Shown piece by piece: positions 1 through 64,000 of a stretch of DNA of 64,000 nucleotides (position 1 is its first letter; every line of letters begins with the position of its first letter). The stretch is from assembly GCF_019966545.1 (NCBI RefSeq), contig NZ_JAIMIC010000007.1, positions 1 through 64,000 of the forward strand. Direction: 5' to 3'. The position numbers and the translations under genes are program-made. Source of the stretch: Heliomarina baculiformis. Lineage in GTDB: Bacteria; Pseudomonadota; Alphaproteobacteria; Rhodobacterales; Rhodobacteraceae. The notes under the pieces are model-generated. The model made no database searches, was not told the DNA's origin, and saw only the letters and a list, made by a program, of their open reading frames with translations.

Positions 1-84
1 CACAAGCTCAAGCTCGAAGACATCAACAAGGGCTTCGACCTCATGCACGAGGGCAAGTCCATCAGGGCCGTGGTGGAATTCTGA
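1..84 (+). CDS. S-(hydroxymethyl)glutathione dehydrogenase (class III alcohol dehydrogenase), C-terminal fragment
   Basis: Only the last 27 codons and the stop lie in the window; the gene starts upstream. The tail ends in EDINKGFDLMHEGKSIRAVV, the typical C-terminus of zinc-dependent class III alcohol dehydrogenases. The enzyme oxidises S-hydroxymethylglutathione, formed from formaldehyde and glutathione, to S-formylglutathione in the cytoplasm. The next enzyme of that pathway, S-formylglutathione hydrolase, is encoded 4 kb downstream on the same strand, which supports the call. Identification rests on a short segment, so another zinc ADH of the same family cannot be excluded. Confidence 0.8.
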   Translation, partial: HKLKLEDINKGFDLMHEGKSIRAVVEF

Positions 85-106
85 TCGCAAGGGTCTGAAG
101 AAAACA

Positions 107-131
107 GGCACCGGCCGCGTGAGCCGGTGCC
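107..131 (+). terminator. GC-rich stem-loop after the formaldehyde dehydrogenase gene
   Basis: Perfect 9-bp inverted repeat (GGCACCGGC at 107-115, GCCGGTGCC at 123-131) with a 7-base loop, 22 bases after the stop codon. It is not followed by a T-run, so it may end transcription weakly or only protect the mRNA 3' end. Confidence 0.55.
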
Positions 132-441
132 TATCACAATAGCGCTCGCCTCCGGGTGCGTACGCGACGCCTTAAATATCTTTTCCCCAGTTAGACAATC
201 CGGGCACTTTATTGTGACCCTGATCGATGGCGCTCTTTTGATGGCCATACGTACTCGGGTGCATTGTCATCAGCGTGTGAAAACCCGCTCGCAACCGTTG
301 TATTTTCGCCCAGACCCGAAGATAGCCGTGGCAAGGCCATCCTTGGAACACGGAGCAATCCGGGCTATGTCAGCGGGGTAACCGGCAAGCCGCGCAAAGG
401 GCGGGCTCAAGTCCCGACCGGACGAGAAGGAAAATACCACC
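132..441. other. Intergenic stretch without a recognised gene
   Basis: About 310 bases between the stem-loop and the NYN-domain gene. The open frames here have no recognisable domains, poor start contexts and overlap each other on both strands. The last 20 bases hold an AAGGA-type ribosome site for the next gene. It probably contains that gene's promoter, but I see no clear -35/-10 pair. Confidence 0.4.
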
Positions 442-1173
442 ATGCCCGACGCCAACCGCAAACTGCTCGCCGTACTGATCGACGCCGACAATATCTCGGC
501 CAAGTTCGCCGAGGCCATGTTCGAAGAGATCGCCTCGCTGGGGGAGGCCAGCATCCGCCGGATATATGGCGATTTCGCCGGGGGCGGGCCGCAGGGCTGG
601 AGCAAGGACAAGTTGGCAACGCTTGCCATCGTGCCGCATCAACAATTCGCCAATACCACCGGCAAGAATGCGAGCGACATCGCGCTGGTGATCGACGCGA
701 TGGATATCCTGCATTCGGGCCGGTTCGACGGGTTCGTCCTGATCTCCTCGGACAGCGATTTCACCCGGCTGGCAAGCCGTATCCGGGAACAGGGGCTGGA
801 TGTCTATGGCATGGGCATGCGAAAAACGCCCGCTGCCTTTGTGAAGGCATGCAAGCGGTTCATTTATGTGGAGAATCTCGTCAACGATCCGATCAAATCC
901 AAACCCCGACCCGAAAAGGCCAATGATGACAGCGAGGCGCCCGCCGAACTGGAAGATCCCTCAAAACTGGTTATCCGGGCGATGGACGCCATAGATCAGG
1001 AAGAAGAGTGGTTTTCCCTTGGCCAGATCGGCCAGTACATCACCGCCTCGAACCCGGATTTCGACACCCGCAGCTACGGCAAGAAAAAGCTGAGCGATCT
1101 GGTGAAGGAAATGAAACGGTTTGAAACCCGTCGCGGCGAAGGCAACCAGCTGGTGGTGCGCCGCATCGACTGA
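442..1173 (+). CDS. NYN-domain protein with C-terminal OST-HTH/LOTUS domain (LabA/DUF88-like)
   Basis: 243 residues. The N-terminal NYN (PIN-like nuclease) domain spans about 8-145 and keeps the acidic pocket: LIDADN (D14, D16), SDI (D79), D85 and SSDSDF (D104, D106). A charged linker (about 150-172) leads to an OST-HTH/LOTUS-type domain at about 173-243, a fold tied to RNA binding. NYN proteins are predicted metal-dependent RNases, and bacterial versions with this architecture are widespread but poorly characterised. The ATG at 442 follows an AAGGA site about 11 bases upstream. It stands alone between the formaldehyde dehydrogenase and a TetR gene. The domain call is firm; the substrate is unknown. 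Confidence 0.85.
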   Translation: MPDANRKLLAVLIDADNISAKFAEAMFEEIASLGEASIRRIYGDFAGGGPQGWSKDKLATLAIVPHQQFANTTGKNASDIALVIDAMDILHSGRFDGFVLISSDSDFTRLASRIREQGLDVYGMGMRKTPAAFVKACKRFIYVENLVNDPIKSKPRPEKANDDSEAPAELEDPSKLVIRAMDAIDQEEEWFSLGQIGQYITASNPDFDTRSYGKKKLSDLVKEMKRFETRRGEGNQLVVRRID

Positions 1174-1244
1174 CCTCGGCTGGTGCATGTTTGTCATAAA
1201 GGAGGTTTACAGGTGCTGTACGGGTTGTGCACAGCGATTTTCGG

Positions 1245-1865
1245 CTATTTCGCCCCGTAGCGCGCCATGAAGGTTTCCACCGCGTTATCGATCACATAAT
1301 CGATTTCGGCTTCGCTAAAAACCTCTTGAATCCCGAAGGCGGCCCGCAGCCAGAGCCGCGTCTTGCACAGCTCCTGAAACTGCTCGGCAGCAAGCTCGAT
1401 GTCCTCGATACGTAATTCGCCGCGCGTCACGGCGTCGCTCAGGTATTCGGCCAGCCGGGCCTTTCCCATCTGCGGCCCGTTGGCATAAAAGGACTGCCCC
1501 AGTTCAGGGAACCTGTCGCGCTCGGCCACGCAGATCCGGAAAATTCGCTGCGCGAAATCCGACAAAAGAAATCGCACGATGTGACCGGCAGCAACGGTCA
1601 GGATCTGACGTGGCGGGGCGCATTCCGAGATCAGCTCGATGGCCCGGTCCGCCATGCGGTCACATTGCGCCCGCACCACCTCGACAAAAAGCAACCGTTT
1701 GTCCGGGAAATAGCTGTAAAGCGTTGCTTTCGAAACCCCCGCCGCCTTGGCGATCTCATCCACACTGGCCCCTTCGAATCCTTCGGCCATAAAGATCTCG
1801 CGCGCGCCCTCAAGGACCTGTTCGAATTTTCGACCGGTGCGAACGATATCGGCGGAATGGGTCAT
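1245..1865 (-). CDS. TetR/AcrR family transcriptional regulator
   Basis: 206 residues. The N-terminal helix-turn-helix lies at about 33-53 (ASVDEIAKAAGVSKATLYSY), the classic TetR recognition signature, followed by an all-helical ligand-binding domain with a TetR_C-like region. It is transcribed divergently from the mbfA-like gene across a 133-base gap. TetR proteins usually repress themselves and a neighbour, so a role at this divergent region is possible. The neighbour, however, also carries an Irr-type site, so the TetR target could equally be its own gene or something distant. The ligand is not predictable. Confidence 0.9.
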   Translation of the reverse strand: MTHSADIVRTGRKFEQVLEGAREIFMAEGFEGASVDEIAKAAGVSKATLYSYFPDKRLLFVEVVRAQCDRMADRAIELISECAPPRQILTVAAGHIVRFLLSDFAQRIFRICVAERDRFPELGQSFYANGPQMGKARLAEYLSDAVTRGELRIEDIELAAEQFQELCKTRLWLRAAFGIQEVFSEAEIDYVIDNAVETFMARYGAK

Positions 1866-1892
1866 GGCGGGCTTTCGGCGTGGGGAATATGC

Positions 1893-1916
1893 AAGTGTAA
1901 ACTGATTGGTTCACTT
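1893..1916. promoter_or_regulatory. Candidate operator in the TetR-mbfA divergent region
   Basis: An imperfect inverted repeat with outer arms AAGTG and CACTT and inner half-sites AAC and GTT, 28 bases upstream of the TetR start. Its length (24 bases) and position suit a TetR autoregulatory site. The symmetry is partial, so this is a tentative call. Confidence 0.35.
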
Positions 1917-1966
1917 CCAACAACTCCTGTCGTTCGCAGCTTGCAATTCCTTTCGAACAAGCCATA

Positions 1967-1982
1967 TTTAGAACCATTCTAA
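1967..1982. promoter_or_regulatory. Irr-type iron control element (ICE box) upstream of mbfA
   Basis: TTTAGAACCATTCTAA: the arms TTAGAA (1968-1973) and TTCTAA (1977-1982) are perfect inverted repeats separated by CCA, ending 16 bases before the mbfA start codon. In rhizobia and relatives the heme-dependent regulator Irr binds ICE sequences of this form, and mbfA is an established Irr-repressed gene. Sequence and gene identity support each other; binding itself is inferred. Confidence 0.75.
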
Positions 1983-1998
1983 TTCACTGGGTAACAAG

Positions 1999-2973
1999 AT
2001 GCGATTCCTTACGCAACGCAAGAGATTCAAGGACTTGACCGAACAGGAAATCATCGCGCTTGCGATTTCCTCGGAAGAAGACGACGCCCGCATCTATCGT
2101 GGCTACGCCGAGTCGCTGCGCGCCGATTATCCGGCGAGCGCGGCTGTTTTTGACGGCATGGCCGCTGAAGAAGACAATCATCGCGCCCGCCTGCTGGACC
2201 TGCACCAGAGCCGTTTCGGACCGACCGTGCCCCTGATCCGCCGTGAACACGTGGCCGGGTACTACAACCGGCGACCGGTCTGGCTAGTCGAGAACCTCGG
2301 GATCGACCGTATCCGTGCCGAGGCCGATGCCATGGAACACGAAGCCGAGCAGTTCTACCTCAATGCCATGCGCCACGTGAGCGACGCCAGCACCCGCAAG
2401 CTGCTGGGCGATCTCGCCGCCGCCGAAGCCGGCCACCAGACCATCGCCGCCGATCTAGCCGAGGAGCACCTCAACGGCGACGCGCGGTCCGAGGAAGATG
2501 CCACCGCCCACCGACAGTTCCTGTTGACCTGGGTTCAGCCGGGTCTCGCCGGGCTGATGGACGGTTCGGTGTCGACCCTCGCCCCCATCTTTGCCACCGC
2601 CTTTGCCACCCAGGATCCCTGGACCACTTTCCTCGTCGGCGTGGCAGCGTCGGTTGGGGCAGGCATTTCCATGGGTTTCACAGAAGCAGCCTCGGACGAT
2701 GGCGAACTGTCCGGGCGGGGCTCTCCAATGAAACGCGGCATTGCCTCGGGTATAATGACGACGGTCGGCGGGCTCGGCCATGCCCTGCCCTATTTGATCC
2801 CGCATTTCTGGACGGCCACCCTGATCGCATTTGCCGTGGTCTTTGTCGAACTCTGGGCCATCGCCTGGATCCAGAACCGATACATGGAAACGCCTTTCTT
2901 CCGGGCGGCCTTTCAGGTGGTGCTTGGCGGGGCTCTGGTGCTGGCTGCCGGCATCCTGATCGGCAGCGGGTAG
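1999..2973 (+). CDS. mbfA: Membrane-bound ferritin-like iron exporter, erythrin-VIT1 fusion (MbfA)
   Basis: 324 residues in two parts. Residues 10-165 form a rubrerythrin/ferritin-like four-helix domain with candidate di-iron ligands E26/E27, E57/E58, H61, E113/E115, E143 and H146. Residues 175-324 are a VIT1/CCC1-like membrane domain with about five transmembrane segments. MbfA of Agrobacterium and Bradyrhizobium exports iron from the cytoplasm and protects against iron and peroxide stress. The length matches that family. The ATG at 1999 has only a weak ribosome site. The Irr-type box just upstream predicts repression when iron is low. Confidence 0.88.
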   Translation: MRFLTQRKRFKDLTEQEIIALAISSEEDDARIYRGYAESLRADYPASAAVFDGMAAEEDNHRARLLDLHQSRFGPTVPLIRREHVAGYYNRRPVWLVENLGIDRIRAEADAMEHEAEQFYLNAMRHVSDASTRKLLGDLAAAEAGHQTIAADLAEEHLNGDARSEEDATAHRQFLLTWVQPGLAGLMDGSVSTLAPIFATAFATQDPWTTFLVGVAASVGAGISMGFTEAASDDGELSGRGSPMKRGIASGIMTTVGGLGHALPYLIPHFWTATLIAFAVVFVELWAIAWIQNRYMETPFFRAAFQVVLGGALVLAAGILIGSG

Positions 2974-3055
2974 AATTCGCCTCCCGCGCCAGCCTCAGTC
3001 GTCGCGCCACGCATGACCGCTTGCAGCACGCGAGCCATGCCGATAAGCCGTCTTC

Positions 3056-3982
3056 ATGGTTGAAATATTCCTGCGTACCCTGCCGTTCTTCGCAATCATC
3101 GGCCTTGGCTTCTGGGCGGCCCGCATCCAATTTTTCAGCGCCGAAGCGACCGCCTACATAACCCGTTTCGTCTTTTACTTCGCACTCTCTGCGATGCTCT
3201 TCCGTTTTGCCGCAAATCTCGATTTCGCCGAGGTCTTCGACGGCCGCCTGATCGCGGGCTATCTTTTCGGCTGCGCGGTGGTTTACGCCATCGCGACCAC
3301 CGTAGCCCTGGTGCGAAGGGTCGACGTCCAGACCGCCGCGATCGAGGCGCAATGCGCCGTGATCGGCAACACGGGCTTTCTGGGCCTGCCCATGTTCGTG
3401 ATGCTCTTCGGCGAGGAAGCCATCGGCCCATTGGTGCTGGTTCTCGCGACCGACCTGATCGTCTTTTCCAGCCTGATCGTCATCATCATCCACAGCGCCC
3501 GCGATCGCCGGATGAGCCCGGCCATCCTCAAGACGATTGGCATGGGACTGCTGCGCAACCCGATGATCCTGTCGATCTCGGCAGGTCTGATCTGGTCCGC
3601 GCTCAAGATGCCGATCCCGCTGCCTTTCAACGATTTTCTGAATATCCTCGGCGGCGCCGCGACTCCCGGCGCGCTCTTCGCCATCGGAGCCTCGCTGGCC
3701 GGAAAATCAGCCGAGCGTATCCGGATCGCCGCATGGCTCACTTGCTGTAAGCTTGTGCTGCACCCGCTCTTCGTCGGCATCGGCGTCCTGCTGCTGTTTC
3801 CCATCGACAGGTTCTCGGCAACGACGGTCATCTCGGCTGCAGCCCTGCCGGTCGCCGGCAATGTCTTCATGCTCGCCCAGCACTATGGAATCGCCCCGCA
3901 TAGGGTCTCTGCTGCAATCCTGTTCTCCACGGCCCTCAGCATCCTCAGTGTGCCGCTGGTCATTTCGTGGGTACAAGGCTGA
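3056..3982 (+). CDS. AEC family transporter (auxin efflux carrier superfamily)
   Basis: 308 residues and strongly hydrophobic, with about ten predicted membrane segments arranged as two halves, as in AEC-family permeases. It matches the family in length and in the conserved central segment around GNTGFLGLPMF (about 101-111), where N and G-rich turns sit in the membrane. Bacterial AEC members carry out proton-linked export or uptake of small organic acids such as malate or malonate; the substrate here cannot be read from sequence. It follows mbfA by 82 bases and may or may not be cotranscribed. Confidence 0.82.
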   Translation: MVEIFLRTLPFFAIIGLGFWAARIQFFSAEATAYITRFVFYFALSAMLFRFAANLDFAEVFDGRLIAGYLFGCAVVYAIATTVALVRRVDVQTAAIEAQCAVIGNTGFLGLPMFVMLFGEEAIGPLVLVLATDLIVFSSLIVIIIHSARDRRMSPAILKTIGMGLLRNPMILSISAGLIWSALKMPIPLPFNDFLNILGGAATPGALFAIGASLAGKSAERIRIAAWLTCCKLVLHPLFVGIGVLLLFPIDRFSATTVISAAALPVAGNVFMLAQHYGIAPHRVSAAILFSTALSILSVPLVISWVQG

Positions 3983-4020
3983 TCTTCTTTGGGTCTTAAA
4001 ATATCCCCGCCGGAGGCTCC
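3983..4020 (-). repeat. Interspersed intergenic element, copy 1
   Basis: Read on the minus strand, this stretch contains GCCTCCGGCGG followed by a purine-rich triplet, TATTTT and a later AAGAAG. A near-identical arrangement lies at 29616-29649 on the plus strand. Both copies are in intergenic DNA next to gene ends. It looks like a short dispersed repeat with a small GC hairpin (CCTCCGGCGG), not a coding sequence. Confidence 0.5.
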
Positions 4021-4083
4021 CGCCCTTTACCCCCGCGCCAAGGACAGCTAGCGATGCGGTGACGTCCAATCAGGAGAAGACAA

Positions 4084-4914
4084 ATGGAAACAGTTTCGGA
4101 AAATACCTGTTTCGGAGGCGTTCAGGGCGTCTACACCCATCGCTCGACCAGTTGCGCCTGCGACATGACCTTCGGCCTCTTCCTCCCCGAAGAAGCGCGG
4201 GACGGCCCCGTGCCGCTGCTCTGGTACCTCTCCGGGCTGACATGCACCCATGAAAACGCCATGACCAAGGCCGGTGCCCAGGCTTGGGCGGCGGAACAGG
4301 GTATCGGTCTGGTCTTTCCCGACACCTCGCCAAGGGGCGACGACGTGGCAGATGACGACGCCTATGATCTGGGCAAGGGCGCCGGTTTCTACGTGAACGC
4401 CACGCGTGACCCCTGGGCCCCGCATTACCGGATGTGGGATTACGTGGCAGAAGAACTGCCGACCCTGCTCGAGCGGAACTTTTCCATCGACCCCGAGCGT
4501 CAGTCTATCACTGGCCATTCCATGGGCGGGCACGGGGCGTTGACCCTCGCGATGACCTATCCGGATCGCTACAAATCCGTCTCCGCCTTTGCGCCAATCT
4601 CGAACCCCACGGGCGCCGACTGGGGACGCAAGCAACTCTCGGCCTACCTGGGGGACGACGCCACCACATGGGAAGCGCATGACGCCTCTTTGCTGATGGC
4701 GGAAAAAGGCTTTGATGGCCCGGTCCTCATCGATCAGGGCGCGAATGACCAGTTCATCGACCTGCTGCGTCCCGAAACCCTTGCCGCTGCCGCAGCCAAG
4801 CGACGCCAGCAGATCATCATGCGCCTGCAGCCGGGGTATGATCACAGCTACTTTTTCGTGTCCACCTTCATGGAAGACCACGTGACCTTTCACGCCAACG
4901 CGCTCTGGGCCTGA
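4084..4914 (+). CDS. fghA: S-formylglutathione hydrolase
   Basis: 276 residues, the normal length for this esterase-D family. It hydrolyses S-formylglutathione to formate and glutathione, the second step of glutathione-dependent formaldehyde oxidation. The alpha/beta-hydrolase triad is visible: S146 in GHSMGGHG, D222 in GANDQF and H254 in GYDHSYFF. The [11 protein letters not shown] stretch (50-60) near the N-terminus is also family-typical. The start is supported by an AGGAGA site 10 bases upstream. It belongs with the dehydrogenase whose end opens the window, although four unrelated genes lie between them. Confidence 0.96.
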
Positions 4915-4919
4915 GCCCG

Positions 4920-5375
4920 ATGAGCGCGATCTACATCGACGCGGATGCCTGCCCGGTCAAGGCAGAGGCGGAACGTGTAGCGACGCGCCATCGGCTGAAA
5001 ATGTTCGTGGTTTCCAACGGCGGTCTGCGCCCCTCGCAGAATCCGCTGGTGGAAAACGTGATCGTCGCCAGCGGTGCGGACGAGGCCGACATGTGGATCG
5101 CGGAGCGCTGCGGTAAGGGCGACGTGGTCGTGACCGGAGATATCCCGCTGGCAGCCAAATGCGTCGCAGCGGGCGCCCGGGTGCTGCGCCATAATGGTGA
5201 AGCCTTCACCGAGGCGAATATCGGCCAGCAACTGGCGATGCGCGATCTGATGGCGGATATGCGTGCCGCGAACCCGCTGGGCGCGGGCGGCAGCGGGAAA
5301 GGCTTTACAAAGGCCGACCGCTCCCGTTTTCTGGATGCGCTCGAACGCGAAGTCCGGGCCGCCGGCCGTCCCTGA
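4920..5375 (+). CDS. YaiI/YqxD family (DUF188) protein
   Basis: 151 residues. The N-terminus has the family hallmark [11 protein letters not shown] (4-14), and further motifs include VVTGDIPLA (about 70-78) and a C-terminal [14 protein letters not shown]188 proteins have a PIN-like fold with conserved aspartates (here D8, D10 and D74) and are suspected nucleases; no biochemical role is established. It begins 5 bases after fghA stops, so it is almost certainly cotranscribed with it. Confidence 0.92.
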
Positions 5376-5402
5376 CGCGGCCAATTTTTTGAAAAAATGT
5401 CG

Positions 5403-5421
5403 AAAATCTTCAAGATTTTTT
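5403..5421 (+). terminator. Possible weak terminator hairpin between DUF188 and HAD genes
   Basis: AAAATCTT (5403-5410) and AAGATTTT (5412-5419) are exact inverted repeats around a single C, with extra T residues following. The stem is AT-rich, so it would be weak. It sits just upstream of the ribosome site of the HAD gene and could also affect its translation. Confidence 0.3.
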
Positions 5422-5444
5422 GGCGCCTTAGGGAGTCGGCAGGA

Positions 5445-6065
5445 ATGAAACCAGAGGCCGTGATATTCGATATCGGCAACGTTCTGATCGAATGGCAACC
5501 GGAGCGCTTCTACGACAGCGAAATCGGTGAGGAACGGCGACGCGCCCTGTTCGGCTCCGTCGATCTGCATGAAATGAACAACGACGTGGATCGCGGCCAC
5601 CATTTTACCGAAACCGTCTATGCAACCGCAGAGGCGAACCCCGACTGGCGCGCGGAGATCCGCATGTGGCACGATCGCTGGATCGAGATGGCAGCACCGG
5701 TGATCGATCATTCCGTCCGCCTGATGCAAGCCCTGCGTGGCAAGGGTATTCCTGTATTCTCGCTCACGAATTTCGGCATCCAGAGCTTTGACCTTGCCGC
5801 GTCGCATTACCCCTTCCTGCTGGAATTCGACCGCCCCTACATTTCCGGACATATGAAGACGGTGAAACCCGAACCGCAAATCTACGCGATGGTGGAACAG
5901 GATTGCGGCGTCGCCCCCGAAGCGCTGCTGTTCACCGACGACCGCGAAGACAATATCCGGGTCGCCAATTCGCGCGGCTGGCAGACTCACCTTTTCACCG
6001 GTCCCGAGGGCTGGGCGGACAAGCTCGTCGAAACCGGACTGCTGAGCCGGGAGGAAGCCGCATGA
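5445..6065 (+). CDS. HAD-superfamily hydrolase (subfamily IA, YihX-like phosphatase)
   Basis: 206 residues from the ATG at 5445, preceded by GGGAG. A longer frame starts at 5397, but its extra 16 residues have no ribosome site and run through a hairpin. Motif I is IFDIGNVL (7-14, nucleophile D9); the Asp two residues later is replaced by Gly, as in YihX-type glucose-1-phosphatases. Motif II is SLTN, motif III a Lys in VKPEPQIY, and motif IV is FTDDREDN. It overlaps the next gene by four bases (ATGA). A small phosphatase or haloacid-dehalogenase role is likely; the substrate is unknown. Confidence 0.85.
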   Translation: MKPEAVIFDIGNVLIEWQPERFYDSEIGEERRRALFGSVDLHEMNNDVDRGHHFTETVYATAEANPDWRAEIRMWHDRWIEMAAPVIDHSVRLMQALRGKGIPVFSLTNFGIQSFDLAASHYPFLLEFDRPYISGHMKTVKPEPQIYAMVEQDCGVAPEALLFTDDREDNIRVANSRGWQTHLFTGPEGWADKLVETGLLSREEAA

Positions 6066-6982
6066 ACACGCCATTCATCACCTTCGATCAGGGCGAGGCA
6101 TTGCTTGACTGGGTTTCTTTCACGCAGGCACTCAAGGAAGGACACAAGCTGCCCAAGGCCGAGATCGGCGATACCTTCCTCTACCGTGGCAAGGATACGC
6201 TCTTATCGCGCGCCGCGTGGATCGACGGCCTCGGCATCGCGGTCAAATCGGCGACCGTGTTCCCGGACAATCCCGATCAGGGCAAACCGGTCGTCAATGG
6301 CGGCGTCAGCCTCTATGCCGATGGCGATGGGACGCTTGACGCGATTGTCGATTTTCACCTTGTGACCAAGTGGAAAACCGCCGGGGACAGCCTGCTTGGC
6401 GCGATGAAACTTGCCCGCGCCGACAGCAGGAACATTCTGATCGTTGGCGCTGGCACCGTCGGGCGGTCGCTCTGCGAGGCTTTTGGCGCTGGATTCCCCA
6501 ATGCAAAGCAAGTGCTCTGGAACCGGACCACGAGCAAGGCCGAAGAACTGGCCCGCAATCTTGACGGGGTCGACGTGGCCGAGGACCTGCCGTCTGCCGT
6601 GGAGACTGCCGATATCATCGTCACCGCCACGATGGCCACCAGCCCGGTGATCCGGGGCGAATGGCTGCGTCCCGGCCAGCATCTCAACCTGATAGGCGCC
6701 TACCGCCCGGATATGCGCGAGACCGACGACGCGGCGCTGCAACGCGCCCGGATCTACGCCGACAGCTTCGACACCACGCTGGACCATATCGGCGAATTCA
6801 AGATCCCGCTGGCAGAGGGAGCACTGAAGCGCGAACAGGTTCTGGCCGATTTCTACAGCATCGACCGGTTCGAACGGGGCACTGACAAAGACATCACCCT
6901 GTTCAAGAACGGCGGCGGTGCGCATCTGGACCTGATGACCAGCCGCCACATCCTTGACCGCTGGATCGCGTCGCAGGCCTGA
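6062..6982 (+). CDS. Ornithine cyclodeaminase / mu-crystallin family protein
   Basis: 306 residues. The Rossmann dinucleotide site is ILIVGAGTVGRSL in the middle of the protein, and the substrate-side lysine lies in LGIAVKSATVFP near residue 58. Family members include ornithine cyclodeaminase, alanine and ketimine reductases. The remaining active-site residues are not distinctive enough for me to choose between them, so ornithine is not assured as the substrate. The start overlaps the HAD stop by ATGA, giving a translationally coupled pair. The next gene is convergent. Confidence 0.85.
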   Translation: MNTPFITFDQGEALLDWVSFTQALKEGHKLPKAEIGDTFLYRGKDTLLSRAAWIDGLGIAVKSATVFPDNPDQGKPVVNGGVSLYADGDGTLDAIVDFHLVTKWKTAGDSLLGAMKLARADSRNILIVGAGTVGRSLCEAFGAGFPNAKQVLWNRTTSKAEELARNLDGVDVAEDLPSAVETADIIVTATMATSPVIRGEWLRPGQHLNLIGAYRPDMRETDDAALQRARIYADSFDTTLDHIGEFKIPLAEGALKREQVLADFYSIDRFERGTDKDITLFKNGGGAHLDLMTSRHILDRWIASQA

Positions 6983-8224
6983 TCAGGCTGTCAGCGGCCG
7001 GGCCAGCGGCTTTTCCCGCACCGGGAGGTGGATGATCGCGCTGAACGCCCCGATGCCGACACCGATCCACCAGACAAGCGTGTAATCGCCGTAGACGTCG
7101 TAAAGCCGCCCGCCAAGCCAGACACCGAGAAAACTGCCAAGCTGGTGGCTTAGAAAGACGAACCCGTAAAGCGTGCCCATGTAGCGTAGACCGTAGATAT
7201 GCGCGACCAGACCCGAGGTCAGCGGCACAGTGGCCAGCCAGAGCGAGCCCATGACGATTGAAAACAGGATGACGGTTATGGGTGTGATCGGCATGATGAT
7301 GAACAGCCCTGCCGCGATGGTCCGCCCCGTATAGATCGCCGCCAGCAGGTATTTCTTAGAATACCGCTGCCCAAGCCAACCGGCAAGCAGCGTCCCGGCC
7401 ACATTGGCCGCCCCGATCAGCGACAGCGACACCGCGCCCAGCGCCGAGGTCGTGGTGACCCCGACCGAATGGAGCACCCCGCCCGGCAGGATCGGCCCGC
7501 ACAGCTCGGTCACGAAGGCCGGGAAATGGGCGGTGACAAAGCCAAGCTGGTAGCCGCAGGAAAAGAAACCCATAAAGATCATCGCGAAAGACGGGTCGCG
7601 AAAGGCGCGCAGGACCACCGTGCCCATGCTCTCTTCCAGCTCGGCCTTTCCGGCGCTGACCGGTGCCCGCATGAAGGGCAAAAGCAGGATCGATGCGACC
7701 ATGACCGCGGCAAAGACGAGGAAGGTGCTTTGCCAGGTCAGGAACCCGAGCATCCATTCCGCCACCGGTGCGCCGACGATCTGGCCACCGCTGCCCGCCG
7801 CCGACACAATGGCCAGCGACATGGATCGATTCTCATCCGAGGCGGCGCGCCCAACGACCGCAAGGATCACGCCGAACCCGGTACCCGCAATGCCGAACCC
7901 GACCAGCCATGCATAAAGCTGATGCTCGATCGGCGAGGTCGATCCCGCCGACAGAACCATACCCGCCGCATAGATCAGCGCGCCGATCAGGATCGCCTTG
8001 CGGTCCCCGATCTTTTCCGCGATGGCGCCAAAAATCGGCTGTCCGATGCCCCAGGCGAGGTTCTGGATCGCGATTGCCAGCGAAAATTCGGTCCGCAGCC
8101 AGCCGAATTCCTCGGCAATCGGAATCTGGAACACGCCGAAAGAGGATCTGACCGCAAAGCTGAGCAGGATGATCAGGCAGCCGGTGATGAGGACCGGCGT
8201 AAGAAGAGGGGCGGATCTGGGCAT
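6983..8224 (-). CDS. Major facilitator superfamily transporter
   Basis: 413 residues from the chosen ATG at 8224, where the first membrane helix (PVLITGCLIILLSFAV) follows closely. The open frame extends to 8308, but the extra 28 residues look non-coding. Twelve transmembrane segments can be traced, with an MFS-like loop (AEKIGDRKAI) between TM2 and TM3. The closest family feel is to oxalate/formate- or monocarboxylate-type MFS carriers, but this is only an impression. It converges on the cyclodeaminase with no gap. Confidence 0.85.
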   Translation of the reverse strand: MPRSAPLLTPVLITGCLIILLSFAVRSSFGVFQIPIAEEFGWLRTEFSLAIAIQNLAWGIGQPIFGAIAEKIGDRKAILIGALIYAAGMVLSAGSTSPIEHQLYAWLVGFGIAGTGFGVILAVVGRAASDENRSMSLAIVSAAGSGGQIVGAPVAEWMLGFLTWQSTFLVFAAVMVASILLLPFMRAPVSAGKAELEESMGTVVLRAFRDPSFAMIFMGFFSCGYQLGFVTAHFPAFVTELCGPILPGGVLHSVGVTTTSALGAVSLSLIGAANVAGTLLAGWLGQRYSKKYLLAAIYTGRTIAAGLFIIMPITPITVILFSIVMGSLWLATVPLTSGLVAHIYGLRYMGTLYGFVFLSHQLGSFLGVWLGGRLYDVYGDYTLVWWIGVGIGAFSAIIHLPVREKPLARPLTA

Positions 8225-8383
8225 GGCGGGTTCTTTCTGCCGGACAAGCCCCGTTTTTAGCCATGACGCGCGGAACATCAAATCAGAAATTGTTGCATTG
8301 TTCATCACCGTGACGGATCGATCGGTAAGTCGCAGGCCCGCTTGACTCTTTCCAAGCGCATGCGCGCCCTATAAACGCGGGGC

Positions 8384-9442
8384 ATGAGCAGCATCAAAGA
8401 AATCTACGATGCCCGCGTTAAAGCTGGCGACTTGCAGGCAGACCCCGGACAAGAGGGCGTTCTGGAGGAATTCGAACGTATCCGGGAGGCTCTGGATCAG
8501 CCTGCCAAGCGCGGTCTGTTCCGCAAGGCGCCGGAACCGCCAAAGGGGCTGTACCTTTGGGGTGGCGTCGGGCGCGGCAAGTCCATGCTGATGGATCTTT
8601 TCGTTGAAAGCCTTGACGACATCCCCGCGCGGCGGGTGCATTTCCATGCCTTCATGCAGGAAATCCACGCCGGGATGCACGATGCCCGCAAGGCCAACAC
8701 CGAAGACGCGCTGAAACCCGTGGTCGCCAAGGTGGTGGAGTCGACCCGCGTGCTGGCCTTCGACGAAATGCAGATCACCGACATCACCGATGCTATGATA
8801 GTGGGACGGCTGTTCGAGGCGCTTTTCGACAGGGGCGTCGTTGTCGTCACAACATCAAACCGGGTGCCGGACGATCTCTACCAGAATGGGCTGAACAGGC
8901 AGCTCTTCCTGCCCTTTATCGAGATCATCAAGGACAAGATGGTCGTCAAGGAACTGGCCAGCCCGCGCGATTACCGCCAGGACAGGCTGCAAGGCTCGCA
9001 GGTCTATTTCACGCCCATCAACGCCGAAAGCCGCGCCGCGATTCAGGCTGTATGGGAGGATCTGACGGGCGGACCGGCGGAACCGCTGACCCTTGTCGTG
9101 CAGAAACGCGAAGTCACCCTGCCCGCCTTTCGCAACGGCGTGGCGCGGGCGAGCTTTTACGACCTTTGCGGCAAACAGCTTGGACCGGCGGATTACCTTG
9201 CCATCGCCGAGGCCGTCCGGGTGCTGGTACTGGAAAACATCCCCACCCTGTCGCGATCCAATTTCAACGAGGCCAAACGCTTCGTGACCCTGATCGACGC
9301 GCTGTACGAAGCACGGGTCCGGTTGATCGCTTCTGCCGCGGCGGAACCTGAATGGCTCTACCTCGAAGGCGAAGGAAAGTTCGAATTCGAGCGAACAGCC
9401 TCACGACTGCGCGAAATGCAGGCCGAGGACTGGGCACGCTGA
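8384..9442 (+). CDS. zapE: Cell division protein ZapE (AFG1-like ATPase)
   Basis: 352 residues. ATPase with Walker A GGVGRGKS (60-67) and Walker B VLAFDEMQITD (about 123-133), followed by the family-specific TTSNRVPDDLYQNGL. AFG1/LACE1-type ATPases include E. coli ZapE, which associates with the Z-ring under stress and affects FtsZ bundling. The family is single-domain with this length. A TATAAA lies just upstream of the start, but it is spaced 22 bases from the nearest TTGACT, so the promoter is uncertain. The gene is divergent from the MFS transporter. Confidence 0.93.
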   Translation: MSSIKEIYDARVKAGDLQADPGQEGVLEEFERIREALDQPAKRGLFRKAPEPPKGLYLWGGVGRGKSMLMDLFVESLDDIPARRVHFHAFMQEIHAGMHDARKANTEDALKPVVAKVVESTRVLAFDEMQITDITDAMIVGRLFEALFDRGVVVVTTSNRVPDDLYQNGLNRQLFLPFIEIIKDKMVVKELASPRDYRQDRLQGSQVYFTPINAESRAAIQAVWEDLTGGPAEPLTLVVQKREVTLPAFRNGVARASFYDLCGKQLGPADYLAIAEAVRVLVLENIPTLSRSNFNEAKRFVTLIDALYEARVRLIASAAAEPEWLYLEGEGKFEFERTASRLREMQAEDWAR

Positions 9443-9541
9443 TACGGCGTATTCACCCTACTCGGGGTGGGATGTATATTCGACGCACCACCCCAAGTTG
9501 TCACCACGTCAGGCGGTGCATCCGCGTGAGGGGGCTGCAGG

Positions 9542-10675
9542 ATGTTCGACCGATCCGGTATCTGGAAGGCTCTGGCTTTTGCGGGCCTCGCGATGGCTGG
9601 CCCAGCCTGCGCCCAGTCGCTGCGGGGCTGGACTGAGTTTGAGGGACCGCTGGGCGTAAGCTGGAAGCTTTACGGACAGATCTCTGGCGGGTTCATGTCC
9701 ATCGACGATGGTTTCGAAACAGATCAGGCCCTTGTGGACAATGGAAATTCCGGCACCCGCATCGGCATCACCGGCGAGCGTGACATCGGCACCGGTATCG
9801 TCAGCTTTACCTTTGAGACCGCGTTGGGCACGCGGGGCTCATCGCAGATCGGCCAGACCAGCGTTCCGACGGATTCCATTCTCGGAAGGCGGACGCTGCG
9901 GTTTCTCGAGGTGAAATACCAAGGTCCGCTGGGGCATTATGCAATCGGACAGGGCAGCATGGCCACAGATGGGGTTGCCGAGATCGACTTTTCCGGTACC
10001 AGCCTTGCGGCCTATTCCTTTGTCAGCGGCGCAGGGGGCGGCTATAGCTTTCGCGACCAGTCCGGCACCTTGACCCCTATCATCGTATCCGGCGTGTTTC
10101 GGAACTTTGACGGCGGGCGGCGGCTGCGGATTCGCTATGACACGCCAGAATATCGGGGCTTCAGCATCGGTGCGGCGCTTGGCAAAGAGGTCGTAAATCC
10201 GAACGACGACAACACCTACAGCGACTTTTCCGTCCGCCACAGCGGTGCTTTTGGAGAGATCGAAACCAGTGTCGCGGTGGGCTACGGGCGGATCGAGACA
10301 CCGGCTGGCGCCGTGTCCGAAGCGCTGCTTGCCTCGGCATCGGCCTGGCATAAACCTTCGGGTATCAGCGTGACGCTGGCCACCGGCGCGCAGCAGCGGG
10401 GCTCGGCGGGGTCCTACGATTACCTCAAGCTCGGGTACCGGAAGGACTGGTTCATCTTGGGCGAAACACGTCTGTCCGTCGATTATTATGCCGGGCGGGA
10501 TCTGCTGTTCACCAATTCCGAGTCGCAGTCAGTCGGGGTTGCCGTAGTTCAGGACATCGACCGCTATGGGATTGAAGCATTCGTGCTTTTGCGGCGTTAC
10601 GCGATGGAGGACGCGGGCACGACCGGTTTCGAGGACGTGACCGCCTTTTTCGCAGGTGCCCGCTTCAAGTTCTGA
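9542..10675 (+). CDS. Porin-like outer-membrane beta-barrel protein
   Basis: 377 residues with an N-terminal signal peptide (cleavage after GPACA, about residue 24). The mature part is rich in alternating hydrophobic strands with Gly and aromatic residues, and ends in FAGARFKF, an outer-membrane protein C-terminus with terminal Phe. Segments such as RIGITGERDIGTG and YDTPEYRGFSIGAAL resemble Gram-negative general porins. Length and composition fit a 16-strand trimeric porin. It is convergent with folC with a 4-base gap. The specificity of the channel cannot be told. Confidence 0.8.
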   Translation: MFDRSGIWKALAFAGLAMAGPACAQSLRGWTEFEGPLGVSWKLYGQISGGFMSIDDGFETDQALVDNGNSGTRIGITGERDIGTGIVSFTFETALGTRGSSQIGQTSVPTDSILGRRTLRFLEVKYQGPLGHYAIGQGSMATDGVAEIDFSGTSLAAYSFVSGAGGGYSFRDQSGTLTPIIVSGVFRNFDGGRRLRIRYDTPEYRGFSIGAALGKEVVNPNDDNTYSDFSVRHSGAFGEIETSVAVGYGRIETPAGAVSEALLASASAWHKPSGISVTLATGAQQRGSAGSYDYLKLGYRKDWFILGETRLSVDYYAGRDLLFTNSESQSVGVAVVQDIDRYGIEAFVLLRRYAMEDAGTTGFEDVTAFFAGARFKF

Positions 10676-10679
10676 GCGG

Positions 10680-11960
10680 TCAGGACGCGTTTCCGTCGCG
10701 CAGAACAGCACCGGCCAGATAAAGCGAGCCACAGATCAGCACCCGGGCATGGGGTTCCCGGTCGAGAATCGAGGCAAGCGCGGTCTCGACCGATTCCGCG
10801 CAACTCGAAGACATTCCGACATCGGTCGCGGCCTGCGCGGTCTGTTCGGCTGGCAGGGTATTCGCCTCGCCGGGGATGGAAATCGCGGTCAGGCTTTCGA
10901 CCTCTGCCGCCAGCGGGCGCAGGTAGCCGGTGATGTCCTTGGTGTTGAGCATCCCGCAGATCAAATGCGTCGGACGCTTGGGCAGACCCGCCAGCACCCG
11001 TGCCAGCGCGATACCGGCGGCGGGGTTATGGCCTCCGTCAAGCCAGAGCTCGGCCTCTGGTGCCTGATCCGCAAGCGGTCCCTTGCTCAGGCGTTGCATC
11101 CTGGCGGGCCATTCTGCCCGGCTCACGGCAGCCTCATAAGCGGCATCGCCAAGGTCAAGATATCGCAGCGCGGCCAAGGCAGCCCCGGCGTTGTCGATCT
11201 GATGCGCCCCCGGCAGATTTGGAAGGGACAGGTCACGCAGACCGGTGTCATCGGTGTAAACAAGCCGCCCGCGTTCTTCCTGCACGTGCCAATGCTGGCC
11301 GTGAACCAGCAGTGGCGCGCCGACCCGGGCCGCCTGCCGTTCGATCACCTCAAGCGCCGCGTCCTCTTGCGGACCGACCACACAGGTTACGCCACGCTTT
11401 AGGATACCCGCCTTTTCAAAAGCGATCTCTTCCAAGGTTTCGCCAAGGAACTGCTGGTGGTCGACGGAAACGGGCGTGATCACGCAAAGCGCAGGCTTTT
11501 CGATGACATTGGTCGCGTCGAGACGCCCACCAAGCCCGACTTCGAGCAGGGTGTAATCCGCCTGCGACCGGGCAAAGGCCAGCAGCGCGGCGCAGGTCGT
11601 AATCTCGAAATAGGTGATCGCGCCATCGCCATTGGCCCGATAGCATTCATCGAGAACCTTCTTCAGTTCCTCTTCGGAGATCAGATCCCCGGCCAGGCGG
11701 ATGCGTTCGTGAAACCGGGCAAGATGCGGTGAGGTATAGACATGGGCGCTCTGGCCCGCGCCCTCGATCCCGGCACGGATCATCGCAAGGGTCGATCCCT
11801 TGCCATTGGTCCCCGCGACATGGATCACTGGCGGCAGTGACCGTTCCGGATTGCCCAGCGCACCGAGCAGACGCCAGACCCGGTCCAGCGTCAGATCGAT
11901 GATCTTCGGGTGCAGCGCCATCATCCGTTGCAGGATGACGTCGGAACCTGCCGTGGTCAT
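10680..11960 (-). CDS. folC: Bifunctional folylpolyglutamate synthase / dihydrofolate synthase
   Basis: 426 residues. The ATP-binding loop is HVAGTNGKGST (47-57), followed by the family stretch TSPHLARFHERI. The enzyme adds L-glutamate to dihydropteroate and to folates in the cytoplasm. Its ATG overlaps the accD stop by four bases, so accD-folC is a coupled operon, a common arrangement in bacteria. Whether both activities are present cannot be read from the sequence, but most bacterial FolC proteins are bifunctional. Confidence 0.96.
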   Translation of the reverse strand: MTTAGSDVILQRMMALHPKIIDLTLDRVWRLLGALGNPERSLPPVIHVAGTNGKGSTLAMIRAGIEGAGQSAHVYTSPHLARFHERIRLAGDLISEEELKKVLDECYRANGDGAITYFEITTCAALLAFARSQADYTLLEVGLGGRLDATNVIEKPALCVITPVSVDHQQFLGETLEEIAFEKAGILKRGVTCVVGPQEDAALEVIERQAARVGAPLLVHGQHWHVQEERGRLVYTDDTGLRDLSLPNLPGAHQIDNAGAALAALRYLDLGDAAYEAAVSRAEWPARMQRLSKGPLADQAPEAELWLDGGHNPAAGIALARVLAGLPKRPTHLICGMLNTKDITGYLRPLAAEVESLTAISIPGEANTLPAEQTAQAATDVGMSSSCAESVETALASILDREPHARVLICGSLYLAGAVLRDGNAS

Positions 11961-12949
11961 TTGAGCGGTTTTTGCGGCGTCGGCGCCGGTGCAGGCTTCG
12001 CCGCGGATGCACCGGGTTCGGCAACAGGTGCGGTTGCGGCAGCGACCGGGTCGACTTTTTCCGTCTTTTCCGGGGCCGGAAGATCACCGCGCACGGCAGG
12101 CGGCATGCCAAGCAGCATCCGGGTGATGGTGATCAGTTCTTCACGCATCTCGGTGCGCGGGGTCACACGGTCGAGCATGCCATGATCCAGCAGGTATTCC
12201 GCACGCTGGAACCCATCGGGCAGCTTTTCGCGGATGGTTTGCTCAATTACGCGCGGCCCTGCGAAACAGATCAGCGCGTTGGGTTCGGCGATATGCACAT
12301 CGCCCAGCATCGCGTAAGACGCCGTCACACCGCCCGTGGTCGGGTGGGTCAACACGACGATATAGGGAAGACCCGCCTCTTTCAGCATCTGGACCGCAAC
12401 CGTGGTGCGCGGCATTTGCATCAGGCTCAGGATGCCTTCCTGCATGCGCGCGCCGCCGGCTGCCGAGAACAGGATCAACGGGCGCTTGAGCTTAACCGCC
12501 TCTTCTGCGGCGGCAAGGATCGCGTTGCCGACGTACATACCCATCGACCCGCCCATAAAGGAAAAGTCCTGCGCGGCGGCGATGATCGGGGTACGTCCGA
12601 TTTCACCCGAAGCGACCAGCATCGCCTCTTTTTCGCCAGTGGTCTTCTGCGCGGTGCGCATACGGTCGGGATAGCGTTTCTGGTCGCGAAATTGCAGTGG
12701 ATCGGCCAGCGGTTCGGGAACTTTCACCTCATTGAACACGCCGCCATCGAACAACGCCTTGAACCGGTCGCGCGGCGTGATGTTCATGTGGTGACCGCAA
12801 TTGGTGCAGACGTTAAGGTTTTCCGTCAGCTCGCGATGGAACAGCATGGTGCCACATTCGTCGCATTTCTGCCAAAGATTCTCGGGCGTTTCCCGGCGCG
12901 AAAAGATCGAATTTATCCGCGGGCGGACGTAGTTGGTAATCCAGTTCAT
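11957..12949 (-). CDS. accD: Acetyl-CoA carboxylase carboxyltransferase subunit beta
   Basis: 330 residues from the ATG at 12949, whose product begins MNWITNYVRPRI as in other alphaproteobacterial AccD proteins; a longer frame adds 21 implausible residues. The zinc ribbon is C29, C32, C48 and C51, followed by the crotonase-fold carboxyltransferase core with GGARMQEG. It pairs with AccA to transfer CO2 from carboxybiotin to acetyl-CoA in fatty acid synthesis. The last ~40 residues are a Pro/Ala/Glu-rich tail, probably disordered. It is coupled to folC. Confidence 0.97.
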   Translation of the reverse strand: MNWITNYVRPRINSIFSRRETPENLWQKCDECGTMLFHRELTENLNVCTNCGHHMNITPRDRFKALFDGGVFNEVKVPEPLADPLQFRDQKRYPDRMRTAQKTTGEKEAMLVASGEIGRTPIIAAAQDFSFMGGSMGMYVGNAILAAAEEAVKLKRPLILFSAAGGARMQEGILSLMQMPRTTVAVQMLKEAGLPYIVVLTHPTTGGVTASYAMLGDVHIAEPNALICFAGPRVIEQTIREKLPDGFQRAEYLLDHGMLDRVTPRTEMREELITITRMLLGMPPAVRGDLPAPEKTEKVDPVAAATAPVAEPGASAAKPAPAPTPQKPLK

Positions 12950-13012
12950 GCAGTCGGCCTTTTGCTGGCGAGGTCGTGGCCCCCAGATAAGCCCCGCCCC
13001 GGTGAATTGCAA

Positions 13013-13918
13013 TCAGCGGCGAATGGCAAGCCGCGCGGCAAGCCAGCTGACGACGATAAAGCCAAAGTCGACGAGCATCCAACTGCGCAGGTTTTCCGTT
13101 TCAGACAGGCTGAACGGTGTCGTGGCAAGGGCCAGACCGCTGAGCGAATCCGGCACAGACACGATCAGGATGGCGGTGACATTGTTTATCATGTGCAGCG
13201 CAATCGCCGGTCCCAGCGTTCCGGCCCGCGCCGTTATGTCCGCAGCCATGACACCGAAACCAAAAGCCCAGACCGCGATGAGGGCCGCATTCGCCCCTGC
13301 CTGTGCCGGGACATAGTGGCCGATACCAAAGAGAATCGCCGGCACTACCATCCATACGAGCGGAGAGCGGAACCGCGCCGCGAGCGACTGCTGGATATAG
13401 CCGCGAAACAGGATTTCCTCGCTTGCGACCTGTGTCAGCACCGCCAGCAGCGAAATCGGCAACAGCGCCAGCCAAATACCAACCGGCAGGTTGGACTCCA
13501 GCGGTTCGCCCATGTCATAGGGCGGCAGGATCATCACCAGAATGCCAAGCATGACGACCAGCACCGCAACCCGCAGGAATTGCCGGATCGCCAGTGGCAG
13601 CGGCCCGATCATCGACAGGGGCGATCTTTGCTGCACCAGCCGGGCCGCGACGAAAATGCCAAGGATCACGAAACCAAAGCTGAACAGCAGCAAAAGCAGG
13701 GTCAGTGGCGTGTTGCCTTCACCGTTGGCGGGATTGAGCAACTCGCGCTGGAAGTCCGGCGAGACCACGCCAAGAACGGTCCGCATCGCGAACCCTGCGA
13801 AAAACGTGACAAAGCCCGCGACGATCAAACCTAGCAAAAGCCGCCAGATCTGCGGTTTTTCGCGGGCCGTTGCGACGAGGTTCTCGTGCGGGCGATAGGC
13901 GCCTTCAGGCATCCGCAT
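13013..13918 (-). CDS. CPBP family intramembrane glutamic protease
   Basis: 301 residues with about eight membrane helices. The Abi/CAAX-like catalytic motifs are present: EE at 167-168 followed by R172 (SEEILFRGY), H201 in GIGHYVP and H242/N246 in ALHMINN. CPBP proteins cleave within the membrane or act as self-immunity or signalling proteases; the target here is unknown. Its start overlaps the end of the ABC-like gene upstream by 14 bases on the same strand, so the two are translationally linked and may work together. Confidence 0.9.
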   Translation of the reverse strand: MRMPEGAYRPHENLVATAREKPQIWRLLLGLIVAGFVTFFAGFAMRTVLGVVSPDFQRELLNPANGEGNTPLTLLLLLFSFGFVILGIFVAARLVQQRSPLSMIGPLPLAIRQFLRVAVLVVMLGILVMILPPYDMGEPLESNLPVGIWLALLPISLLAVLTQVASEEILFRGYIQQSLAARFRSPLVWMVVPAILFGIGHYVPAQAGANAALIAVWAFGFGVMAADITARAGTLGPAIALHMINNVTAILIVSVPDSLSGLALATTPFSLSETENLRSWMLVDFGFIVVSWLAARLAIRR

Positions 13919-16900
13919 GTCCGCCGTAGCTCTTGGTGCTGAAGCTGGTCATCGATGACATCTGGTCGTTGTCGAGGTTTTGCGCACGCAGGCGACTGGC
14001 GGCAGAACTCAGGTGCCCACCCATGGTTTCAAGCAATTGTACCGCCACCGACGGATCCGTTTCGATGACCGTGCGGAATTCCTCGGCCCCGATCCGCAGA
14101 AACATGCTTGGCTCCGTCGCGACGAGATCCGTCTGGCGCACCTGTCCAGTTATCACCGACAGGTCGCCGATGAGACGCCCGGGATTGATCACAGTAAGCG
14201 GCGGTGTATCCGCATCCCCATGGGGCCAGCGCAATTCGGCCTGACCGGACAGGCAGAGATAGGCGGCATCGGGTTTCTCGCCGGTAGAAAAGACAACCTG
14301 CTCGGTGTCAGCCTCGTACCACTTGGCCGAAAAGGCCAGCAGCCGCAGGTTGCGCGGGCTGAGTTTTGCAAAGAGTTCGGTTTTGGCAAGCGCCCTGATC
14401 TTGCGCTGAAGATCGGCCGTTGCCTTTTCCGACATCTTTTTCTGGCCCGAGCAATCGGTCCCGGCGACCCTACCATCCACGATCTCGACGAAAAAGTCAT
14501 ACTCGCCCGGGTTCTCGAACCGGTCTTCGAGAAACAGGATGGTGGTATTAGGCAGAAGATCGCGCAGCTTGGCTCTTGTCTGCGCCCGGCTTTCGGAATC
14601 GTGGCTCGCCAGCGCGTGATCCATCAACAGGATATCCGGACGTTTGATGGCAGCGCGGGTAAAGGCCGATCGTTCCTGAAGCAGGGTCGGCAGGTTCGCA
14701 CCGCCCAGCCCGATGTGCATGTCGTAGATGATCGCCGCGGCGCGTTTGCGCATGTCATGCTCACTCATCACTTCGGCCACCACCTCTTCGACGGCATCGG
14801 CCTTGGCCCCTGCCATGATCGAGACCCTGCCAAAGATCGCGTTCTCGATGACCGTCAGTCTTTGCATATAGGTGTCGGCCCGGATCGGTTCAAAGAGATC
14901 GCTGACGTAATTGCGCAACTCGTCGACCTTGGCGCGACGGATTTCGAGGATTTCCTGCTTGTACTGATCGGGAAAGCTCGGGCCGATCTGCTCGGCCGTG
15001 AGCAGGAAGGGAACAGTCAGCATCAGCGCCCTTTCCTCGGCCGACAGAGCACCATTGCCCCGTGCAGCGCGCTTTATCGCGATGTCATTCAGGCGCGCGT
15101 AGACTTCGTCGCTGATGCCAAGACGGCGGAATAGCGGGTGATCGGTGCCGTCGAGTCCGAAGGTCTGGCGCAGAGTCTCGATAACCGCCTGCGCGACATT
15201 CAAAGCTTCGCCGTCGAGCCTTTCTTCTCGCAGCATTTCGACGAAACGCGGATTTCGCGCCAGTTTCTCCGGCGGGATGTCCTGTGTTGGCGTCGCAAAG
15301 AACAGGTTGCCGCCCAGCGGCATCGCCGGGTTAAACGCATCCGGGTCGAACCGGTAGACAACGTCGCTTAGCCCTCTGGCCCGCAGCCTTTCGGCGATTT
15401 CGGGGCGCAGGGCCACGATATCCGCTGCGAGATTCTTGTGAATCTCGGGATCGAAGGTGGTGCGCAGGGTGCGGCGGAACATCTGCTCATCAATCCCCAT
15501 TGCCTCGAGCAACTGGAACCACCAGTCCCGGATTTCGGTCGCGTTCGAAAGCCCGGCCAAATCGGGATCGATCCACTTCACATCAAGCGGATCGGTGCTG
15601 TTCCCCGACCGCTGTGCTTCGCTCAGCTTGCGGTCTTTGCCCTGCGGATCCCATATCACCGACTGCGGTTTGATCCGAAGCGGCATCAACAGGTTATCGG
15701 CCAGCGTACCCTCGAAAATGTAAGGCCGTGAATGTGCATAACCGATACGCGTCGCGATGATCGACTGGTGCAGAGACTCGAGCGGATAGCCGGACACGGT
15801 GATCCAGCCACGGGTTGGCGTGATCTCGCGGGTCAGAAGCCGGGCTATGGCAGCCCTCTCGTTTTCTCCGGTACTTTGGATTGCGACACGACCGCCGGCA
15901 GGGATTGTTAGGCTCACGTCTTCGAGCACGGCATTACCGTCTTCGTCCTGAACCGAGACCTTGTGGAATTCTATATCGCCGTTCAGATGCGGAATCATGT
16001 CCGGCTCACCGTCGAAGAGCTCGGGGGCGATCATGTTTTTCGGGGCAAAGCGTTCTGTCACGACCTTCCAGCGCAGCGACATATCCTGAACCTGGTTATA
16101 ATAGGTCAAAAGCTCTTTCCACGGCGCGCTCAGATCCTTGTAGGCCGCAAGACCAGCCACCAGGGCGCCGACGGTAATATCGCCCTGAATCGCTAGATAA
16201 CCACCTACGGAATAAAAGAAAAACGGCGTGAGATGCCCGATCATGTTGTTCAGGAACTTCATAAAGAATTTCTTTTGGTAGATCTGAAAGCGGATATCGA
16301 ACAACCGCCCCAGCCGGTCGGTGAACTGGGCAAGCCGATAACGCCAGCCGCCATTCGCGCGCAGGTCACTGATCCCGGCGGCGGTTTCGCCGATCTCGGA
16401 ACTGAAGGCGCGGATTTCCTGAATCCGGTCCTTGTTCAGCAGGTTGATCTGACGTTGCAGGCGCGGGATCAGCCATGCCTGAAGCGGGATCAGCGCGACA
16501 GAAGCAAGGCCGAACCAGATGCTCTGGGCAAACAGGAAGATCAGGATCGTCATCATCTGGCCGAACTGAAAGGCAGGCTGTGCGACCGCGTCGCCCATCA
16601 GCCCGCCCATCGGTTCCGCCTCGGAGGTGATCATCGACACCAGTTCGCCCTGACTGGTGGTGCGGAAATATGGCACCGGAAAGCGCATCATGCGCGAAAT
16701 CAGCTGGTATCGCAGCCGCCGCAGCATCCGTTCGGACAAGACACCTTTCATGGTGTTGATGCGCATCTTCATCATGCCGCTCAAAAGGACGGCGGCAAGG
16801 AAGGCAAAACAGAGCAACAGCAGGTATTCGACCTGCGTCATGGTCAGACCGAAGGCCTCGACTGTGCCGCTGGGTGCGCCGATTGCATCGTTGATGATCC

Positions 16901-17018
16901 GCTTGGGCAGTTCCAGCGAGGCATAAAGGAAGGGAAAGGAAACCAGCGTGAAAAACAGCAGGAGTATCTGCTGGCGCTTGGAATGCTTCCAGATGAAAGA
17001 AAACAGGGTACGGTCCAT
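13905..17018 (-). CDS. ABC exporter-like protein with degenerate ATPase, large insertion and C-terminal cNMP-binding domain
   Basis: 1037 residues from the ATG at 17018, which has a GGAAGGA site; a frame extending to 17084 adds 22 unlikely residues. Residues 10-320 are a six-helix type-I exporter membrane domain. The nucleotide-binding domain starts near 348, but its Walker A position reads VAIQSTGENERAAIARLL (378-395), without GKS/T. The LSGGQ position reads LPTLL (777-781) and Walker B ends in MDH rather than DE (799-801). About 300 extra residues (445-770) lie between the two halves. Residues 880-1000 form a cyclic-nucleotide-binding-type domain. Active transport by ATP hydrolysis therefore looks unlikely for this chain alone. 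It is cotranscribed with the CPBP protease. Confidence 0.85.
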   Translation of the reverse strand: MDRTLFSFIWKHSKRQQILLLFFTLVSFPFLYASLELPKRIINDAIGAPSGTVEAFGLTMTQVEYLLLLCFAFLAAVLLSGMMKMRINTMKGVLSERMLRRLRYQLISRMMRFPVPYFRTTSQGELVSMITSEAEPMGGLMGDAVAQPAFQFGQMMTILIFLFAQSIWFGLASVALIPLQAWLIPRLQRQINLLNKDRIQEIRAFSSEIGETAAGISDLRANGGWRYRLAQFTDRLGRLFDIRFQIYQKKFFMKFLNNMIGHLTPFFFYSVGGYLAIQGDITVGALVAGLAAYKDLSAPWKELLTYYNQVQDMSLRWKVVTERFAPKNMIAPELFDGEPDMIPHLNGDIEFHKVSVQDEDGNAVLEDVSLTIPAGGRVAIQSTGENERAAIARLLTREITPTRGWITVSGYPLESLHQSIIATRIGYAHSRPYIFEGTLADNLLMPLRIKPQSVIWDPQGKDRKLSEAQRSGNSTDPLDVKWIDPDLAGLSNATEIRDWWFQLLEAMGIDEQMFRRTLRTTFDPEIHKNLAADIVALRPEIAERLRARGLSDVVYRFDPDAFNPAMPLGGNLFFATPTQDIPPEKLARNPRFVEMLREERLDGEALNVAQAVIETLRQTFGLDGTDHPLFRRLGISDEVYARLNDIAIKRAARGNGALSAEERALMLTVPFLLTAEQIGPSFPDQYKQEILEIRRAKVDELRNYVSDLFEPIRADTYMQRLTVIENAIFGRVSIMAGAKADAVEEVVAEVMSEHDMRKRAAAIIYDMHIGLGGANLPTLLQERSAFTRAAIKRPDILLMDHALASHDSESRAQTRAKLRDLLPNTTILFLEDRFENPGEYDFFVEIVDGRVAGTDCSGQKKMSEKATADLQRKIRALAKTELFAKLSPRNLRLLAFSAKWYEADTEQVVFSTGEKPDAAYLCLSGQAELRWPHGDADTPPLTVINPGRLIGDLSVITGQVRQTDLVATEPSMFLRIGAEEFRTVIETDPSVAVQLLETMGGHLSSAASRLRAQNLDNDQMSSMTSFSTKSYGGHADA

Positions 17019-17203
17019 GCCCGTCCTTCCGTTCGTGCCGAGGGTGTGCCGAAAATGCCGAAATAAAATTTCTGCAGCAGGCACGTAAGGCTAATCATTG
17101 CAGGTTTGAAAACAAGGTGCATTGATGCACAGATCGCTAGATACTTGTAGAGAGCGAAACAGCGCTTTATTGCGGAATTGCAACGAATCCGGGGAGCAAA
17201 GCC

Positions 17204-18967
17204 ATGCTGAATCGACCTTTTGACAAGTCGAAACTACCCAGCCGCCATGTAACCGAAGGACCGGAGCGCGCGCCGCACCGATCCTACATGTATGCGATGG
17301 GCGTTAGCGATACCGAAATTCACCAGCCGCTGGTTGGCGTTGCAACCTGCTGGAACGAGGCCGCGCCCTGTAACATCGCGCTGAACCGACAGGCCCAGTC
17401 GGTCAAGATGGGCGTAAAGGCTGCCGCCGGAACGCCGCGCGAATTCACCACGATCACCGTCACCGATGGCATCGCGATGGGCCATGAGGGCATGCGCTCC
17501 TCTCTCGCCTCGCGTGAGGCGATTGCCGACACGGTTGAACTGACCATGCGGGGCCATTGCTATGACGCGCTTGTCGGTCTGGCCGGGTGCGACAAATCTT
17601 TGCCCGGCATGATGATGGCGATGGTACGTCTGAACGTGCCGTCGGTGTTCATCTATGGCGGGTCGATCCTGCCGGGCAAGGCGCCGGTGGGTGCCGACGT
17701 CCCTGAAGATTTCGCAAGCCGTGATCTGACGGTGCAGGACATGTTCGAGGCGGTGGGCCGCCACCAGAACGGCACCCTTTCGGACGCAGCGCTGGATGTG
17801 CTTGAACGCGTTGCCTGCCCCTCTGCCGGGGCCTGTGGCGGTCAGTTTACCGCGAACACGATGGCCTGCGTATCCGAGGCGATCGGGCTGGCGCTGTTCA
17901 ATTCTTCTGGCATGCCCGCGCCTTATGAATCCCGTGACCAGTATGGCGAGGCTTCTGGTCAGGCGGTCATGAACCTGCTGGAAAAGAACATCCGCGCCCG
18001 GGACGTCGTAACGCGCCAATCCCTTGAAAACGCGGCCCGCGTGGTTGCCTGCACCGGCGGCTCGACCAATGGCGGATTGCACCTGCCCGCCATCGCCCAT
18101 GAGGCCGGCATTGATTTCGACCTCATGGATGTCTGCGATATTTTTCGCGACACGCCTTATTTCGTGAACCTCAAGCCGGGCGGCGACTACGTTGCCAAGG
18201 ATCTATACGAGGCCGGTGGCGTGCCTGTCGTGCTCAAGGAATTGCGCAAGGCCGGGTTGATCCACGAGGACTGCATGACCGCCAGCGGCCGCAGCATTGG
18301 CGAAGAACTCGACCGTGTAACCCGCGAGGCCGACGGCAAGGTGATCCATCCGGTCGCAACGCCGATCACCAAGACCGGCGGCGTTGTCGGGCTCAGGGGC
18401 AACCTTGCTCCCGAAGGCGCCATCGTAAAGGTCGCGGGCATCGCGGCCGAAGATCAGGTCTTCACTGGCCCGGCGCATGTCTTTGAATGCGAGGAAGAGG
18501 CTTTCGAGGCCGTGCAAAAGCGCGACTACACCGAGGGCGAAGTCATCGTTATCCGCAACGAAGGCCCCGCAGGCGGCCCCGGCATGCGCGAAATGCTCGC
18601 CACCACGGCGGCCTTGTCCGGACAGGGTATGGGAAAGAAGATCGCACTGATCACCGATGGTCGGTTCTCGGGCGCGACCCGCGGCTTCTGCGTCGGACAT
18701 GTCGGCCCCGAGGCTGCCCATGGCGGGCCCATCGCGCTTGTCCGCAACGGCGACATGATCACCATCGACGCCGTTAAAGGTGAAATATCGGTCGATCTGA
18801 GCGACGAGGAACTGGCGCAACGCAAGGCAGACTGGAAAGGCCCGCGTGAAACGATCTATGCCTCGGGCGCGTTGTGGAAATATGCCCAGCTGGTCGGCGC
18901 GACCCACAAAGGCGCTGTCACCCATCCGGGCGGCAAGGCGGAGAAACATGTCTACATGGATCTATAA
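17204..18967 (+). CDS. ilvD: Dihydroxy-acid dehydratase
   Basis: 587 residues. It converts 2,3-dihydroxy-isovalerate and 2,3-dihydroxy-methylvalerate into the 2-keto acids leading to valine and isoleucine. Iron-sulfur ligands are visible: C56 region in NEAAPCN, C129 in GCDKSLPG and C205/C211 in CPSAGACGG. Length fits the long IlvD class. A GGGGAG ribosome site lies 9 bases before the ATG. The next gene starts 20 bases inside its 3' end. leuB, leuC and leuD lie elsewhere in the window on the other strand, so branched-chain synthesis is spread out. Confidence 0.97.
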
Positions 18968-19610
18968 AGCCTGTTCGGCGATCTTCGCCGCACTACTCGT
19001 GACCGGTTGCGATCAGGCGACCGGGCTGCCCTTCGCGTCCGGAATGAACGAGCCCGCGGAATCCTCCGGTCATGCGCGAATGGCGAAGGTCGAACTTGCC
19101 GATGGCAATGTCATCCTCACAGCACCTGATGGCTATTGCATTGACCGACGCACCGTTCGCCGCCTTGGGCGCACCGGTTTCGCGATGTTGGCCCGCTGCG
19201 ATACCGTCGGCGTCCGGGGCTATTTCAACGGCTACGATCTTGCGATCATAACCGTGACGACCGCCGCTCATGGCAAGGGCGCCCCCGCCCCGACCCGGCA
19301 TGACCTTGCACGCGCGGCAGATACCTCGCGGGTGCTGGATAACCACAAGCGCGACGGGCTGGCCCTGGTACGCTTAAGCGACAAGTACCCCCCGCTAGAT
19401 GGCGTCAGCCCGGTCCACTGGCGCGGTGCGTTTGTGCTGAACGATCACCTGGTCAGTATCGGCCTTTACGCGCCCGATGGCAGCGAAGCACTTGGGAAAC
19501 CGGGGGCAGGGATCGTTACCGACCTTGTCAGCCGAACCCGTAAATCCAGCCTGCCGCGCACCGTTGCCAATTCGCGCACGCCCAGCCCTAACGAAACTGA
19601 GTCAAATTAG
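18948..19610 (+). CDS. Putative lipoprotein of unknown function
   Basis: 220 residues from the ATG at 18948, which lies within the end of ilvD. The N-terminus [20 protein letters not shown] followed by C21 is a signal peptide with lipobox LVTGC, so the product should be lipid-anchored in the envelope. The rest has no family I recognise; it contains two short conserved-looking blocks, [16 protein letters not shown] and [12 protein letters not shown]. The 20-base overlap with ilvD implies cotranscription, although no functional link is evident. Confidence 0.7.
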
Positions 19611-19735
19611 ACGCAAATTCCCGGCGATATGGGCTAGCGGGCGCAATTGTCGGTTCCCCTGAACTTTCCGCTTTTGTTAGATGGCCCAACGGTTTCACTT
19701 GGAAAGAATGCCGCGGGCCCGCGGCAGGGAGAACG

Positions 19736-20497
19736 ATGAGCGGGATACTCGACCGGCTGTTCCAGAAACGGGTCCTGAGACGCTGGCGGCGTGCGGCGCG
19801 CGCCGCATCCGAGACGCCGCTTCCCGTCCTGCGCGAACAACGCGGCTATGCCCGCCAACTTCGCGCGCAGATCAGCCAGTTGATCCACGTGGCCGATGGG
19901 AGGCTTGCGCTGCCGCACATCGGGTCCACATCCTTCCCGCGACCGCATGGCACCGACTGGTCATGGCGGCCTGACCTATGGCGCGGTCCTCTGGCCAAGT
20001 CGGGCGTGGCCGCGATGCCAAGCAAGACCGCGCTCGGCGAAGAGGTCACGCTGTTCCACGACTGCCCCCTCTCGGAGTTGAGCCTGCGCCAGGTACGCAA
20101 TACCCGCGAAGGCGACCTTGCTCCCTTTGGGCTGCGGATGGACGTGTTTCACTTTGACGGCACGTTCCTATCCTTGGTGATCGACATGCCGCCGGCACTC
20201 GCCAAGGGCCTGACGAAATCGCATCTCGTCCGGATGGATGCGATCATCGAGACCGAGAACCCGATCGACATCTTCGCAAGACTCAACATTCGCCACGGTC
20301 CGAATACCGAGCAACTGGTGCGGGAACTGCCAAAACAGGACAAGTCGGTCATGGTCGAGTTCGACCTTGCCTACGGCAAGATCAACGAGAACCGGATCGA
20401 GAAGATCTGGCTTGACCTGATCCTTGACGAACCGGCGATGAACCAGATTGTGCTGAAAGACCTGACCTTTGCCCGGTATCGCCGTGCAGCCATTTAG
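19736..20497 (+). CDS. DUF6478 family protein
   Basis: 253 residues, soluble and without a signal peptide. It resembles the uncharacterised DUF6478 proteins of Rhodobacterales (N-terminal RLFQKRVLRRWRRAARAA, then PDLWRGPL, FHDCPLSE and LRMDVFHFDGTFLSLV). The middle half looks like a beta-rich domain. It precedes a small hypothetical gene by 9 bases, with a GGAG ribosome site between them, so the pair is likely an operon. No function is known to me. Confidence 0.72.
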   Translation: MSGILDRLFQKRVLRRWRRAARAASETPLPVLREQRGYARQLRAQISQLIHVADGRLALPHIGSTSFPRPHGTDWSWRPDLWRGPLAKSGVAAMPSKTALGEEVTLFHDCPLSELSLRQVRNTREGDLAPFGLRMDVFHFDGTFLSLVIDMPPALAKGLTKSHLVRMDAIIETENPIDIFARLNIRHGPNTEQLVRELPKQDKSVMVEFDLAYGKINENRIEKIWLDLILDEPAMNQIVLKDLTFARYRRAAI

Positions 20498-20506
20498 GAG
20501 AATGGG

Positions 20507-20878
20507 ATGAGTGAACAGCCCCTGACCAAGATCCGAATGCGCGACGGCATTTGGGAGGGCGAATTGGCCGCCCCGCATGATGTGACGCCGCAGTTGCATG
20601 TTACGTACCGCGACCGGCCACTGACCGGCGTGCAGGTCAGTAAGTCGGGAACCAAAGACACCTGGGCTGTGCAGATCCCGATTCCGATGGAAGCGGTGGC
20701 CGACGGGGTTCATTGCTTTGTCATCACCGACAAGATCGAAGGCACCAAGCTTGGCGATTTCGCGTTCATCGCGGGCGATATCGGGGCAGCGGATCTGCGT
20801 GGACAGGTTGAACTGCTGCGGGCCGAGCTGGATATGCTCAAGCGGGCCTTTCGCCACCATTGTCGCGAAACCTCGTAA
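20507..20878 (+). CDS. Small hypothetical protein with C-terminal coiled coil
   Basis: 123 residues. The first ~85 residues look like a small beta-sandwich (LHVTYRDRPLTGVQVSK, WAVQIPIPMEAVADG). Residues 98-118 form a heptad-rich helix (RGQVELLRAELDMLKRAF), a likely oligomerisation segment. It follows the DUF6478 gene closely and is probably cotranscribed. I do not recognise a family. Confidence 0.65.
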   Translation: MSEQPLTKIRMRDGIWEGELAAPHDVTPQLHVTYRDRPLTGVQVSKSGTKDTWAVQIPIPMEAVADGVHCFVITDKIEGTKLGDFAFIAGDIGAADLRGQVELLRAELDMLKRAFRHHCRETS

Positions 20879-20897
20879 GGCGACCCGTCATCGGATG

Positions 20898-20918
20898 ACC
20901 GACCGATGTCGGTTATTT
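20898..20918 (+). terminator. Possible terminator between convergent genes
   Basis: ACCGAC (20898-20903) and GTCGGT (20908-20913) flank a CGAT loop and are followed by TATTT. The stem is short. It lies between the convergent small hypothetical gene and the oxidoreductase gene. Confidence 0.4.
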
Positions 20919-20926
20919 GAGCGCTT

Positions 20927-22111
20927 TTACTGCGTAAAGGCAGCGTTCCATAGCGGGATACGCGCCTCGTCCCGGTTGGTATAGCTAGCAAGCGCTTCGT
21001 GAACACCAAGGTCCGGGTCCAGCTTTCCACATCGGCCCAAGGCGGCGATCTGTTCGGTAAACCAAGCGGTTACACCACCTTCGGGAGTGTCCGCGAAACG
21101 TGGGAAAACCGGGTCATTGCCTGCCTCTTGCCAGTGCAGCGGCAGATCGGGATCAAGCACGAGGGCGCGGGCCATTCCCACCACGTCTGCGGCCCCGCTT
21201 TCCAGCACGTGCAGCGCCTGAGCGCGGGTCTTGATGCCGCCGGTCAGCATGATCGGGATAGCCGTGGCCTGCTTGGCGCGGCGCGAAAACTCGATGAAAT
21301 AGGGCTGCCCCGGCTTGGCGTCCGATGCAGAAGCAGCGCCCGGAAAATAGGTGCCACCGCTGATGTCGATCAGGTCGACGCTGGTTGTGTCGAGCGTTGA
21401 GACAATCCGGATAGACTCTGCCTCGGTCAGGCCGCCCTGCAACTGGTCGGTGGCGTTCAGCTTGACCGCAATCGGGAAATCCGGCCCGACCGCATGCCGC
21501 GTTGCCGTGATCGTATCCATCAGCAGCCGCATGCGGTTTTCCAGCACACCTCCCCAATTATCGGTGCGCTTGTTGAACAGCGGCGAGAGAAACTGGCTGA
21601 GCAGAAAGCCATGCGCCGCATGGATCTGCACCCCGCCAAAGCCCATATCGCGGGCCAGTCGCGCGGTCGCGGCAAAGGCCTCCGGCAGGGCGAGGATTTC
21701 ATCGACCGTCAGCGCCTCACACTGCACGCCGGGCAGATCCAGCGCGCTTGGTCCCACCGGTCGGGAAATGGGCGGATAGGCCATAGCACCAGCGTGACCG
21801 AGCTGCACAAACGGTACACAACCTGTACACCCCCCGTACATCGCGAGGTCACCAAACAGCGGTTTCGGGCTGTCGGCACTCAGAACGAGGTTTCCCGGCT
21901 TTTCGGCGGTATCCGGCCGCCCCTGCACTTCGCCGATGATCGTCGCGGCCACGCCGCCCTCGGCCCAGCGCTGGTAGAGACGCATCTGTTCCGCTGTTGG
22001 ATTGCCCTGCCCGTCGCCGAGGGAATCCGACATCGCCGATTTCACGATCCGGTTCCTGAGCACGGTTCCGCAGGGCAGTTCGAGCGGATCGAAAAGCGAA
22101 GGAGGGGACAT
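20927..22111 (-). CDS. NADH:flavin oxidoreductase / Old Yellow Enzyme family protein
   Basis: 394 residues forming a TIM barrel with FMN. Diagnostic features are VQLGHAGAM (102-110), IHAAHGFLLSQFLSP (163-177) with the substrate-binding H164/H167 pair, followed by N180, R182 and DNWGG. The FMN-phosphate region reads MLTGGIKT. It has no C-terminal iron-sulfur/FAD extension, unlike 2,4-dienoyl-CoA reductase. It probably reduces activated alkenes with NAD(P)H, but the natural substrate is unknown. It is monocistronic between a convergent gene and the ctpA terminator. Confidence 0.9.
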   Translation of the reverse strand: MSPPSLFDPLELPCGTVLRNRIVKSAMSDSLGDGQGNPTAEQMRLYQRWAEGGVAATIIGEVQGRPDTAEKPGNLVLSADSPKPLFGDLAMYGGCTGCVPFVQLGHAGAMAYPPISRPVGPSALDLPGVQCEALTVDEILALPEAFAATARLARDMGFGGVQIHAAHGFLLSQFLSPLFNKRTDNWGGVLENRMRLLMDTITATRHAVGPDFPIAVKLNATDQLQGGLTEAESIRIVSTLDTTSVDLIDISGGTYFPGAASASDAKPGQPYFIEFSRRAKQATAIPIMLTGGIKTRAQALHVLESGAADVVGMARALVLDPDLPLHWQEAGNDPVFPRFADTPEGGVTAWFTEQIAALGRCGKLDPDLGVHEALASYTNRDEARIPLWNAAFTQ

Positions 22112-22203
22112 GCGGCATTCCTTGTTGTCGTGCAGAGTTTCGATCCCGACACAAACAAGACGGCCAGCACATCACAACCTCTGGCCAGTCAGGAAGGTAC
22201 CTC

Positions 22204-22231
22204 AAACGAAAACGGGCGGCCAAGGCCGCCC
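22204..22231 (-). terminator. Intrinsic terminator of the gpmI-envC-ctpA operon
   Basis: On the minus strand GGGCGGCC, TT and GGCCGCCC form an 8-bp GC stem followed by GTTTTCGTTT. It lies 24 bases after the ctpA stop. Stem plus T-rich tail make this a convincing Rho-independent terminator. Confidence 0.8.
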
Positions 22232-22254
22232 GATTCCTGAACTTTTACACAAGG

Positions 22255-23598
22255 TCATTCCTTGTGTTCGATGGCCGAAAGACCCTTGAGAATATCGATC
22301 GCATAAGCGAGCTGGTAATCCTCTTCGCGCAGCTTTGCCGATGCTTCGGCCTTGGCGCGGTCTTCCTCGATCTGGCGGATCTCATCCTCGGACAGGCTGT
22401 CGTTGTTCAGACGGCCGCGCAAGTCGGCTTCGGAGCGCGAGCGGTTCACTGCGCTTTTGGGTTCGTCCTCTTCCTCGGTTTCGGGTGCCCGGCGCGGCTG
22501 TTCCACGACGATGTCGGGGGAGACGCCCAGCGCCTGAATCGAGCGACCCGACGGCGTGTAATAGCGGGCCGTGGTCAGGCGCATCGCACCGTCGCCGCGC
22601 AGGGGCATGACCGTCTGCACCGAGCCCTTGCCGAAGGATTTCGTGCCGACAACGATGGCCCGGCGGTGATCCTGCAGCGCGCCCGCGACGATTTCCGACG
22701 CCGATGCCGAACCGCCGTTGATCAGAACGACAATCGGTTTGCCCTCGGCCAAGTCGCCGGGCGTCGCGTTGAAGCGCTCGCCGTCTTCGGGGTTGCGGCC
22801 ACGTGTGCTGACGATTTCCCCAGATTCAAGGAAGGAATCCGACACGTTGATCGCCTGATTCAGCAGGCCGCCGGGGTTGTTGCGCAGATCGAGCACGAAG
22901 CCGTTCACATTCTCCATGCCACCGGCCAGTTCGATCTGTTCCTTCATGCCCGCTTCAAGATTGGGCGTGGTCTGATCGTTGAAGGTCGTGACACGCAGCA
23001 CGACGGTCTGACCTTCGGTGCGGGTGCGCACGGCGGTCAGCTTGATCGTATCGCGGATGATCGAGACGTCAAAGGGTTCGTCTTCGCCTTCCCGAACCAC
23101 GGTGATGATGATTTCCGACCCAACTGGGCCGCGCATCATCTCGACCGCCTTGTCGAGCGTCAGGCCAAGAACGGATTCGCCATCCACATGGGTGATGAAG
23201 TCGCCCGATTCGATGCCTGCATCGTCAGCAGGCGTGCCGTCGATCGGCGAGACGACCTTGACGAAACCTTCTTCCTGCGTGACCTCGATACCGAGACCAC
23301 CGAATTCGCCACGGGTCTGGACCCGCATCGCGGTGGCGTCCTCGGGCGAGAGATAGCTGGAATGCGGGTCAAGTGAGGTCAGCATCCCGTTGATCGCCGC
23401 TTCGATCAGTTCGGATTCATCGACCTTTTCCACGTATTGCGCACGGATCCGTTCGAAAATGTCTCCGAACAGGTCAAGCTGCTCGTAAACATTTGCATTC
23501 CGGGAATTTTCTTGAGCAACCAGCGGACCGGCGACCTGCGTTGTGGCGATGATACCTGCCAATGTGCCGCCAAGAGCGGCCATCACGAATTTCTTCAT
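22255..23598 (-). CDS. ctpA: C-terminal processing peptidase (S41 family)
   Basis: 447 residues. A signal/anchor segment at 1-28 sends it to the periplasm. A PDZ domain covers about 92-175 (GEFGGLGIEV...DFITHVDG), followed by the S41 protease core. The Ser-Lys dyad is S299 in GGSASASEI and K324 in FGKGSVQ, 25 residues apart as in other CtpA/Prc proteases. The C-terminal ~70 residues are acidic and charged. It starts 6 bases after envC. With envC it forms an operon linked to cell-wall hydrolase control and processing of envelope proteins. Confidence 0.95.
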   Translation of the reverse strand: MKKFVMAALGGTLAGIIATTQVAGPLVAQENSRNANVYEQLDLFGDIFERIRAQYVEKVDESELIEAAINGMLTSLDPHSSYLSPEDATAMRVQTRGEFGGLGIEVTQEEGFVKVVSPIDGTPADDAGIESGDFITHVDGESVLGLTLDKAVEMMRGPVGSEIIITVVREGEDEPFDVSIIRDTIKLTAVRTRTEGQTVVLRVTTFNDQTTPNLEAGMKEQIELAGGMENVNGFVLDLRNNPGGLLNQAINVSDSFLESGEIVSTRGRNPEDGERFNATPGDLAEGKPIVVLINGGSASASEIVAGALQDHRRAIVVGTKSFGKGSVQTVMPLRGDGAMRLTTARYYTPSGRSIQALGVSPDIVVEQPRRAPETEEEDEPKSAVNRSRSEADLRGRLNNDSLSEDEIRQIEEDRAKAEASAKLREEDYQLAYAIDILKGLSAIEHKE

Positions 23599-23604
23599 GC
23601 GTTG

Positions 23605-24738
23605 TTATCCATCCTTGTCCGTTCGGAACCAATCTTCGGGGTCCACCGGGCTTCCGCCCTCTCTTACTTCAATGTAGAGCGTTTCTGAACGATCAGTGCC
23701 AGAGCCTTCACTGCTTAGTGAAAGGATTGTGCCCAGATTTGGTGTCGTTCCGCCCATGATCCCTACTGGCGTTCCTGCCGGGATGACTTGCCCGGTGTCG
23801 CCATATACCTCATCCAGTCCGGATAACACAAACAACGTCTCTGCCTGCGGCTCCAGAATGACCACATTACCCAGATCGAGTAACGGTCCACGGTAGCGAA
23901 TTGTCGCGGAAACAGGCGAAACGACAAGCGCGCGGGGCCGAGTGGCGACGATTATGCCGTCGCGGTGGATTCCGGCCGCGTCGGCGTCGCCCGCGCGATG
24001 GAGGATCACGCCCTGTACAGGCAGGTCGATATCCCCTTTCTGCTCGCTAATGTCGATATCGGTATCCTCGATCTCTTCGACGCCGATCAGGCTGAGACCG
24101 CTGGCAAAGCCGCCGAGGGTCTCGGTCGAGGAAATCAGGATTGCCGTTCGCACCGGATCTTCGGTGAAACGGGTTGGCAGGTCGGTCCGGTCGGCGATGG
24201 CCTGGCTGAGTTCGGCGCGGGCCTTCTGGATGCCGGCAAGCCCCTGCTCCATCTTGTCGAGCGCGCTTTGTTGCAAGAGACGGAGGGTCTGGACCTCTTC
24301 GAGATCGCTGCGCAATTCCTGCGCCTTACGGGCAAGGCCTGGGGTGACATCGGCCAGCATCATGCCGGAACGCGCGCTGCCGACGGGACCTGAGGGATGC
24401 AGCATCAGCACCGGTGGTGGCGAAATTTCGATGGTCTGGATGACACCGAGAAGCTGGGCGATTTCGCCGTCGCGCGCCTCGAGCCGCCGCGTCAGGGTCG
24501 CTTCGCGGGTGGCTACCTGCCGCAAACCTTCGCGCATCGCGCCAAGCCCGGCCTCGAAGGCGCGGACGGTTTCGGTAAGCGCGCGCACCCGGTCGCGGGC
24601 CTCGACCGCCTCTTGCAGGGCGATGGATGCCTGTTCCAACTGCTGCGCGGCTTCGCGGGCATCGGCGGCAGGGTCGCCCTGCGCCTGAGCGAATCCGGCC
24701 AGCAGCAGCGCCGTTACCAGAGCGACAACGCGTTTCAT
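23605..24738 (-). CDS. envC: EnvC-like murein hydrolase activator with degenerate LytM domain
   Basis: 377 residues. A signal peptide (cleavage near FAQAQG, about residue 20) is followed by two long coiled-coil stretches (25-100 and 135-190) and a C-terminal M23/LytM-like domain (about 240-365). The zinc-binding HxxxD and HxH positions are not kept: the latter region reads TLYIEVREGG. This matches EnvC/NlpD-type proteins that activate amidases rather than cut peptidoglycan themselves. Its ATG overlaps the gpmI stop by four bases, and ctpA follows after 6 bases. Confidence 0.88.
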   Translation of the reverse strand: MKRVVALVTALLLAGFAQAQGDPAADAREAAQQLEQASIALQEAVEARDRVRALTETVRAFEAGLGAMREGLRQVATREATLTRRLEARDGEIAQLLGVIQTIEISPPPVLMLHPSGPVGSARSGMMLADVTPGLARKAQELRSDLEEVQTLRLLQQSALDKMEQGLAGIQKARAELSQAIADRTDLPTRFTEDPVRTAILISSTETLGGFASGLSLIGVEEIEDTDIDISEQKGDIDLPVQGVILHRAGDADAAGIHRDGIIVATRPRALVVSPVSATIRYRGPLLDLGNVVILEPQAETLFVLSGLDEVYGDTGQVIPAGTPVGIMGGTTPNLGTILSLSSEGSGTDRSETLYIEVREGGSPVDPEDWFRTDKDG

Positions 24739-26249
24739 CCCAGCAGGCTTTTCCCGGTCATTTCCGACGGTTTTTCCAGGCCCATCAGTTCAAGCAACGT
24801 GGGCGCGAGATCGGCGAGCCTCCCCTTGGAGAGCGTCGCCCCATCGGGTCCGCCAACCAGCGCCACCGGCACGGGATTGAGCGTATGTGCGGTATGGGGG
24901 CCGCCGGTGTCCGGATCGACCATCACCTCGCAATTGCCGTGGTCGGCGGTGACGATCATCGCGCCGCCTGCTTTTTTCAACGCCTCGAGCACGCGGCCCA
25001 GTCCCTGATCGACGGCCTCGCAGGCGCGGATGGCGGCCTGAAGATCGCCAGTATGGCCGACCATGTCCGGGTTGGCATAGTTGGTGACGATCAGGTCATA
25101 CCCGGCCTCTATGGCCTCGACGAACTTGTCGGTGACCTCATGCGCCGACATCTCTGGCTGCAGGTCGTAGGTGGCAACATTCGGGGATTTGGGCATGAAG
25201 CGGTCTTCGCCGGTCTCGGCGGTTTCCTCGCCGCCGTTCAGGAAAAATGTCACGTGCGGATATTTCTCGGTCTCAGCGAGGCGGAACTGGCGCAAGCGCT
25301 TGCTGGCAACCCATTCGCCGAGCGTATTGACGATTTTGGCCTTGGGATAGGCAACGGTCATGTACTGGTTATGCTTGTCGGAATATTCGACCATCCCAAG
25401 CAGACCCGCCAGTTCGGGGCGGGCGCCGGTCTCGAACGCGTCAAAATCCGGCTGACCGATCGCGGCAAGGATTTCGCGGGCGCGGTCGGCGCGGAAGTTG
25501 AGGCAGAAGAAACCGTCACCGGTCGAGAGACCCGCATAATCGCCGATGATCGTCGGGGCGATGAATTCATCGGTTTCACCGCGACCGTAAGCTGCGGAGA
25601 CCGCCTCGGCTGCAGTGGTGGCGGCCTCGCCCTTGCCATGGATCATCGCCTCGTAAGCGCGGGACACGCGGTCCCAGCGATTGTCGCGATCCATCGCGAA
25701 ATAGCGCCCAATCACCGTGACGACATGCGCGTTGGCGGGCAGTTTGCCCTGCAGTTCGTCGATAAAACCGTCCGCCGATTTCGGGGCGACATCGCGCCCG
25801 TCGGTGATGGCGTGGATTGCCACCGGCACGCCTGCATCGGTGATGGCCTTGGCAGCGGCGACCATGTGGTCGAGATGACCGTGCACGCCGCCATCGGAAA
25901 CGACACCCATCAGATGCGCGGTCCCCCCGCTTTCTTTAAGACCGGCGATGAACGCTTGAAGCGCGGCGTTTTCAAAGAAACTGCCATCTTCGATGGCAAG
26001 GTCGATCTGGCCGAGATCCATCGCCACCACGCGTCCGGCACCGATATTGGTGTGACCGACTTCAGAGTTGCCCATCTGCCCGGTCGGCAGGCCCACGTCA
26101 GGACCAAAGGTGGTCAGCGTCGCGTGCGGTCCTTGCATGATCGCATCAAAATTGGGCGTTCGAGCAAGATAGGCCGCATTGGCTTCGGTCTGCTCCGAAA
26201 GTCCCCAGCCGTCGAGAATGCACAGGACAACGGGTTTCACGGCATTCAT
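24735..26249 (-). CDS. gpmI: 2,3-bisphosphoglycerate-independent phosphoglycerate mutase
   Basis: 504 residues, the standard iPGM length. It interconverts 3- and 2-phosphoglycerate in glycolysis using two manganese ions. The phosphorylated serine is S62 in GNSEVGHTNIGAGR, the first metal aspartate is in LDGWG (D13), and the second metal cluster is in TADHGN. It leads the gpmI-envC-ctpA operon, an arrangement common in Rhodobacterales, although glycolysis and cell-wall control are not obviously linked. It is divergent from the GntR gene. Confidence 0.97.
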   Translation of the reverse strand: MNAVKPVVLCILDGWGLSEQTEANAAYLARTPNFDAIMQGPHATLTTFGPDVGLPTGQMGNSEVGHTNIGAGRVVAMDLGQIDLAIEDGSFFENAALQAFIAGLKESGGTAHLMGVVSDGGVHGHLDHMVAAAKAITDAGVPVAIHAITDGRDVAPKSADGFIDELQGKLPANAHVVTVIGRYFAMDRDNRWDRVSRAYEAMIHGKGEAATTAAEAVSAAYGRGETDEFIAPTIIGDYAGLSTGDGFFCLNFRADRAREILAAIGQPDFDAFETGARPELAGLLGMVEYSDKHNQYMTVAYPKAKIVNTLGEWVASKRLRQFRLAETEKYPHVTFFLNGGEETAETGEDRFMPKSPNVATYDLQPEMSAHEVTDKFVEAIEAGYDLIVTNYANPDMVGHTGDLQAAIRACEAVDQGLGRVLEALKKAGGAMIVTADHGNCEVMVDPDTGGPHTAHTLNPVPVALVGGPDGATLSKGRLADLAPTLLELMGLEKPSEMTGKSLLG

Positions 26250-26355
26250 AGATTGGCTCCGTTTGCAGTTTCGTCCGCGTTCTATCGCGTGCGACAGGCA
26301 GGGTGAACCGGTTTCTTGAAGAGGCGTTCAAATGCCGCCAGCAATTTCGCCTTGA

Positions 26356-26371
26356 ATTTATCATGATGAAT
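26356..26371. promoter_or_regulatory. Candidate GntR operator upstream of the regulator gene
   Basis: ATTTATCATGATGAAT, 14 of 16 positions symmetric, about 50 bases upstream of the regulator start. It differs by one base from the perfect palindrome in front of the peptide transporter genes at 27941-27956. The shared sequence at both ends of the locus argues for autoregulation by the GntR protein. Confidence 0.65.
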
Positions 26372-26420
26372 ATTGTCCATTGGACCGGCATTTCAGAAAC
26401 CGCAATCATGAGACGTGACG

Positions 26421-27179
26421 ATGACTAATCATACCCGCGCTGAAACCGTCCGGCGTTCGCGACCTGTGCGCGTTGCCGAGGCGATCAAGGAGTGGGTGGT
26501 GGAAAAAGGACTGGCCCCGGGCGACAGGCTGCCGGGCGAGGCCGAACTGATCGCACGTTTCGCCATGTCCAAGGGAACGATCCGCGAAGCCATGCGGCTG
26601 TTGCAGGCACAGGGGCTTGTTGTCACCAAGACCGGCCCCGGCGGCGGCAGTTTCGTTGGCGAGGTCTCGCAGGACCGCGCCAGGGCGCTGCTGGCGAACT
26701 ATTTCTATTTTCAGAACGTCTCGATCGACGACATCTACCAGGTGCGGATCGCGCTTGAACCCGAAGCGGCCGCATCGCTGGCGGGGAAGCTGGACGAGAG
26801 CCAGTATGCCGAGCTTTCAGCGATCATGACTGCCTATGAGCACCCCGCCGAGGATGCCGAGAGCGAACGCCTGCAGCACGTCGCATCGCTGCGGTTTCAC
26901 GCGACATTGGCGGGGTTCGCAGACAACGTGCTGCTGGGATTTTTCATTGGCTTCATGGCACAGATCTTGACCGATCTGACCGTCTACAAGCGGCTCTACT
27001 CCAAACCGAACCATGAATTATGGCGCGAGGGACGGCGTCACCAGCTTGACCTGCTTGGCGCGTTGCGGGCTGAGGATGCTGACACAGCGCGCGCGATCAT
27101 GCGCGATCACATGCAGATGGCACGGCGGCTGATGGAGGATCAGGAAGCCGTGGTTATGAAGCGTTTCATCGCGGAATAG
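26421..27179 (+). CDS. GntR family transcriptional regulator (FadR subfamily, FCD domain)
   Basis: 252 residues from the ATG at 26421; an in-frame GTG six bases earlier is also possible. The N-terminal winged helix covers about 12-80 (LPGEAELIARFAMSKGTIRE is the helix-turn-helix), and an all-helical FCD effector domain covers about 95-240. FCD regulators bind carboxylate ligands through a metal and release their operator. It converges with the DUF1028 gene at a 3-base gap, and its candidate operator recurs before the peptide importer. It is therefore probably the local regulator; the ligand is unknown. Confidence 0.9.
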   Translation: MTNHTRAETVRRSRPVRVAEAIKEWVVEKGLAPGDRLPGEAELIARFAMSKGTIREAMRLLQAQGLVVTKTGPGGGSFVGEVSQDRARALLANYFYFQNVSIDDIYQVRIALEPEAAASLAGKLDESQYAELSAIMTAYEHPAEDAESERLQHVASLRFHATLAGFADNVLLGFFIGFMAQILTDLTVYKRLYSKPNHELWREGRRHQLDLLGALRAEDADTARAIMRDHMQMARRLMEDQEAVVMKRFIAE

Positions 27180-27182
27180 AGC

Positions 27183-27884
27183 CTATTTCACCGGCGATTT
27201 ACGCAGGTCGATGGCACCGCTAGGCGCGGTCGCCCGGTGCGGATCGTTCAGGGTTGGCACGAGATCGGCCCAAACTGCATAGGGCGTGGACATGGCGCGG
27301 CGGTACAGTGCGCGAAGGTCGCGCAGAGGCTGCTCGGAGTAATCTATGCGCAGCGACAGCGGTGCGGCATCGCGGTTGACGATGAGGATCGCCGCCGAAA
27401 GCAGACCACGGCTGTCGCCGCCGGTGCTGGCCGCTGCCTCTAGCGCCTCGATGAGGCGCAGTTCAAAAGATGACTCGGAGCGGGTGTAAGCTTCAATGCA
27501 TGAATCCAGCACCGAGGCGGAAGACAGCAGGTTGCCGGCGACCACGACGTGGGGCGCTTCGCGAGATCCGGCAAAGGCGATACTTTCCTGACCGGTGAAG
27601 GCGGCCGTATTGCCGTTAAGGTCGAGCGCCGACATCTGGCGATGATCGCGACCGCTGTCCTCGCCGGTCAGCTTTGCTACGGTTTGCACGGCAGTCAGGC
27701 CCTGTTTCATCAGATCGAGCGCGCCTGTGCCCCAGAGTGTCGAAGGCAGGGACCCCTGGGAGGCGGACATCCCCGATTCGGCGTCGCCGCGCAGAACCCA
27801 GCCGCCAACGCAAAGACTGCCTGTCGTGGCCGCGCCGCCGTAACTGCCCGTTTTTTCGTCGAAGGCGAGTATCGAAATTGTCAT
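27183..27884 (-). CDS. DUF1028 domain protein (Ntn-hydrolase-like)
   Basis: 233 residues, starting MTISILAFDEKTGSYGGAAT, a typical DUF1028 opening. The family adopts an Ntn-hydrolase fold related to proteasome and glycosylasparaginase folds, but its catalytic role is not well defined. It has no signal peptide and should be cytoplasmic. Its gene is divergent from the peptide importer across 99 bases that hold two operator-like sequences, so it is probably coregulated. A hydrolase acting on the imported peptide or amide is an attractive but unproven idea. Confidence 0.82.
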   Translation of the reverse strand: MTISILAFDEKTGSYGGAATTGSLCVGGWVLRGDAESGMSASQGSLPSTLWGTGALDLMKQGLTAVQTVAKLTGEDSGRDHRQMSALDLNGNTAAFTGQESIAFAGSREAPHVVVAGNLLSSASVLDSCIEAYTRSESSFELRLIEALEAAASTGGDSRGLLSAAILIVNRDAAPLSLRIDYSEQPLRDLRALYRRAMSTPYAVWADLVPTLNDPHRATAPSGAIDLRKSPVK

Positions 27885-27912
27885 TTCAGTGGCTCTCTTA
27901 TCATGGGGTTGA

Positions 27913-27928
27913 ATTTATCATGAAAATT
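27913..27928. promoter_or_regulatory. Second, degenerate GntR operator in the DUF1028-transporter intergenic region
   Basis: ATTTATCATGAAAATT shares the first 11 bases with the perfect palindrome 28 bases to its right, while the right half is degraded. A spacing of 28 bases (about 2.7 helical turns) could allow weak cooperative binding. Confidence 0.5.
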
Positions 27929-27940
27929 TGGCCTCATGCA

Positions 27941-27956
27941 ATTTATCATGATAAAT
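27941..27956. promoter_or_regulatory. Perfect 16-bp palindrome: candidate GntR operator for the peptide importer and DUF1028 gene
   Basis: ATTTATCATGATAAAT reads the same on both strands. It lies 27 bases before the transporter start at 27984 and 57 bases before the DUF1028 start. The regulator gene two genes away has a near copy in its own upstream region. Position and symmetry support an operator; binding is inferred. Confidence 0.72.
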
Positions 27957-27983
27957 AAAACAAATTTCAGTGGAGGTGCGGCC

Positions 27984-29561
27984 ATGTCGCTTGTTTCTTT
28001 CTCACGCCGGGGTGTGCTGGCTGCTGGCACCACGCTGGCCTTGATGCTGGGGGCCGCATCGCTGGCGCAGGCACAGACCCCGCCCGGCGTCCTGATCGTC
28101 GGCCAGATCGCCGAGCCAAAGTCGCTTGATCCGGCAGCCGTGACCGCGGTGAACGATTTCCGGATCCTGATGAACGTCTATGACGGGTTGGTGCGCTACA
28201 AGGACGGCACACTGGAAGTGGAACCGGCGCTGGCCACGGACTGGACGATCTCGGAAGACGGGACCGAATACACCTTTACCCTGCGCGACGGGGTGAGTTT
28301 TCACGATGGCAGCGCCTTTGACGCCGAGGCGGTAAAGTTCAATTTCGACCGGATGCTGGATGAGAGCCATCCTTTCCATGACACCGGGCCCTTCCCGCTG
28401 GCCTTTTTCTTTTCGGCTGTCGAAAACGTCGAAGTGGTGGACCCGCTGACGGTGAAATTCACGCTGAATGCGCCCTATGCGCCGTTCCTGTCGAACCTTG
28501 CCTATCCGACCGGGCTGATCGTGTCGCCCGCCGCCGTCGAAGCGGGTGGGGCCGATTTCGGGCGCAACCCCTCGGGCACCGGGCCGTTCAAATTCGGCGA
28601 ATGGCGGTCGAACGAGGCGGTGGTGATCGAAGCCAACCCGGACTACTGGGACGGCGCGCCCGAACTGCAGGCGGTTGTTTTCCGTCCGATCACGGATGCA
28701 AATACCCGCACCGCCGAGATGCTGGCCGGAGGGATCGACCTGATGGTGGAAGTGCCGCCCGTCGCGCTGAGCGAGTTCCAGGGCGAACAGTATTCCGTGT
28801 TCGAACAGGCCGGGCCGCATGTCTGGTTCCTGATCCTGAACGCCAAGGAAGGCCCCTTTGCCGACAAGCTGGTGCGTCAGGCCGCGAATTACGCGATCAA
28901 CAAGGAAGCGCTGGTAAACAACGTGCTCGAGGGCACGGCTGAGGTCGCTGCCGGGCCGACTCCGCCCGCTTTCGCCTGGGCGTATAACCCGGATCTCGAA
29001 CCTTATCCTTATGACCCGGAAAAGGCCAAGGAACTGCTTGCCGAAGCCGGGGCGGAAGGTGCGTCGCTGACCTTTTATGTGACCGAAGGCGGGTCGGGCA
29101 TGCTGGACCCGATTGCCATGGGCACCGCGATGCAGGCCGATCTGGAAGCGGTCGGGTTCGATGTGACCATCGAGACCTACGAATGGAACACCTTCCTTGG
29201 CGAGGTGAACCCCGGTCTGGAAGGCAAGGCGGACATGGCCGAGATGGCATGGATGACGAATGACCCGGATACCCTGCCCTTTCTCGCGCTGCGCACCGAC
29301 GCATGGCCGGACAAGGGCGGGTTCAACTCGGGTTATTATTCCAACCCGAAGGTGGACGAGCTGCTGGAAGCGGCCCGCGTTGCCACCGATCAGGAAGAAC
29401 GCGCGAAGCTGTACAAAGAGATGCAGGTGATCGTGCAGGAAGACGCGCCCTGGGTTTTCGTCGCGAACTGGAAGCAGAACGCAGTGACCAGCGACCGGGT
29501 CGAGAATTTCTCGCTTCAGCCGTCGTTTTTCCTGCTGCTGGATGATGTCGTGAAGAACTGA
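27984..29561 (+). CDS. ABC transporter substrate-binding protein, peptide/nickel family 5
   Basis: 525 residues from the ATG at 27984, preceded by GTGGAGGTG. Two earlier in-frame ATGs lack a ribosome site and lie inside the palindromic operator. The signal sequence has adjacent arginines (SFSRRGVLAAG, 6-16), like a Tat substrate, and ends in LAQAQT (cleavage near 31). The family-5 solute-binding signature is around SGTGPFKFGEWR and NPDYWDG. It collects its ligand in the periplasm for the two permeases and two ATPase units that follow. Dipeptides or small peptides are the likely substrate; the regulator and DUF1028 neighbour do not settle it. Confidence 0.92.
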   Translation: MSLVSFSRRGVLAAGTTLALMLGAASLAQAQTPPGVLIVGQIAEPKSLDPAAVTAVNDFRILMNVYDGLVRYKDGTLEVEPALATDWTISEDGTEYTFTLRDGVSFHDGSAFDAEAVKFNFDRMLDESHPFHDTGPFPLAFFFSAVENVEVVDPLTVKFTLNAPYAPFLSNLAYPTGLIVSPAAVEAGGADFGRNPSGTGPFKFGEWRSNEAVVIEANPDYWDGAPELQAVVFRPITDANTRTAEMLAGGIDLMVEVPPVALSEFQGEQYSVFEQAGPHVWFLILNAKEGPFADKLVRQAANYAINKEALVNNVLEGTAEVAAGPTPPAFAWAYNPDLEPYPYDPEKAKELLAEAGAEGASLTFYVTEGGSGMLDPIAMGTAMQADLEAVGFDVTIETYEWNTFLGEVNPGLEGKADMAEMAWMTNDPDTLPFLALRTDAWPDKGGFNSGYYSNPKVDELLEAARVATDQEERAKLYKEMQVIVQEDAPWVFVANWKQNAVTSDRVENFSLQPSFFLLLDDVVKN

Positions 29562-29567
29562 GGCTTC

Positions 29568-29614
29568 GGGCCGGCGGTGCCGGCCCGACCGACGCGCCGG
29601 CCGGTGGCCGGCGC
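29568..29614 (+). repeat. Two tandem GC-rich stem-loops after the binding-protein gene
   Basis: Hairpin one pairs GGGCCGGC (29568-29575) with GCCGGCCC (29579-29586). Hairpin two pairs GCGCCGGCC (29594-29602) with GGCCGGCGC (29606-29614). Both have the loop GGT. They follow the binding-protein stop by 6 bases. Such structures commonly shield the 3' end of binding-protein mRNA so that it is more abundant than the permease mRNA. Confidence 0.65.
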
Positions 29615-29615
29615 G

Positions 29616-29649
29616 GGCCTCCGGCGGAAGTATTTTCGGCAAGAAGAAG
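29616..29649 (+). repeat. Interspersed intergenic element, copy 2
   Basis: GGCCTCCGGCGG, then AAG, TATTTT and AAGAAG. Its rc-related copy is at 3983-4020. It lies between the tandem hairpins and the ribosome site of the permease gene. A wider genome would be needed to know how often it recurs. Confidence 0.5.
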
Positions 29650-29694
29650 AGGGGTGTGGTGCCCCTTGTCCGGACCAGCCCGGGGAGGGCAAGG

Positions 29695-30642
29695 ATGGGA
29701 AGCTATATCGTCAAACGATTGTTGTCGGCCATCCCGGTATTGCTCGGGATCACGGTCATCGTTTTCCTGATAATGGCGATGATCCCCGGCGATCCGGCCA
29801 CCGCGATCCTTGGATCCTATGCCACGCCGGACAACGTCGAGAAGCTGAACCGCGATCTTGGGCTGGATAAGCCATTGGTGCAGCAGTATTTCATCTGGCT
29901 CGGCAATATGCTGACCGGTGATTTCGGTACCTCTTTCGCGCTGAACCGGCCGGTGATCGACGAGGTGCTGGAACGGTTCAACGGGACGCTGGTGCTGGCC
30001 GGGACCGCCTTTGTGCTCTGTTCCATCTTTGGCGTCATCGCAGGGGTTGTTTCCGCCGCGAACCAGTATGGCTCGGGCGACAAGATCATCACCTTTGCGG
30101 TACTTCTGGGGATTTCGATCCCGTCCTTTTTTCTTGGCATGATGATGATCCTGTTTTTCGCGGTGAACCTGCGCTGGTTCCCGGTGTCGGGCATGTGGCC
30201 GATCTATGGCGCGCGCGATCTTTCCGCTCTGATCAGTCACCTGACCCTGCCTGCCATTGCGTTGGCCGTCGTGGCGACCGGGGTAATCGCGCGGCTGTCC
30301 CGCTCGGCCATGCTCGAAGTGCTGCGGCAGGATTTCATACGCACCGCGCGAGCCAAGGGCGTGCATGAGCGCGGGGTGATCTGGCGCCATGCGCTCAAGG
30401 CGGCGATGGTGTCGATCATCCCGGTGCTGGGCATTCAGGCCGGGTTCGTGTTGTCGGGCGCGGTTTACATCGAGATTGTCTTCCAGTGGCCCGGCGTGGG
30501 CCGGATGCTGGTCGATGCGATCCTGAAACGGGATATCCTGCTGGTGCAGGGCGGCGTCGTTTTTGTCGCGGCCTGCTACGTGTTGTTCAACATCGCGGTG
30601 GACGTGGCGCAGAGCCTGCTTGATCCGAGGATCAAGACATGA
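29695..30642 (+). CDS. Peptide ABC transporter permease (DppB/OppB-like)
   Basis: 315 residues from the ATG at 29695; the longer frame beginning at 29656 adds 13 residues without a good ribosome site, whereas GGGGAGGG precedes 29695. Six membrane helices are visible, starting YIVKRLLSAIPVLLGI, and the EAA loop RTARAKGVHERGVIWRHAL is intact. It pairs with the fused permease-ATPase that overlaps its stop by ATGA. Family: inner-membrane permease of dipeptide, oligopeptide or nickel importers. Confidence 0.93.
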   Translation: MGSYIVKRLLSAIPVLLGITVIVFLIMAMIPGDPATAILGSYATPDNVEKLNRDLGLDKPLVQQYFIWLGNMLTGDFGTSFALNRPVIDEVLERFNGTLVLAGTAFVLCSIFGVIAGVVSAANQYGSGDKIITFAVLLGISIPSFFLGMMMILFFAVNLRWFPVSGMWPIYGARDLSALISHLTLPAIALAVVATGVIARLSRSAMLEVLRQDFIRTARAKGVHERGVIWRHALKAAMVSIIPVLGIQAGFVLSGAVYIEIVFQWPGVGRMLVDAILKRDILLVQGGVVFVAACYVLFNIAVDVAQSLLDPRIKT

Positions 30643-32522
30643 CCGGTTTTCTCAAACTGCTGGCGCGGAACCGGCTGGCATTGGCCGGGGCGATTGTCAT
30701 GGCGCTGGTGATCTTGCTGGCGCTGGTCACGCCGATTTTGCCGCTGGCGGACCCGGACGTGACGGATACGGCGAACCGGTTCAGGCTGCCGTTCAGCGAG
30801 GGGGCGTTGCTGGGAACCGACCATCTGGGCCGGGACATGCTGTCGCGGCTGCTGTGGGGGACGCGGCTGTCGCTGGCGGTGGGGTTTGCCGCTGCCATCG
30901 TCGCGGCGACGATCGGTGCGGCCATCGGGATCATTTCGGGTTATTACGGCGGGCGGGTCGACAACGTCATCATGCGTGGCGTCGATATGCTGATGGCTTT
31001 TCCCTATATCCTGCTGGCGCTGGCGATTGTCGCGGCGCTCGGCCCGGGGCTGTTGAACGCGCTGATCGCCGTGGCGGCGGTGAACGTGCCGTTTTTTGCC
31101 CGCAACATCCGCGGCATCACGGTAGGGCTGGCGCATAAGGAATTCGTGGATGCGGCGCGGCTGGCGGGACTGACCAACGCGCGGATCATCCTGACAGAGA
31201 TCCTGCCCAACGTGATCCCGGTGATCGTCATCGCCATGTCCACCACCATCGGCTGGATGATCCTTGAAACCGCTGGGCTCAGCTTTCTCGGTCTGGGCTC
31301 GCAGCCGCCACAGGCCGATCTCGGATCGATGCTGGGCGAAGCGCGGTCGGCCCTGATCACCAATCCGCATACCTCGGTTGTGCCGGGAGTGATGATCCTG
31401 ATCATCGTGATGTCGATCAACCTGCTGGGCGACGGTGTGCGTGACGCGCTTGATCCGCGCCTGAAATCCGGTGCCCTGTCGCGGCCCATGGCGGCCACGC
31501 GGGTCGACCGGCGCGCGCCGGTGCCGGAAGCTATCGGCGCAGGGCTGCTGGAAGTGCAGAACCTGCAGACCGAGTTTCACGTGCGTGGCCGGAACTACAG
31601 GGCGGTGGGCGGTGTGTCCCTGCATGTGAAGCCGGGCGAATGTCTCGGCATCATCGGCGAAAGCGGTTCGGGCAAGTCGGTGACCGCGCTAAGCGTCATG
31701 GGCCTTGTCGCGTCACCGCCGGGCGTGATCGCGGGCGGCGCCGTGCGCTATGACGGAAAGGACCTGATCGGAGCGCCCTACCGGCGGTTGCGCGAGATGC
31801 GGGGGCGCAACGTGGCCTATATCTTTCAGGACCCGCTGGCAACGCTGCATCCGCTCTATCGCGTCGGCGACCAGTTGATCGAGGCGATCCGCGCGCACCG
31901 GCCCATCGGCAAGCAGGAGGACCGCACGAAGGCCATCGAACTGCTCAAGGCGGTGCGGATACCGAACCCGGAAAAACGCGTATCGGATTACCCCCACGAG
32001 ATGTCTGGTGGGATGCGGCAGCGGGTCGGCATCGCGATGGCGCTGGCGAATGATCCGGATATCATCATCGCGGATGAACCAACCACCGCGCTGGATGTCA
32101 CCGTGCAGGCACAGATCCTGTCGCTGCTGGACGATCTGCGGCGGTCACGCGGGCTGGCGATTGTTTTTATCACTCATGATTTCGGCGTTGTCGCGCAGCT
32201 TTGTGACCGGGTCGCCGTGATGTATGCGGGGCGGATTGTCGAAGAAGGGCCGACGCGGGGCATGCTTGAAACGCCGCTGCATCCCTATACCGCGCGGCTG
32301 ATGGCCTGCGTGCCGGAACTGGGCGGGGGCAAGCGTCGGCTTGAGGCGATCCCGGGCCTGCCACCGGTTGTCGACAGGCTGCCCGAAGGCTGCGCCTTTG
32401 CCGACCGGTGCACCAAGGCGCGCGAGGATTGCCGGGTGGGAGAAATCCACCTTGAACGCGAAGGCGCGCGGGCGGTGCGCTGCATCCACCCGGAAACGCC
32501 GCTGCGGGAGGCTGCCGAATGA
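30639..32522 (+). CDS. Fused peptide ABC permease and ATPase (DppC-DppD-like)
   Basis: 627 residues. Residues 1-285 are a DppC/OppC-type permease with about six helices and an EAA loop ([15 protein letters not shown], 166-180). Residues 300-627 are a full ATPase with Walker A GESGSGKS (340-347), signature MSGGMRQR and Walker [13 protein letters not shown], followed by the oligopeptide C-terminal extension with clustered cysteines. The two genes are normally separate. The junction at 285-300 is a short linker rich in R and P. This permease-ATPase fusion is known in some alphaproteobacteria. Confidence 0.93.
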
Positions 32523-33472
32523 CGATTGCGCTTCAGCTCGATAACCTGTCGAAATCCTTTCCGGTCGGGCGCCGCCTGTTCGGCGCACCAAAGGGCGTGG
32601 TGCGCGCGGTGCATCCGATCTCGCTTACGGTCGAGAAGGGCGAAACCCTTGGCATCGTGGGTGAATCCGGATGCGGCAAATCCACCCTTGCACGGATGCT
32701 GGTGGGATTGCTTGAGCCGACCACGGGCCAGATCGAAATCGAGGGTGCAGCGCTCGACAATGCGGACCCAGCGATTTTCGGGAAGCGGATCCAGTACGTG
32801 TTTCAGGACCCGATTTCCTCGCTCAACCCTCGCAAGACGATCCGGCAGGTGATGGAAGCGCCGCTGAAACGGCTGCACGGCATGAAGAAGGCTGAACGCA
32901 ACCGGCGGATCGCAGAGATCTTCGACAGCGTGAACCTGCGGGAAGAATTCCTTGATCGCTATCCGCACGAATTTTCCGGGGGGCAGGCCCAGCGCATCGG
33001 GATCGCGCGGGCGCTGGCCGCCGAAGCCAGTATCCTGATCCTTGACGAGCCGGTTTCCGCGTTGGATGTTTCCGTGCAGGCGCAGGTGCTGAACCTGCTG
33101 GCCGATCTAAAGGCCGAGTTGGACCTGACCTACCTGTTCATCAGCCACGACCTAGCCGTGGTGGAAGCGGTTAGCGACCGTATCGCCGTGCTTTATTTTG
33201 GATCGGTAGTGGAAATCGGCCCTGCGGAAGAGGTGTTTCGCGCGCCACGCCATCCCTATACGCGTCTGCTGGCCAAGAGCGCGCCGGTGGTTGGCCGTCC
33301 GCTGACCGCGCCGGAGGCGAAAGGCAGCGAGCTTCCCGATCCGTTGAACCCGCCGCCGGGATGCGCCTTTGCGGCCCGTTGCCCGCATGCGACAGAGATT
33401 TGCCGGAGCGAGACGCCGGAACTGCCCGGGAGCGGACAATCGGGCGCGGCCTGTTTCCATCCTCTGGCGTGA
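32519..33472 (+). CDS. Peptide ABC transporter ATP-binding protein (DppF/OppF-like)
   Basis: 317 residues. Walker A is GESGCGKST (48-56), the signature FSGGQAQR and Walker [17 protein letters not shown]-terminal oligopeptide-transporter extension contains the CxxA...RCPHA cysteine pattern. It overlaps the fused gene by ATGA and closes the operon: binding protein, permease, fused permease-ATPase, ATPase. It couples ATP hydrolysis to import across the inner membrane. Confidence 0.94.
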
Positions 33473-33480
33473 GGTTGCAT

Positions 33481-34230
33481 TTAGCGGGCCGTGATACTGC
33501 GCCCGCCGGGACCGGACAGGATGAGCGCCCCGGTTGGCGAGATTTCGAAACGCTCGACGTGTTTTAGCACGGCAAAAAGATTCGCCTCCTGATCTCCGAG
33601 GGCGGGTACGCAGGCCTTGCGGGTGCTCGCGACGGGGCCGAGAGACAGTTTGTCACCACCGATTTCGTAAGAGCCAGTGTAGGTGTTGCAGCCGCCTGAG
33701 CCGTAAACACGGCCCTCACCGTCAAAGGTCAGAGTGGTGCGGGCATTGTCGATTACACCCTTGCCGTCGATATCCTCGACCAGCCATTCGCGGCCTGTGA
33801 TTTCAGGCGTGCCCGAGACTTGCGACAGGAGCAACCGGCCAAGCTTGACCTCTTGCAGCGCCGGGTCCACGGGGATGGTTTCCGTCGTTGTCCAGATCAG
33901 CGCACCATCGGGCGCATGGATCGTGCCCCTGAGCGCCAGCATCCTGTCGGTTCCAATCATTTCACGCCGTAGGGAGAAGGCAAAGGGGACAGGCACCTGC
34001 CCTGCGGGGATTTCGAGCAAGGCCAGCCGTGTCGCGCCGACGTCCATCCGGCTGGCATCGATCAGAGTAATGCGGGCCATGGACTCCGGTGGCAGGGCGA
34101 TCCGTTCTCGGTACTCAAGACTGCCTGAAATGGTGATCATATCCGGTTCAGCCGAGAGGGGAGGCGCGACGGTGATGAAAAGCGCGCCAAACTGCCATAT
34201 CAGAGGCTTGCTCACGAGGTTTCCGATCAT
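33481..34230 (-). CDS. YbaY-like plus META domain protein (secreted)
   Basis: 249 residues from the ATG at 34230, with a GGAG site. A signal peptide ends near residue 28 (PPLSAEPD). Residues about 30-135 look like a YbaY/type III chaperone-type lipoprotein domain (ITISGSLEYRERIALPPESM), and residues about 150-249 like a META/HslJ domain with GSGGCNTYTGSYEI and a second Cys (RKACVPALG). These two domain types are often found together or alone in envelope proteins of unknown function. It converges on the transporter operon. Confidence 0.72.
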   Translation of the reverse strand: MIGNLVSKPLIWQFGALFITVAPPLSAEPDMITISGSLEYRERIALPPESMARITLIDASRMDVGATRLALLEIPAGQVPVPFAFSLRREMIGTDRMLALRGTIHAPDGALIWTTTETIPVDPALQEVKLGRLLLSQVSGTPEITGREWLVEDIDGKGVIDNARTTLTFDGEGRVYGSGGCNTYTGSYEIGGDKLSLGPVASTRKACVPALGDQEANLFAVLKHVERFEISPTGALILSGPGGRSITAR

Positions 34231-34414
34231 CGTCACACTCCGTCTTTGCCGTATCATGCCCGGTGCCCGATCCGAATGCGAAGGGCAAAGTAAATAGACC
34301 CGATCAATCTATGGGCGAGTCCCTCTCTACCATTCGGTAAGCAGCGGAGCGACAGGTTTATCCTGTGGCGGATTGCTCGCAGTCCGCCCGCGCGAGCTGC
34401 GCTTGCAAGGTTCG

Positions 34415-34780
34415 TTACTGGCGGACCGCTTTCGCTGAGGCCACCCGCACAGTCAACGCAGCGTTCAACAGGACCAGCGCGAGAACGATCAGGGGCGGAA
34501 TCGCGTGGGAATACTCCCCCGCCAGCAGAACCGTTCCGGCCGCTGCCGCCATGACGCCGGCTGCGAGCAGGCTTCCGATCAGGCGGGTGCGCGGCATCGC
34601 GATTAGGATCGCCGAGAACCATTCCAGAAGACCGGTGAGATAGTTGAACCCGCTTGGATAGCCCCAACGTTCGTAATCCATGAGGATTTCAGGCGTGGCG
34701 AAAATGTTCATCGTGCCGCCAAGGGCAAAGAAGGCGACCAGCAACCACGCGAAAATAGAGCGCCACGGGATATTCTTCAT
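34415..34780 (-). CDS. DoxX-like small membrane protein
   Basis: 121 residues with four predicted membrane helices: starting FAWLLVAFFALGGTMNIFA, a central LLEWFSAILIAM and a C-terminal LIVLALVLLNAALTV. This resembles the DoxX-like family, of unclear role. It stands between the META gene and the kinase gene, both on the same strand, but separated from them by about 185 and 300 bases. Confidence 0.65.
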   Translation of the reverse strand: MKNIPWRSIFAWLLVAFFALGGTMNIFATPEILMDYERWGYPSGFNYLTGLLEWFSAILIAMPRTRLIGSLLAAGVMAAAAGTVLLAGEYSHAIPPLIVLALVLLNAALTVRVASAKAVRQ

Positions 34781-35077
34781 TATTCGTCACTTTCATTTCT
34801 GGTGCTCCGTCGAGCGGATGGGCCGACCATCAGAGCATTTCGGACCTGTTGCCATCGAGAGACAACCGAACCATAGCGCGGGTCGTGCCACACCAGCGGT
34901 GCGCGGTCGAGACCCTGGACCATATCCCGCGCGTGCCCGGAAAAAAGAATGTGGTCCAATCGCTACTTGGCAAGTCGATCAGCATCGAGTGCATCGTGCG
35001 TGCGACTCTGTTCCTACGTGATCCAGAAAACTGCTCGAGTTAAGTCCATTCGATTACCGGGTGACGCCAGTATTGGC
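34781..35077. other. Intergenic stretch between DoxX-like and APH-AAA genes
   Basis: About 300 bases without a recognised gene. The plus-strand open frame running through it (from 34680 to 35021) overlaps the DoxX-like gene antisense and has no recognisable domain. It presumably holds the promoter of the DoxX-like gene on the minus strand. Confidence 0.35.
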
Positions 35078-36592
35078 TTATCGGACGATGTCGAACGCCC
35101 GGGTAACCAGGTCGTTTAGTTCTCCGTTGGTATCGAGGCGGGTCCAGGCAATATCTCCGACATCGCGTTTTGATTGCTTCGCGACCACCGAGGCATCTGC
35201 GTCGGAGGCATCCTCCCGGCGATTTGTGACGCGGTTTGTCAGGGTCTTTTCCGGGGCTTCGAGCCAAATTCCCGTGAAATCAACCCCGGCACGTTGCGCC
35301 AGCGATGCAACGGTCTCCCGTTCTGCTGGCGCCATGAAGGTCGCATCGAGGATGACGGACTGACCCGCGGCGAGAATGGTTTCGGCCCTCTCCTGAAGCC
35401 GGTCATAAACGTCCTGCGCAGATGCGGCCGAATAGGCGTCCTCGGGGAGATGTTCCAGCGGGTCCACACCGGCCAGCGCCTTACGCTCAAGATCGCTGCG
35501 AAGGTGTACCGCGCCCGGAAAGCGCCCGATCTCGGGGGCCAGACATCGCGCCAGCGTTGTCTTACCGGTGCCTGACAGCCCGCCCACCGCAATCAGGCGC
35601 GGCGGCGCATCGTCGAGCGCCCTTCCCGCGTAATCCATGTAGGATTGTGCATCCTTGTTGGATTGGCCTTCGCGGTGCGCGGCGGCGTCCGTCTGGACAT
35701 CCACCATCGCGCGGATACCGGCGCGGATTGCAAGGAACAGCGGCAGCGCGGCAAGCGAGCCGTCTTCTGCGCCGCCTTGTTCAAAAAGCCATGCGTTCAG
35801 GACTATATTCGCCGCGCGGTGTAGAGTCTGGTGCTGCAAGTCCATCACCAGAAAGGCGAGGTCGTAGAGAATGTCGCATGTGCCGAGCGTTTCATCGAAT
35901 TCCAGCGCATCGAACGGCACCGGTCGCCCGTCGATCAGAACGAGATTGCGGAGGTGCAGATCGCCGTGGCAGCGGCGCACGCGGCCCGCTGCGCTGCGGT
36001 CGGTCAAAAGCGGCGAGACCCGGTCGAAAGCTCTCCAGGCGCGCGACGAAAACTGCGCTACGCGGGCGTCACCCAATTGCTGCCCCATGCCGGAAAAGGC
36101 GGTTTCGAGTTCTTCGATGATCTCGCCGATCAAACGCGCACCATCTGCGTCACGTCGGGACGATTGCGCATGATATCTTGCAACCGCCTGACCGAGGTCT
36201 TCGGCCAGCCGGTCCGTCATTTCACAGCGCGCGACGACCTGAGACAGCTCTGCCTCTTGGGGGAAACGCCACATGCGCAGGACCCATTCGACCGGCTCAC
36301 CGCTTCCGCCAAGGTTCAGCCCATCTTCGTTCCGCGTAACGGGGATGACGTCGCGATAGATCTCGGGCGCGGCGGGCTGGTTCAACTCCAATTCGCGCCG
36401 CAGCATCTTTTCGCGGATGTCGAGCGTCGAAAAATCCATGTAGTCATAGCTGACCGCGCGCTTGATTTTCAACGCCTCGTCTCCGGCAAGAAAGATATGC
36501 GCGCCATGGGTTTCCACGTGGTCGACGGGCGCCCCACCGTGATGCGCCGGGTTCAGCAGAAATTGGATGACCTCGTCCTGTTCGTCGGACAT
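35078..36592 (-). CDS. Aminoglycoside phosphotransferase-like and AAA/P-loop kinase fusion protein
   Basis: 504 residues in two halves. The first (1-325) has an APH/choline-kinase fold with the Brenner-type motif HGDLHLRN (209-216) and D228 in PFDALEFD. The second (332-504) is a P-loop kinase with Walker A GGLSGTGKTT (337-346) and a Walker B-like VILDATF. Fusions of this type are annotated as bifunctional APH/ATP-binding proteins in many proteobacteria and have no demonstrated substrate. An antibiotic-resistance role is not supported by sequence or context. It is divergent from the phasin-like gene. Confidence 0.85.
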   Translation of the reverse strand: MSDEQDEVIQFLLNPAHHGGAPVDHVETHGAHIFLAGDEALKIKRAVSYDYMDFSTLDIREKMLRRELELNQPAAPEIYRDVIPVTRNEDGLNLGGSGEPVEWVLRMWRFPQEAELSQVVARCEMTDRLAEDLGQAVARYHAQSSRRDADGARLIGEIIEELETAFSGMGQQLGDARVAQFSSRAWRAFDRVSPLLTDRSAAGRVRRCHGDLHLRNLVLIDGRPVPFDALEFDETLGTCDILYDLAFLVMDLQHQTLHRAANIVLNAWLFEQGGAEDGSLAALPLFLAIRAGIRAMVDVQTDAAAHREGQSNKDAQSYMDYAGRALDDAPPRLIAVGGLSGTGKTTLARCLAPEIGRFPGAVHLRSDLERKALAGVDPLEHLPEDAYSAASAQDVYDRLQERAETILAAGQSVILDATFMAPAERETVASLAQRAGVDFTGIWLEAPEKTLTNRVTNRREDASDADASVVAKQSKRDVGDIAWTRLDTNGELNDLVTRAFDIVR

Positions 36593-36767
36593 TTTTGCGC
36601 CCTTCCCTATTCTGTCGTCACCGCCCCCTGCGTTTACAACGGAACATACAATTCGGGCCGCAGCCTAGGCATCGCAAAGACAAGTTACGTTGACTTCGAT
36701 CAAGGTAGAAATGCGGCGGATGCGCAGAATACGGCAATCAACTCTTTCAGATATCGGAGACCGAATC

Positions 36768-37070
36768 ATGGTGAATACCAAAGAAAAGGCACCCGTCGAA
36801 AAGATGATCAAACTGCGCTGGGATTTTTCCAAGTGGAACGGCAGGGACTATCTGGAAACATGGTTGGATATCGGCAGTGAACTTCAGGATTTTGTCGCCG
36901 AGCGCATCCGCGAAGACGTCCTGACCCAGCATCGCATCCTGCATTCCCATACGCCGGGCGAACTCAAGCATATTCAGGCAGAATACGTGCAAAAGGCGAT
37001 GGACGATTACGCCGAAAAAACCGGCAGGCTGGTGGAACTGGGCAACAAGCTGATGACCCCACCGAATTGA
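36768..37070 (+). CDS. Small phasin-like helical protein
   Basis: 100 residues from the ATG at 36768, which has a GGAG site 10 bases upstream; a longer frame to 36690 is less likely. The sequence is almost entirely helical, with the pattern GSELQDFVAERIREDV and AEYVQKAMDDYAEKTGRLVE that resembles the C-terminal half of phasins, proteins that coat polyhydroxyalkanoate granules. No phaC or phaP context is in the window, so the call is only similarity. Confidence 0.5.
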   Translation: MVNTKEKAPVEKMIKLRWDFSKWNGRDYLETWLDIGSELQDFVAERIREDVLTQHRILHSHTPGELKHIQAEYVQKAMDDYAEKTGRLVELGNKLMTPPN

Positions 37071-37209
37071 CGGCGGTTCGTCACGGTCGGAAAGTATCTG
37101 CGAATTACCCGAAGCGGTGGACTGATTTGATATTCAATCTCGGATCTCGAAAAATCGATCATATATGTAACAATAACATACGTCATTAACTGACACGAGA
37201 CACCGACTG

Positions 37210-38136
37210 ATGAGTGATGATCCTTACAAGGTTCTGGGTGTGGCCAAGACCGCAAAGCAGGACGAAATTAAGAAGGCCTATCGCAAGCTTGCCAAGAAGC
37301 TGCACCCCGACCTGCATCCCGGCGACAGCGGAAAGCAGGCCGAGTTTCAGGCGGTTTCGGCGGCCTATGATCTGCTTGGCGACCCGGAAAAACGCCGGCA
37401 GTTCGACGCGGGCGAGATAGACGCCTCGGGGCAGGAACGCCCGGAGCGAAACTTTTATCACCAGTATGCCGGTGGCAATGAAGGCAGGCGGTACGATCCC
37501 GGCACCGGGCAGGAAGGGTTCGAGGACATGTCCGACCTGTTTTCCGATCTCTTCGGTCGGCGCGGGTCGGGCGGTTATCGGCAGAGCTTCGATGCCCGCG
37601 GGCAAGATCTGCGCTATAATCTCGAGGTCGATTTTCTGGATGTGGCCCGTGGCGGTAAACATGCGGTGACGATGCCCGACGGCAAAAGGCTCGACATATC
37701 GATCCCTAAGGGGCTTCGCGAGGGGCAGACCCTGAGGCTTCGCGGCAAGGGCGGGCCGGGTCATGGCAAGGGACCGGCAGGCGATGCGCTGGTCACGATT
37801 TCGATTCGACCCCACCCGGTGTTTCAGCGGGAGGGCGATGATATCGAGGTCGAACTGCCGATCAGCTTCGACGAAGCGGTTCTGGGCGCAAAGGTCGAGG
37901 TGCCAACGATTGACGGGCCCGTGTCGATGTCGATTCCCAAGGGCGCGTCCTCGGGCCGACGGCTGCGGCTGAAGGGAAAAGGCATCGCCAAGAGCGGCGG
38001 CGGTGCGGGCGACCAGATCGTGCGGCTAAGGATCGACATACCCAAGCATACAGATGCGCAAATGGAAGAGATCGCAAAGCGCTGGCGGGATCACGTGAAT
38101 TTCGACCCGCGCGAGGAGCTGCGGAGGAAAACATGA
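37210..38136 (+). CDS. cbpA: CbpA-type DnaJ co-chaperone
   Basis: 308 residues. A J-domain occupies 1-68 with HPD at 32-34, followed by a G/F-poor linker and the two beta-barrel C-terminal domains (about 135-290). There are no zinc-finger CXXCXGXG repeats, so it is CbpA-type (class B) rather than DnaJ. It stimulates DnaK ATPase and holds unfolded clients. Its stop overlaps the next gene's start by ATGA, and the partner is its modulator. Confidence 0.92.
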   Translation: MSDDPYKVLGVAKTAKQDEIKKAYRKLAKKLHPDLHPGDSGKQAEFQAVSAAYDLLGDPEKRRQFDAGEIDASGQERPERNFYHQYAGGNEGRRYDPGTGQEGFEDMSDLFSDLFGRRGSGGYRQSFDARGQDLRYNLEVDFLDVARGGKHAVTMPDGKRLDISIPKGLREGQTLRLRGKGGPGHGKGPAGDALVTISIRPHPVFQREGDDIEVELPISFDEAVLGAKVEVPTIDGPVSMSIPKGASSGRRLRLKGKGIAKSGGGAGDQIVRLRIDIPKHTDAQMEEIAKRWRDHVNFDPREELRRKT

Positions 38137-38483
38137 GTTATGACGAAAGTGCTGTCGTTGCCCGTATCCGGCGCCTGAGTCTGAGGGATCTGCGGATCTG
38201 GGTCGGGGAAGGCTGGGTGCGCCCCGCGCAAGGCGACAACGGCCCGGTCTTCGATGATCTGGACATCGCGCGAATCCGGCTGGTGTGCGATCTGCGCAAG
38301 GAGATGTCTCTGCCCACCGATGCGATCCCGGTCGTCCTGTCGTTGCTCGACAACCTTCACAGCGCGCGGCGGGAATTGAAATATCTTGCCAAGGCGGTGG
38401 AAAAACAGCCCGATGAAGTTCGGCGGGACATCGTGGCCGTCTACCGCGCGACGAGAGAGACGGAACCGGCGAACGAAGCGTGA
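38133..38483 (+). CDS. cbpM: CbpM-like chaperone modulator
   Basis: 116 residues. A MerR-like helix-turn-helix region (about 10-60, LRDLRIWVGEGWVRPAQGD) is followed by a helical tail, the family pattern of CbpM. CbpM binds the J-domain of CbpA and inhibits its stimulation of DnaK. The overlap with cbpA supports the pair. It converges on soxT with a 4-base gap. Confidence 0.85.
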   Translation: MSYDESAVVARIRRLSLRDLRIWVGEGWVRPAQGDNGPVFDDLDIARIRLVCDLRKEMSLPTDAIPVVLSLLDNLHSARRELKYLAKAVEKQPDEVRRDIVAVYRATRETEPANEA

Positions 38484-38487
38484 TCGT

Positions 38488-39534
38488 TTACTGGGAATAG
38501 CCCAGAAGCAGGTGACGCAGGCCCAGCGCCGCGCCGGCAAAGATCGACAGCAGCGTCGGCACGGCGGAATAGGCCAGCAGCGAGAATGCCGAAACCCCCT
38601 GCCCGATGCTGCAGCCGACCGCCAGTATCGCACCGCCGCCCATGAGCGCGGCGCCAACCATCTGGCGCTTTAGCTCGCGGGAATCGTCGCAGGCTTCCCA
38701 GCGGAATTCACCCCGCAGGCAAGAGCCGATCCATGATCCGGCGAGCACGCCCGCGATAGAACCGACACCGAAGGTCAGCGGCGTGCCGGAGGCTGTCATG
38801 AGAAAGAGCGTGGTTTCTCCGATCGGTGCGGCAAAGGTATGGGTGCGGGGAATCTCGGCCGAGAAGCCATGCACAGAGACCCACTCTGTGCCGATCCAGC
38901 CGGAAACCACAGCAAGCCCGACCACCGCGCCCCAGAAGATATGCCGGACAGTCATGGGTTCCCACTGATGGGCAAAGGTCGCGCCAAGGATGATCGCGCC
39001 GATGGCGACACCGGTGATCCAGCGTGGCACGCCTGTCAAAGCCTCGATGGCGAGGGACATGCTTTGCGGATCAGGGGCCGTATCGACCGGAAAGAGCGTC
39101 AGGCGCAGGGTCGCGAGCGGACCGGACATCACGATATATGCCGAAATGCCCATTACCAGCACTATCATCAATGAACGGAGGTCGCCTCCACCCAGACGCG
39201 CCAGCGCGCCGTAGCCACAGTTGCCGCTGAGCGCCATGCCGTAACCGAAAGTCAGCCCGCCGAGTACCGCGCCGACCGGGTTCCAGGTCAGGGCGACATA
39301 GGCGGTGTCTTCGGCAGCGATCAGGTGGAAAGGCATGGCGAGATGGGCCGCGATCACGGCCGTGCCGATGGCGATTCCCCACATGCGAAGGCGACGTTCA
39401 TCGCCGCCATAGAGCGCATCCTCGATGGCGCCGAGCGTGCAGAAACGGCCGACACGCGCGGCAAGGCCAAGAGCGATACCACCCAATAGGCCGATCAGCG
39501 CAACAGCCTGCGCCTCGGACAGATAGTCAAGCAT
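38488..39534 (-). CDS. soxT: SoxT, YeeE/YedE family sulfur-compound transporter
   Basis: 348 residues from the ATG at 39534; a longer frame to 39633 runs into the end of soxR. About nine or ten membrane helices are visible, and the YeeE/YedE glycine-cysteine patterns are kept: GNCGYGALARLGGGDLR in the middle and VGCSIGQGVSAFS near the C-terminus. YeeE-type proteins import thiosulfate or related sulfur species. SoxT occupies the same place next to soxR in Paracoccus. Its job is probably sulfur-compound uptake for the Sox system or for the regulator. Confidence 0.85.
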   Translation of the reverse strand: MLDYLSEAQAVALIGLLGGIALGLAARVGRFCTLGAIEDALYGGDERRLRMWGIAIGTAVIAAHLAMPFHLIAAEDTAYVALTWNPVGAVLGGLTFGYGMALSGNCGYGALARLGGGDLRSLMIVLVMGISAYIVMSGPLATLRLTLFPVDTAPDPQSMSLAIEALTGVPRWITGVAIGAIILGATFAHQWEPMTVRHIFWGAVVGLAVVSGWIGTEWVSVHGFSAEIPRTHTFAAPIGETTLFLMTASGTPLTFGVGSIAGVLAGSWIGSCLRGEFRWEACDDSRELKRQMVGAALMGGGAILAVGCSIGQGVSAFSLLAYSAVPTLLSIFAGAALGLRHLLLGYSQ

Positions 39535-39574
39535 TTCATCGTCCTGTGCCTTAACCGCGCGGCGGGCCGCGCGG

Positions 39575-39961
39575 TCACTCCTCCCGACAGAACAGGTCGT
39601 AGACAACTTCCATGATTTTGCGCGGACGGTCATCTGTCAAGGCGTAGTAGATCGTCTTGCCTTCGCGGCGCGGCGTCACCAGCCCTTCGAGCCTGAGCCG
39701 CGACAGCTGTTGCGAGACCGCCGCCTGTCGTGCCGACAACAGTTCTTCGAGTTCCATCACCGACTTTTCGCCCGAGACGAGATGGCACAGGATCATCATC
39801 CGGCCTTCGTGTCCGATCGTCTTGAGGAAATTCGACGCGCGCGTGGCATTGCGCATCATCCGGTCCATTTCCTCTGGGCTTGTATCCGCGTCAAAGACCG
39901 GAAGGCGCGCGGCAACAGGTTCGGCGTTTTGATTATCAGTACTGCCGCTTTCAAGCGTCAT
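39575..39961 (-). CDS. soxR: SoxR/SqrR-type ArsR-family repressor
   Basis: 128 residues, an ArsR winged helix with recognition helix ARQAAVSQQLSRLRLEGLV (77-95). Cysteines C59 (ILCH) and C125 (DLFC) are 66 residues apart, exactly the spacing of the persulfide-sensing pair C41/C107 in Rhodobacter SqrR, with which this family shares its sulfide-responsive mechanism. Sulfide species would form a tetrasulfide link and release DNA. It is divergent from soxV, and three matching operator sites occur in the sox cluster. Not the redox SoxR of enterics, which is a MerR protein. Confidence 0.9.
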   Translation of the reverse strand: MTLESGSTDNQNAEPVAARLPVFDADTSPEEMDRMMRNATRASNFLKTIGHEGRMMILCHLVSGEKSVMELEELLSARQAAVSQQLSRLRLEGLVTPRREGKTIYYALTDDRPRKIMEVVYDLFCREE

Positions 39962-40205
39962 CGTTCATCCGTCCTGTCTCGCTCAAGCCCATGTCGTCGG
40001 TTGTTAGCATAGGGCTCAATGGGATGCGAAAAAAGTCTTTACCCGGTCGGCAGGCAAACCGTTTCGACCCGACGCCATTAAGGACGCGGGTATCGGCCCG
40101 ACAGAATTGCGGGTCCACTGCCAAGACGGCGGGAGATATTCGTTTTGTAATCTTCACTTTGCCAGATTGACCCAAGGTCATACAAAATCATAATGTAATA
40201 TTCGA

Positions 40206-40221
40206 ATTTATCAAGATGAAT
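40206..40221. promoter_or_regulatory. Candidate SoxR operator between soxR and soxV
   Basis: ATTTATCAAGATGAAT fits the ATTC-N8-GAAT pattern of SqrR-type sites with one mismatch. It ends 11 bases before the soxV start and lies in the 271-base soxR-soxV divergent region, so it could control both. An overlapping GAAT/ATTC pair (from 40200) extends the AT-rich symmetry. Confidence 0.65.
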
Positions 40222-40232
40222 GGAAGCTTCCG

Positions 40233-40973
40233 ATGCTGGATGTCACTTTTCTGGGCGCTTTGGTCGCGGGGCTGCTGTCCTTTGTGTCGCCCTGCATCCT
40301 GCCGATGGTGCCATTCTACCTTGGCTACCTGGCGGGGACGGGGGTGCAGAACCTTGCGGAAGACGGCGCCGTCCCAGCGACTGTCAGGCGACGGGCGGTT
40401 CTGGCCTCGGCCCTGTTCGCGCTTGGCGTGATCACGATCTTTGTCGCTCTGGGAGCATCGGCGTCATTGTTTGGCCAGATGGTGCGGGACTATTTCGATA
40501 TCCTCAAATGGGCGGCTGCAGCGATCATCTTTGCCATGGGGCTGCATTTTCTGGGGGTGGTGAAAATTCCCCTGCTCTACCGCGAATGGCGGGCCGATGC
40601 GGGCGATGTACAGAACGTCAGCCTTGTGGGCGCCTATGTGATCGGTCTGGCTTTTGCCTTTGGCTGGACACCCTGTGTGGGTCCGGTATTAGCCGCGATC
40701 CTGTTCACCGCTGCCGGAGAGGAATCTGCCCTGCGGGGCGGGCTCCTCCTGTTCATCTACGGGGTCGGGATGACCGCGCCATTCGTGGTCGCGGCGCTGT
40801 TCGTCGGCCCGTTCATGCAGTGGATGAAGCGATTCCGAAAGCATCTTGGCCTGGTCGAAAAGGCCATGGGCGTGCTGCTCATCCTGTTCGCGGTGCTGAT
40901 CGCAACGGATTCGGTGAACCTTATTGCGCAATGGATGCTGGAACACGTGCCGTGGTTCCAGAATGTGGGGTAA
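40233..40973 (+). CDS. soxV: SoxV, CcdA-like thiol-electron transporter
   Basis: 246 residues with six predicted helices. The two redox cysteines are C21 in VSPCILP and C148 in GWTPCVGP, both in the membrane, as in CcdA/DsbD. SoxV passes reductant from cytoplasmic thioredoxin to the periplasm, keeping SoxW and the SoxYZ carrier in active form. The next gene, soxW, starts 18 bases after its stop. The soxV-soxW order is the Paracoccus arrangement. Confidence 0.93.
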   Translation: MLDVTFLGALVAGLLSFVSPCILPMVPFYLGYLAGTGVQNLAEDGAVPATVRRRAVLASALFALGVITIFVALGASASLFGQMVRDYFDILKWAAAAIIFAMGLHFLGVVKIPLLYREWRADAGDVQNVSLVGAYVIGLAFAFGWTPCVGPVLAAILFTAAGEESALRGGLLLFIYGVGMTAPFVVAALFVGPFMQWMKRFRKHLGLVEKAMGVLLILFAVLIATDSVNLIAQWMLEHVPWFQNVG

Positions 40974-40991
40974 GGCCCCCGGGAGGAGAAA

Positions 40992-41555
40992 ATGAAGCAA
41001 CTATTAGGAACACTGGCCGTCGCGCTGACGGTGGCAGCGCCGGTTCATGCGACCGGGTTGGGTGATGACGGTCTGCACAAGGCACCGTGGATGCACGACA
41101 CCTTTAAAGACCTGCGCGAAGACCTTGGCGAAGCACAGGCGGAAGGCAAGCGGCTGATGCTGCTGATCGAGCAAAGGGGCTGCATTTACTGCAGCAAGAT
41201 GCACGAGGAAGTCTTTATCCAGCCTGAAATCGGGACCCTGCTGAACGACAAGTATTTTGTCATCCAGATCAATATGTTCGGCGATGTAGAAGTCACCGAT
41301 TTCGATGGCACCGCGTTGCCCGAAAAAGAGATGGTGCGCCGCTGGGGCCTGCTGTTCACCCCGACGATGATCTTCATGCAGGAACAGGTGCCCGAGGATG
41401 CGATGGCCACGCAGGCAGCCGCTGCCGTCATGCCGGGTGCCTTTGGCAAACAGACCACCTTCGACCTGCTGAACTGGGTGCTGGAAAAGGGCTATGATGG
41501 GGAGGAGCCGTTTCAGAAATACCATGCCCGGAAGATCGAAGAGCGTGGGAACTGA
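40992..41555 (+). CDS. soxW: SoxW periplasmic thioredoxin-like protein
   Basis: 187 residues with a signal peptide (cleavage after VHA, about residue 20). The active site reads CIYC (64-67) inside a thioredoxin fold, and a cis-Pro is in the FTPTMIFM stretch. It receives electrons from SoxV and reduces periplasmic disulfides in the Sox system. A GGGAGGAG ribosome site precedes the start. It belongs to the first transcription unit, separated by 99 bases and an operator from soxX. Confidence 0.9.
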   Translation: MKQLLGTLAVALTVAAPVHATGLGDDGLHKAPWMHDTFKDLREDLGEAQAEGKRLMLLIEQRGCIYCSKMHEEVFIQPEIGTLLNDKYFVIQINMFGDVEVTDFDGTALPEKEMVRRWGLLFTPTMIFMQEQVPEDAMATQAAAAVMPGAFGKQTTFDLLNWVLEKGYDGEEPFQKYHARKIEERGN

Positions 41556-41579
41556 ATCGCGAGCGAATCACATCATAAT

Positions 41580-41595
41580 ATTCAACTAGATGAAT
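41580..41595. promoter_or_regulatory. Candidate SoxR operator before soxX
   Basis: ATTCAACTAGATGAAT is a perfect ATTC-N8-GAAT match, 60 bases before the soxX start. Wider symmetry is suggested by ACATCA on the left and TGATGT on the right. It suggests that soxXYZA is controlled separately from soxVW. Confidence 0.75.
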
Positions 41596-41654
41596 TTGAT
41601 GTTGTGTTCTGCGGCATATCGTTGCTAACGTGACGTTACAATTCGGGAGGAGAC

Positions 41655-42131
41655 ATGAGGATCACGGTTCTGATTCCGTCGGCGCTCGCGCTCTGCGCGA
41701 CCGCGGCGGTGGCTGAGACAGTGCTGCCTGCGAACATAGAGTTCAACGAGGGAGCGATCGAAACGCCGCTCACCGATGCGCCGGGCGATCCGGCACGCGG
41801 CAGGGAGATCATGACATCGCGTGGCAAGGGCAACTGCATTGCCTGCCATGACGTGGCGGCGTTGAAAGACGCACCGTTCCACGGCGAAGTGGGCCCGCCG
41901 CTCGACTTTGTCGGCGAGTATCGCAGCGCGGCCGAACTGCGCGGGATCGTGGCCAACGCAAAACAGACGTTTGAAGGGACGGTGATGCCGGCCTTTTACA
42001 AGACCACCGGTTTTATCCGGCCCGGCGATGCCTACACGGGCAAGGCCGCACCGGCTGACCTTCCACCGATCCTGTCGGCGCAGGAGATCGAAGACGTCGT
42101 CGCCTTTCTCCAGACGCTGAAGGAGGGATGA
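41655..42131 (+). CDS. soxX: SoxX monoheme cytochrome c subunit
   Basis: 158 residues with a signal peptide ending near VAVA (residue 20). The heme motif is CIACH at 61-65, and M111 in GTVMPAF is the likely second axial ligand. SoxX pairs with SoxA to attach thiosulfate to the SoxY cysteine by oxidative coupling in the periplasm. A GGGAGGAG site precedes the ATG. It opens the XYZA unit, with soxY after 22 bases. Confidence 0.95.
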   Translation: MRITVLIPSALALCATAAVAETVLPANIEFNEGAIETPLTDAPGDPARGREIMTSRGKGNCIACHDVAALKDAPFHGEVGPPLDFVGEYRSAAELRGIVANAKQTFEGTVMPAFYKTTGFIRPGDAYTGKAAPADLPPILSAQEIEDVVAFLQTLKEG

Positions 42132-42153
42132 CCCGCATGATGAGGAGAGTGCA

Positions 42154-42573
42154 ATGCAACTGACGAGACGCGAAACCCTGGCCCTTGGGCTTGGCGCCGC
42201 GGCCATGACATTCCTGCCGTTCCGCGTGAACGCAGCGGCGACGGACGATCTGATCGCGGAATTTACCGGCGGCGCGGATCTGGCAGAGGGCGGGGTCGAC
42301 CTGACTGCGCCAGAGATCGCGGAAAACGGCAACACGGTTCCAATCGATGTCAGCGCCCCCGGCGCCACGGCCATCATGGTTCTGGCAACGGGTAACCCCA
42401 CCCCGCCGGTCGCGACCTTCAACTTTGGTCCGCTTGCCTCGGAACAGCGCGCCTCGACGCGTATCCGGTTGGCCGGGACGCAGGACGTGGTGGCGGTGGC
42501 AAAACTTGCCGACGGCAGTTTCGCCAAGGCATCGAAGACCGTGAAGGTCACCATTGGCGGCTGCGGCGGCTGA
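42154..42573 (+). CDS. soxY: SoxY, sulfur-carrier subunit
   Basis: 139 residues. A twin-arginine signal (RR at 5-6, TRRETLALG) sends it to the periplasm, probably carrying SoxZ along. The C-terminus ends GGCGG with the carrier cysteine C137, which holds the thiosulfate-derived sulfur chain during the cycle. Spacing to soxX is 22 bases and to soxZ 16 bases. The short, exact GGCGG tail is diagnostic. Confidence 0.97.
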   Translation: MQLTRRETLALGLGAAAMTFLPFRVNAAATDDLIAEFTGGADLAEGGVDLTAPEIAENGNTVPIDVSAPGATAIMVLATGNPTPPVATFNFGPLASEQRASTRIRLAGTQDVVAVAKLADGSFAKASKTVKVTIGGCGG

Positions 42574-42589
42574 GAGAGGAGCTCAAGAA

Positions 42590-42919
42590 ATGGCAGAAGG
42601 TGTAAAAGCCCGCGTGAAAGTACCGAAATCGGCGGCGGCGGGCGAGGACATCGTCATCAAGACGTTGATCAGCCACCCGATGGAGAGCGGCCAGCGGAAA
42701 GATAGCGATGGCAACAAGATACCGCGCTCGATCATCAATCGCTTTACCTGCGACTTCAACGGCCAGAACGTGATCGACGTCACGCTGGAACCGGCGATTT
42801 CGACTAACCCGTATTTCGAATTCGTGGCCAAGGTGCCCGAAGCCGGTGAGTTCAAATTCACCTGGTACGACGATGACGGCTCTGTCTACGAGGAAAGCAA
42901 GGCGGTCGAGATCGGCTGA
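42590..42919 (+). CDS. soxZ: SoxZ, partner of the sulfur carrier
   Basis: 109 residues, starting MAEGVKARVKVPKS, with the AGG(A) ribosome site just upstream; a frame from 42554 overlaps soxY. No signal peptide is present, as expected if SoxY carries it through the Tat system. SoxZ binds SoxY and helps present its tail to SoxAX, SoxB and SoxCD. The core MESGQRKDSDGN and the beta-sandwich fold match SoxZ. Confidence 0.96.
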   Translation: MAEGVKARVKVPKSAAAGEDIVIKTLISHPMESGQRKDSDGNKIPRSIINRFTCDFNGQNVIDVTLEPAISTNPYFEFVAKVPEAGEFKFTWYDDDGSVYEESKAVEIG

Positions 42920-42972
42920 ATGCGCCACCTGCTCCGGACCCGTCCGGGGCAGGCAGCTTTGGGAGGAGTGAC

Positions 42973-43827
42973 ATGAAATACAAATCGATGACGGCCATTG
43001 CCGTCACGTTCGCGGCGTTCGGGACAGCCGCCTTTCCGGACGCCGATGACAATCAGCTTGTCATCAATGGCGAGACCGAGATCGTTACCGAAGCGGCCGC
43101 CCCGGATCATATGGAAAACATCGACACGATCTATTCCGGCTGGCGTTTCCGGTCGGAAGAGACGCAGGCGCTGGAAGCGGATGATTTCGACAATCCCGGC
43201 ATGATCGCGGTGGATCAGGCCATGGATCGCTGGGCGACGGTAGAGGGCGACAAGAACAAGTCCTGCGCATCCTGTCACGGTGACGACCCGGCCGAAAGCA
43301 TGGCCGGCGTTCGCGCGGTCTATCCGAAATGGAACGACGATGCCGGTGAGGTCCGCACCCTTGCGATGCAGATCAACGATTGCCGCGAGAACCAGATGGG
43401 CGCGGAACCCTATGGCTATACCAGCGCCAAAATGACGGCGATGGAGGCCCTGATTTCCGTCCAATCGCGGGGGCTTCCGGTGAACGTGGCCATCGACGGC
43501 CCGGCCCGGGAGACCTGGGAAAAAGGCAAAGAGATCTATTACACCCGGTATGGTCAGCTTGAACTGAGCTGCGCGAATTGCCACGAGGAGAACTATGGCA
43601 ATCACATCCGGGCCGATCACCTCAGCCAGGGCCAGATCAACGGCTTCCCGACCTACCGGCTCAAGAACACCAAGCTGAACCAGGTGCAGGCTCGTTTCAA
43701 AGGGTGCATCCGCGACACCCGCGCCGAGACCTTCAGCCCCGGCAGCCCCGAGTTCATCGCGCTGGAGCTGTACGTTGCCTCGCGCGGCAATGGGCTTTCG
43801 GTGTCCGCACCCTCGGTCCGGAACTGA
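42973..43827 (+). CDS. soxA: SoxA diheme cytochrome c subunit
   Basis: 284 residues with a signal peptide of about 20-23 residues. Two heme motifs, CASCH (98-102) and CANCH (200-204), show it is the diheme form found in Paracoccus and Rhodovulum. C245 in FKGCIRD is the conserved persulfide cysteine ligand of the active-site heme. C137 is the partner cysteine often near heme one. SoxA with SoxX catalyses the coupling of thiosulfate to SoxY. A strong stem-loop follows the stop. Confidence 0.96.
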   Translation: MKYKSMTAIAVTFAAFGTAAFPDADDNQLVINGETEIVTEAAAPDHMENIDTIYSGWRFRSEETQALEADDFDNPGMIAVDQAMDRWATVEGDKNKSCASCHGDDPAESMAGVRAVYPKWNDDAGEVRTLAMQINDCRENQMGAEPYGYTSAKMTAMEALISVQSRGLPVNVAIDGPARETWEKGKEIYYTRYGQLELSCANCHEENYGNHIRADHLSQGQINGFPTYRLKNTKLNQVQARFKGCIRDTRAETFSPGSPEFIALELYVASRGNGLSVSAPSVRN

Positions 43828-43834
43828 GTTAAAA

Positions 43835-43859
43835 CCCCGCCCGGCAAATCCGGGCGGGG
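43835..43859 (+). terminator. Strong stem-loop between soxA and soxB
   Basis: CCCCGCCCGG (43835-43844) and CCGGGCGGGG (43850-43859) form a perfect 10-bp stem with a CAAAT loop, 7 bases after the soxA stop. No T-run follows. It probably ends or attenuates the XYZA transcript, since soxB has its own operator a few bases downstream. Confidence 0.7.
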
Positions 43860-43876
43860 ATAACCACACCAAAGAC

Positions 43877-43892
43877 ATTCATAATAATGAAT
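43877..43892. promoter_or_regulatory. Candidate SoxR operator before soxB
   Basis: ATTCATAATAATGAAT is a perfect ATTC-N8-GAAT site whose outer bases extend it to the inverted repeat ACATTCAT-AATA-ATGAATGT. It sits 34 bases before the soxB start and just after the soxA stem-loop. This is the third copy in the cluster and suggests independent control of soxBCD. Confidence 0.75.
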
Positions 43893-43926
43893 GTTTATAT
43901 GTGAACCGACGAAGAAGGCAGTGCAC

Positions 43927-45624
43927 ATGATCTCTCGACGCGATTTTTTGCAGGTTTCCATGGCCGCTGCGTCTCTGACCGGAGCCTCTGGCTTTGGATC
44001 ATGGGCGCGGCTGGCGGCTCAGCAGCGCCTGACACAGGACCAGCTGCTGGAATTCGAGACCTTCGGAAATGTCTCGCTCATCCACATCACCGATATTCAC
44101 GCGCAGCTGAAGCCGATCTGGTTTCGCGAACCATCGGTCAACATCGGCGTGGGCCCGAACAAGGGTAAGGTGCCACATGTCACCGGTGCCGATTTCCGCC
44201 GTCTCTATGGAATCGAGGATGGCAGCCCGTCACATTACGCCTTGTCCTCGGGCGATTTTTCGGCGCTGGCGCAGGCATACGGCAAGGTCGGAGGGCTTGA
44301 CCGGGTTGCGACCGTGGTCAAGGCGATCCGCGCCGCGCGACCGGACGCGCTTTTGCTGGATGGTGGCGACACATGGCACGGTTCCTATACCTGCTACCAG
44401 ACGCAGGCGCAGGACATGTTCAATGTCATGGCGGCCTTGAAACCCGACGCGATGACCTTTCACTGGGAATTCACCCTTGGATCGGACCGCGTGGCCGAGC
44501 TTGTCGAGGCGCTGCCCTTTGCCGCGCTGGGACAGAACATCTTTGACGCGGAGTGGGACGAACGGGCGGAACTCTTCCCGCCTTACAAGTTCTTCGAGAG
44601 CGGTGGTGTCAGGATTGCGGTCATCGGACAGGCGTTCCCCTATATGCCGATCGCCAATCCCGGCTGGATGTTCCCCGAGTATTCGTTTGGCATCCGGGAC
44701 CAGCATATGCAGGAGATGGTCGACGAGGTGCGCGGACAGGGTGCCGAACTGGTCGTTTGCCTGTCGCACAACGGGTTCGACGTGGACAAGAAAATGGCCT
44801 CGGTCGTGACAGGTATCGACGTCATCCTTTCGGGCCATACCCATGACGCGCTGCCCGAGCCTGTTCTGGTGGGCGACACGATCATCATCGCGTCGGGGTC
44901 GAACGGAAAGTTTGTCAGCCGTGTCGATCTGGATGTGCGGGACGGTCAGATGATGGGGTTCCGTCACAAGCTGATCCCGATCTTTTCGGACGTCATAGAA
45001 CCCGATGCCGAGATGGCCGCGCTGATTGACGAGGAACGCGCGCCATATAAGGCGGAACTGGAGGAAGTGATCGGTACGACCGACTCGCTGCTTTACCGGC
45101 GCGGCAATTTCAATGGCTCCTGGGATGATCTGATCTGCGATGCGTTGCTTTCTGAGCGCGACGCGGAAATTGCGCTGAGCCCCGGTGTGCGCTGGGGGCC
45201 AAGCCTGACGCCTGGGGCCGAGATCACCCGGGAAGACATCTGGAACGTCACCTCGATGACTTATCCGGAGGCCTACCGCACCGAAATGACTGGCGAATTC
45301 CTGAAGGTCGTGCTCGAGGATGTGGCGGACAACATCTTTAACCCCGATCCCTATTACCAGCAGGGCGGTGACATGGTGCGGACCGGCGGCCTTGGCTACC
45401 GTATCGACATCTCCAGGCCGCAGGGTGGGCGGATTTCCGAGATGACGCTGTTGAAAACCGGTGAAAAGATCGACCCTGCCCGCAGCTATCAGGTCGCCGG
45501 TTGGGCAAGCGTCAACGAGGGCACGGAAGGGCCGCCGATCTGGGACGTGGTCGAAGCGCATATCCGCAAACTGGGGACGGTGAGCACCACCACCCGCGAA
45601 ACCGTCGACGTGGTGGGGCTCTAG
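43927..45624 (+). CDS. soxB: SoxB, thiosulfohydrolase
   Basis: 565 residues from the ATG at 43927; a longer frame (43891) would start inside the operator. A twin-arginine signal is at 4-5 (ISRRDFLQV). Metal-site motifs of this 5'-nucleotidase-like fold are seen at HITDIHAQLKP (53-63) with D56/H58, DGGDTWHG, SHNGFDVD and GHTHDALPEP. SoxB cleaves the terminal sulfonate of SoxY-bound intermediates with two manganese ions in the periplasm. It opens the BCD unit and is the usual marker gene of thiosulfate oxidation. Confidence 0.97.
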   Translation: MISRRDFLQVSMAAASLTGASGFGSWARLAAQQRLTQDQLLEFETFGNVSLIHITDIHAQLKPIWFREPSVNIGVGPNKGKVPHVTGADFRRLYGIEDGSPSHYALSSGDFSALAQAYGKVGGLDRVATVVKAIRAARPDALLLDGGDTWHGSYTCYQTQAQDMFNVMAALKPDAMTFHWEFTLGSDRVAELVEALPFAALGQNIFDAEWDERAELFPPYKFFESGGVRIAVIGQAFPYMPIANPGWMFPEYSFGIRDQHMQEMVDEVRGQGAELVVCLSHNGFDVDKKMASVVTGIDVILSGHTHDALPEPVLVGDTIIIASGSNGKFVSRVDLDVRDGQMMGFRHKLIPIFSDVIEPDAEMAALIDEERAPYKAELEEVIGTTDSLLYRRGNFNGSWDDLICDALLSERDAEIALSPGVRWGPSLTPGAEITREDIWNVTSMTYPEAYRTEMTGEFLKVVLEDVADNIFNPDPYYQQGGDMVRTGGLGYRIDISRPQGGRISEMTLLKTGEKIDPARSYQVAGWASVNEGTEGPPIWDVVEAHIRKLGTVSTTTRETVDVVGL

Positions 45625-45649
45625 CCCCGCCGACTGAAGAGGAAGAACC

Positions 45650-46930
45650 ATGAGCGAAGAGAACAGAACAGGCCCCTCGCGCCGACAGTTCCTGACCAGC
45701 GCCGCCGCGCTTGGCGCCGGGAGCGTTGCAGCGGGCATGGCCCGGGCCCAGACGCCCGACCCGTTGATCACCGAAATCCAGCCATGGGCGCAACAGTTTG
45801 GCGACGGCGTAGATGCCACCCCCTATGGTCTGCCGATCCGGTTCGAGGATGATGTCATCCGGCGCAACGTGCCGTGGCTGACAGCGGATGTGACGAGTTC
45901 GATCAACTTCACGCCGATCCACGCGCTGGACGGAACCATTACCCCGCAGGGCTGCGCCTTTGAACGGCACCATTCGGGTGCCATCGAGCTTGCCAAGCCG
46001 GATTACCGGCTGATGGTGAACGGCCTTGTCGACCGCGAACTGATCTTTACCTACGAAGACCTCGAACGCTTTCCCCGCGAAAACCACGTCTATTTCTGCG
46101 AATGCGCCGCGAATACCGGTATGGAATGGGCGGGGGCGCAGCTGAACGGCGCGCAGTTCACCCATGGGATGATCCACAACATGGAATATTCCGGGGTGCC
46201 GCTGCGCACGATCCTGCAAGAGGCCGGGCTAAGCGCGGCGGGCGACCTCAAAGAGAAGTGGATCTATGTCGAGGGGGGCGATGCCTCGTCCAATGGACGT
46301 TCCATCCCCATGGAAAAGGCGCTGGATGATGTGCTTGTGGCATTCAAGGCGAATGGTGAGGCGCTGAGAAAGGAACATGGCTACCCTGTCCGGCTTGTCG
46401 TGCCAGGCTGGGAAGGCAACATGTGGGTCAAATGGCTGCGCCGGATCGAGGTAAGCGACGGCCCCGTGGAAAGCCGCGAAGAAACCTCGAAATACACCGA
46501 CACACTGGCCGATGGCACCGCTCGCAAGTGGACATGGGTGATGGACGCGAAATCTGTCGTCACCTCGCCCTCGCCCCAATCGCCGATCACGCATGGTCCG
46601 GGGCCGCTGGTCATCACCGGGCTCGCTTGGAGCGGTCACGGCAAGATCGCGCGGGTCGATGTATCCAAGGACGGCGGCATGACATGGGAGACCGCAAGGC
46701 TGGCCGGTGAACCCGGCAACCGGGCGCTGACCCGTTTCTACCTCGACACGGAATGGAACGGAGAAGAGATGTTCCTGCAATCCCGCGCCATTGATGAAAC
46801 CGGCTATGTCCAGCCGACCAAGACACAGCTGCGCGAGGTGCGCGGACTGAATTCGGTCTATCACAACAACTGCATCCAGACCTGGTGGGTGAAACCGAGC
46901 GGGGAGGCAGAAAATGTCGAAGTTTCCTGA
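45650..46930 (+). CDS. soxC: SoxC, molybdenum sulfane dehydrogenase subunit
   Basis: 426 residues with a Tat signal (RR at 11-12, PSRRQFLTSAAA). The sulfite-oxidase-type fold has the Mo ligand cysteine C152 in CECAANTGMEW, with C150 close by. SoxC and SoxD oxidise the outer sulfur atom bound to SoxY and release electrons to cytochromes. Their presence predicts full oxidation of thiosulfate to sulfate without sulfur globules. Its stop overlaps the soxD start by 17 bases. Confidence 0.96.
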   Translation: MSEENRTGPSRRQFLTSAAALGAGSVAAGMARAQTPDPLITEIQPWAQQFGDGVDATPYGLPIRFEDDVIRRNVPWLTADVTSSINFTPIHALDGTITPQGCAFERHHSGAIELAKPDYRLMVNGLVDRELIFTYEDLERFPRENHVYFCECAANTGMEWAGAQLNGAQFTHGMIHNMEYSGVPLRTILQEAGLSAAGDLKEKWIYVEGGDASSNGRSIPMEKALDDVLVAFKANGEALRKEHGYPVRLVVPGWEGNMWVKWLRRIEVSDGPVESREETSKYTDTLADGTARKWTWVMDAKSVVTSPSPQSPITHGPGPLVITGLAWSGHGKIARVDVSKDGGMTWETARLAGEPGNRALTRFYLDTEWNGEEMFLQSRAIDETGYVQPTKTQLREVRGLNSVYHNNCIQTWWVKPSGEAENVEVS

Positions 46931-48059
46931 TTTTGGCGTGGCCGTCGGGCTGGGGACCATTGGCCTGCTTGGCATGACCTATCTTGGCGTGTCTGATGTG
47001 CATATGAATGGCGCGGGAACGGCAGCTTCCCGGGAAGGGTCGAGCGGCTGGTTCATCTCCGCCGCACGCGCAGACGAATTGACCGGAACGCGACTTGGCC
47101 TTGGGCGGCCCGCACTGCCCGAGGAACTGGCGGCCTGGAATGTCGACGTGCATCCGGATGCCAGTGGCCTGCCCGAAGGGTCGGGCTCGGTCGAAGATGG
47201 CGAAGTGCTGTTTTCCGAAAACTGCGCTGTGTGCCACGGCGAATTTGCCGAAGGTATCGACAACTGGCCAGAACTGGCCGGGGGTGAAGGGACGCTGGCG
47301 GATGACGACCCGGTCAAGACGGTGGGCAGTTACTGGCCATACCTGTCGACGGCATGGGACTATGTCCACCGCTCAATGCCCTATGGGAACGCCCAGACGC
47401 TTTCCAACGACGATGTCTACGCGATCGTCGCCTATATCCTCTATTCCAACTACCTCGTGGAAGACGACTTTGTTCTGACGAAGGACAACTTCCTTGACGT
47501 CGAGATGCCCAATGCTGACGGGTTCGTGATCGACGACCGGCCCGAGACGGAATATGCGAAATGGACCGGCGAACCCTGCATGGAGAACTGCAAGGACGAG
47601 GTAAAGATCACCATGCAGGCGTCGAACCTTGACGTGACGCCCGGCATTGAGACAGAGGTGGAAGCCAAGGCAGAGGCACCGGCAGCCGATGAAACACCGG
47701 CAGAGGTCGAGGCAAAGACGGAGACCGCCAGCATCGATCCTGAACTGATCGCCGCGGGCGAAAAGGTCTTCCGGAAATGCAAGGCCTGCCATGACGTCGG
47801 AGCAGATGCCAAGAACAAGTCAGGCCCGCAGCTTAACGGCATCGTCGGCCGGGTGATGGGATCTGCCGAAGACTTCCGGTACTCCAAGGGATTTCAGGAA
47901 GCTCATGACGAAGGTCGTGTCTGGGACGAGGCTGTGCTGGCTGAATTCCTCGCCAAGCCAAGGGCTTTCATGAAGGGTACGAAGATGTCCTTTGCCGGGC
48001 TCAAGAAAGAAGAAGACGTGGCGGCGCTGCTCGCTTACCTTCAGCAGCACGGAGAATGA
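46914..48059 (+). CDS. soxD: SoxD diheme cytochrome c subunit
   Basis: 381 residues. It begins with a hydrophobic anchor or signal (about 8-27) and contains a first heme domain with CAVCH (104-108). An Ala/Glu/Thr-rich linker (about 245-275) joins it to a second, cytochrome c2-like domain with CKACH (289-293). The linker is unusually acidic. It takes electrons from SoxC to the respiratory chain. soxC and soxD overlap and must be cotranscribed. Confidence 0.95.
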   Translation: MSKFPDFGVAVGLGTIGLLGMTYLGVSDVHMNGAGTAASREGSSGWFISAARADELTGTRLGLGRPALPEELAAWNVDVHPDASGLPEGSGSVEDGEVLFSENCAVCHGEFAEGIDNWPELAGGEGTLADDDPVKTVGSYWPYLSTAWDYVHRSMPYGNAQTLSNDDVYAIVAYILYSNYLVEDDFVLTKDNFLDVEMPNADGFVIDDRPETEYAKWTGEPCMENCKDEVKITMQASNLDVTPGIETEVEAKAEAPAADETPAEVEAKTETASIDPELIAAGEKVFRKCKACHDVGADAKNKSGPQLNGIVGRVMGSAEDFRYSKGFQEAHDEGRVWDEAVLAEFLAKPRAFMKGTKMSFAGLKKEEDVAALLAYLQQHGE

Positions 48060-48152
48060 CAACGGCTTTGGCGTCTATCTGAGCGCGGTGGCCCGCCTCC
48101 CGGCCATCGCTTACACGCAGCTCACTGGGAGGTTCAGCTTGGAGGACATTGC

Positions 48153-48578
48153 ATGAAACATCTGATCGCGCTCCTGACGCTTTGCGCGGCGCCCGTCGTG
48201 GCGCAGGACGCTGTTACCACGCCTTTCGACGGCAGTTTTGACGACGCAACCTTTGCCGTTGAAAGCGCGATTGTAGGCAATGGCCTGGTGGTCGACTACG
48301 TCAGCCATGTCGGCGAGATGCTGAACCGCACCGGTGCGGATGTCGGCAGCGACATCGAGATTTTCAAGGCAGCCGATGTCTTCCTGTTCTGCTCGGCCGT
48401 GGTGTCGCGCGAAGTGATGGAAGCCGACCCGATGAATATCGTTCATTGTCCCTACAATATCTTCGTGGCCGAAACGGCTGATGGCGTGACAGTGGGGTAT
48501 CGCAGCTATCCCGATGGCCCGATGAAGAAGGTTGAGGCGATGCTTGAGGAGATTGTCACCGAAGCCACCGGCCAGTGA
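48153..48578 (+). CDS. Periplasmic DUF302 protein at the end of the sox operon
   Basis: 141 residues. A short signal peptide (MKHLIALLTLCAAPVVAQ) suggests periplasmic location. The TT1751/DUF302-type core reads VDYVSHVGEMLNRT and PMNIVHCPYNIFVAE, with cysteines C80 (FLFC) and C99 (VHCP). The start has a TTGGAGG ribosome site. DUF302 proteins occur next to Sox genes in other Roseobacters, but their function is unknown. With the DsrE protein they look like a sulfur-handling add-on to soxBCD. Confidence 0.82.
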   Translation: MKHLIALLTLCAAPVVAQDAVTTPFDGSFDDATFAVESAIVGNGLVVDYVSHVGEMLNRTGADVGSDIEIFKAADVFLFCSAVVSREVMEADPMNIVHCPYNIFVAETADGVTVGYRSYPDGPMKKVEAMLEEIVTEATGQ

Positions 48579-48624
48579 CGAAGAGCGGGGAGTGGAAGCC
48601 CCGCGAAATAAGGGAGGAGAACCG

Positions 48625-49095
48625 ATGAAGACGTTTATGAAGGCCGCGATGATCGCAGCATGCGCTGCCGTTGTGTCACCCGCTATGGCACAGGCGCAGT
48701 CGGCCAATGCAGCGGAATATTTCGGCAACCAGAAAGTCGTCTACCATTTCAACGGGAATGGAGGTGAGGGTATTAAGGCCTACAAGGGCGGGCTGCGGAA
48801 CCTGCAAAACCACATCAACGCCGTAGGAGCGGAGCATCTGGAAGCAGCCGTGGTCATGCATGGCAACGGTCTCGGCATGTTGTCCGAGGCGATGAAAGAC
48901 ACCGACCTTCAGGGAGCTGTCGCGAGCCTCAAGGGTCAGGGTGTCAAGTTCCTCGTCTGTGCGAATACGCTCAAGGGGCGGAATATCGATTATGAAAAGG
49001 ACCTTTACGATGTCTGGGATACCGACATCGTGCCGTCCGGGGTGGCCGAGCTCTCTCGCCTGCAACAGATGGGATATACTTACGTTAAACCGTGA
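48625..49095 (+). CDS. Periplasmic DsrE-family protein
   Basis: 156 residues. A signal peptide ends near MAQAQS (about 23-26). The DsrE fold is recognised by VVYHFNGNGGEGIKAYKGGL and the GVKFLVCANTLKG block; C112 lies where DsrE/TusD proteins keep their sulfur-accepting cysteine. Sulfurtransferases of this family pass sulfane sulfur from one cysteine to another. A GGGAGGAG site precedes the ATG. Acting on a sulfur intermediate of the Sox cycle is plausible but unproven. Confidence 0.82.
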   Translation: MKTFMKAAMIAACAAVVSPAMAQAQSANAAEYFGNQKVVYHFNGNGGEGIKAYKGGLRNLQNHINAVGAEHLEAAVVMHGNGLGMLSEAMKDTDLQGAVASLKGQGVKFLVCANTLKGRNIDYEKDLYDVWDTDIVPSGVAELSRLQQMGYTYVKP

Positions 49096-49156
49096 TGCTT
49101 TTCGCGTCCGCTTAAACAAGTCCTCATCGGGTAGAGCTGGCAGGCCCAAGCTCGGC

Positions 49157-49179
49157 GCGCTGGCCATTGCAGCCAGCGC
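49157..49179. terminator. Stem-loop between convergent DsrE and histidine kinase genes
   Basis: GCGCTGGC (49157-49164) and GCCAGCGC (49172-49179) flank a 7-base loop. It ends directly beside the histidine kinase stop and could stop transcripts from both sides. A T-run is absent, so efficiency is uncertain. Confidence 0.5.
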
Positions 49180-51255
49180 CTAGGCCGAAAGGCTTGCCTG
49201 TTCTTCGCGGCTTTCGACAGGCTTCAAAACAAGGGTAAAGAGGCTGCCCTTCCCCGGTGTGCTTTCCACAAGCAGATCGCCGGATTGAGCGCGTGCAAGC
49301 TTGCGGGAAATCGCCAGACCAAGCCCGGTGCCCGTTTTCGAACGTGTGAGAGAGGAATCTACCTGCTCGAATGGTTCGAAGATGCGCTGGCGGTCGGCTT
49401 CTTCGATTCCCGGCCCGGAATCTTCGACGTTGAAATGGACTTCGCCCTCTTTGTGGGTCACGGTCAGCGCAATAAATCCGCGTTCCGTGAATTTCGCGGC
49501 ATTGCCCAGCAGATTGGTCAGGATCTGTCTGGTTCGCTTGCAGTCTGCAAGCACTTTGCCTTCGTCATATTCAACGACAAATTCCAGATGCTTGTCTTCG
49601 ATGAGGCGGCGCATCTGCTGTTCAACCGTGGTCACGAGATCGCCGATTTCACATTCCGTCATGTCGATATCCGGATTACCGGATTCGATCTTGGAGAAAT
49701 CGAGCATCTCGTTGATCAATTCCAGCAGGTAGCTAGCCGAGTTCGTCTGCTTGCCTGTCACCGACTTGATATGATCCGCCAGCCCGCGCATGGCCTTGCG
49801 GCATTCTTCAACATCAACCGGGTCCTTGTGAAGCGCGGTTTTAAGCGCAACATAGGCAGGCTGGCGTTCTATTTCGTGTGTCAGTTTGGCCAGCCCAAGC
49901 ACCACGGTCAGCGGCGTGCGCAATTCGTGGGACAAGACGCTAATGAACTGGGATTTCGCCTCGCTCGCGGCCTGTGATCGTTCCAGGGCATTTTTGAGCT
50001 GTGTCACATCGCTGAGGATCACGACGCTACCGCCATCGGATGTCTTCTGGATCGCGGCATGTACGGTCAATCCGTTCGAAAACCGCATTTCCTTTTTCGC
50101 CTGCGCGCTGTCGATCTCTTTTTTACGCTCCTTGTACCATGCCTCTTCCTGGCCAAAAGCATCGACGAAATTGCCCCGTTTCAAACCTTCTTCGAGAAGT
50201 TCAGTGAGGGTCACGCCGTGGCGCAGGATGTCTGATACGCCGCTCAGGAAGCTTGCGTATCTCTTATTGTATTTCACCAAACGTTGTTCGGAATCGAATT
50301 GGGCGAAACCATCATCCATTGCATTGATCGCGCCGGCCAGCCGCGCGCGGGCACGACGGTTCGCTCTCGAAATGTAAAGGATGTAGCCAAGTATCGACAG
50401 ACAGACGAGGCTTATCATCAAAAGTATCAATCGATCGCGGACAAGTGTCGGAGCCGTTTCAGGCCACCCACCTTTCGGCGTTGCCAGAACCTCCCAAGCT
50501 CCGTTGGGAAAATCGACATCCAGGCTGACGGGATCCCTTCCCTGAATGCCGGGGTTGCCGGCAACCACTTGTGGTTCGGAAAGGTCGTCGTTCTCGGACA
50601 GAATTACGTAATCGGCGGTTTCTGCCAGTTCCCGAAAGCCGGTTTGCCCCAACATGTCATCCAACCGTACGACGACAGTTGCAAAACCCCAGAATTCTTC
50701 TGTCGCTCCGCCATCGGAAGATGGAAGGAAAATCGGAGTCTTGAAGAACACAAGATACTCACCAGAAGGCGCTTTGACAGGTCCGGTCAAGAGAGCGGTT
50801 TTTTTTGCACTAACCCGATCTGCATATTTCAGGAGCGTTGGATATTCTGCGAAATTGAGTCCGATCAGGTGTTTGTTTTCGGCATATGGATAGACATGGC
50901 TAACCGTCAGGCCCTGTGCTGCTTCGAAATTGATTATGTCAGGCATAGATTCTTGCAGTCGTGCTGCGACGACCGCGAATTCTTCCTGCGTCATGTCCGG
51001 ATTGCTTTTGATGAAGGACGCGAGTTTCTCAACCTGAAGGAAATGCCCAAAGATATACAGTTCAAGCTTTTCCCGAATTTCGATCAGTTCGAGCGTCTCT
51101 GAAAGCCTGAGGTCCTGAAGATAACTGTGATTGCTTAGTTTTTCGAAGTGACGGCCACCCAGCAAAAGCAGGACCATGACGATGATCACGAGCGCTGCAG
51201 CAGCTCTTCGGTCGGCGGAAAAACTGTGTTTTCGAGTATAGGTTTCGTCTATCAA
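49180..51255 (-). CDS. CHASE-PAS hybrid-free sensor histidine kinase
   Basis: 691 residues. TM1 is about 18-34 and TM2 about 276-297, flanking a CHASE-type sensor domain (75-240) that faces the periplasm. A PAS domain (310-420) leads to the phosphoacceptor H443 in LSHELRTPL and a HATPase with N-box LTNLLGNAAKF and G-box VEDSGPGIEE. No receiver domain is fused and no response regulator gene lies nearby, so it is an orphan kinase. It faces the end of the sox operon; a sulfur signal is conceivable but not shown. Confidence 0.9.
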   Translation of the reverse strand: MIDETYTRKHSFSADRRAAAALVIIVMVLLLLGGRHFEKLSNHSYLQDLRLSETLELIEIREKLELYIFGHFLQVEKLASFIKSNPDMTQEEFAVVAARLQESMPDIINFEAAQGLTVSHVYPYAENKHLIGLNFAEYPTLLKYADRVSAKKTALLTGPVKAPSGEYLVFFKTPIFLPSSDGGATEEFWGFATVVVRLDDMLGQTGFRELAETADYVILSENDDLSEPQVVAGNPGIQGRDPVSLDVDFPNGAWEVLATPKGGWPETAPTLVRDRLILLMISLVCLSILGYILYISRANRRARARLAGAINAMDDGFAQFDSEQRLVKYNKRYASFLSGVSDILRHGVTLTELLEEGLKRGNFVDAFGQEEAWYKERKKEIDSAQAKKEMRFSNGLTVHAAIQKTSDGGSVVILSDVTQLKNALERSQAASEAKSQFISVLSHELRTPLTVVLGLAKLTHEIERQPAYVALKTALHKDPVDVEECRKAMRGLADHIKSVTGKQTNSASYLLELINEMLDFSKIESGNPDIDMTECEIGDLVTTVEQQMRRLIEDKHLEFVVEYDEGKVLADCKRTRQILTNLLGNAAKFTERGFIALTVTHKEGEVHFNVEDSGPGIEEADRQRIFEPFEQVDSSLTRSKTGTGLGLAISRKLARAQSGDLLVESTPGKGSLFTLVLKPVESREEQASLSA

Positions 51256-51939
51256 CTAACGGTCCGCATCACGATCAAACAACCTTTCGTTGTCTTATTC
51301 ATCCGCGCCTCGCCGCACAAGATAGACACCCCCTGCGCAACGTCTTAACGACTTTGCTGTCTACACTGTTGCTCAGAGGTTACAGGCCGTTCAAACCGCG
51401 CTATTTTAAGATGCACCGTCGAGAAAGCTGAAGCCTTCTGCGCCCATCGGGCGCTGGCACAGACTTCGTCGGCATATGGATGTGATTCGGGCTGAAACGC
51501 AGCGGGCTATGGTCGCGATCCCTTTCGAAGTCGGCTAAAATAAGCCTCTCGAGACTGTCATCTGCCCCCGTAACACAGTCCCCGTCGCGTCTTCAGGAGT
51601 AAGCGCCTAAAGAGTGGCTTCGCTGAGCGGTTTCGACGTGGACGTTGGAAAAGTCGATCTTGTCGAATACTGCCCGGCAAAACCTCTTAGCCCCTCACGT
51701 CGCCGTGCTTCCACCGACCTTGTCCGAAGCCAGATGAAGCTTTCCGAGCGTCACATTTGCCGTTTCGCTGCCAAACAGCGTTCCACACGACGGCGGTTTC
51801 CAAATGGACGTTGCGCCTCGGATCTTTCCTCAGACCCAACGTGTCACAGATAAGGTTTCTGGAAACGATGTAACTGCGATCCCTCACAGAAACGGGGAAA
51901 TCTGCAAAGCAAAGGGAGCTGCAATTTACCTTGAAGTTC
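51256..51939. other. 684-base stretch without a recognised gene
   Basis: The left part must hold the promoter of the histidine kinase. Short frames on both strands here lack homology I can recognise and have no good ribosome sites, including one at 51614-51853. The segment ends at the 3' side of the tRNA-Pro gene, a common integration site, but no integrase or direct repeat is visible. It may be an eroded coding remnant. Confidence 0.4.
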
Positions 51940-52016
51940 TGGTCGGAGTGAGAGGATTCGAACCTCCGGCCCCTGCCTCCCGAAGACAGTGCTCTACCAG
52001 GCTGAGCTACACTCCG
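51940..52016 (-). tRNA. tRNA-Pro (anticodon CGG)
   Basis: A full cloverleaf is readable on the minus strand: acceptor CGGAGTG paired with CACTCCG, D-arm GCTC...GAGC, anticodon stem CTGTC/GGCAG with loop TTCGGGA (anticodon CGG), T-arm GGAGG-TTCGAAT-CCTCT. The 3' CCA is encoded. It reads the proline codon CCG, which is frequent in this GC-rich genome. Confidence 0.96.
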
Positions 52017-52072
52017 ACCGTAGCGCGCGGGTTACAGCGATCCGCGCGCTTTGGCAATAGGGGTCTGCAGAT

Positions 52073-53026
52073 TCAGCGTATCAATCTGAGTGAACGCAAT
52101 GCGGTACCGACCCCCGGTGACCCCGAGACACCCGGGCGCGATCTTGACCGCAGGACAGGCGTGTTTTCAGAGGCATCGCTGCTGGCTTCGCGGAAGACGA
52201 TATAGAGGCCCGAGGCGATGATCAGCGCCACGCCAATAAATGTAGTCTGCCCCGGCCATTCGTCGAAGAAAAGCCAGCCGTAGAATATCGCCCAGAGCAT
52301 CTGGGAATATTGCATCGGCGCGATGAGGGCCGCCTCGGCACGCTTGTAGGCCTCGATGATCAGAAGCAGCGCGATAAATGCCAGAACGGCGATACCCGCG
52401 TTCATCCCCATATCGATACCCTCCATCGGCTTATAAACGAAAGGCATTGCCGCCCCCATCACGACAAGGGTCGCAATCCAGGGGTAGATCAGCATGACGA
52501 CGCTGCGTTCCTCACGACCAATCTTGCGCACGATGGTCGCCACCAATGCTGCACAGACCGAGGCCAACAGCGCCGCGCCATGGCCGAGCGTGAGCGGGGA
52601 CTGTCCCGGCTGGAGAACGATCACGACGCCGATCAGACCGACGAAGATGGCCAGCCCCCGACGCAGGCGCACCTGTTCCCCAAGGATCGGGATCGCCAGC
52701 AGGGTGATCAGGATCGGTGTCGCGAAGAGAATCGCATAGGTGTCCGCCAGTGGCAGCACCGAGAAAGCGTAAAAACAGGCGCCCGAAGCGATGACCATCG
52801 AGATGGCCCGTATGATCGTCCACCACGGGTGTACAGGTCTGAGCGTACCGGGCGTGCGGTCGCTCATCATCATCACCGTACCCAGCGGAAAGGAATACAG
52901 CATGGTGAAGAACACCACCTGAAAAGGTGAATAGCCGCCGCCGAGAAATTTAATGATCGTATCGTGAAACGCGTAAACAGCGAATGCCATCAACGCAAGC
53001 AGAATGCCGCGTGTCTGGGAGGTCAA
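52073..53026 (-). CDS. DMT superfamily (EamA) transporter
   Basis: 317 residues with ten predicted membrane helices in two EamA repeats. The start is TTG at 53026, preceded by AGGAG 7 bases away, so this is a TTG-start gene. Characteristic elements include the AFHDTIIKFLGGGY opening and the repeat-2 stretch LWAIFYGWLFFDEWPG. The last ~35 residues are hydrophilic and may be disordered. Substrates of such exporters or importers (amino acids, metabolites) are unpredictable. It lies downstream of leuB on the same strand, past a hairpin. Confidence 0.85.
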   Translation of the reverse strand: MTSQTRGILLALMAFAVYAFHDTIIKFLGGGYSPFQVVFFTMLYSFPLGTVMMMSDRTPGTLRPVHPWWTIIRAISMVIASGACFYAFSVLPLADTYAILFATPILITLLAIPILGEQVRLRRGLAIFVGLIGVVIVLQPGQSPLTLGHGAALLASVCAALVATIVRKIGREERSVVMLIYPWIATLVVMGAAMPFVYKPMEGIDMGMNAGIAVLAFIALLLIIEAYKRAEAALIAPMQYSQMLWAIFYGWLFFDEWPGQTTFIGVALIIASGLYIVFREASSDASENTPVLRSRSRPGVSGSPGVGTALRSLRLIR

Positions 53027-53102
53027 AGCTGACTCCTGTAGTCCTGTTATTCCTCCCCTGATGCAGGAATCTCAGGCAATCGCGACCGAAAATCAAGTTG
53101 GA

Positions 53103-53125
53103 CCGGGCATTTAGCTGCTGCCCGG
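53103..53125 (-). terminator. Stem-loop downstream of leuB
   Basis: On the minus strand CCGGGCA (53119-53125) pairs with TGCCCGG (53103-53109), loop 9 bases, 11 bases after the leuB stop, followed 9 bases later by GATTTT. It probably ends the leuB transcript before the EamA gene. Confidence 0.55.
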
Positions 53126-53135
53126 CCCGATTTGA

Positions 53136-54242
53136 TCAGAGTGTGCCGTCCAATGCGGCAAGGATCGCATCGCCCATTTCGCTTGTGCTGACGGGGGTTA
53201 CGCCTTCTTCGCCCAAAAGATCAGCAGTCCGCTTGCCATCGGCCAGAACCTGTTCGACGGCTTTCTCGAGACGTGTGGCTTCGTCACCCTTGTTGAAGGA
53301 ATAGCGCAGCGCCATCGCAAAGGACAGGATGCAGGCAATCGGGTTGGCCTTGCCCTGACCGGCGATATCGGGTGCCGAGCCGTGCACCGGCTCGTAGAGC
53401 GCCTTGGGCCGGCCGTTTTCCATCGGCGCGCCAAGGCTGGCCGAGGGCAGCATGCCAAGCGAACCGGTCAGCATGGCCGCGAGGTCGGACAGCAGGTCGC
53501 CGAACAGGTTGTCGGTAACGATCACGTCGAACTGCTTGGGCCAGCGGGTCAGCTGCATGGCACCGGCATCGGCGTACATGTGCGACAGTTCTACGTCGCT
53601 GTATTCGGCCTGATGCACTTCGTTCACCACGTCGCGCCACAGGATACCGGATTCCATCACGTTGGCCTTCTCCATCGAGCAGACCTTGTTGCCGCGCTTG
53701 CGGGCCAGTTCAAACGCCGAACGTGCGACGCGGGCGATTTCGCTTTCGGTGTAACGCTGGGTGTTGATTCCGACCCGTTCGTTGCCTTCCTTAAAGATGC
53801 CGCGCGGCTCGCCGAAATAAACACCGCTGGTCAGCTCGCGCACGATCATGATGTCGAGCCCTGCAACAACGTCTTTCTTCAGAGACGAAAAATCCGCCAG
53901 CGCGTCGAAACACTGGGCCGGGCGCAGGTTGGAAAACAGGTCCATTTCCTTGCGCAGGCGCAGCAGGCCACGCTCGGGTTTGACGCTGAAATCGAGGTTG
54001 TCGTATTTCGGGCCACCGACCGCCCCAAGCAGCACGGCATCGACTTCCTGCGCCTTGGCCATCGTGTCGTCATGCAGCGGCGTGCCGTGCTTGTCATAGG
54101 CACAGCCGCCGACAAGATCTTCGCTCACGTCGAACTTGAGACCGCGCTTGTCGCCGAACCACTCGATGATGCGGCTGACCTCGGCCATGACCTCTGGGCC
54201 GATGCCATCGCCGGGCAGGATCAAAAGGGAAGGATTGGACAT
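53136..54242 (-). CDS. leuB: 3-isopropylmalate dehydrogenase
   Basis: 368 residues, the normal length. It oxidises 3-isopropylmalate to 2-isopropylmalate-derived 2-ketoisocaproate with NAD and a divalent metal, the third step of leucine synthesis. Signature residues lie in [13 protein letters not shown] near the N-terminus and in the metal/substrate segment [12 protein letters not shown]. The start is ATG at 54242. leuD and leuC are upstream on the same strand, 5-9 kb away, with other genes between. Confidence 0.97.
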
Positions 54243-54337
54243 GTGCGGACTCCTGAAAATGCTTCGCCGTGGGCGTAGCGCGGAGTCCGGGGGGCGTCAA
54301 TGTGTCGGGACGGCAGACAGGCCCGGCGGGGCCTTAT

Positions 54338-54736
54338 TCAGCCGCTCGCCGTACGTTCGTTACAGGTTTGTCTGGCCTGATTGATCGACATGAAATTACC
54401 AACTGTTTCCACATCGCCCGTCAGGCTGTCGGTTTGGCCCGACGGAGGCGGTGCAAAGCCGAACTTTACAGATTTTTCGCCCGGCCGCGCAGCGCTGGCC
54501 GATGGTCCCTGCCAGACGTATATATTGCTGTTTCTTGGTACATCAGCGCTGTTGCGTGCGTATTCGGCCGCGCCGCACCAATAAATCGCGTCTTCGGAAA
54601 AATCGGCAACGACTTCGACCAACCCGTCGCCATAGGCATAGCTTTCGACACGCGACTGATTTCCGGCAATGGCAGGAGAAGCCGCAATGGCCACCGCCGC
54701 GAATAGTGATATATTGAAGCGTCTATCAGGTGGCAT
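54338..54736 (-). CDS. Small secreted protein of unknown function
   Basis: 132 residues from the ATG at 54736, which has an AAGGGGG site; upstream codons in the same frame are not protein-like. A signal peptide ends near SPAIAG (about residue 24). The mature part has cysteines in IYWCGAAEY and QTCNERT and no recognised domain. It lies between leuB and the LysR gene on the same strand. Confidence 0.65.
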   Translation of the reverse strand: MPPDRRFNISLFAAVAIAASPAIAGNQSRVESYAYGDGLVEVVADFSEDAIYWCGAAEYARNSADVPRNSNIYVWQGPSASAARPGEKSVKFGFAPPPSGQTDSLTGDVETVGNFMSINQARQTCNERTASG

Positions 54737-54812
54737 GGTATCCCCCTTTGCTTTTGCGTTTGTAGGGAATACGCACCCCGCGCCGTTCCGGATCATTCTT
54801 TGCGGCGCTGGC

Positions 54813-55709
54813 TTAGCTGGAGACAGATTGCAGGCCCTGCGCGAGGATATCCCACACGCGACGAATCCGGGGCGTCTGACGCATGGCCTCATGCGCGGCC
54901 AGCCAGACTTCGAGCGGAGGGATTTCGATGCCCAGATGCAGCTCTTCAAGCAAGGGATCGTCCCGCCCCGCCTTTGCCTGACCAAAGCCGATCCCGCAGC
55001 CATTGCGCATCAATTGCCAGCAGGCTGCCTGATCGTCGCACCGGACGGCAAAGCTTTCCCGCGTCACCGCATAGCCCATGTCGCGCATCACGCGGAGTAT
55101 CAGGTCCGTCGTTTCGTAACCTATGACGTCGAAATCAAAGAGATCCGCAGCCTGTTCGGGACGCCCATTTCGGGCGACGTATGTCTTGGCGGCAAAGACA
55201 CCCAGCTCAAGATCGGCAACATGGCGCGTTATGATGTCGAGCTGGGTCGGCCTATACATGCGCACGGCAATATCGGCCTCGCGGAACAGCAGGTTCTCGG
55301 CCCGGTCCGAGGGTATCAGAACGATATCGATGCTCGGCTCGCGACTGCGCAGGTCTGCAATGATCGCGGGCAAAACAAAATGCGATGCAAAGACGCTTGC
55401 GGTGAGGCGGACAGTACCCTCCAGCCGTTCAGCATGACCGGCGGCGCTCAGGGTCAGGGCATTCATCGCGTCACGCATCTGCCGCGCCATTGGCATGAGT
55501 TCGGCTCCGGTATCTGACAGCCGGAGACCCCGCGCATGCCGGTCGAAAAGCCGGGTACCGAGGTCGTCCTCCAAAAGTTGTATCTGGCGGCCAAGGGTCG
55601 GCTGGCTTCGTCCCAATTCGCGGGCCGCGCCGGAGAGCGATCCGGAATCCGCCACCGCCAGAAACGCCTGAATCAAGGACCAGTCCGGAGTTTTGCTATG
55701 CGCATCCAT
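54813..55709 (-). CDS. LysR family transcriptional regulator
   Basis: 298 residues. The N-terminal winged helix is at about 10-70 (GSLSGAARELGRSQPTLGRQ), followed by a LysR substrate-binding domain (about 95-295). It is transcribed divergently from a gene for an epimerase-like reductase, the typical layout for a LysR regulator and its target. A perfect 14-bp palindrome overlaps the presumed -35 of the target promoter. Confidence 0.93.
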   Translation of the reverse strand: MDAHSKTPDWSLIQAFLAVADSGSLSGAARELGRSQPTLGRQIQLLEDDLGTRLFDRHARGLRLSDTGAELMPMARQMRDAMNALTLSAAGHAERLEGTVRLTASVFASHFVLPAIIADLRSREPSIDIVLIPSDRAENLLFREADIAVRMYRPTQLDIITRHVADLELGVFAAKTYVARNGRPEQAADLFDFDVIGYETTDLILRVMRDMGYAVTRESFAVRCDDQAACWQLMRNGCGIGFGQAKAGRDDPLLEELHLGIEIPPLEVWLAAHEAMRQTPRIRRVWDILAQGLQSVSS

Positions 55710-55747
55710 TCATTTATGAATACATGATGTACGAATACCGGCAATAT

Positions 55748-55761
55748 CCATAATATTATGG
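55748..55761. promoter_or_regulatory. Palindrome in the LysR-epimerase intergenic region
   Basis: CCATAATATTATGG is a perfect 14-bp palindrome 46 bases before the epimerase start and 39 before the LysR start. It overlaps the -35 position of the TATAAT promoter that follows, as expected for a LysR-type activator or repressor site. AT-rich symmetry can also be chance. Confidence 0.5.
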
Positions 55762-55768
55762 CATCCCA

Positions 55769-55774
55769 TATAAT
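55769..55774 (+). promoter_or_regulatory. Candidate -10 promoter element of the epimerase gene
   Basis: TATAAT is a perfect sigma-70 -10 hexamer 33 bases upstream of the ATG. The position 17 bases further upstream carries no TTGACA-like -35, suggesting that activation by the LysR protein is needed. Confidence 0.45.
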
Positions 55775-55806
55775 GCCTGCAACCGATCAAAACGCAGGAG
55801 AATAGG

Positions 55807-56712
55807 ATGAAAAATTCAGTTCTGATACTGGGTGCCAGCGGCCGTTTTGGCCATAACAGCGCCGATGCTTTCGAAAAAGCGGGCTGGAGCGTCCGCCGGT
55901 TCGACCGGAAATCGCAGGATCTTACACAGGCGGCCTGGGGCACGCAGCTGATCGTGAACGCTTGGAACCCGCTCTACCCCGACTGGTTGAAAGATGTACC
56001 GCGTTTGACGCGGCAGGTAATAGATGTCGCCCGCAAGACAGGTGCAACCGTCCTGATCCCGGGAAACGTCTATAACTTTGGAGCAGACGCGCCGCCGCCA
56101 TGGGGTGAGGTGTCCAGACAGATGGCCAGAAATCCGCTGGGCCGTATCCGGATCGACATGGAACAGGCCTACAAGGACAGCGGCGTGCGCACGATCATCC
56201 TGAGAGCGGGCGATTTCATCGACACGCAGCCATCCGGCAACTGGTTCGACCTGGCGCTGATCAAGAAACTGGACAAGGGCATTTTCACCTACCCAGGCAA
56301 CCCCGATATCCCGCATGCTTGGGCCTATCTGCCCGACCTTGCCCGTGCGGCTGTCGGCCTAGCCGAGCAGGGCGACCAACTACCCACCTTCGCCAATGTT
56401 CATTTCCCGGGTTACACGCTGACCGGCCATGAGATGCGGCAAGCTCTTGAACGCGTGACGGGCAGTTCCCTGAAAATGCGGCGTTTCTCGTACCTGCCGT
56501 TTCATCTCGCCCGTCCTTTTTGGCCATTGGGAGCAATGCTGCTGGAAATGCGCTATCTCTGGTCGACGCCGCACTGGCTGACAGGCGAGCGTTTGCACGA
56601 AATCCTGCCCGAGTTCAGGGACACGCCGCTTGAAATCGCGCTGTCATCGGCGATTAAGCCGAATTCAGTCGAGGGCGAGATCGACCCAGACAAGGCGATG
56701 GCGGCTGGCTGA
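55807..56712 (+). CDS. NAD-dependent epimerase/dehydratase family protein
   Basis: 301 residues. The nucleotide-binding loop is LILGASGRFG (6-15). It resembles atypical extended short-chain dehydrogenases acting on small molecules, with a C-terminal substrate domain. The GGAG site is 5 bases before the ATG. Its 3' end overlaps the convergent phosphatase-like gene by 48 bases. The probable regulator is the divergent LysR gene; the substrate is unknown. Confidence 0.85.
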   Translation: MKNSVLILGASGRFGHNSADAFEKAGWSVRRFDRKSQDLTQAAWGTQLIVNAWNPLYPDWLKDVPRLTRQVIDVARKTGATVLIPGNVYNFGADAPPPWGEVSRQMARNPLGRIRIDMEQAYKDSGVRTIILRAGDFIDTQPSGNWFDLALIKKLDKGIFTYPGNPDIPHAWAYLPDLARAAVGLAEQGDQLPTFANVHFPGYTLTGHEMRQALERVTGSSLKMRRFSYLPFHLARPFWPLGAMLLEMRYLWSTPHWLTGERLHEILPEFRDTPLEIALSSAIKPNSVEGEIDPDKAMAAG

Positions 56713-57747
56713 GACCACCGTCTCATGCTCTGGCGCATCAATCCCGGGCCAGAGCACCCCGGCGTCCATCACCGTCCAGTCGCGCGAGGGCAGGACATAA
56801 TCCACCCGCAAACGTCCCGGACCATCCCAGTCCACAGTGTCCAGCGCATCGGGCCCAGAGTGTCCCTGCCCCCCAGCCGCCGTGCCACCTGCGCTTGTCG
56901 GCGCCGGATCGACGATCCGGGCATCCGAAAGAAGCGCCCGCATCGCCTCGCGCCGCCCCTCGCTGTCATGGGGATCAAGATTGCTGTCCCCGGCTATGAC
57001 AAAGCGGGAGTCTGGCACCGGGCCAAAGTCGCCGTCGAAATAGGCCTGCCAAAAGACGATCTCGTCGTGGTTGCGACGCCCATTGCGGTCTTCCGGCCCG
57101 TCGAACACCGGAGGGGTTGCCTTGAACGTGAGAAGCGTAAGCGTTTCGCCATTGGGCAGGTCGATCGGAACCGCCCAATGGGCAGTGCTCGACAGGGGCT
57201 TATCGAGATATACCTGATCTGAGGGGAACGGGGTGCCATCTTCATTCACCGGCAGAAGGGCGTCGGGCAGATCGCGCCAGAGCAACCCAGAGAAATCCCT
57301 GACCTCTTCGATGTGGATGGGAAATCGAGACAATACCGCAATCCCACCCTGGCCGGTAAAAGCGCCAAACCCCCATGAATCCTCAGGCTCTCCGAGCCTG
57401 CCGTCGCCGTCCAGATCATACCCGCTCGGCCGGCCCGAATTCGGCTGCGCCGCATAGAAGTAGGGATAAGGCGCGCCAGCCTTTTCCAGCTCAGCCATCA
57501 ACGCCCGCAGCGTCGCGCCTTCAAGATCCCAGTCGATGCTTTGCAGGGCAATGATATCGGCATCACCAAGCGCGATGACCTTGACTACGGCGGCGACCTG
57601 CGGGTCCTTGCCAGACGCAATATCGCGCAGCAGCAAACCGGGGCCTCTGCGTTCAAGCTCGGTATTGAAACTGGCGACGCGGATCGTGTCAGCTACCAGT
57701 TGTGTCGCACAGAATATGAGAATTGCGGTCAGCGACGACCGGAGCAT
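56665..57747 (-). CDS. Endonuclease/exonuclease/phosphatase family protein (secreted)
   Basis: 360 residues. A signal peptide (about 1-20, cleavage after VADT) is followed by an EEP fold with the motifs VASFNTE near the N-terminus, IIALQSID, AGDSNLDPHD and a final SRHRLVW. The catalytic His-Asp elements of DNase I-like enzymes are largely present. The family includes nucleases and sphingomyelin-type phosphodiesterases; the substrate is unclear. Its last 48 bases overlap the convergent epimerase gene, and its start overlaps the stop of the membrane-protein gene (TGATG). Confidence 0.85.
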   Translation of the reverse strand: MLRSSLTAILIFCATQLVADTIRVASFNTELERRGPGLLLRDIASGKDPQVAAVVKVIALGDADIIALQSIDWDLEGATLRALMAELEKAGAPYPYFYAAQPNSGRPSGYDLDGDGRLGEPEDSWGFGAFTGQGGIAVLSRFPIHIEEVRDFSGLLWRDLPDALLPVNEDGTPFPSDQVYLDKPLSSTAHWAVPIDLPNGETLTLLTFKATPPVFDGPEDRNGRRNHDEIVFWQAYFDGDFGPVPDSRFVIAGDSNLDPHDSEGRREAMRALLSDARIVDPAPTSAGGTAAGGQGHSGPDALDTVDWDGPGRLRVDYVLPSRDWTVMDAGVLWPGIDAPEHETVVSASRHRLVWVDLALD

Positions 57748-58580
57748 CAGGCGGCCTGCATGGACTCTGCGCTGGCATAGACGCGGCGGCGCTTTTCCCG
57801 GATCAGGTCAGATATCCTCGAAATCGCAATGCCACGCATGACCATGCTGGCGGGTAGAAACGCCCATGCGCTCAGACACCAGATCACCGTCAACGGACTG
57901 TCGAGCGAAATCGGATCGACGATTTCGGACGCGATCTTGATGAGGGCGGGAAAGATGAAGGGCAGCAGAAAGCCCACAATGATATTGATACGCCCGTCCC
58001 GCTGCAGGCGATGCACGACATCGCCGCCGGTGGTCGGGTCAAAAAGCGGCAGGTTCACCCAGACGTTAAAGGCACCACTGCTGATCGGCCATCCCAGCAC
58101 TCGAACGCTGAACAGGAAGAACAGGACAGAGACAACCGCTGTTGTATAGGTAACACCGGCAGCGATACGGACCGAATTGATGGTTTGTTCGGCTGTTCCC
58201 TCGGGCAACAGCAACAGCACAAGGCGCACAGGCGAGAATGGAAAATCGGCAAAGCGCCCTATAAGACCGCCGATATGGTGCACCAGCCCGGTGATCGCTG
58301 TCGGTTCAAATTGGTGTTTGGCGGCCAGCGAGAGCGAGGCAAACATCACGAACAGTGCTATGAACCTGATCCGGTTTACCGGCGGCGCGTCGCGAAATTC
58401 GATGAAGCTTGGGAAATCTGTGTTGTATTCAGCGAAGGTAAGCACGCCTGCGAGGATTGCGATCAACACGACCATCTCGCTGGTATCCGACATGTAGCCC
58501 GCAAGCAGCAGCGATGGCATCGCCACGACCAAAGCCACCAATGTCCCGCGTGTTACTGCGCCCGCTATGCGTGCAATCAC
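57747..58580 (-). CDS. Multi-pass membrane protein of unknown function
   Basis: 277 residues, starting at a GTG codon with an AAAGGA site. About six hydrophobic segments can be seen, the first at the N-terminus (TRGTLVALVVAMPSLLLAGY) and others at LIALFVMFASLSL and VLFFLFSVRVLGWP. No family is recognised. It precedes the EEP gene with overlap and is probably cotranscribed, so it may serve the same envelope function. Confidence 0.6.
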   Translation of the reverse strand: MIARIAGAVTRGTLVALVVAMPSLLLAGYMSDTSEMVVLIAILAGVLTFAEYNTDFPSFIEFRDAPPVNRIRFIALFVMFASLSLAAKHQFEPTAITGLVHHIGGLIGRFADFPFSPVRLVLLLLPEGTAEQTINSVRIAAGVTYTTAVVSVLFFLFSVRVLGWPISSGAFNVWVNLPLFDPTTGGDVVHRLQRDGRINIIVGFLLPFIFPALIKIASEIVDPISLDSPLTVIWCLSAWAFLPASMVMRGIAISRISDLIREKRRRVYASAESMQAA

Positions 58581-59085
58581 TGTCCGATCCTTTCAACTTG
58601 GACAGGTTCGGTGGATTGCCGCCGATTGCCCAACTTGAGTCCACTCGATCCGAGTGGCGCGCCCCATTTTTGCCATATTCGTGCCGCAATTCATCATGCC
58701 GCTCAAGCCGTGCAAGCACGAGAGCGAAGATTTGCGGCAAAATCATGAAGAAACTGGTGCGACTTTGCATCAAATCTGTTGCCCACAGGGCAACAGTCGA
58801 CACGTCACACAAGATCTAGCGGCGTTAAAATTACGCGGCCGAACCGTGGCTTCCTCGTTACGAATAGGCGGTTAAAGTCAGTTAAACGTCCCTTAAATAC
58901 AACTCCATATATGGCTTAATTGTCACGTCAACACAAACAATAATGCACTCATGGGCTGAAAATAATTCATTTGCTAAACTTCTAGTTGGCCCCCTTCCCC
59001 AAGGTAAACTCCTCTATCCTTGCAACTAAAAAGGGGCCGGAAATGACCGACCCCTTTCAAAAATCTGGATTTTTTAAGGCAGCGA
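58581..59085. other. 505-base AT-rich stretch between the membrane-protein gene and leuD
   Basis: No protein gene is supported here. The left part contains the promoter of the membrane-protein gene. The middle is notably AT-rich compared with its surroundings. The right end holds the leuD terminator, and on the plus strand a C-rich block (CCCCCTTCCCC near 58991) precedes that hairpin, so a small RNA cannot be excluded. Confidence 0.4.
59030..59057 (-). terminator. Intrinsic terminator downstream of leuD
   Basis: An 11-bp stem with one G-U pair (AAAGGGGTCGG and CCGGCCCCTTT on the minus strand, loop TCATTT) followed by a T-run (from the AAAAA on the plus strand). It is bidirectional in form. 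It begins about 28 bases after the leuD stop. Confidence 0.82.
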
Positions 59086-59691
59086 TCAGACCCAGGGACG
59101 CGCTTGGGCGGCTTTTGCCTCGAAGGCGTCAATTGATGCTTCTTTAGCCATTGTCAGCCCGATATCGTCGAGTCCTTCCATCAGGCAGTGCTTTTTGAAC
59201 GAATCAACTTCGAAGGAAAAGCTTTCGCCATCCGATGTCGTGACGGTCTGTGCTTCGAGATCCACGGTCATTCGTGCGTTCGCGCCTTTCTCGGCGTCCT
59301 TCATCAATACATCGACCTGCTCTTGTGGCAGCGCGATGGGCAGGATGCCGTTCTTGAAGCAGTTGTTGTAAAAGATGTCAGCAAAGCTTGGCGCGATGAC
59401 GCAACGAATGCCAAAATCCTTGATCGCCCAAGGTGCGTGCTCGCGGGAAGAGCCGCAGCCAAAGTTGTCACCAGCGACAAGGATCTCGGCCTCGCGATAG
59501 GCGGGCTTGTTCAAGACGAAATCTTCAACCTCGTTGCCCTCACGGTCATAGCGCATTTCGTCGAACAGGTTCACACCCAGCCCGGAACGCTTGATCGTCT
59601 TGAGGAACTGTTTCGGAATGATCATGTCCGTGTCGATGTTGACCATCGGCATGGGCGCAGCAATTCCCGTGAGTTTTTCGAATTTATCCAT
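59086..59691 (-). CDS. leuD: 3-isopropylmalate dehydratase small subunit
   Basis: 201 residues. The swivel-domain signature [17 protein letters not shown] is complete. LeuD joins LeuC to isomerise 2-isopropylmalate to 3-isopropylmalate. Start at ATG 59691. A VPLPA-CTERM protein gene and an HdeD-like gene separate it from leuC, so the two subunits are not adjacent here although they lie on the same strand. Confidence 0.97.
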
Positions 59692-59823
59692 CGTCGGTTT
59701 CCTTGAACGGCAAGAGCCCTGGGGGCGACCTTGGCAACGCCTTGCGGCGCGGCCATAAATACAAGGGCGTGATGCCCTATTTTAATGGCGGTTGCAATCT
59801 ATGGCGGGCGCTCTGGCTGCATA

Positions 59824-59853
59824 GAAAAAGGCGGCCCCTGTCGGGACCGCCTT
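59824..59853 (-). terminator. Intrinsic terminator downstream of the VWA gene
   Basis: On the minus strand AAGGCGGTCCC and GGGGCCGCCTT form an 11-bp stem with one G-U pair, a GACA loop and a TTTTT tail. It begins 23 bases after the VWA stop and should separate it from leuD. Confidence 0.85.
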
Positions 59854-59875
59854 GGTTTTCAGTAAGCAGGATCGG

Positions 59876-60712
59876 TCAGGACGCGCTTTTGCGGCGACGC
59901 GCTGCAAATAGGGCGCCAAGACCCGCCATGACCAGCCAGCCCGAAGCAGGCAGCGGGACCACGTTGGTCGAACCACCGGTCGGGACACCGCCGGTTGTGA
60001 TCTCCTGAAGCTTGGCAGCCGCGAACTGCGCAAGGAAGGCCGCAGGGTCAGCACCGGCGCCGGTAAAGCTGTTCAGATCGAAGAGGGCTTGATTCAGCGA
60101 GTCATTCGGACGCGACGCAGGTTCGAACTCAGAGAACAGGTTGGTAATGGTGATGATGTTGTTAAGATAGTTCACGCTATCCAGTTTTTGCCCAAGTGCC
60201 GCATAACCGGTACCAAAGCTGTTGGTATAGGAATTTTCATCATCTGCGTCCTCATCGGTGATAAGGACAATCGATTTCACTGTGTTGCTGCGCCAACCGA
60301 CGGACGTGAACAGTGAACCGCCCGGCAGGACCGAATCCACGGCGGCAAGCGCATCTTCAGTACCACCGAACGTTTGCGAAGCCTCGGCTGCCAGTGCATT
60401 GCCAAGGGTCGTAACGTTCGAGGTCAGCGCCTGGCTGACGTTGAGGCAAGAGTTGCCTGCGCCGCAGTTACCCGTAGGCCCAAGACGCGCCTGTTCATAG
60501 GTCACGAGCCCCGCCTGAACGGAAGACACATTCGCGTCGCCAGCCAGACCGCTGACGAAAGTCGAAATATTAGCACCCAGAGTTGAGAATTCGTTGCTCA
60601 TCGATCCGGACTGGTCGATGACGAATACGATATCGACGTCAACCGGTGCGGCGTCTACCGCTGCTGTCGTTGCCAATGCCACGGCCGAAGCCAGAATAAG
60701 GTTTTTTAACAT
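59876..60712 (-). CDS. VWA-domain protein with VPLPA-CTERM sorting signal
   Basis: 278 residues. A signal peptide (about 1-21) is followed by a von Willebrand A domain whose metal-binding DxSxS reads DQSGSMS (33-39). A Cys pair sits in GNCGAGNSCLN. The C-terminus has VPLPA (252-256), a hydrophobic span and ARRRKS, the VPLPA-CTERM tripartite signal recognised by exosortase-like enzymes. The product is therefore expected at the cell surface or exported after processing. No exosortase gene is in the window. Confidence 0.88.
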   Translation of the reverse strand: MLKNLILASAVALATTAAVDAAPVDVDIVFVIDQSGSMSNEFSTLGANISTFVSGLAGDANVSSVQAGLVTYEQARLGPTGNCGAGNSCLNVSQALTSNVTTLGNALAAEASQTFGGTEDALAAVDSVLPGGSLFTSVGWRSNTVKSIVLITDEDADDENSYTNSFGTGYAALGQKLDSVNYLNNIITITNLFSEFEPASRPNDSLNQALFDLNSFTGAGADPAAFLAQFAAAKLQEITTGGVPTGGSTNVVPLPASGWLVMAGLGALFAARRRKSAS

Positions 60713-61000
60713 AATAGACCTCTAAATTTTAAAATACGGTTATCATCTCTCCCCATTGTTTCGAAATCAAGGAAAAGGTTAACGACGGGAGAAAATCGCC
60801 ACTCCTCCGACGATGCGCAGGAAAAATCGGGCCGAAAACCAGCACATTTTCCAGTCAAAGCCGACTACAATTTGAGCATTTCGGCGAGAGATGCGAAGAG
60901 AATCTACCCGGATTCGACCTCATCCGCCCCTCGGATCGAGGCAGAAGAAGCCCACAAATTCCACCGGGATTCGCTTGGATGACCAACGCGATAGAGAGTC
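60713..61000. other. Upstream region of the VWA gene
   Basis: About 290 bases between the VWA start and the stem-loop after the HdeD-like gene. It is AT-rich close to the VWA gene (AAATTTTAAAAT) and includes no supported gene. The frame at 60855-61037 on the minus strand has no recognisable content. Confidence 0.4.
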
Positions 61001-61023
61001 GGCCCGGCGGCAATGACCGGGCC
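61001..61023 (-). terminator. Stem-loop downstream of the HdeD-like gene
   Basis: GGCCCGG and CCGGGCC pair with a 9-base loop, 10 bases after the stop. No T-run follows, so it is only a weak terminator candidate. Confidence 0.4.
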
Positions 61024-61033
61024 ATCCGGCTTG

Positions 61034-61564
61034 TCACTTGGTGATCTTGTTCCGGACAGTCTTGAGGAAGAAGGCAAGAACGATCAGCCCCGCGCCGTTA
61101 AACAGCAGTTCGATCCCGAGCAAAATACCAAGCAGGCTGGGCGCAACTTCGGCGAAATTGGCAAAGACGTAACCGGCCAAGAGCACCGAAAGCGCGCCGG
61201 AAATGAGCATCGGCCAGAAAAACGCCGTCTGCTTCATCTGAAAGGCTGCGATCAGGCGCATCACGCCGTTCGCGGCAAAAAGGATTAACACCATCAGGGT
61301 CAGTGAGATGACGCCCTCGAACGGATTGAACAGCAGCGACAACCCGAGAAGCACGAGGAGAACGCCCAGCGCGATCCCGGCGAACTTGCCGAAACCGCCG
61401 GGTTCACTGAACCCGGCGATAACCTGAAATACGCCCGTTACGGCAAAGAGGATACCCGCGAGGGTTGTGACAGCGAGCGATGCTGCGACCGGATTGGCCA
61501 GAACGAACAAGCCGAAAACAATCGACAAGATCCCAACGATCAACCATTTGACCCACGTCTTCAT
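61034..61564 (-). CDS. HdeD family (DUF308) membrane protein
   Basis: 176 residues with six membrane helices arranged as three hairpins (WLIVGILSIVFGLFVLANP, ALGVLLVLLGLSLLF, WPMLISGALSVLLAGYVF). This is the HdeD/DUF308 pattern; E. coli HdeD is linked to acid resistance at high density. Its job here is not known. It follows leuC by 37 bases on the same strand and may be cotranscribed with it. Confidence 0.85.
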   Translation of the reverse strand: MKTWVKWLIVGILSIVFGLFVLANPVAASLAVTTLAGILFAVTGVFQVIAGFSEPGGFGKFAGIALGVLLVLLGLSLLFNPFEGVISLTLMVLILFAANGVMRLIAAFQMKQTAFFWPMLISGALSVLLAGYVFANFAEVAPSLLGILLGIELLFNGAGLIVLAFFLKTVRNKITK

Positions 61565-61601
61565 CAGGCTTCCCCCTCAATCTAAACGATTCTTTCGGAG
61601 C

Positions 61602-63008
61602 CTACATCATCTCCCGCACGTCTGTCAGCTTTCCTGTGATCGCAGCTGCCGCCGCCATTGCAGGCGACATCAGGTGTGTCCGGCCCTTGTAGCCCTGACG
61701 CCCCTCGAAGTTGCGATTCGAGGTTGCCGCACAGCGTTCGCCGGGGCTCAACTGGTCGGGGTTCATCGCAAGACACATGGAACAACCGGCCATGCGCCAC
61801 TCGAAACCGGCATCCTTGAAGATATCAGCAAGCCCTTCTTCCTCGGCCTGCGCACGGACAAGACCGGAACCCGGCACGATCATCGCGCGAAGCCCGTCCT
61901 TGATCTTCTTGCCCTTCAGGATCGCAGCAGCGGCGCGAAGGTCTTCGATCCGGCCATTGGTGCAGGAGCCGATAAAGACCGTATCGATCTCGACGTCCGA
62001 AAGCGGCATGCCCGGCTTGAGACCCATGTAATCGAGCGAGCGCTCTACCGCGCCGACCTTGCCGCCTTTAAAATCCGAAGGGTCCGGCACATTGGCGGTG
62101 ATCGGCAGCACATCCTCGGGCGACGTGCCCCATGTTACGACCGGCGCGATATCCTCGGCCTTGAGTGTGATGACCTTGTCCCAATGCGCGTCGTCATCGG
62201 AATAAAGCGTTTTCCACCAGTCAAGCGCGGCCTCCCACTGGGCACCCTTCGGCGCGTGGGGACGGCCCTTGCAGTATTCAAAGGTCTTTTCGTCCGGCGC
62301 GATCAGACCGGCGCGCGCGCCGCCTTCAATCGCCATGTTGCAAACGGTCATGCGACCTTCCATCGAAAGCTCGCGGATCGCTTCGCCGCAATATTCGATG
62401 ACATAGCCGGTGCCGCCGGCGGTACCGGTCGCGCCGATCACCGACAGCGTGATGTCCTTGGCGGTCACTCCCGGGCGCAGCTTGCCGGTGATCTCGACCT
62501 TCATGTTCTTGGATTTCTTCTGGATCAGCGTCTGTGTGGCCAGAACATGCTCGACCTCGGAGGTGCCGATCCCATGCGCAAGCGCCCCGAAGGCACCGTG
62601 TGTCGCTGTATGGCTGTCACCACAGACGACGGTCATGCCCGGCAGAGTCCAGCCCTGTTCGGGGCCGACGATATGAACGATGCCCTGACGAACATCCGAC
62701 ACCGGGTAATAGTTCAGACCGAATTCCTTGGCGTTGGTGTCCAGCGCCTCGACCTGGATACGGCTGTCCTCGGTCATGGTCGCGGCATTGGCGCGATCCA
62801 GCGTGGTCGGCACGTTATGGTCCGGTACGGCGATGGTCTTTTCCGGCGCACGCACTTTGCGGCCCGTCATCCGCAACCCTTCGAAAGCTTGCGGGCTGGT
62901 AACCTCGTGAACGAGGTGACGGTCGATATAAAGCAAGCAGGTGCCGTCGTCGGCCTCATCGGCCAGGTGAGCATCCCAGATCTTGTCGTAGAGTGTCTTG
63001 GGGGACAT
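61602..63008 (-). CDS. leuC: 3-isopropylmalate dehydratase large subunit
   Basis: 468 residues, the normal length. The aconitase-type [4Fe-4S] ligands are C349 in GSCTNG and C409/C412 in CSMCLAMN. With LeuD it catalyses the second step of leucine synthesis. The ATG is at 63008. leuC, leuD and leuB share a strand but are separated by the HdeD, VWA and other genes, so they are not a single tight operon. Confidence 0.97.
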
Positions 63009-63212
63009 CGGTCCTCTCCCGTATTAAGTAGCTGTCAGCGAATGGAGTTCCGGCGCGGATGGCTTATAGGCGCGCGAGAATGGTGCGGGTTGCCCCGAAA
63101 AAGCGCCACGGCAGGCGGGCGCGGTCATCCATGTCGAATACGCGTGTCATTCTGGGCAGATACTACTTAGCCCCGAGTCCCGCAAGAGGCAGCATACCAG
63201 CGATGCCTCACG

Positions 63213-63239
63213 AAAAAGGGCGCCCGATCAGGCGCCCTT
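63213..63239 (-). terminator. Intrinsic terminator downstream of the second VPLPA-CTERM gene
   Basis: AAGGGCGCC and GGCGCCCTT form a perfect 9-bp stem with a 6-base loop, followed on the minus strand by TTTTT counting the stem end. It lies 28 bases after the stop and insulates leuC from this gene. Confidence 0.85.
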
Positions 63240-63266
63240 ATCAAAGTCGATCCGAGTTGGACCGTA

Positions 63267-63872
63267 TCAGCCGCGACGACGACGCAGCGCCATGACACCG
63301 AGGCCCGACAGCAGCAGAAGACCGCCCGCCGGCAGCGGTACGGAGGCAACTTCCGAATAGCCAAAGCTTACTTCGGCCGAAACCGGCGTCGCGCTGTCCT
63401 TCAGGCCCAGGCGGTAAGTACCGGCAGCCAAATTGGCGAACAGCACATCACCCGGTTTGGATGCGTTGGTGGCATTCCCGCCCGACGCGCCGGTTTGGGC
63501 GATCAGGTTGCATTTGCCTGCGATCTCGGCGACGGCAGTAAAGCAAAAGTCGGTGTCCAACGAGAAACGCTGAAGCGCAGCGCCGCCCATTCCGTCGATC
63601 AGGTCAAGCGTAATACCGGTGACATCGTCATTGCGCGCCAAGCCAGTGTAATCCAGCAGGGAAAGCGAAAAAGCGGTGTCGCTTTTAAAATCCACGCTCA
63701 GGTTTACCGGCGTGCTATCCCAGGAAAAGGTCGCTGTGGAGGCGCTCGTAAAATTGATGTTGGCATCCGTCGCACCGTAGTTCTCTTTGGACACACTAAC
63801 GATGGAGGCGCTCGATTGAGTTGCAATCCCGCCGATCAATGCGATGGCGCCCAGAATTGTCTTGAAGTTCAT
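63267..63872 (-). CDS. VPLPA-CTERM sorting domain protein
   Basis: 201 residues. A signal peptide (1-23, cleavage near SSASIV) is followed by a beta-rich extracellular domain with no closer family; a Cys pair is in DFCFTAVAEIAGKCN. The C-terminus has VPLPA (178-182), a hydrophobic span and LRRRRG. It should be sorted like the VWA protein 3 kb away. Both genes flank leuC. Confidence 0.85.
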   Translation of the reverse strand: MNFKTILGAIALIGGIATQSSASIVSVSKENYGATDANINFTSASTATFSWDSTPVNLSVDFKSDTAFSLSLLDYTGLARNDDVTGITLDLIDGMGGAALQRFSLDTDFCFTAVAEIAGKCNLIAQTGASGGNATNASKPGDVLFANLAAGTYRLGLKDSATPVSAEVSFGYSEVASVPLPAGGLLLLSGLGVMALRRRRG

Positions 63873-64000
63873 ATTTACCCCTATTGAGCTTGAATTGGCT
63901 CTACACGGCTATCGGCTCAACCTACCGGATTCAAACATAAACCCCAAATTTGCCACAATTTTGTCCCTTTTCAATTCGGGGTTGCAGATCGAAACAATCA

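Follow-up and report, generated by a model that had tools for sequence, protein, structure and literature searches.

What does an ABC exporter do for the cell once its ATPase has been lost? The question is raised by a gene of the window, the stretch of 64,000 nucleotides of Heliomarina baculiformis DNA analyzed here, whose features are collected in Table 1. The reading frame runs uninterrupted from an ATG at 17018 to a stop at 13905, and the start Met stands in an alignment column common to the homologues G006a, G025, and G027. In Pfam searches the protein scored 76.5 bits with ABC_membrane and 45.6 bits with cNMP_binding (PF00027; curated cut-off, 27.5 bits), both past the cut-off, and 19.6 bits with ABC_tran, below its 25-bit cut-off. 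The whole predicted model matched exporter structures with a Z score of 24.4 (4.2 Å over 421 residues for PCAT1, 8vox, with several others tied within 1), the predicted nucleotide-binding domain (NBD) region, with a pLDDT of 88.6, matched exporter NBDs with a Z score of 24.3 (2.4 Å, 224 of 536 residues), and the protein also gave sequence matches to type-IV ABC exporters. By fold it is a type-IV ABC-exporter protein, and the ABC_membrane and whole-model matches bear out the description, given in an earlier note on this DNA, of an exporter transmembrane domain (TMD) joined to an NBD. The C-terminal cNMP-like tail proposed in the same note is confirmed by the PF00027 score.

Table 1. Features of the exporter-like gene and its neighbor, with positions in the window
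Feature	Residues	Position	Strand	Basis
Whole gene: ATPase-dead ABC-exporter-like protein, 1037 aa, ATG start	1-1037	13905..17018	(-)	ORF, Pfam, homologue starts
Type-IV exporter TMD	1-333	16020..17018	(-)	Pfam ABC_membrane, full-model fold match, dN/dS
NBD N-terminal lobe	345-423	15750..15986	(-)	Sequence alignment, structure match
Walker A place, STGENERA	382-389	15852-15875	(-)
Repeat 1: ordinary Q-loop/ENI start, then extra helical sequence	422-548	15375..15755	(-)
Repeat 2: extra copy	550-702	14913..15371	(-)	hhalign to repeat 3
Repeat 3: ordinary pre-signature segment with LPTLL	705-799	14622..14906	(-)
Degenerate signature LPTLL	776-780	14679-14693	(-)
NBD C-terminal part: degenerate Walker B (MDH), H-loop place (reads FLED)	799-858	14445..14624	(-)
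cNMP-binding-like domain	905-988	14055..14306	(-)	Pfam PF00027, PDB sequence matches, conservation
CPBP (Rce1-like) intramembrane protease gene; neighbor, not core part		13013..13918	(-)	Pfam PF02517

The claim that the ATPase is dead holds, with Walker A, Q-loop, signature, catalytic Glu, and H-loop all lost. The Q-loop place reads GYAHSRP and residues 796-807 read ILLMDHALASHD; measured against a working site (GxxxxGK[ST], LSGGQ, D-E, and His), the Walker B Asp is the sole ATP-site residue left. Throughout the window's Roseobacter-group set, 0 of 91 proteins retain any of the Q-loop Gln, the signature Gln, the Walker A Lys, the catalytic Glu, or the H-loop His, and the P-loop glycines are missing too. 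The earlier note had considered that homologues with intact motifs might reveal a sequencing error or a recent loss. Of 147 long open family copies recovered, just one (L172) keeps all five key residues and the motifs of the others decay as a graded series, with 6 to 16 changes per key motif position on the family tree; this tree was built without L201 (very long branch) and without the TMD-only rows, and in one further row set five long-branched rows were taken out and the remaining full-length rows thinned by half. Because there are many changes per site on the tree and the whole set of 91 lacks Lys, Glu, and His, both explanations are excluded and the motif loss, as judged from the sequences, is neither an error nor recent. 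Since L172 keeps the five residues, some family members may hydrolyze ATP. The 147 do not include seven ORFs that fell short in length or score, i.e. L107 (two pieces), L025, L030, L033, L034, and L203, the last of which is a divergent full-length family member.

Loss of the motifs goes together with strong purifying selection on the window protein. In a comparison with another species of the genus, dN/dS was 0.055 for the whole protein; among the parts, dN/dS was lowest in the dead N lobe (0.020) and dN was lowest in the TMD (0.0066; dN/dS, 0.023). A full-length paralogue in the window's own genome is likewise ATPase-dead.

The earlier note had described an insertion, at residues 445-770, of no family that could be named. 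The insertion is present, but its upper bound had to be moved to about residue 735 because residues 705-799 align with the ordinary pre-signature region, so that the extra sequence spans about 445-735 (~290 residues). Nor did the lack of a family stand, as the repeats found there match the Q-loop-to-signature segment of the NBD. Repeat 2 aligned with repeat 3 in hhalign at 98.3% with a score of 80.8 (maximum of 20.2 in a null of 100 shuffles), and the scores of repeat 1 against repeats 2 and 3 exceeded all 100 shuffles each. Ordinary exporters were matched by repeat 1 at 96.3% over 29 columns and by repeat 3 at 99.0% over 75 columns. On these alignments, the insertion reads as the Q-loop-to-signature segment of the NBD itself, copied additionally in tandem. 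A foreign domain was considered and rejected, as the repeat analysis appears to account for the sequence; the insertion profile had no match among PDB sequences at E up to 1, and in Pfam it matched only two unrelated families, through one member of 9 each (E 0.042 and 0.07).

In the phosphate cassette of the cNMP domain, Gly and Arg are present in 98/98 fused copies and Glu is replaced by Asp in 69 of the 98, the window protein included. Among the 147 members, the domain is fused in 98, encoded within 1.5 kb downstream in 46, and absent in 3. The window protein is probably nucleotide-regulated.

The family is mainly alphaproteobacterial. Marked by its insertion, it was detected in 131 of the 385 Alphaproteobacteria genomes that were sampled, after one marginal match was dropped (G365, E 9e-4, excluded from the insertion list); eight generic ABC matches (E 1e-20 to 1e-23) were excluded from the TMD list. 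In the gammaproteobacterial G437 and G715, 80 positions of the insertion model were matched (E 9e-4 and 3e-4), family membership being unproven. A literature search at the level of titles and abstracts found no published work on this protein family. Across the 385 genomes, the family and a glycosyltransferase cluster were both present in 125 and both absent in 251, with 7 and 2 discordant cases, counts that are inflated by the shared ancestry of the genomes. Glycosyltransferase fragments are present in G023, where the family is absent. The window's genome has the cluster, but on another contig. In S. meliloti the cluster sits in the region for the phazolicin-protecting surface polysaccharide (PPP), and the homologue located in this region is ATPase-dead too. 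PPP in S. meliloti depends on nine genes located between smb21252 and smb21271 (PMC10128002, excerpt). Placed by gene order in a pSymB record without locus tags, the homologue appears to lie within smb21252-smb21271; a text search of PMC7268258 found none of the smb2125x-2127x tags. The best reading of these neighborhoods is that the family would belong to a conserved surface-polysaccharide system, represented in S. meliloti by the PPP region.

A related group lacks the NBD altogether. In G348, a 345-aa TMD-only protein is encoded divergently beside glycosyltransferase genes, at the site of the full protein in other genomes, and the insertion was not found in that genome, which is 91% complete. 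G004 and G005 likewise have TMD-only forms and a glycosyltransferase gene, and the insertion was not found in them. The case for a TMD that functions by itself comes chiefly from these three genomes; TMD-only paralogues often share a genome with full-length ones and sit in other contexts. No cNMP relative was detected near any of 14 TMD-only genes (tblastn of the stretches around the genes, E up to 1e-4), and therefore the cNMP domain tracks the NBD and cannot act as switch in the NBD-less forms. A cNMP switch common to every form was thus rejected.

Taken together, we favor, tentatively and with a probability of about 0.4, the reading that the window protein takes part in assembling or exporting a glycan, without a motor of its own and probably under nucleotide control; its TMD dimer would pass a lipid-linked glycan, with the cNMP domain as a switch. 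The dimer would move the putative lipid-linked glycan, or let it across, without ATP hydrolysis of its own, in a scramblase- or channel-like passage pulled by synthesis or polymerization; the dead NBD and the enlarged helical arm would form a coupling platform, and the cNMP domain, whether fused or encoded just downstream, would take the place of ATP in switching the TMD. A more far-reaching version, which we consider rather doubtful, is that repeated losses of the ATP motor, and in one related group of the whole NBD, left the TMD at work in polysaccharide assembly as an ATP-independent glycan-lipid scramblase or channel that in full-length forms would be cNMP-gated via the multiplied NBD arm. 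The result on the 14 TMD-only genes weakens the favored reading and its more far-reaching version and strengthens the one in which nothing is transported and the exporter fold serves as a nucleotide-sensing membrane receptor that holds or regulates glycosyltransferases, as SUR does for its partner. We regard such a scaffold or regulator as possible though not probable: all motor residues are lost, yet selection is tightest on the dead N lobe, whose lowest dN/dS fits a scaffold equally well, 144 of 147 NBD-bearing members carry the cNMP domain or have it encoded close by, versus 0/14 NBD-less forms, and the helical arm suits protein contacts, but the TMD has the lowest dN and survives NBD loss, which fits a membrane pathway better. 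All three possibilities raised by the earlier note, i.e. a regulator, a scaffold, or a transporter driven another way, are supported as options.

Readings that retain an ATPase fare less well. Type-IV exporters act as dimers, and the protein might be one half of a heterodimer in which an intact ABC half-exporter encoded elsewhere supplies ATP hydrolysis. To our knowledge, however, exporters with a degenerate site lose some motifs of that site, never all. Although such exporters are established (PMC7544095, excerpt) and an intact full half-exporter ORF was found at 1 of the 147 loci (L208), the stretches around the other 146 contain no ORF of at least 400 aa with intact Walker A and LSGG that matches the TMD + NBD model; the full-length paralogue in the window's own genome is no intact partner either, and the absence of the insertion from the three TMD-only genomes also speaks against this arrangement, which we judge improbable. 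Residual or unorthodox hydrolysis, in which changed residues such as an Asp or Glu in place of the Walker A Ser/Thr take over, is very improbable: the acidic residue occurs in 47/147 members, many of them outside the Roseobacter group and seemingly too regularly for drift, and the five key residues survive in one member, but the window's set also lacks the P-loop glycines, Lys, catalytic Glu, and H-loop His. A decaying relic or annotation artefact, to which the lost motifs and the L107 copy interrupted by an in-frame stop (1 of 80 named-genome copies) might point, is scarcely credible; it is contradicted by the selection result, and the 147 long open copies and the confidently predicted fold also speak against it.

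Among known systems, PCAT1, MsbA, TmrAB, and TM287/288 share the TMD and NBD folds with the window protein, which differs in the absence of working motifs, in its tandemly enlarged helical segment, and in a cNMP domain located at the C terminus or encoded nearby. The MsbA NCBIfam model gave 131 bits against a cut-off of 602. The channel CFTR and the regulator SUR are ABC proteins other than pumps, and SUR2 chains were among the structural matches; they resemble the proposed protein in putting an exporter fold to non-pump use but, unlike it, still bind nucleotide and retain part of the motifs. Flippases for lipid-linked oligosaccharides of the PglK type have an ABC exporter fold and, as here, a glycan context, but PglK depends on ATP hydrolysis, and the match to its NCBIfam model was weak (35 bits; cut-off, 1000). 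HetC, a peptidase-containing ABC exporter, is similarly joined to a cNMP-type domain, which is indispensable in vivo and was seen to bind ppGpp in vitro; the domain is N-terminal there, and HetC has a C39 peptidase and an essential ATPase catalytic residue (PMC10986499, excerpt). In the family described here, the domain stands at the C terminus or acts in trans; the window protein lacks the ATPase residues, and no peptidase family matched it in Pfam at E up to 1. As to the PPP cluster, the excerpted text of PMC10128002 is silent on the homologue placed inside it by gene order, and the window's genome differs in having its glycosyltransferases on another contig.

If the favored reading is true, a large family under selection with a dead or absent NBD would show that an exporter membrane domain can work motor-free. 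ABC exporters are defined by the coupling of ATP hydrolysis to transport, and the intact, partly dead, dead, and NBD-less forms would provide a natural graded series for dissecting this coupling. A direct route from nucleotide signaling to glycan export is also possible. The family is, on gene neighborhood, a proposed component for the PPP polysaccharide, which shields S. meliloti from an antibiotic peptide, several genes of the cluster being likely related to symbiosis (PMC10128002, excerpt).

Adenylate/guanylate cyclase genes were observed in the gene neighborhood in three rhizobial species (L248, L249, and L250; second S. meliloti strain, L245). They were rejected as a general feature of the cluster, as a cyclase lies near the family gene at 9/67 and 2/80 loci, and the stretches examined from Azospirillum and Ruegeria TM1040 carry no cyclase annotation.

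The intramembrane protease gene, which the earlier note called translationally linked, overlaps the exporter gene in the window, the start of the CPBP ORF reaching 14 nt into its end (8 nt from the second in-frame ATG), but the protease is not supported as a general partner. By tblastn, a CPBP gene follows immediately in 54 of the 61 members at least 54% identical to the window protein and in 0 of the 86 below 54% identity, two of which have too little downstream sequence. It was therefore rejected as part of a general functional core, being a neighbor in the window's subclade only. The motifs EExxxR, FxxxH, and HxxxN were present in 38/38 adjacent copies examined, a sample outside which the window copy falls, and this copy reads EEILFR, FGIGH, and HMINN.

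The window protein carries a transmembrane domain (TMD) of the exporter type (76.5 bits) and a cyclic-nucleotide (cNMP)-binding domain (45.6 bits) by Pfam, and its ABC_tran score lay below the family cut-off. When it was compared by phmmer with the PDB, exporters aligned in two blocks, about residues 98-445 and 747-852 (1037-residue numbering; the query carried 22 extra N-terminal residues). An AlphaFold2 model of residues 340-875, with 62 sequences as input and a mean pLDDT of 88.6, matched the nucleotide-binding domains (NBDs) of solved exporters (Z 24.3, 2.4 A, 224 residues), and a model of the full protein (82.2) matched PCAT1 (Z 24.4, 4.2 A, 421 residues). Because the models match solved exporters, the NBD fold is retained. 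The Walker A, Q-loop, signature and H-loop residues and the catalytic Glu are absent, and the Walker B Asp is still present. As computed against one other species of the genus (G001), dN/dS was 0.055 for the whole gene, 0.023 for the TMD, 0.020 for the N lobe of the NBD, 0.055 for the insertion, 0.057 for the C part of the NBD and 0.143 for the cNMP domain, the TMD having the lowest dN (0.0066). The dead NBD is not drifting.

Coordinates of the window gene, its repeats and features at other loci
Locus	Position	Strand	Feature
Window	13905-17018	-	Uninterrupted ORF, 1037 residues
Window protein	residues 422-548		Repeat 1
Window protein	residues 550-702		Repeat 2
Window protein	residues 705-799		Repeat 3
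L025 (G000:C4)	6818-8212	-	TMD-only relative, extra N-terminal hydrophobic stretch
L228	6543-7781	-	TMD-only relative, extra N-terminal hydrophobic stretch
L229 (G348)	2197-3231		TMD-only protein
L030 (G005)	6938-7993	-	TMD-only protein
L030 (G005)	5436-6464	-	Adenylate/guanylate cyclase
L225	146-3731		ORFs that group with ABC importer genes
L248	5180-11150		ABC importer operon: ATP-binding protein, substrate-binding protein and two permeases
L249	4385-10347		Same operon
L107	5986-9006		Roseobacter-group copy, in-frame stop interrupts ORF
L251 (NC_003078.1)	near 841723-844435		S. meliloti 1021 homologue, frame not open through
L029 (G018)	6851-10375	-	Member with Ala-rich low-complexity extra

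The earlier note had assigned the insertion to no known family, a claim not borne out by profile comparisons, which point to a multiplied Q-loop-to-signature segment. Three stretches each open with an 'xxENLLFG'-like motif. Repeats 2 and 3 matched each other with 98.3% probability over 63 columns and a score of 80.8 (maximum of 100 column shuffles, 20.2). Repeat 1 matched repeats 2 and 3 with weak probabilities (67.9%, over 16 columns only, and 48.3%; 36.2% and 48.4% with insert columns removed) and with scores of 27.7 and 27.4, higher than any of the 100 shuffles run for each pair (where the maxima were 15.6 and 17.8). Against ten ordinary exporters of related genomes, repeat 3 gave 99.0% over 75 columns (score 92.8), repeat 1 96.3% over 29 columns (52.6) and repeat 2 42.4% over 15 columns (27.2), the maximum of 60 shuffles being 16.9. 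Because of these repeat-to-repeat and repeat-to-exporter matches, the insertion is most readily interpreted as the NBD's own Q-loop-to-signature segment copied in tandem; on profile evidence repeats 2 and 3 are firmly a duplication, and support for a putative third copy comes from the ENI motif and the shuffle scores.

With E no higher than 0.001, an insertion profile built from 9 rows matched 132 of 385 Alphaproteobacteria genomes (one of them marginally) and 88 of 277 genera. In a draw across the phylum, 33 of 398 genomes gave matches, and those of the two genomes from outside the class were marginal and partial. Gammaproteobacterial ORFs of ~230-264 aa at L221 and L222 (G715 and G437) weakly matched 80 positions of the insertion model (E 3e-4 and 9e-4). 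From the named-genome scan, which gave 535 confirmed stretches, the best 80 were used, chiefly of Ruegeria, Sulfitobacter, Tateyamaria and further Roseobacter-group bacteria. Among the 147 long members aligned (window, named-genome scan and fetched relatives), the Walker A Lys is retained in 31 (Lys plus Ser/Thr in 2), the catalytic Glu in 27 (an Asp-Glu pair in 4), the H-loop His in 16 and all five key ATPase residues in one (L172); the Walker A Ser/Thr position is Asp or Glu in 47. The window's set of 91 (79 named-scan loci, the window and 11 same-family loci, with a few gammaproteobacterial bins included) has the Lys, Glu, His, Q-loop Gln and signature Gln in 0/91 each and the Walker B Asp in 56/91. 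A tree of 81 TMD rows gave 6-16 changes per motif position over eight positions; as this tree is unrooted, we infer that the direction was loss because ordinary exporters have intact motifs. The oddity pointed out in the earlier note is real, and the window protein is not a lone case or an artefact: it stands at one extreme of a graded series of motor loss that spans the class, in a polysaccharide-linked exporter family.

The linkage to an Rce1-like intramembrane protease gene (CPBP), which the same note had described, holds in the window's subclade, where CPBP lies directly downstream in 43/45 members that share at least 58% identity with the window protein and in 11/16 at 54-58%, but not family-wide, with 0/29 and 0/57 in the remaining members; its catalytic motifs were intact in 38/38 copies examined. 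The cNMP domain is fused in 98/147 members and encoded on the same strand within 1.5 kb downstream in 46, neither arrangement being found in 3. Its phosphate-cassette Gly and Arg are invariant in 98/98 fused copies, of which 29 have Glu and 69 have Asp at the Glu position, and the nearest PDB sequence is 5d1i, a cyclic-nucleotide-binding protein (8e-12). Seven class III cyclase matches in the window's genome exceeded the family cut-off.

Many genomes (at least 18) have relatives without an NBD: TMD-only forms of ~330-490 residues, which match the TMD and end short of the NBD. Fourteen of them formed one fork (SH-aLRT 96) in a simple-model tree that carried a long-branch warning; the fork lay close to the Roseobacter-group clade and to fused members, L192, L194 and L198 among them. 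In a mixture-model tree from which long rows were omitted, a branch with support 93 still set 11 TMD-only rows apart from the rest. Genome G348 has a TMD-only protein in place of the full one beside glycosyltransferase genes, and the insertion was absent from G348 (91% complete), G004 and G005. The relative at L025, in the window's own genome, has cytochrome c genes and genes for copper-binding proteins (azurin/SoxE-like) around it, and that at L228 apparently, by eye only, lies among copper-oxidase-like genes. At L030, the cyclase gene (Pfam Guanylate_cyc, 121.9 bits) is about 470 nt downstream of the TMD-only gene; the other 13 TMD-only loci examined yielded no cyclase.

Outside the Roseobacter group, the family gene is often divergent from a conserved gene run that comprises glycosyltransferases, a histidine phosphatase and a deacetylase-like gene (a rhizobial annotation, with no Pfam match), with a methyltransferase near the run; of the 67 loci from outside the named scan, 35 and 29 had glycosyltransferase clusters. 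Among 41 relatives, strong glycosyltransferase matches (E under 1e-90) came from ten genomes, the full protein being present in eight of them and the TMD-only form in the other two (G004 and G005), and weak ones from five further; one of these five, G023, with glycosyltransferase fragments 41-43% identical and no family member, may be discordant. The 385 class genomes divided into 125 with both, 7 with the ABC-like protein only, 2 with the glycosyltransferase only and 251 with neither, at thresholds set after the matches were seen, and the Fisher p of 8e-90 overstates the co-occurrence because genomes share ancestry. The glycan genes of the window's genome are on a different contig (C33), and three ORFs of that cluster group with importer-operon genes from other loci; two rhizobia carry this importer operon upstream of their glycosyltransferases.

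On plasmid records, the family occurs in several genera, including Rhizobium, Sinorhizobium, Mesorhizobium, Azospirillum and Ruegeria; in the rows listed, its members are annotated as ABC transporter protein, cNMP-domain protein or hypothetical protein, or lack an annotation. The neighbourhoods on R. johnstonii pRL11, S. meliloti pSymB and in Mesorhizobium WSM1497 contain glycosyltransferases, a nucleotide sugar dehydrogenase and adenylate/guanylate cyclases, and in all three a cNMP or Crp-like gene is directly downstream of the family gene. According to passages of PMC10128002, the phazolicin-protecting polysaccharide (PPP) of S. meliloti is an uncharacterised surface polysaccharide needing nine genes between smb21252 and smb21271, smb21252 and smb21265 mutants are hypersensitive to phazolicin, and a link with the adenylate cyclase cyaA is noted; an excerpt of PMC10315480 gives seven of the nine genes as up-regulated under predation. 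By gene order, the S. meliloti family neighbourhood matches the PPP region as those passages of PMC10128002 describe it, suggesting that the homologue, likewise ATPase-dead, is one of the nine PPP genes. The family likely belongs to a glycan system.

The fold is kept and the motor residues lost, under purifying selection, with a repeated arm and linkage to glycan genes and cNMP domains. Our tentative reading is that the family protein would help to move or organise a glycan at the inner membrane while hydrolysing no ATP itself, and that the cNMP domain might be a switch working via the NBD; a role as translocator has a probability of about 0.42. This domain tracks the NBD, because 0/14 fetched TMD-only stretches carry a cNMP relative, which counts against a simple reading of the domain. 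A scaffold built on the retained exporter fold, an option already raised in the earlier note, appears somewhat unlikely. It is improbable that the protein works as half of a heterodimer; ORFs with intact Walker A and LSGG outside the family gene numbered 4 in 147 loci, and against an exporter model one of these (L208) matched in TMD and NBD, two matched in the NBD alone and one gave no match.

Three copies nested within the Roseobacter-group clade of the tree (L086, L087 and L095) come from Oceanospirillaceae, Granulosicoccus and a gammaproteobacterial bin, which indicates either horizontal transfer or misbinning. The homologue of S. meliloti strain R14 is open, and the match in strain 2011 is as long as that of R14. 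The extra of the G018 member, about 90-110 residues, lies between TMD and NBD.
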